From positions 1 through 15,448 of the forward strand of contig CAIJKT010000646.1 of assembly GCA_903821255.1 (NCBI GenBank): a DNA stretch of 15,448 bases, written 5' to 3'. Position 1 is the stretch's first letter, and each line of letters starts with the position of its first letter. The notes under the pieces were generated by a model. That model ran no database searches and had not been told where the DNA came from. It saw only the letters and a program-made list of their open reading frames with translations. The translations under genes and the position numbers were made by a program. Positions 1 to 15,448 of this stretch are shown piece after piece. Source of the stretch: an uncultured Lentisphaeria bacterium (GTDB lineage: Bacteria > Verrucomicrobiota > Lentisphaeria > Victivallales > Victivallaceae).

Positions 1-229
1 GCTCCTTGATCATCAGTTCAAAGTCTTCGGCCTTGTAAGTCTTGACCGGAGCATGCTTATACTCGTTTTTAAGTTCCTTGTTCCAGAAATCCATGCGGGT
101 CTGGTTGGTGTCGCAGAACGCTTTCAGTTCCGCGATTTTGGTGTAATCAACCGCGAGGGCCTTGATATACATCGACGACCTTCCTCCGGTTCCAACAAGT
201 ACATACCTTTTCTTCGCTTTTGCTGCCAT
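1..229 (-). CDS. Gfo/Idh/MocA-family oxidoreductase, N-terminal fragment
   Basis: Only the first 76 or so codons lie inside the window; the gene continues past position 1. The protein opens with a short basic stretch, then a beta strand and a dinucleotide-binding turn, YVLVGTGGRSSMY (residues 9-21). An acidic residue follows at the end of the second strand in AFCDTN (D40), as expected for NAD(P) binding. This matches the Rossmann domain of the Gfo/Idh/MocA family, which oxidises or reduces sugars, inositols and related polyols in the cytoplasm. The start at 229 has a GAGGA-like ribosome site close upstream. It begins 32 bp after the LacI-type gene on the same strand, so the two are probably co-transcribed and the regulator probably controls this enzyme. 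The substrate cannot be told from this fragment. Confidence 0.8.
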   Translation of the reverse strand, partial: MAAKAKKRYVLVGTGGRSSMYIKALAVDYTKIAELKAFCDTNQTRMDFWNKELKNEYKHAPVKTYKAEDFELMIKE

Positions 230-261
230 TTTAAAATCCTCATATTGGGGTTAATATCTAT

Positions 262-1221
262 TTAAACGCTTTGGCGTTTGACAAACTTTGTCGGGAAAAC
301 AATCGTTTCCGGCGAGGCTGAACGCCGTTCCGCCAGTTCCACTATTCTTTCATTCACTTCCGCAATCGGGTGCGCCACCGTGCTCAGTGACGGACATGAG
401 TAATTGCCCCAGGGGTCATCATCGAATCCGACGACGGCAATGTCGTCCGGAATCCTGATGCCTTTCTCCCAGGCGTATTTTAAAAAACCGAAAGCCATGC
501 GGTCAGTATCGAAAAACACCGCGTCAGCATTCGATTCCATCAATTTCTTTCCAAGCTTGTAACCGTCCTCAAACTCGCTGCCGCCGGTTTGAATCAATAT
601 TTTTTCAGCGCTTCTGCCGCGGAAGCTGCGGAATGCCTTTTCAACACCCTCGACGCGGTCACTGATGCTTCCGCAGCGGACGATCCGCGACCGGCCGCTT
701 TCCAGCAGAAAGAGAATGGCGTCCTTGATACCGGATGAACGGTCAATTTTTATCTGGTGAAATCGGCAATTCTGCGGAACCTGCGTACAATCAACAAAAA
801 TAAACTGCTGCGGCAGGGAAACGAGCACATCCTCCGGCAGCCAGTTGCGCCAGGCGAACAGCACCACCGTATCCACCATGCCGGCCCATTCGCTGAGCAT
901 CGTTCTTACCGTGTCCCGGGTATCCTGCAAAAGGCCGACAATCGGAAAAAAGTCATGCACTTCCAGCCGTTGCTGCAGATCATGGCTTTTCCTGATGAAA
1001 ATATCATTTTCATTAGTTCCGGTCACAATGCCGACAAAGTTGCTCTTGCGCAGCCGCAAGTTTCTGGCGGCAATATTGGGAATATAGCCCATGCGGGCGG
1101 CGGCCTCCAGAATCTCCTGACGTTTGACGTCGCTGATTCCGGCCTGTTCTTTCAAGGCGCGGTTAACCGTCCGGATTGATACTCCGGCGTCTTCCGCGAT
1201 TTGTTTAAGTGTCACTGCCAT
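262..1221 (-). CDS. LacI-family transcriptional regulator
   Basis: A 319-residue DNA-binding repressor with the usual LacI layout. The N-terminal helix-turn-helix (TLKQIAEDAGVSIRTVNRAL, residues 4-23) is followed by the hinge YIPNIAARNLRLRKS (about 46-60). A periplasmic-binding-protein-like sugar sensor follows, ending with the typical segment GFDDDPWGNYSCPSLSTVAH (265-284). Length is slightly short of the usual 330-350 but complete. The family binds palindromic operators and releases them when a sugar or sugar phosphate binds. A perfect palindrome lies 24 bp upstream on the predicted transcription start, so autoregulation is likely. The downstream Gfo/Idh/MocA gene is the obvious co-regulated target. 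The ribosome site is weak (GAAAG, 9 nt before the ATG). Family assignment is firm; the effector is unknown. Confidence 0.93.
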   Translation of the reverse strand: MAVTLKQIAEDAGVSIRTVNRALKEQAGISDVKRQEILEAAARMGYIPNIAARNLRLRKSNFVGIVTGTNENDIFIRKSHDLQQRLEVHDFFPIVGLLQDTRDTVRTMLSEWAGMVDTVVLFAWRNWLPEDVLVSLPQQFIFVDCTQVPQNCRFHQIKIDRSSGIKDAILFLLESGRSRIVRCGSISDRVEGVEKAFRSFRGRSAEKILIQTGGSEFEDGYKLGKKLMESNADAVFFDTDRMAFGFLKYAWEKGIRIPDDIAVVGFDDDPWGNYSCPSLSTVAHPIAEVNERIVELAERRSASPETIVFPTKFVKRQSV

Positions 1222-1244
1222 AATTTATAACTTTCAATATCTTC

Positions 1245-1256
1245 GCCAACGTTGGC
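1245..1256. promoter_or_regulatory. Candidate LacI-type operator
   Basis: GCCAACGTTGGC is a perfect 12-bp palindrome with a central CG, the form expected for LacI-family operators. It begins 4 bp downstream of the -10 box of the regulator's promoter and covers the predicted start site (about 1254), a position suited to repression of the regulator's own transcript. No second copy was found by eye in the window. Confidence 0.75.
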
Positions 1257-1260
1257 ATTT

Positions 1261-1289
1261 ATTATACATCGCAGAAAAAGTCATGTCAA
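1261..1289 (-). promoter_or_regulatory. Consensus sigma70 promoter of the LacI-type gene
   Basis: On the minus strand, TTGACA (1284-1289) and TATAAT (1261-1266) are both perfect matches, separated by exactly 17 bp. The predicted start near 1254 gives a leader of about 33 nt. Such a strong core promoter makes sense if it is held down by the operator that overlaps its start site. Confidence 0.85.
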
Positions 1290-1326
1290 TGCAATGTTAG
1301 AATTTTTTTTAAATTTAATTAATGAT

Positions 1327-1355
1327 TTGACTTTGGCGCTTATCAGCCGTATGAT
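1327..1355 (+). promoter_or_regulatory. Sigma70 promoter of the ceramidase-like gene
   Basis: TTGACT (1327-1332), a 17-bp spacer and TATGAT (1350-1355) form a near-consensus promoter pointing right. Transcription would begin near 1362, about 25 nt before the ATG at 1387. This argues against the longer reading frame from 1252 and against the ATG at 1351, which lies inside the -10 box. Confidence 0.7.
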
Positions 1356-1386
1356 ACCGGGAACATTAAAGGAACAGCAGACGGCA

Positions 1387-2658
1387 ATGTTTAAACTTGC
1401 AACATTCAAAGTGGACTGCACCCCGCCGGCCGGAACTGTGGTCGGCTTGAATTTCAGCGGCGGCGCGGAATTTATCCGCGATCCGCTCTATCTGCACGGG
1501 TACATTTTTTCAGCCACGGGCGGCAGATATCTGATCGCCTCCATGGATTACTGCGCCCTGCTGCATTCGGCTTATGAGCAATTGCAGACTGCGCTGGCGG
1601 AAGGGGCCGGAACGGCGGTTGAGCATACGGCTGTTCACTGCATCCACCAGCACGACGCGCCGCTGATAGATTTTGAAGCCGCAAAATATATCAATCCGCA
1701 GGCTCATTTGCGTTTTGCCTGGTACCGCGGCATCATTGACAAATGCCGTCATGCCGCGGCCGCGGCATCAGAGAATTTTGTCGAGATTACGGAAACCGGA
1801 TTCAACGAACACCGGATTCACGGTTATGCGTCCAACCGCCGGATGCCGGACAAGGACGGCAGGATTCAAGTCAGGTTGAGCCGCTGTGCCGAACAGGCGC
1901 TGAGAGACCTTCCGGCCGGAACGATTGACCCGATGCTCCGCACCTGCGCTTTCAAAGACTGTTACGGCGGGATAGCGGCAACGCTGAGCTTCTATGCCAC
2001 GCATCCGCAAGTGGCAAACAGCGGCAATAAATTCAGCGCCGACGCGCCGGGCGAAGCCGTCCGGCTGCTGGAGCACGAAATTCCCGACGCAATCCATGGT
2101 TTTTTCACCGGCGCCGGCGGCAATATCACCGCCGGGAAATATACTTCAGCGGATGACCTCGAAGGCAACATTCTGAAGTTCGGGAAAAAACTGGCTGACG
2201 GAATATCGTCAAATATCAAAGGCATGCAATGGGAACCGGCCGGAGACCTCGCATGGCGGAAAGCATCATTTCCTTTCCCCGCCGTGCCGGCGGACAGAAA
2301 TAAACTTGGCGAAATGCTGCAAAAAGATCCCGCCAGCGCTGCTTCAGCCGCCGCGCTGCTTGGCGCCGATGACTTCAATCCGTCTCCGGAATATGTGATC
2401 AACATGCTGCATACCGGCAATGTCAGGCTGATTTTTCTGCCGGGCGAACCGTTTGTGGAATACCAGCTTTTCATCCAGTCGCTGCTTCCCGATGAATTTG
2501 TCGCCGTCGCCGCCAATTGCCGGGACGATTTTCTCTACCTCCCGCTGGCCGCCAGTTTCAATGAAACCGGCGGTTACGAGACCGGTTATTTCTGCCGCAC
2601 CACCCCGGAGTTCGAGCCCCGGTTCAAAGCAGCCGTTACCGGACTGCTTGGCCGGTAA
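1387..2658 (+). CDS. Neutral ceramidase-like hydrolase
   Basis: A 423-residue protein resembling the N-terminal catalytic domain of neutral/alkaline ceramidases, zinc enzymes that cut the amide bond of ceramide. Using the 1387 start, landmarks in order are: FKVDCTPP near the start (family: vDiTPP); the probable zinc motif IHQHDAP (H87, H89); YATHPQVANS...FSADAPGE (His of the HP pair at 206); GFFTGAGGNI (238-247); and FLPGEPFVEYQ near the C terminus, where the family has a glutamate metal ligand. There is no signal peptide and no C-terminal immunoglobulin-like domain, so it is shorter than secreted ceramidases and may act in the cytoplasm on another amide. The open frame extends upstream to 1252, but the promoter at 1327-1355 makes that unlikely. 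AAAGGA lies 13 nt before the start. The gene ends convergent with, and overlapping, the GH95-like gene. Fold assignment is good; the substrate is unknown. Confidence 0.75.
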   Translation: MFKLATFKVDCTPPAGTVVGLNFSGGAEFIRDPLYLHGYIFSATGGRYLIASMDYCALLHSAYEQLQTALAEGAGTAVEHTAVHCIHQHDAPLIDFEAAKYINPQAHLRFAWYRGIIDKCRHAAAAASENFVEITETGFNEHRIHGYASNRRMPDKDGRIQVRLSRCAEQALRDLPAGTIDPMLRTCAFKDCYGGIAATLSFYATHPQVANSGNKFSADAPGEAVRLLEHEIPDAIHGFFTGAGGNITAGKYTSADDLEGNILKFGKKLADGISSNIKGMQWEPAGDLAWRKASFPFPAVPADRNKLGEMLQKDPASAASAAALLGADDFNPSPEYVINMLHTGNVRLIFLPGEPFVEYQLFIQSLLPDEFVAVAANCRDDFLYLPLAASFNETGGYETGYFCRTTPEFEPRFKAAVTGLLGR

Positions 2659-2659
2659 C
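2635..2659. repeat. Inverted repeat carrying both convergent stop codons
   Basis: GTTACCGG (2635-2642) and CCGGTAAC (2652-2659) form a perfect 8-bp stem with a 9-nt loop. Each arm carries the TAA stop of one of the two convergent genes, which overlap by 23 bp. The hairpin could stop transcription from both sides, but no T-run follows on either strand, so its role as a terminator is uncertain. Confidence 0.5.
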
Positions 2660-4885
2660 CGGAGCGAGAACCTTTAGATGATCAATATCTGATTCAAGAA
2701 TGGTGTCTTTGAGAAAATATTCTTCTCCCGGTGCAAATTGAAGTTTAACCACCGTTGCGTCATCCGCCGGTTTCAGCTCCATCGAGCCGCCTTTGAGGCT
2801 TTTAATGTTCAGTGATGTCATTTTACCATTTCTGCGTTCGGCGCTGATCAGGAAAGCTCCCGGCAGACGGACATTTTTGAACGAAATATCCAGCCATTTA
2901 TCGGGAACCGCCGGGAATACATGCACGACTCCCTGTTTCTCATGCACCAGCATTTCAATAATTGCGGTGGCTCCGGCCATTGTGCCGTCAAGCTGCATGA
3001 TTTCGCTGGTCTCTTTCGGTTTCAGCATATCGTTTCGCCGGTGCGCGGTCAGTCCGCGGAATTTCGGCAGATAAGCAGTCGCCAGGCCTTCATTGATGAA
3101 TACTTCCTTCCAGATGTTCAGCAGCAGGGCCGGCGCGTCCTTGAACCCCATCCGGGCCTGGATGATCGCGGCCCAGGGATAGCACCATTCACTCCACTGG
3201 CCCATGCCCCGCACGATCCAGTGGTCGATGGAATTATCAATGATGTGCTGCTGTTCAGGCGAGATATTCTTCAGCGTGTCGAACGGATAGATACAGGCCA
3301 GGTGAGAATGATGGCGGTGGCAGACGTCTAAATCCTGATCCGCCCAGATGGCGATATGTTCACTGCCCGGTTCGCCCGTAAGCGTATATTCCGGAACGCG
3401 CTGTTTAATTTCCCGCCAGACCGGGCGTGGAGGGAGACCGAGAATTTCACCGGCCTCCAGCAGCATGTCCGCCAGCATGTGAATGCAGGCCAGTTGATTG
3501 GACGGATCGCGTCCGGTATTTTGATGAACCATGCGGCCGTCTTTTTTTACCGGGAAAATGCAGCCGTATTCAGCGGAAATGCTCAACGGGATGGACAGCC
3601 TGCCGTTATATTCCTCCAGAGTTTCTTCAAAAACCCGCATGACGCCGTAAATGAACGGATAAGCGCGTTTTTTGAGAAACTCCTTATCCTGCGTGTATTT
3701 GTAATAGAGCCAGTAAAGCCGGGCCGTCCAGCCGCCGCAGGCAAAATCCAGGACGCTGCCGGTGCTGATGCCGCCGCACTGATAACCGCGGTCATCAACG
3801 GCATGGGTCATCAGCAGGCCGTCTTCAATGCCGAACAGATTGCGGGCATTTTCGCGCATCACCCGCTGAAAAGATTCGGATTCCAGCATGTCAAACAACG
3901 GCATCAGGTGTTCAAATTTTCCGGTGGCGAATGCCAGCGTATAAATCTGCTGGATATTGACATTAAAATGATAGTCGCAGCTCCACGGCGCAGTCTGGTA
4001 TTCTTCCAGCCACGGCCCCTGCAGTGCGCATGCAATGCCGCCGGGCCGGGTCGCGCAGGCGAATTTATACATGGCGAACTTGTAAAACCGGTTAAGAAAA
4101 TCTTCCGGAATCCGGATTGCCGGAGTATCTGCCCAGTAATTGCGCCACCAGCCGGCGACGGCTTCAGAGGTGGTTTGAAAATCTTCCGATGCCTTGTTCA
4201 ATACCGGCGCATACCCCAGTTCCAGGGATACCGCAAAGCCGTAATCGGCAGCGCGGCAGAGCGCCGTTACGCCGGGATCGTCCGGACACGCCTGAAACCA
4301 TCCGTCGCCGGTTTCGCCGTTGAGCATTTGCGGCGGGACGTATCCGGCCATCTGCATAAGGTGACCAACCCACTCCCATGCGGGACGGCATTTGACCGCG
4401 GCAATAATATGGTCCGCATCTTCAATCAGCAACTGATTGCCGGAAAGACTTTGGATCAGCCGCATGATGCCGCCGTCTTTTGTCAATACATCCAGACATC
4501 CGGACTGGTATTGAAGTTCGGCTTTGGCCAGTTCGTGTCCCGGCTTCAATTCCAGTTCGAACCGTCCGACCGGCAATCTGGTGGAACTCCAGCCGGTATG
4601 GTATCGGGCCCACATCTGGTGGCGGAATTCCTGGACTTCCTTACGGACGAAACGATTTTGCACCGGCGCTACATCATAAGGATCATATAAGTCCACCAGT
4701 TCCCGGTATGTCTGTCCCGGCATGACACATTCGCCGTAACGATGGTCCCACAGATCCCCGCGGTTCAGCGTGATGCAGAGGCGGCTTCCGCCGCCCCACA
4801 CCAGCGCACCCATATTCCCGTTGCCCAGCGGCACTCCGCAATGCGTCCGGTCCAGCGGGAATTTAAAAACAATGCTGTCTTTCAT
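2636..4885 (-). CDS. GH95-like glycosidase (alpha-L-fucosidase/alpha-L-galactosidase family)
   Basis: A 749-residue protein with the full GH95 plan. An N-terminal beta domain (PLGNGNMGALVWGG, 19-32; LNRGDLWD, 40-47) precedes an (alpha/alpha)6 barrel and a C-terminal beta domain. GH95 enzymes are inverting hydrolases of alpha-L-fucosides or alpha-L-galactosides. Residues matching the known catalytic set of bifidobacterial AfcA are visible: the Asn pair in HFNVNIQQ (N308, N310), the general acid in SISAEYG (E439) and the activating aspartate in QLDGTMAG (D633). Their spacing (131 and 194) is close to that in AfcA (145 and 200). HRHHSHL (523-529) is another family motif. There is no signal peptide, so it should work in the cytoplasm on imported oligosaccharides. 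GGAAG sits 7 nt before the ATG. It lies 48 bp after the esterase gene and appears to close the operon. The exact substrate is not clear. Confidence 0.85.
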   Translation of the reverse strand: MKDSIVFKFPLDRTHCGVPLGNGNMGALVWGGGSRLCITLNRGDLWDHRYGECVMPGQTYRELVDLYDPYDVAPVQNRFVRKEVQEFRHQMWARYHTGWSSTRLPVGRFELELKPGHELAKAELQYQSGCLDVLTKDGGIMRLIQSLSGNQLLIEDADHIIAAVKCRPAWEWVGHLMQMAGYVPPQMLNGETGDGWFQACPDDPGVTALCRAADYGFAVSLELGYAPVLNKASEDFQTTSEAVAGWWRNYWADTPAIRIPEDFLNRFYKFAMYKFACATRPGGIACALQGPWLEEYQTAPWSCDYHFNVNIQQIYTLAFATGKFEHLMPLFDMLESESFQRVMRENARNLFGIEDGLLMTHAVDDRGYQCGGISTGSVLDFACGGWTARLYWLYYKYTQDKEFLKKRAYPFIYGVMRVFEETLEEYNGRLSIPLSISAEYGCIFPVKKDGRMVHQNTGRDPSNQLACIHMLADMLLEAGEILGLPPRPVWREIKQRVPEYTLTGEPGSEHIAIWADQDLDVCHRHHSHLACIYPFDTLKNISPEQQHIIDNSIDHWIVRGMGQWSEWCYPWAAIIQARMGFKDAPALLLNIWKEVFINEGLATAYLPKFRGLTAHRRNDMLKPKETSEIMQLDGTMAGATAIIEMLVHEKQGVVHVFPAVPDKWLDISFKNVRLPGAFLISAERRNGKMTSLNIKSLKGGSMELKPADDATVVKLQFAPGEEYFLKDTILESDIDHLKVLAPVTGQAVR

Positions 4886-4933
4886 TTTTTGTCTTCCAAA
4901 AATTATTAATGTGTTCCGACATTGGCCACCGAC

Positions 4934-6184
4934 CTAGTCCGCCTTTATCCAAAATGATATTGTGACAGGTTTCCCCGCCTCCACAGCAAGATCCCTGTTC
5001 AGTCTGTCCACGCTTGTACACTTGACAAAACCACTGCCGCCGTGCGCCTTCCCGGATTTCACATCATAAACAGGCTTGCCAAGCGGCTGCCACCCGGAAG
5101 GGAGTCCGTTGGAGCCTGCCGTCTCAAAGTCTCCATTTTCAATTGCAACTCCGCCAATTTCCACATCGTCATAGCATACGTACTGATCTTTCATGCCGCC
5201 CATGAAAATAAGCATCACAACACCGGAATTTTTCGGGGTAAAGGTGAAATGACACTTTGTCCACTCGGCTGTCACCGGCTGGGTGGCAACTACAAGTCTC
5301 TGGTCGGCGTTCTCTTTCATCCAGCCGGCCGGGCCGCCGGATACACCATCACTGCCGCGGTCAAAACTCATGGAGACTTTGGAGTTCACTCCAAAGACAT
5401 GTACGCCGGCACTGGTTACGGATATCGCTCCTGCTCCGCTCTTTGCGGGCTGTTGAGCCGGCAACGGGAGTGGAACTTCTCTGCAAAAATCCTTCAGCGG
5501 ACTTGCCGGCTTCTTCAAATCCTTCACGATCAGCCCGGCCATTTTATAGGCCCCCTCCGGCGAGAAATGAGTGCGGTCCGACGGGCGGTAAAAAGATTCG
5601 GACTTGCTCTCCCCTGACTCATTCAGGAGTTTGCCGCTGGATTCATAGAGATCAACGCAGAATACTCCCTTCTCGGCAGCTACCTCGTTCATTGCGTCGG
5701 CATAGGGTTTGAGCTCTGCCGACAGGACTCCGGACTTGTCGAAAACGCGGCGGTGCATCGGAGTGATGAAGACCGGCGTGATGGAGGCGGCTTTCGCGTC
5801 ATCAGCGTATTTTCTAAGGAAATCCTTGTAATTTCCACCCGCAACGGTGGACTCCGCTTTTTCTTTTCCGTGAGAGTCGTTATGACCAAACTGTACAAGG
5901 ACGAACTGAGGTTTGCCAGCCAGAAGTTTTTTCCAGCGCCCTTCCTCAATGAAGGTTTTTGAGCTGCGCCCTCCAACTGCCAGATTTTCGACTTTGCAAC
6001 CGTCGCTCAGAAAGAACCGAATCATCTGGCCCCAGCCGGCAATGTTGTCGCCAGGCTTATAGTTTGCGACGGTGGAATCCCCCGCCAGCGCGATTGTAAC
6101 TTTATCTTCGCCATGTGCGAAAGCTCCCCATGCAACAACCATTATCACAAGAGCAGAGAGCATCATTGATTTAAATTTTGTCAT
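4934..6184 (-). CDS. Secreted rhamnogalacturonan-acetylesterase-like SGNH esterase
   Basis: A 416-residue exported protein. A signal peptide (about 1-23, ending WGAFA before HGEDK) precedes an SGNH/GDSL esterase domain of the CE12 rhamnogalacturonan acetylesterase type. All four blocks are visible: GDST with nucleophile S37, the glycine of LAVGGRSS (G71), N102 in FGHND, and D203/H206 in SDRTHFS. These enzymes remove acetyl groups from pectin backbone or similar glycans so that glycosidases can reach the chain. Residues about 255-416 look like carbohydrate-binding jelly-roll sequence, but the parts seem out of order and the protein stops abruptly at SFWIKAD. AAGGA touches the ATG directly, an unusually short spacing; an upstream GAAAG may serve instead. 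It lies 77 bp after the large glycosidase gene and 48 bp before the GH95-like gene. Esterase call is firm; pectin as substrate is likely but not proven. Confidence 0.87.
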   Translation of the reverse strand: MTKFKSMMLSALVIMVVAWGAFAHGEDKVTIALAGDSTVANYKPGDNIAGWGQMIRFFLSDGCKVENLAVGGRSSKTFIEEGRWKKLLAGKPQFVLVQFGHNDSHGKEKAESTVAGGNYKDFLRKYADDAKAASITPVFITPMHRRVFDKSGVLSAELKPYADAMNEVAAEKGVFCVDLYESSGKLLNESGESKSESFYRPSDRTHFSPEGAYKMAGLIVKDLKKPASPLKDFCREVPLPLPAQQPAKSGAGAISVTSAGVHVFGVNSKVSMSFDRGSDGVSGGPAGWMKENADQRLVVATQPVTAEWTKCHFTFTPKNSGVVMLIFMGGMKDQYVCYDDVEIGGVAIENGDFETAGSNGLPSGWQPLGKPVYDVKSGKAHGGSGFVKCTSVDRLNRDLAVEAGKPVTISFWIKAD

Positions 6185-6261
6185 TCCTTGATTCTTTCAC
6201 ATTTAAATTCGTGTTTTAAAGTTGATTTTCTGAGTTTGTGCTTCCATGTCATATCGATTTT

Positions 6262-9200
6262 TCAACGTTTATAAAGCGCGACATCGCTGACAACCGCATT
6301 ACTGTAATCCTGACGCAGCGTGAAGAACTCAAAATAAACCGGAGCTTTCGCATCAGCGCCGGCAACCGTGAACGGAACTTCATATCTGGTCCAGCGGTCC
6401 CCTGCCGGCAAATCTCCGCCGCTGAAAGTTTTTTCCTTCTCTTTGGACAACCTTACTTTCATCGTATCAATTTTATCCCCTTTGACATAAAATACCAGCA
6501 GATAATCGCCGGCGGCAAGATTAACAGGCTGACCGGTAACGGAACCGCGCCGCAATGTCGGCCCCCAGGAGGGTTCTTCCAGTATCTCAACCTTGATGCC
6601 GGGGCCTTTGCCGAAACCCTCTTTGACTTCATACGCCGTGGTTTTCCTGAGCGCATAATCCAGATTGCTTTTCCATTTGATATTACTATTTTCAAGCATA
6701 TCAGCATTCAATCCCGGTATCTGAAACAGCGGATAATGCGCGCGAAATTTATAAGATTCAAGTTTCGGATCAATCAGCGCGGCTTTAGGTTTAGATTCTT
6801 TGCCGTCTTTTCTGGACAGTTCAAAATTCATCCCGATAATGTTGCCGGCTCCCGGGGACGAGGCGATTTCATCCAGCGGCAGGGAGATCAGCAGCGCATA
6901 ACCGTCCGCTGTTTTTTCCTGCTTTAATACCGCGCCGGATTCGAATGCTTTACCGGATGATGGATTTACAACTTGAATCGTTCTGCCGGTCAGCGACGGA
7001 ACTGCGGCAAAAAGATATTGATTGATTTTTAAATCCGGAATGTTTTTTCCGCCAAAATCATCCAGGCCGATGCGGTTAAACGGGGAGCGGTCAATGAACA
7101 GCTCCAGCGCATCGCCATTCCAGAGATTATTGTCCGGCGACGGCGTGACTGCCGGGTCGCTGACTTCAGCCTTGACCCACAATTTGCCGGAGCCGGTCCA
7201 CAGCGCCAGTTTCGAGCCGTCTGTCATCTGCAACTTGAGTGCGGCGGCTTCCCCGGCGGGAATCGTAAATTCCCCGCTGCCGGCGTATATTGCAATATTA
7301 TCCGCGACTAATTTGCTTTCGCCTTTAAGCCCGGACTTAAAACCGGATTTGGCAAGCTTGAAGCCAACCGGCAAACGTAAATAGTCAGAATCTTTAAAAT
7401 ATAACTTAACTGGAGCAATGTTGTCGTCAAAATCCGCCAGCACCACATTTTTGGAACCGGACAGATTTTCCGCCTCCAGGAAAGTCATATTGCCAAACAT
7501 TCTGCCGCGGATCGCAACCGGACGGGCGGTTTTGAATTCAGCCTGCGTAAAAAGTGAAGTCAAACGGTCTTTAGAACCGGTGGCAAATATCGGATCCAGC
7601 CCGAGTTCGATTTCCTTCTGCGCCGGCAGTTCATTGCCAAAACAGTCGTACAATTTAACTCCAGTGACTGCCGGAAGAATCATCGTCATTCCGCCTGCGC
7701 GGAGCGACCAGATCACGCCGGAACTGTTCCTGCCGTCCCTGTCCGTGAAAATGCCGCAGCGCAACAGTTTATTCGAAAGTTTTATCGGTGTTGTTTCCGA
7801 TTTGCCGTCAAGAAAAGACGAGAGGCTGTTGAGCCCGGCCAGAATATCGTTCGGGCCCAGTTCATTCTGATTTTTGCTGATACTGGTGCTGGGAATGCCG
7901 GTGATGCCGCGCAGGCCGTTCAGCAGACCCAGCAGATAATGACGCTGGACATCTCCGGCGGAAAAGGCCTCCTGCCGGCCGATATCCTGCTTCCGTTTGG
8001 AATTATCGATAAAATACAGTTCCTGCTCCCAGAGCGGAGTTTCCGGAGCGAGAGTTTTTTTCAATTTTTCAATCAGATTGGAATAGCGGAAAAGCACGCC
8101 GTTAATATTGTCCAGACTGGACTGATAAGGGTTGAATGACACGCAGTCAAGATATTTTTCGAACCCGATATTGTGCAGTTTTTCAAGCCATCCGATAAGA
8201 TTATATCCGGCATCGCTGGTGGCATCGCCGGCGATAAGCAAATCCTGCGGGTTCTTCTGCTTAATAATCTCCCAGGCTATTTTCTGCAATATCAAATAAT
8301 CCTGCGGCGTCAGCACCCACTGCGGCTCCACCAGCAGCATCCATTTATTGACCCGGCTGCCGAAATGTTCGGCTGCGCTGTTGACGTGCAGCCGCCAGAT
8401 ATCATCTTTCAGTGTGCGGGGTTCCCGGTCCGGAGTGTCTTTATCAAGTGACCGCCGGGTGTATTTGTCATCATAAAACCAGTTGGGCATGGGACCAATC
8501 TGCACTCCGCCATTCATCCGCCTGGTGGTATAAATCCACCACGCGCCCAGGCTTGGAATCGGCTCAATGCCATACTTTTCCAGCAGTTTGATATCGGCGT
8601 CGATCATGGTAAAATCCATTCTGTCGGGCTGCGGCTGAACTTTCTTCAGGTCAAATGAGACCATCCCGTGTCCAAATCCGCATAACGCATAAAGTTGCGT
8701 TTCCAGATCAATGCCCTGTCTGATTATCAGCGGGCAGTCATTGGAAGGCGTCAATTGATAATAATTCCCGATCGTCCGGAAATGTCCGCCGATGCGTTTG
8801 CGCAACGGAGAAATTGCTTTATCCAGTTTGTGCAGCACTGCAAAATCGCCGCCGGAACTGAAGACCGGTGTGCGGTCAAACACTACTACCGTATTGAAAC
8901 TGCCGTACTGCTTCGGTTGATATTTGACTGAGCCGGTATAAAGTGAACGTCCATCAATGGATTTAAAAGACGCATCCCGGTTCAGCGCTGTTTCGAGAGT
9001 TTCCATATTTTTCAGGAAATAGTCACTGCGGAGATGAAGGCGGATTGGAGCCTTGGCTTCTGAACTGTGCAGCAACGCCTGAATTTTCAATTCAACCGCT
9101 TCATCCGGATAGAAAACACTGATAGAGCGATCACAGGTGATGGCGGCTTCGTTGCATACTGCCGCTTCGGCGGCGTCCGTATAGCAGACCTTTAAATTAT

Positions 9201-9819
9201 CCATGCAGAGTCCGTTAAGCCATTCCGCCGGATTCCTGCTGAATGACCGGAACATTATGGTGTAAGTGAAATTTGCTTTAACCTGGATCTTATATGAATA
9301 TTTCCGCCATTCTTTTCCGGGATTGAACGTTTTGCTTTCCAGTACCGGGTAGCGTTCCTTGACGCTGCCGTACTGACGGGTAAGATCACTGCACCGGAAA
9401 TCCATGATGATCCCCGGCTGTTCATGCAGTTTGCCGTCTTCATCCGGAATGCTCTTCGCCATGAATGAAATTTCAACTTCGCCGTTCCGCGGCAGATAGA
9501 ATCCGGCGGCATAAAGATTGTATTCAGGCAGACCGTGATAACCCGGCATTTCCAGATATTGATTGCCGGATTCCTCGCGGCGGGTCACCGGCGCATAAAT
9601 CCGTTCAGGATTCTTATAGCCTTCATCTTTGTTGAAGTAGCCGAGGGCGAAAAAACCGGGAACCGGTTTGCCGGATTTGCCAAGCTCCATATTGCCGTTG
9701 AAAATCAACCACTTTTCCTGCCTGGCGATTTCCGGATTATCCAGCAGCATGACATCGGCAGCCTGAATTCCGGAGGCACACAACATAAAAGCCATTACTT
9801 TCCGTACCAATTTTCTCAT
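6262..9819 (-). CDS. Secreted multi-domain clan GH-A-like glycoside hydrolase with CBM9-like module
   Basis: An 1185-residue exported protein, the largest in the window. After a signal peptide (1-20, cut after SGIQA) comes a carbohydrate-binding jelly roll (about 35-215, FNGNMELGKSGKPVPGFF) and a beta-rich linker region. A TIM barrel (about 345-690) resembles GH39/GH42-type clan A hydrolases. Candidate catalytic residues are E498 in LLVEPQW after strand 4 and E600 (or E598) in PLWEQELYF after strand 7. The usual clan A Asn before the acid/base Glu is replaced by Val, so activity is not certain. Residues about 870-1030 resemble CBM9 (NLWNGDALELFIDR, 898-911), and a last CBM4/9-like module covers about 1040-1185. 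AAGGA lies 9 nt before the ATG. It starts 32 bp after the pseudopilin gene, so the two are probably translated from one message. It probably cleaves a plant or algal polysaccharide outside the cytoplasm; the linkage is unknown. Confidence 0.75.
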   Translation of the reverse strand: MRKLVRKVMAFMLCASGIQAADVMLLDNPEIARQEKWLIFNGNMELGKSGKPVPGFFALGYFNKDEGYKNPERIYAPVTRREESGNQYLEMPGYHGLPEYNLYAAGFYLPRNGEVEISFMAKSIPDEDGKLHEQPGIIMDFRCSDLTRQYGSVKERYPVLESKTFNPGKEWRKYSYKIQVKANFTYTIMFRSFSRNPAEWLNGLCMDNLKVCYTDAAEAAVCNEAAITCDRSISVFYPDEAVELKIQALLHSSEAKAPIRLHLRSDYFLKNMETLETALNRDASFKSIDGRSLYTGSVKYQPKQYGSFNTVVVFDRTPVFSSGGDFAVLHKLDKAISPLRKRIGGHFRTIGNYYQLTPSNDCPLIIRQGIDLETQLYALCGFGHGMVSFDLKKVQPQPDRMDFTMIDADIKLLEKYGIEPIPSLGAWWIYTTRRMNGGVQIGPMPNWFYDDKYTRRSLDKDTPDREPRTLKDDIWRLHVNSAAEHFGSRVNKWMLLVEPQWVLTPQDYLILQKIAWEIIKQKNPQDLLIAGDATSDAGYNLIGWLEKLHNIGFEKYLDCVSFNPYQSSLDNINGVLFRYSNLIEKLKKTLAPETPLWEQELYFIDNSKRKQDIGRQEAFSAGDVQRHYLLGLLNGLRGITGIPSTSISKNQNELGPNDILAGLNSLSSFLDGKSETTPIKLSNKLLRCGIFTDRDGRNSSGVIWSLRAGGMTMILPAVTGVKLYDCFGNELPAQKEIELGLDPIFATGSKDRLTSLFTQAEFKTARPVAIRGRMFGNMTFLEAENLSGSKNVVLADFDDNIAPVKLYFKDSDYLRLPVGFKLAKSGFKSGLKGESKLVADNIAIYAGSGEFTIPAGEAAALKLQMTDGSKLALWTGSGKLWVKAEVSDPAVTPSPDNNLWNGDALELFIDRSPFNRIGLDDFGGKNIPDLKINQYLFAAVPSLTGRTIQVVNPSSGKAFESGAVLKQEKTADGYALLISLPLDEIASSPGAGNIIGMNFELSRKDGKESKPKAALIDPKLESYKFRAHYPLFQIPGLNADMLENSNIKWKSNLDYALRKTTAYEVKEGFGKGPGIKVEILEEPSWGPTLRRGSVTGQPVNLAAGDYLLVFYVKGDKIDTMKVRLSKEKEKTFSGGDLPAGDRWTRYEVPFTVAGADAKAPVYFEFFTLRQDYSNAVVSDVALYKR

Positions 9820-9851
9820 CAGTAAGAATCCTTAATTGCAATAATTTATAT

Positions 9852-10592
9852 TCAGCGTCCAGTGGCGGCAAAGTATTTTTTCCATGCCGCAACGCCGGAA
9901 GCATCGTCATAGATCATATATTCCCTGATGGGCGCCAGTCTGGCATGGCCATCCGTATAGCTGGTCGGGATCAGATTATTATGGTAATCACCCCAAATCT
10001 GGGCATAGCCGGAGCCGAAATACGGCCCGGCCAGATAGCGGTAATCGATAATCACATAATTCGCGCCGTACACTCCCGGACCGTAACCGCCGCAAAGGAC
10101 TTCCACCGTTTCGCTGGGCTTCTGGATTTTGTTCCGCTTAAATCCGTCCAGTCCGGGAATATTTTTCATCCAGCTTGGCCCCGCCCCGTTCATCAGGTAG
10201 GGAGTGTTCCAGGTGGTCTGCGGAACCGAAGTGTAATGCACATTGGACGGACACATGGTTTCCAATATGGAGGTAGAGACGCCGCCCCAGGGCTCTCTGG
10301 CCCCTTTCATGTATTTGCCGCTGATCAGAAGCATGGTCCAGGTACGCGTTGGAGACCATGCCTGGGCTGGAGACGGATAACAGTCCGCGGAATCCGCGGA
10401 ATAGTTGCCCAATGCCAGATTTATCTGTTTGGTATTGTTCACGCAATTGATCTGTCTCGCCTTGATTCTCGCTTTGTTCAGCGCGGGCAGCAGCATCCCG
10501 GCCAAAATCGCGATGATGGCGATCACGACCAGGAGTTCAATGAGCGTAAAAATTCTTTGTTGCGACATTTTTTGCTGACTGATGTTTTTCAT
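9852..10592 (-). CDS. H-X9-DG pseudopilin-like protein (prepilin-type N-terminus)
   Basis: A 246-residue protein with a type IV prepilin N-terminus: a short basic leader, then [16 protein letters not shown] (16-31) and [11 protein letters not shown]. The Glu at mature position 5 (E19) is present. Residues 204-215, [12 protein letters not shown], fit H-X9-DG exactly, the C-terminal signature of a pseudopilin-like family hugely expanded in Lentisphaerota and Planctomycetota. Such proteins are thought to be inserted in the inner membrane by the N-terminal helix and may assemble with type II secretion-like machinery. The residue before the expected cleavage point is Ile15 rather than Gly, so normal prepilin peptidase cutting is doubtful. 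The start is fixed by a strong ribosome site 7 nt upstream. Its position between the regulator and the secreted glycosidase suggests a role in export, display or capture of the glycan or its enzymes. The function is unproven. Confidence 0.88.
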
Positions 10593-10599
10593 TCTGGAA

Positions 10600-10609
10600 T
10601 CCTCCTTTT
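10600..10609 (-). promoter_or_regulatory. Strong ribosome binding site of the pseudopilin gene
   Basis: The minus strand reads AAAAGGAGGA, near-complete complementarity to the 16S rRNA tail, 7 nt before the ATG at 10592. It is the best such site in the window and points to high expression of the pseudopilin compared with its operon neighbours. Confidence 0.8.
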
Positions 10610-10658
10610 ACCGTTTTTTACATTCGCTACAAATTAATTATCTTCACTTATTCCGGCG

Positions 10659-11765
10659 CTAACAAGTTTCTCTGACAATCAGCTCCGAGTCAATCTTAAT
10701 ACATACTGTTTCGCCGGAATTTTCATTATTGATATTCTTTTTGATCATTTCGCCCAGCCGCCTGCCGATTTTTTCCAGCGAAGGCGATACTGTCGTCAGA
10801 TTGTATTCGCGATATTTCGAATTATCGTCAAATGAAATCAGCATAAAGTCCTTTCCGGCAGTTAACGAATGAGACTTGGCAATATCCACTATAAGCGCGG
10901 CCACCTCGTCATTCTGGGCGATTAAAACCACGGACTTACTTTCCAGCTCTTTGATAAAGCAGTCATTGCCTTTTGCAAAACTCTTACCGTCTTTTATAAA
11001 TTCCAGAACTTTTAATTTCCGGTTGCCGCCGGAACCGCGCTTGAAACCAAATTCAAGACCGCGCAGTCGTTCGCGCAGCCAGAAACTTTCAAAACCGGCC
11101 CGCCGGCAGAAAATCACATTTTTCAATCCCTTAGACAGCAGATAATCGGCGACCATGACACTATCGCCAAAAACATTTACCGAGACTATATTGTACGGCC
11201 AGTCCAGCCAGCTGGAGATCCCCCGGTCAAATATAAACACATCGTTATGGAACTCAAAAAATATTTCAGGATACTGGGAAATAACGGTTTCCAGATCCTG
11301 GTCCGCAACAATCAGCAAGGCATTGCAGCCTTCGCAAACCAGTTCTTTCAGCAGTCGGCGGTAGTCTTCCAGTTCATTGATGCCGGAAATATCCCGGTAA
11401 ACCATTTCGATTGATTCCGCCTTCAGCACACTTTCCAGCGCCGACATGATCCGGTCATTCCAGTGAATATGCTGAAAAAGAGGATTGCAGTGGTTAAGCA
11501 CGCAGACCCGCCGGGTGGTAACACTTTTCAGTTCGCCGAAGGAATACGGGCGCGGGACGCGGTTGACAAACGTACCCTGCTTTTTGTTTCTGCGCAAAAT
11601 TCCGAACCGCTCCAGTTCCTTGATCGCAAAATGCGCATTCATCCGGTTAGTGTCAAAGCTTTTGCTTAATTCGCTCTCGGTGGGAATACGCGCGTTCTCG
11701 CCGAATCTTCCTTCGGCGATATTATCCAGCAGGTAATTATATATTTTTTCCTGAGAGAGATTCAT
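10659..11765 (-). CDS. GntR-family regulator with LacI-type sugar-sensing domain
   Basis: A 368-residue chimeric regulator of the AraR/GntR-LacI type. The N-terminal winged helix (about 1-68) shows the GntR signature IPTESELSKSFDTNRMNAHF (27-46) and the wing ILRRNKKQGTFV (56-67). From about 85 to the end is a periplasmic-binding-protein-like sensor of the LacI class, with LISFDD...LTTVSPSLEKIG near residues 307-332. Such proteins repress sugar-use operons until the inducing sugar binds. It is the first gene of the minus-strand block and ends 66 bp before the pseudopilin gene with no clear terminator. It is therefore the likely regulator of the whole glycan operon as well as of itself. Its own promoter carries four candidate half-sites. 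No ribosome site is visible before the ATG, so translation may be weak. The inducer is unknown. Confidence 0.9.
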   Translation of the reverse strand: MNLSQEKIYNYLLDNIAEGRFGENARIPTESELSKSFDTNRMNAHFAIKELERFGILRRNKKQGTFVNRVPRPYSFGELKSVTTRRVCVLNHCNPLFQHIHWNDRIMSALESVLKAESIEMVYRDISGINELEDYRRLLKELVCEGCNALLIVADQDLETVISQYPEIFFEFHNDVFIFDRGISSWLDWPYNIVSVNVFGDSVMVADYLLSKGLKNVIFCRRAGFESFWLRERLRGLEFGFKRGSGGNRKLKVLEFIKDGKSFAKGNDCFIKELESKSVVLIAQNDEVAALIVDIAKSHSLTAGKDFMLISFDDNSKYREYNLTTVSPSLEKIGRRLGEMIKKNINNENSGETVCIKIDSELIVRETC

Positions 11766-11777
11766 AAATACCAGAAT

Positions 11778-11819
11778 AATGTTAATGTTTTTAACTTACT
11801 ATATTAACATTATAACATT
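11778..11819. promoter_or_regulatory. Candidate GntR-type operator cluster
   Basis: Two AATGTT hexamers in tandem (11778-11783, 11784-11789) face two AACATT hexamers (11806-11811, 11814-11819), giving four half-sites in inverted orientation within 42 bp. They overlap the -10 box and the predicted leader of the GntR-type gene. The arrangement fits binding of two dimers that would block the promoter. Confidence 0.65.
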
Positions 11820-11837
11820 AAAAATTAATCCTGTCAA
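11809..11837 (-). promoter_or_regulatory. Consensus sigma70 promoter of the GntR-type gene and probable glycan operon
   Basis: On the minus strand, TTGACA (11832-11837), 17 bp and TATAAT (11809-11814) are perfect consensus elements. Transcription should start near 11802. No other convincing promoter was found between the genes of the central block, so this may drive the whole cluster down to 2636. Confidence 0.85.
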
Positions 11838-11839
11838 TA

Positions 11840-11900
11840 GCCTTCGCCGAAAATTGTTGATAAAATCTTATATTACTTTGTGAAACACAGCCGCGAAGGC
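11840..11900. repeat. Spaced inverted repeat between the AraC and GntR genes
   Basis: GCCTTCGC (11840-11847) and GCGAAGGC (11893-11900) are perfect inverted copies, 53 bp centre to centre. The first arm abuts the upstream side of the GntR-gene -35 box. It could be a paired activator or repressor site, or a weak large hairpin after the AraC-type gene. No T-run follows. Confidence 0.4.
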
Positions 11901-11918
11901 AAAAGCGATGGAATCAAT

Positions 11919-12776
11919 TCACTTTCTCCGGAAATGCATGCGGCGGTAGGCATTAGGCGGAATTCCGGTAATTTTTTTGAAGACATTGTTAAACTGGGCG
12001 GCGCTGGAGAAACCTAACTGGTCCGCCAGCAGCTTTACGGGGGTGGAGGAACTCATCAACTGGAGTTTGGCATGCTCAATCTTGTTGTTGAGAATATACT
12101 GATAGGGGCTGAGTCCGGTTTCCTGCCGGAACTTGCGGCCCAGGTGTTCGCGCGAAACATCCAGCATCTTTGCGAGCTGTTCCACGGTCAGCAGCCGATG
12201 AGTATTTCCCTTGATAATGCCGCGCACCTGGTCGGAAATCAGGTTCCCGGTCTCAATGCCGCATTTTTTTTCCTTGCTCCATACCAGCGCGGACAGCAGT
12301 TCCATGACCAGCGAACATGATTCAGCGGAACTGATCGCACTGGACAGAAGTCCTGACTTGCAGTAAGCCTGCATCCGGCTGATTATTTCCGATGACTGCT
12401 TCAGTTCGAAAACATATCCCCACTGCCGGTTGATCGAAGAGACCATGTCTGCGGTGGTATCCGAAACAAATGAACACCACAGCACCTGCCATGGTTCAGT
12501 CGCATCTTCCGGATAATAATAGGAATAGGACGGATCGTTATGGTTGAACAGGAACCCGGTGCCCGGCGGCAGATCGAAAGTGGTTTGCCCGTCACAAAAT
12601 CTGCCGAGTCCGGAAAGGGTATATTGAAAAGCGCAGGCATTTTCATCGAGGCGCTTGCCGCCGGTCCAGTAATAAGCAGCATCGTAGATTGTGCTGACAT
12701 AGATCAGCCGCAATGCCGGCAGTTCCGGCAACTGATTCTCAATTTCAAAAACGGTTCCGCTATTATGTTTCAGCAT
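11919..12776 (-). CDS. AraC-family transcriptional regulator
   Basis: A 285-residue regulator with an N-terminal cupin-like sensor and a C-terminal double helix-turn-helix. In the sensor, QYTLSGLGRF...FDLPPGTGFLF (51-77) and WQVLWCSFV (96-104) are typical of the AraC sugar-binding arm. In the DNA-binding part, HTH1 is near LTVEQLAKMLDVSREHLGRKF (196-216) and HTH2 near VKLLADQLGFSSAAQFNNVF (247-266), followed by the signature GIPPNAYRR. Proteins of this type are usually activators that respond to a sugar or small organic molecule. The gene is divergent from the URO-D-like gene across 101 bp, so it most likely activates that gene and perhaps the GntR-led operon that follows on its own strand. 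No good ribosome site precedes the ATG. Family call is firm; the ligand is unknown. Confidence 0.92.
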   Translation of the reverse strand: MLKHNSGTVFEIENQLPELPALRLIYVSTIYDAAYYWTGGKRLDENACAFQYTLSGLGRFCDGQTTFDLPPGTGFLFNHNDPSYSYYYPEDATEPWQVLWCSFVSDTTADMVSSINRQWGYVFELKQSSEIISRMQAYCKSGLLSSAISSAESCSLVMELLSALVWSKEKKCGIETGNLISDQVRGIIKGNTHRLLTVEQLAKMLDVSREHLGRKFRQETGLSPYQYILNNKIEHAKLQLMSSSTPVKLLADQLGFSSAAQFNNVFKKITGIPPNAYRRMHFRRK

Positions 12777-12811
12777 ATCACAAATACTAAATTAATATCA
12801 ATTTTTAATTC

Positions 12812-12839
12812 TTGCAGGCTGTTTTTATACATGTATAAT
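12812..12839 (+). promoter_or_regulatory. Probable activator-dependent promoter of the URO-D-like gene
   Basis: A perfect -10 TATAAT (12834-12839) lies 16 bp after TTGCAG (12812-12817), which matches the -35 consensus at only three positions. A good -10 with a poor -35 is typical of promoters that need an activator, and an AraC-type gene is adjacent. A second TATAAT occurs at 12848-12853. A leftward promoter for the AraC-type gene may use TTGAAA at 12868-12873, less certainly. Confidence 0.45.
12825..12838. promoter_or_regulatory. 14-bp palindrome in the divergent AraC/URO-D region
   Basis: TTATACATGTATAA is a perfect palindrome overlapping the rightward -10 box and containing a TATAAA-like box on the other strand. 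It is followed by four TAA repeats (12836-12847). It may be an operator or simply result from facing -10 boxes. Confidence 0.4.
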
Positions 12840-12877
12840 AATAATAATATAATCACTAATAGTTAATTTTCAATAAA

Positions 12878-14152
12878 ATGGATGATGCAATGAGCAATTT
12901 TTCAGTTACTCCGGAGGAACGGGTTTATCTGCGTGAACTGGCGAAGAAGTGTCAGGAATATGCCAGTCTGCCGGTGATGGCGGAACGCCGGAAACTATGG
13001 TACGGGCATAACGCCCTGCAAGGCCGCCGTCCGGTGCTGGTGATGGAACTCAATACTTTTATCAGTGACATCCTCCCGCCGCTGAAATGCACCAGTCCGG
13101 CTGCGCGGGAGATGGAGGCCGAACTTCAAACCAGGATCGTCAATCATGAACTGGTTGATGACGATAAAGTACTGCCGGATGATTATACCGTTCCCTGGCA
13201 GATTGATTTCCGCCTGTTCGATCTGGAAGTGAAGATGCACCGGGCGGAGGACTCCGAAGGCCGCAATGTGGGTTATCAGTTCGAATACGACATCACCGAT
13301 CTGCGGCGCGACATCGAAAAACTCCGTCCGTCAACGTTTCGCGCGGACCGGTCCGCGACTTTCGCGAAAAAGGAATTCGTCGAATCGCTGATCGGCGATA
13401 TTCTGCCGGTGCATATAAAAAACATGTCAATGGCGTGGGCTTTCGGCATCACTGCGCGGGTTGTTATGCTGATGGGGATGGAAAACATGTTCATGTCGCT
13501 GATGGATTCCCCTGAAGAAATGGTGCGCCTTTTCAATATGATCCGCGACGGCATGCTGGATTTTTCGAGATGGATGGAGCGTGAAGAGTTGCTGACGCTG
13601 AACAACGGCAATGATTATGCCGGGGCCGGCAGTTACGGTTTTACCAGTGAACTTCCGTCCGCGGATTTTACCGGAAAAGTCAGGTGCAAAGATTTGTGGG
13701 CAAACCTGAACAGCCAGGAGTCGGTCGGACTTTCCCCGGAAATGTTCAGAGATTATATCTATCCGTCATACCACGAACTTGCCAAAGAATTCGGCATGAC
13801 TTACTACGGCTGCTGTGAACCGGTACATGAAATATGGGAAAGCTGCATCAGGCATTTGCCCAATCTGCGGAAAGTGTCCGTCTCCGCCTGGTGCAACCAG
13901 CAGAGCATCGGCGATGCCCTGCGCGGCTCCAAAGTGATTTACTCCAGAAAACCGTCGCCGAATTATATCGGCGTCGGGGATTTTGTTCCGGAAGCGTATG
14001 CCGCCCACATCGCGGAAACGCTGAATGCCGCCAGAGGCTGTGAACTGGAAATCATCCACCGCGATATTTATACACTGAACGGCGACCGCACCCGTCCCGG
14101 CAGGGCAATCAAAATCGCCCGCGAACTGATTGAAAAACAATGGCACTGTTAG
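12878..14152 (+). CDS. Uroporphyrinogen decarboxylase-superfamily (methyltransferase-like) protein
   Basis: A 424-residue cytoplasmic protein that resembles URO-D-superfamily proteins common in Lentisphaerota and Planctomycetota. The superfamily also contains MtaA/CmuA-type methylcobamide:thiol methyltransferases. Visible pieces are a long N-terminal region with LWYGHNAL and RRPVLVMEL, a middle part with WAFGITARVVMLMGMENMFM and SPEEMVRLFNMIRDG, and a C-terminal barrel half with SPEMFRDYIYPSYHELAKEF. YYGCCEP (309-315) has two adjacent Cys that could bind zinc, which is inference. It is unlikely to be a haem-pathway HemE because there is no other haem gene and the sequence differs strongly. 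The ATG at 12878 has no ribosome site; the in-frame ATG at 12890, preceded by GGA, is an alternative. It is divergent from the AraC-type gene and convergent with the amidohydrolase, 21 bp away. The reaction is unknown. Confidence 0.75.
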   Translation: MDDAMSNFSVTPEERVYLRELAKKCQEYASLPVMAERRKLWYGHNALQGRRPVLVMELNTFISDILPPLKCTSPAAREMEAELQTRIVNHELVDDDKVLPDDYTVPWQIDFRLFDLEVKMHRAEDSEGRNVGYQFEYDITDLRRDIEKLRPSTFRADRSATFAKKEFVESLIGDILPVHIKNMSMAWAFGITARVVMLMGMENMFMSLMDSPEEMVRLFNMIRDGMLDFSRWMEREELLTLNNGNDYAGAGSYGFTSELPSADFTGKVRCKDLWANLNSQESVGLSPEMFRDYIYPSYHELAKEFGMTYYGCCEPVHEIWESCIRHLPNLRKVSVSAWCNQQSIGDALRGSKVIYSRKPSPNYIGVGDFVPEAYAAHIAETLNAARGCELEIIHRDIYTLNGDRTRPGRAIKIARELIEKQWHC

Positions 14153-14173
14153 TGAAACAGGGTTAGCGGGAAA

Positions 14174-14983
14174 TCACAGCCCTATTATTTTTTGGGCGTT
14201 GCGGTACATGACGTCTTTTCTGGTTTCCTCATCTACGTTGAACGCGTTAAACAGGTTATCATAAAATTCAATGAGTACCTCCGGCAGCGGACTGTCCGAC
14301 CCGAAGACGATTTTTTTGAACAGCTCCATATTCGTTACCTCCTCCGTAGTCCGCAGGTTGATTTCCGCTGACTTGCAGAAGAGGATTTTGAGCAACGAAT
14401 ACGGCATCCAGCGGATAGTGCCGCCGCTTAAGTCAAAATAGACGCCGGGAACCTTCGCGGCAACCTCCGCCGCCTGTAGACAGAAGCCGGTATTCCCCAG
14501 GTGCGCACCGATCAGTTTAAGACCGGGAAACGCTCTGCTCACGGCGTCCAGATGAACCGGCTGCATGCGCTCATAGGAGACTGAACGGCCGTCTCCGCCG
14601 CTTGCCACATAGCCGGTATGGAAAAGAATAAACATCTTGTGCGAAACTGCACGTTCGTAGAAAGGGAAATAGGCTTTGTCGTCGTAGTTCCTTCCAGTGT
14701 AGATGAATTTAAGCCCCCTGAAGCCCCATGCGTGGAATGTGTCCACAATGTCGGGGGCATCCCGGTCCGGATCGGGATTGCCGACACCGATGAAAAAATC
14801 CGGATATGCATTCACGGCATCGCGCACCTGGGTATTATATTTCGCGTGATAATCGCAGATGCAGGCCTTCTCCACTCCGATTTTTCTGCAATGCCCGACA
14901 TATTCTCGGAGTCCAAGTCCGCTGACAGATACGCTCCCTTTGCTCTCTTCCACCTGAATATGTGCATGCATGTTGATAATCAT
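14174..14983 (-). CDS. Metal-dependent amidohydrolase (amidohydrolase 2 type)
   Basis: A 269-residue cytoplasmic TIM-barrel hydrolase or decarboxylase of the COG2159-like group. All expected metal and catalytic positions are visible: HAH after strand 1 (H6, H8), a barrel lysine in RGLKFIY (K92), H122 in LFHTG, H161 in GAHLG and D230 in FGSDSP. Family members hydrolyse or decarboxylate small cyclic or aromatic acids and lactones. The frame extends 11 codons upstream to 15016, but GGGAG lies 6 nt before the inner ATG and the protein then starts MIINMHAHI, as is usual, so 14983 is preferred. An MFS transporter gene lies upstream on the same strand (135 bp gap), suggesting uptake and breakdown of one substrate. 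It is convergent with the URO-D-like gene. The 135-bp gap upstream shows no convincing promoter. The substrate is unknown. Confidence 0.85.
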   Translation of the reverse strand: MIINMHAHIQVEESKGSVSVSGLGLREYVGHCRKIGVEKACICDYHAKYNTQVRDAVNAYPDFFIGVGNPDPDRDAPDIVDTFHAWGFRGLKFIYTGRNYDDKAYFPFYERAVSHKMFILFHTGYVASGGDGRSVSYERMQPVHLDAVSRAFPGLKLIGAHLGNTGFCLQAAEVAAKVPGVYFDLSGGTIRWMPYSLLKILFCKSAEINLRTTEEVTNMELFKKIVFGSDSPLPEVLIEFYDNLFNAFNVDEETRKDVMYRNAQKIIGL

Positions 14984-14989
14984 TTCCGT

Positions 14990-14994
14990 CTCCC
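14990..14994 (-). promoter_or_regulatory. Ribosome binding site fixing the amidohydrolase start
   Basis: GGGAG on the minus strand stands 6 nt before the ATG at 14983. The alternative ATG at 15016 has no comparable site, so the shorter protein is preferred. Confidence 0.65.
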
Positions 14995-15118
14995 GCCATT
15001 TAGTATTTTCATTCATATTCGTTCATCTAAAATAGCGGTTGAATAAAAGTTTCCCAGCAGCAGATTTTAAATTTACATAATTCGAATGCAGTTTTATGGA
15101 ATAGATGTCAGCATCCGG

Positions 15119-15448
15119 CTATGGCGCTTGATATCCGGTCTCGCCGCCCATGGACTTCCACTTGCGATACACCAGCCATGCAGCACAGGACCCGGCCAGA
15201 TAGAACGGCACCGGCCATAAAAATACATATCGGTAATCTTTTACCCCGTCAAAAAAAAGTCCGCACAAAGGCCCGATCAGCGCGGCGCCGATGGAAGATA
15301 CCATGGCGCCGGCCGAACCGAACTGGCCGTAGCGTTCGCGCGGGTAAAGATCAATCAGCCATTTCATGATTGCCAGCCCTGAAAGACATAAAGGCACACT
15401 GCATATAATATTCCACAACAATAATGACCAGTAATCATGGATCAGATA
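15119..15448 (-). CDS. MFS transporter, C-terminal fragment
   Basis: The frame is open through the right edge, so only the last 110 or so residues are seen and the true start is outside. The fragment is an integral inner-membrane protein with the end of a 12-helix major facilitator fold. A hydrophobic helix (LLWNIICSVPLCLSGLAIM) is followed by a charged cytoplasmic loop (LYPRERYGQFGSAGAM), a glycine-rich helix (SSIGAALIGPLCGLFF), and a final helix (YVFLWPVPFYLAGSCAAWLVY) with a basic tail. MFS carriers move sugars, organic acids or similar solutes with protons or cations. It stands upstream of the amidohydrolase on the same strand, so it may import that enzyme's substrate. The substrate cannot be inferred from this part. 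Confidence 0.8.
   Translation of the reverse strand, partial: YLIHDYWSLLLWNIICSVPLCLSGLAIMKWLIDLYPRERYGQFGSAGAMVSSIGAALIGPLCGLFFDGVKDYRYVFLWPVPFYLAGSCAAWLVYRKWKSMGGETGYQAP

Follow-up and report, generated by a model that had tools for sequence, protein, structure and literature searches.

A pseudopilin gene within a regulated glycan-degradation gene series of a Lentisphaeria bacterium and a group II intron at pseudopilin leader codons in related genomes

The window analyzed here, a 15,448-nucleotide stretch of DNA from an uncultured Lentisphaeria bacterium, contains five open reading frames in series on the minus strand, separated by gaps of 66, 32, 77, and 48 nt (Table 1). A terminator-like site was looked for in the four intergenic gaps and none was found; weak promoter-like matches (9/12) occur in or at the edge of these gaps at 10665-10637 and 6252-6225. 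The nearest relative genome compared was the Lentisphaeria MAG LJ_bin-1925 (G001), in which the corresponding locus, L001, carries in order AraC, GntR/LacI, pseudopilin, GH, one additional SGNH-like gene, CE12, and GH95. This synteny rules out chance as the source of the gene order in the window. A still closer relative is represented by protein cluster P0001 (98% over the GH). The presence of a pseudopilin gene inside a glycan-degradation gene series is confirmed as a real observation, and the genome-wide tests drew on G001 and further members of its phylum.

Table 1. Features of the pseudopilin locus, in coordinates of the window.
Feature	Position	Strand	Remarks
Consensus promoter TTGACA-17-TATAAT, TG before -10	11809..11837	-	upstream of regulator; 12/12 match
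Candidate operator, 9-bp inverted repeat AATGTTAAT-N16-ATTAACATT	11778..11811	.	overlaps -10 hexamer
GntR-HTH/LacI-sensor regulator	10659..11765	-	presumed operon regulator; PF00392 GntR 46.5 bits, PF13377 Peripla_BP_3 57.3 bits, both above cut-off
H-X9-DG pseudopilin (prepilin leader, DUF1559)	9852..10592	-	PF07963, PF07596; predicted type IV pilin fold
Empty intron site, codons F-T-L-I-E plus first base of next Leu (TTTACGCTCATTGAAC)	10535..10550	-	in window pseudopilin
1185-aa enzyme, GH39-like catalytic domain amid beta domains, weak CBM9	6262..9819	-	presumably secreted
SGNH/CE12-like acetylesterase with C-terminal CBM_4_9-like domain	4934..6184	-	presumably secreted
GH95-like enzyme	2636..4885	-	without evident signal peptide; cytoplasmic by inference

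The preliminary description had placed a CE12-like esterase and a GH95-like enzyme at the end of this series, and both were recovered there by Pfam. The esterase matches Lipase_GDSL_2 (67.8 bits) and CBM_4_9 (28.4 bits), with YxiM and rhamnogalacturonan acetylesterase as its nearest solved relatives, and the GH95 enzyme (154.2 bits) likewise has solved GH95 relatives. The 1185-aa protein had been described as a secreted multi-CBM hydrolase; the multi-CBM part of this claim is weak, as a single CBM9-like match was obtained (22.9, just under the Pfam cut-off of 23.4), although the predicted model has a GH39-like barrel ringed by many beta domains. In a Foldseek search with this model, the first two rows were GH2 enzymes with poor overall superposition and 5jvk was row 3. 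Residues E498 and E600 are invariant in the 16 sequences of the enzyme alignment (A1). The secreted and cytoplasmic locations of the enzymes are presumably as given in Table 1, from a reading of the N-termini by eye.

That the genes form a regulated operon, as had been proposed, is supported by the conserved promoter and inverted repeat before the regulator gene. Alignment with L001 places the promoter inside a conserved block of an otherwise diverged intergenic region. The inverted repeat has one match in the window and none in 200 shuffles, and among 313 loci it was found only in L001 and in L195, which covers the same locus as L001; both arms are identical in the alignment of the window with L001. 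The pseudopilin ribosome site was correctly described as the strongest in the window: its Shine-Dalgarno sequence scored -11.6 kcal/mol and is kept in L001, where the flanks have diverged. Among the ten genes scored, the next best values were -7.4 kcal/mol, for an alternative amidohydrolase start, and -5.9 kcal/mol.

The pseudopilin carries the N-terminal prepilin cleavage/methylation motif (PF07963, N_methyl, 28.1 bits versus a cut-off of 21.2) and a DUF1559 match (PF07596, 26.5 bits versus 23.3) over the first 42 of 268 positions only. The H-X9-DG motif ascribed to it is exact and lies near the C-terminus (H204, D214-G215). Nine NCBIfam families matched at E<=0.001, with no H-X9-DG model among the matches listed (the presence of one in the library was unchecked); the T2SS major pseudopilin model GspG (TIGR01710) scored 38.3 bits, below its curated cut-off of 88.85. 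Orthologues form seven protein clusters with 56-100% identity over at least 96% of the length, the next falling to 35%, and the N-terminal part is highly conserved. Structure prediction gives the protein a type IV pilin fold, in a model of middling confidence (pLDDT 78) that shows no carbohydrate-binding fold. Foldseek with this model returned no match under E 0.001, and no carbohydrate-binding row was conspicuous in that search, which excludes nothing. A plasmid search with the window pilin gave no match.

Pseudopilins had been called abundant in this group, and G001 bears this out with many paralogues (150 listed leaders; 212 candidates). The neighborhood survey was confined to this one genome and used a random 100 of the 150 listed pseudopilins, with a gene called in 96 and none in 4; the controls were 211 genes from long-contig interiors that we chose ourselves. 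The gene at +1 shares the strand of the pilin gene in 89/92 cases and is long, with a median of ~775 aa versus 282 aa in the controls; 60 of the 92 also lie within a gap of <=150 nt on the same strand, and 32 fail this rule. LacI/GntR/AraC regulators were found at -1 in 17/56 (14 on the same strand) and at -2 in 10/42 (6 on the same strand). Taken as -1 or -2, they accompany 25/56 pilins versus 2/211 control genes (Fisher p=5e-13), with the other 31 pilins that have an upstream gene lacking such a regulator at either position. Downstream, regulators were seen at +1 in 2/92 and at +2 in 0/82. The proposed neighborhood check, pairing of pseudopilin genes with regulator and GH genes, was therefore positive in G001.

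The nature of the downstream genes is consistent with this pairing. A crude signal-peptide rule was satisfied by 59/89 same-strand +1 genes and 31/211 controls. Pfam analysis of 63 of these 89 genes gave 37 families, and most of the 25 shown are carbohydrate-active by name, including Laminin_G_3 (4), CBM9 (3), GH42 (3), GH123 (2), GH20b (2), PL8, PL11, GH4, and GH78; the tally gives no count of matchless genes (the first had none). DUF4838, found in 10 genes, and DUF6259, in 3, are of unknown function in Pfam, and we take both to occur in glycan enzymes. In the controls, 130/211 genes gave 198 families, and the families named above were absent from the 25 shown. Ten more +1 genes, hand-picked from the remaining 26 and mostly the longer ones, comprised seven that are carbohydrate-active by name, two with DUF4838/DUF6259, and one regulator; the last 16/89 were left out of the Pfam scan. 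In one related genome, G001, the survey thus supports a link of pseudopilin genes to regulators and to long enzymes, most of them carbohydrate-active.

Among the sampled pilins of G001, the exact H-X9-DG motif was present in 39/96 and H-X8-12-DG in 57/96. The partner enzyme of the nearest pilin was related in 10/70 cases versus 1.5% of pairs, and pilin tail and enzyme similarity gave a Pearson coefficient of 0.07 (permutation p 0.007) and a Spearman coefficient of ~0. Strict pilin/enzyme co-evolution was dropped, and the weak tracking of enzymes by pilin tails argues against strict one-to-one specificity.

Outside the window, a group II intron is seated at the pseudopilin leader codons, and an intron in this position is new. 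G001 holds at least 58 intron 3' ends by pattern count, and all intron ends read fall within the pseudopilin codons FTL(I/V)E^L. The element has the domain V/VI, GTGYG 5' end, and RT-maturase of a group II intron: RF00029 was matched at 41.5 bits (gathering 40) at 9/11 pilin contig tips scanned, the remaining two (L029 and L030) being too short at that end; the 5' end is GTGTG at the junctions read; and a full copy encodes RVT_1 and GIIM, a reverse transcriptase with a maturase domain. The fold of domain VI is ambiguous. Guide-like motifs match the leader codons, and the intron 3' end re-encodes FTLIE in frame, with the open frame leading into this end overlapping the reverse transcriptase stop. 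At L117, which carries a 1973-nt copy, inspection suggests that the exons would meet in frame.

The window itself gave no Rfam match over the gathering score, and its empty site can pair with the inferred EBS1 and EBS2 at 7/7 and 5/5 positions, respectively. The guide motifs were sought with the site known and recur elsewhere in the intron (GTTCGAT twice, GAGTG three times); a 12/12 pairing site is rare by chance, at 11 of 257,988 positions. We rejected the idea that occupancy follows better pairing, as 12/12 pairing was found in 18/30 occupied and 37/63 unoccupied sites, three occupied copies at contig tips being counted in the latter set. A search of unoccupied pilins for remnants of the intron 3' end gave faint matches only (L154, E 1e-4; L202, 0.02), and no such relics are claimed. 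The 5' junction pattern was found in 12 genomes and was genuine on reading in G001, G368, G365, G324, and G206; the junctions of G304, G118, G135, G278, G244, G216, and G379 were dropped for want of FTLIE, and a reversed-pattern control gave 3 matches in 387 genomes. Ten genomes matched the full intron, in a search that scored only two candidates per genome, copy numbers being pattern counts; G140, G214, and G280 were dropped from these because the match lay inside the RT only.

Many contigs of the G001 assembly end at pilin genes because of the burst in intron copy number. We tentatively suggest, at somewhat less than even confidence, that this intron lineage is specialized on the prepilin leader. 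Its guides match T-L-I-E-L, so that nearly any pseudopilin gene may serve as a homing site, and the re-encoded FTLIE would act as a repair patch carried by the mobile intron itself, the split pilin being made by splicing or read-through. The intron would occupy some 40% of the pseudopilin genes of one genome, a good many of which stand at the head of glycan operons, and would place the genes behind it under splicing control.

A Pfam scan of ten window proteins gave no SusC/SusD-type match. In G001 and four further intron-bearing members of the phylum, of unspecified kinship, neither SusD nor the TonB-receptor barrel was found (0/5 genomes), with positive controls matched. The same five genomes, which are other than the window's own, each gave 10-14 matches to the assembly ATPase family T2SSE and 7-14 secretin matches. 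On sequence evidence we take as shown the promoter with its inverted repeat, the order of regulator, pilin, and enzyme on one strand, and the recurrence of this order across G001. We give an even chance to the reading that the window holds one of many regulator-pseudopilin-enzyme cassettes and that its pilin works as a pseudopilus or tip subunit linked to that cassette, aiding the export or surface display of the enzymes it accompanies or keeping their glycan at the cell surface. The GntR/LacI regulator would keep the operon to which it belongs repressed and release it once a breakdown sugar has bound; the pseudopilin would then be made in quantity, cleaved by prepilin peptidase, and taken into a T2SS/pilus-like machine. 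Oligosaccharides would enter by a route other than SusC/SusD, and the GH95-like enzyme would complete their breakdown in the cytoplasm; an acetylated pectic glycan with fucose or galactose is our guess at the substrate.

If the subunits of one pseudopilus were interchangeable, a copy in each operon could instead raise pilus supply with export load, with no cassette specificity. The weak co-similarity of tails and enzymes, the very conserved N-terminal part, and the many paralogues agree with such dosage coupling, but the window orthologue group is full length across seven clusters and the window pilin keeps its place in L001 with its own diverged tail; we regard this as an unlikely alternative. 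Slightly less likely still is a pseudopilin that itself binds surface glycan and does the work of SusD/SusC, although SusD and TonB barrels were not found in the five genomes, the gene adjoins enzyme genes, and a conserved motif lies close to the C-terminus. The predicted structure is an ordinary type IV pilin, a pilin forms no channel and so could not replace SusC, and pilin tails hardly follow enzyme family; that the pseudopilin stands in for SusC/D is something we can only infer. Scattering of pseudopilin genes by recombination, with no glycan role, would fit with leader codons that seat a mobile intron in related genomes, but we consider it very improbable given the strongly non-random position between regulator and enzyme, the conserved Shine-Dalgarno sequence, and the reported over-expression of a pseudopilin on alginate in Verruconatronum (PMC13274419).

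The earlier glycan-operon interpretation is supported in part: it keeps its regulated operon, the regulator/enzyme linkage in G001, the many paralogues, the strong ribosome site, and the SusD/TonB barrels not found in 5/5 genomes, while glycan capture and replacement of SusC/SusD by the pseudopilin are its conjectural part. PVC genomes carry large DUF1559/pseudopilin families of unknown role, which the present tests connect, for one genome, with regulated enzyme operons; a PUL-like unit with a pilin where SusC/SusD would stand makes a clear experiment possible. The intron at the leader codons offers an unusually clean natural system for targeting, copy-number bursts, and tolerance of insertion in working operons.

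In the polysaccharide utilization loci (PULs) of Bacteroidota, a substrate-linked regulator and secreted and intracellular enzymes are combined in one operon. The window differs from a SusC/SusD PUL in having no SusC/SusD match, a pseudopilin instead, and a one-component GntR/LacI regulator. A pseudopilin in a glycan gene cluster is not wholly new, as there is a precedent in Verruconatronum alginivorum (PMC13274419). The available text of that report describes a PulG-like pseudopilin gene (pgaptmp_000050) in a cluster upregulated on alginate, without saying whether the cluster's own pseudopilin rose, and 67 homologues in the genome; another pseudopilin, outside the clusters, was over-expressed, with one proteome replicate per treatment, and the authors propose T2SS export of alginases (PMC13274419). 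The two cases are alike in the pseudopilin gene within a degradation cluster and the many homologues, but organism and substrate differ, and neither a regulator-pilin-enzyme survey nor an intron is described in the part of the report available (PMC13274419). The wider PVC family shares the DUF1559 match and large paralogous families, with 74 DUF1559 genes in Rhodopirellula baltica (PMC2754498); DUF1559 has been called exclusive to PVC (PMC4807772) and its members solute-binding proteins of unknown role (PMC2754498, PMC4807772), the link to enzyme operons being absent from these descriptions as available. Like C.te.I1 of Clostridium tetani, which lies in a surface-layer gene, the intron is a group II element inserted in the gene of a surface protein (PMC3919590), and like the multicopy group II introns of Arthrospira platensis, which number 101, it is present in many copies within a single bacterial genome (PMC8919778). 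Compared with both, as far as the available texts describe them, the G001 intron is set apart by its at least 58 3' ends, all of those read falling at a single codon position within a single gene family, and by a 3' end that re-encodes the interrupted motif in frame.

The five genes that the preliminary description placed on one strand with small gaps are all on the minus strand, separated in order by 66, 32, 77 and 48 nt. No terminator-like sites were found in these four gaps, and just two weak promoter-like matches fall in them or at their edge. Ten window proteins were scanned, and the identification of an H-X9-DG pseudopilin was upheld by both its domain matches and its motif. This gene has the strongest Shine-Dalgarno among the ten genes scored (-11.6 kcal/mol vs -7.4 for the runner-up), as had been claimed for its ribosome site.

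Coordinates of the operon genes, regulatory elements and neighbouring features in the window
Feature	Position	Strand	Remarks
Regulator	11765-10659	minus	GntR HTH and Peripla_BP_3
Pseudopilin	10592-9852	minus	N_methyl and DUF1559; exact H-X9-DG
1185-aa protein	9819-6262	minus	nearly domainless in Pfam
SGNH/CE12-like esterase	6184-4934	minus	
GH95-like enzyme	4885-2636	minus	without evident signal peptide
Extended promoter	11837-11809		12/12 match; upstream of regulator
9-bp inverted repeat	11778-11811		overlaps -10 of the 11837-11809 promoter
Intron site in pilin	10550-10535		intact and empty
LacI-type regulator, divergent from 454-aa protein without Pfam match	262-1221 and 1294-2658		
Promoter of this LacI-type regulator	1289-1261		12/12 match
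Palindrome GCCAACGTTGGC	1245-1256		by this LacI-type regulator
Protein without Pfam match at E<=0.001	12878-14152		counterpart beside operon in L001
Amidohydrolase	14174-15016		counterpart beside operon in L001

The related Lentisphaeria MAG LJ_bin-1925 (G001) carries a syntenic locus (L001) whose GH is 80% identical to that of the window and in which the full operon gene order is kept, with one extra SGNH-like gene inserted. The promoter and inverted repeat are almost unchanged there, while the remaining intergenic region can be aligned just with large gaps; the regulator-pilin gap is variable in sequence, yet its Shine-Dalgarno AAAAGGAGGATT is kept. The repeat was absent from all 200 shuffles and, of 313 loci compared, was found in L001 and L195 (the same locus) and no others. 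Conservation of promoter, repeat and Shine-Dalgarno fits, rather than proves, a single autoregulated transcript.

The 1185-aa protein shows some profile similarity to structures of GH39 and GH10; its model (pLDDT 84.8) is matched over the catalytic part by the GH39 enzyme 5jvk, the third match listed (TM 0.68 by target length, E 1.5e-17). Residues E498 and E600 are invariant across 16 homologues and have the spacing of clan GH-A. The esterase is similar to YxiM and rhamnogalacturonan acetylesterase, and the GH95-like protein to solved GH95 enzymes. Taken together, the GH39-like, CE12-like and GH95-like enzymes suggest that the operon substrate is a pectic glycan that is acetylated and bears fucose or galactose.

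Among 212 candidate prepilin leaders in G001, 150 were scored and listed, all of them (150/150) above the cut-off. The surroundings of 100 of these 150 pilins, drawn at random, were compared with 20 author-chosen control stretches from the interiors of long contigs (211 genes); genes were called by a codon-usage caller that reproduces the main genes of the window. A called pilin gene was present for 96 of the 100, and 92 of these 96 were followed by a downstream (+1) gene, which lay on the same strand in 89/92, on the same strand and within 150 nt in 60/92, and had a median length of ~775 aa vs 282 aa in the control genes. Regulators, defined as relatives of the window's three regulators by phmmer at E<=1e-5, were found upstream of the pilins (-1, 17/56; -2, 10/42; -3, 1/26), rarely downstream (+1, 2/92; +2, 0/82; +3, 2/72; +4, 1/66) and in 2/211 control genes (pooled -1 and -2 vs controls, p=5e-13). 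A Pfam scan covering 63 of these 89 +1 genes on the pilin strand yielded 37 families, and most of the 25 shown are carbohydrate-active by name. The commonest, DUF4838 (10/63), is given no function in Pfam but is known from glycan enzymes. For the control genes, 130/211 yielded 198 families, of which the 25 shown have housekeeping or general roles. An author-picked set of ten further +1 genes comprised seven carbohydrate-active by name, two with DUF4838 or DUF6259, and one regulator.

Because of these enrichments in regulators, +1 strand and length, and Pfam families, regulator, pseudopilin and large enzyme form a recurrent layout in G001; the neighbourhood pairing with regulator and GH genes proposed earlier is thus enriched in this one genome. 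A tight pairing is a different matter. A regulator stands at -1 or -2 for 25/56 pilins having an upstream gene, and its absence from the other 31/56 counts against such pairing, as do the exact H-X9-DG motif in no more than 39/96 pilins and the weak co-similarity of pilins and enzymes (similar pilins with similar enzymes in 10/70 vs 1.5% of pairs; Pearson 0.07, p 0.007; Spearman ~0).

The arrangement is not of a new kind, because of literature on Verruconatronum and DUF1559. The Verruconatronum alginivorum report describes a PulG-like pseudopilin gene within a cluster upregulated on alginate, 67 homologues of it in the genome, and a second, over-expressed pseudopilin outside the clusters (PMC13274419). 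Earlier papers count 74 DUF1559 genes in Rhodopirellula baltica and call DUF1559 PVC-exclusive and solute-binding (PMC2754498, PMC4807772). A literature search joining "H-X9-DG" with "Lentisphaerae" returned no paper, and among the papers listed by further searches nothing closer was recognized. What is new here is the neighbourhood test in one genome; a pseudopilin in a degradation cluster is already published.

Many G001 contigs break off ~100 nt away from where a pilin gene starts. Of 11 such tips scanned, nine contain a group II intron 3' end (RF00029, 41.5 bits), followed by differing pilin bodies; the remaining two (L029, L030) are too short on that side. A 5' pattern guessed from codons, ACNYTNATHGARC followed by GTGYG, matched G001 at 34 places; its reversed control matched nowhere. 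All 30/30 5' junctions read join different 5' exons ending FTLIE to a single intron 5' end that is similar for roughly its first 100 nt, with L074 diverging thereafter. In 28/28 further loci F-T-L-[IV]-E precedes the junction, and 29/29 3' ends continue as pilin bodies. Pattern counts gave 44 5' ends and at least 58 3' ends (controls 0), which stand separately as the halves are not pairable into copies. All G001 intron ends read lie inside pseudopilin codons FTL(I/V)E^L (e.g. L034, L035, L040, L042-L071, L074-L103), and 40/100 randomly sampled pilins have an intron 3' end (37 plus contig tips L127, L138 and L220). In loci L042 and L049 (G001:C443, C238) the pilin bodies look unlike the usual type, and therefore the target is the leader rather than one pilin subfamily. 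G001 also holds a second, different group II intron (L073:775-2728, C409; RF02005 106 bits, RF00029 49.2 bits) and a 549-aa reverse-transcriptase ORF (L072, C197) not assigned to the pilin intron; the L072 stretch analysed had no Rfam intron match.

Across 387 genomes of the phylum, a complete copy was found in G206 (L117:3636-5608, 1973 nt), with reverse transcriptase and maturase domain, within a pilin gene preceded by a gene for a LacI-type regulator. One more full-length intron (G368, L243) is 71% identical, and relatives occur in pilin leaders of G324, G365, G162 and G236. The G236 member at L248 (C29) is more distant, with its 5' junction after codons FILIE. A G368 pilin gene (L118, C126:26000-34000) holds two diverged intron pieces with, by eye, an apparent Gfo/Idh-type gene between them, and looks rearranged or cargo-bearing.

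Under the EBS/IBS pairing logic of group II introns, EBS1-like GTTCGAT (nt 274) and EBS2-like GAGTG (nt 257), sought with the target site already known, are able to pair with codons round T-L-I-E-L. The predicted 3' boundary was placed where copies begin to differ and the frame is restored. Read in the pilin-body frame, the intron 3' end itself encodes FTLIE in all six variants read (LMLRGFTLIE in G001; LMIRGFTLIE in G206 and G324; LRRRGFTLIE and LLRIGFTLIE in two G368 copies; LQLRSFTLIE in G365; LRQSKFTLIE in G162). The three codon differences seen within FTLIE are all synonymous (TTT/TTC, ACT/ACA, GAA/GAG); the position just before F is variable (G, S or K). L117 keeps this frame open from an ATG that has a 44-nt overlap with the reverse transcriptase stop; an unspliced transcript could therefore be a second source of prepilin. 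The re-encoding may either have been selected for such read-through or be a side effect of the structure of domain VI, whose fold is ambiguous.

Among the papers listed by searches of open-licence literature, we recognized no report of a group II intron in pseudopilin genes. The pilin intron does share traits with precedents described in two papers, namely high copy number, as in Arthrospira platensis with its 101 group II introns (PMC8919778), and a surface-protein gene as host, as with an intron in a surface-layer gene (PMC3919590).
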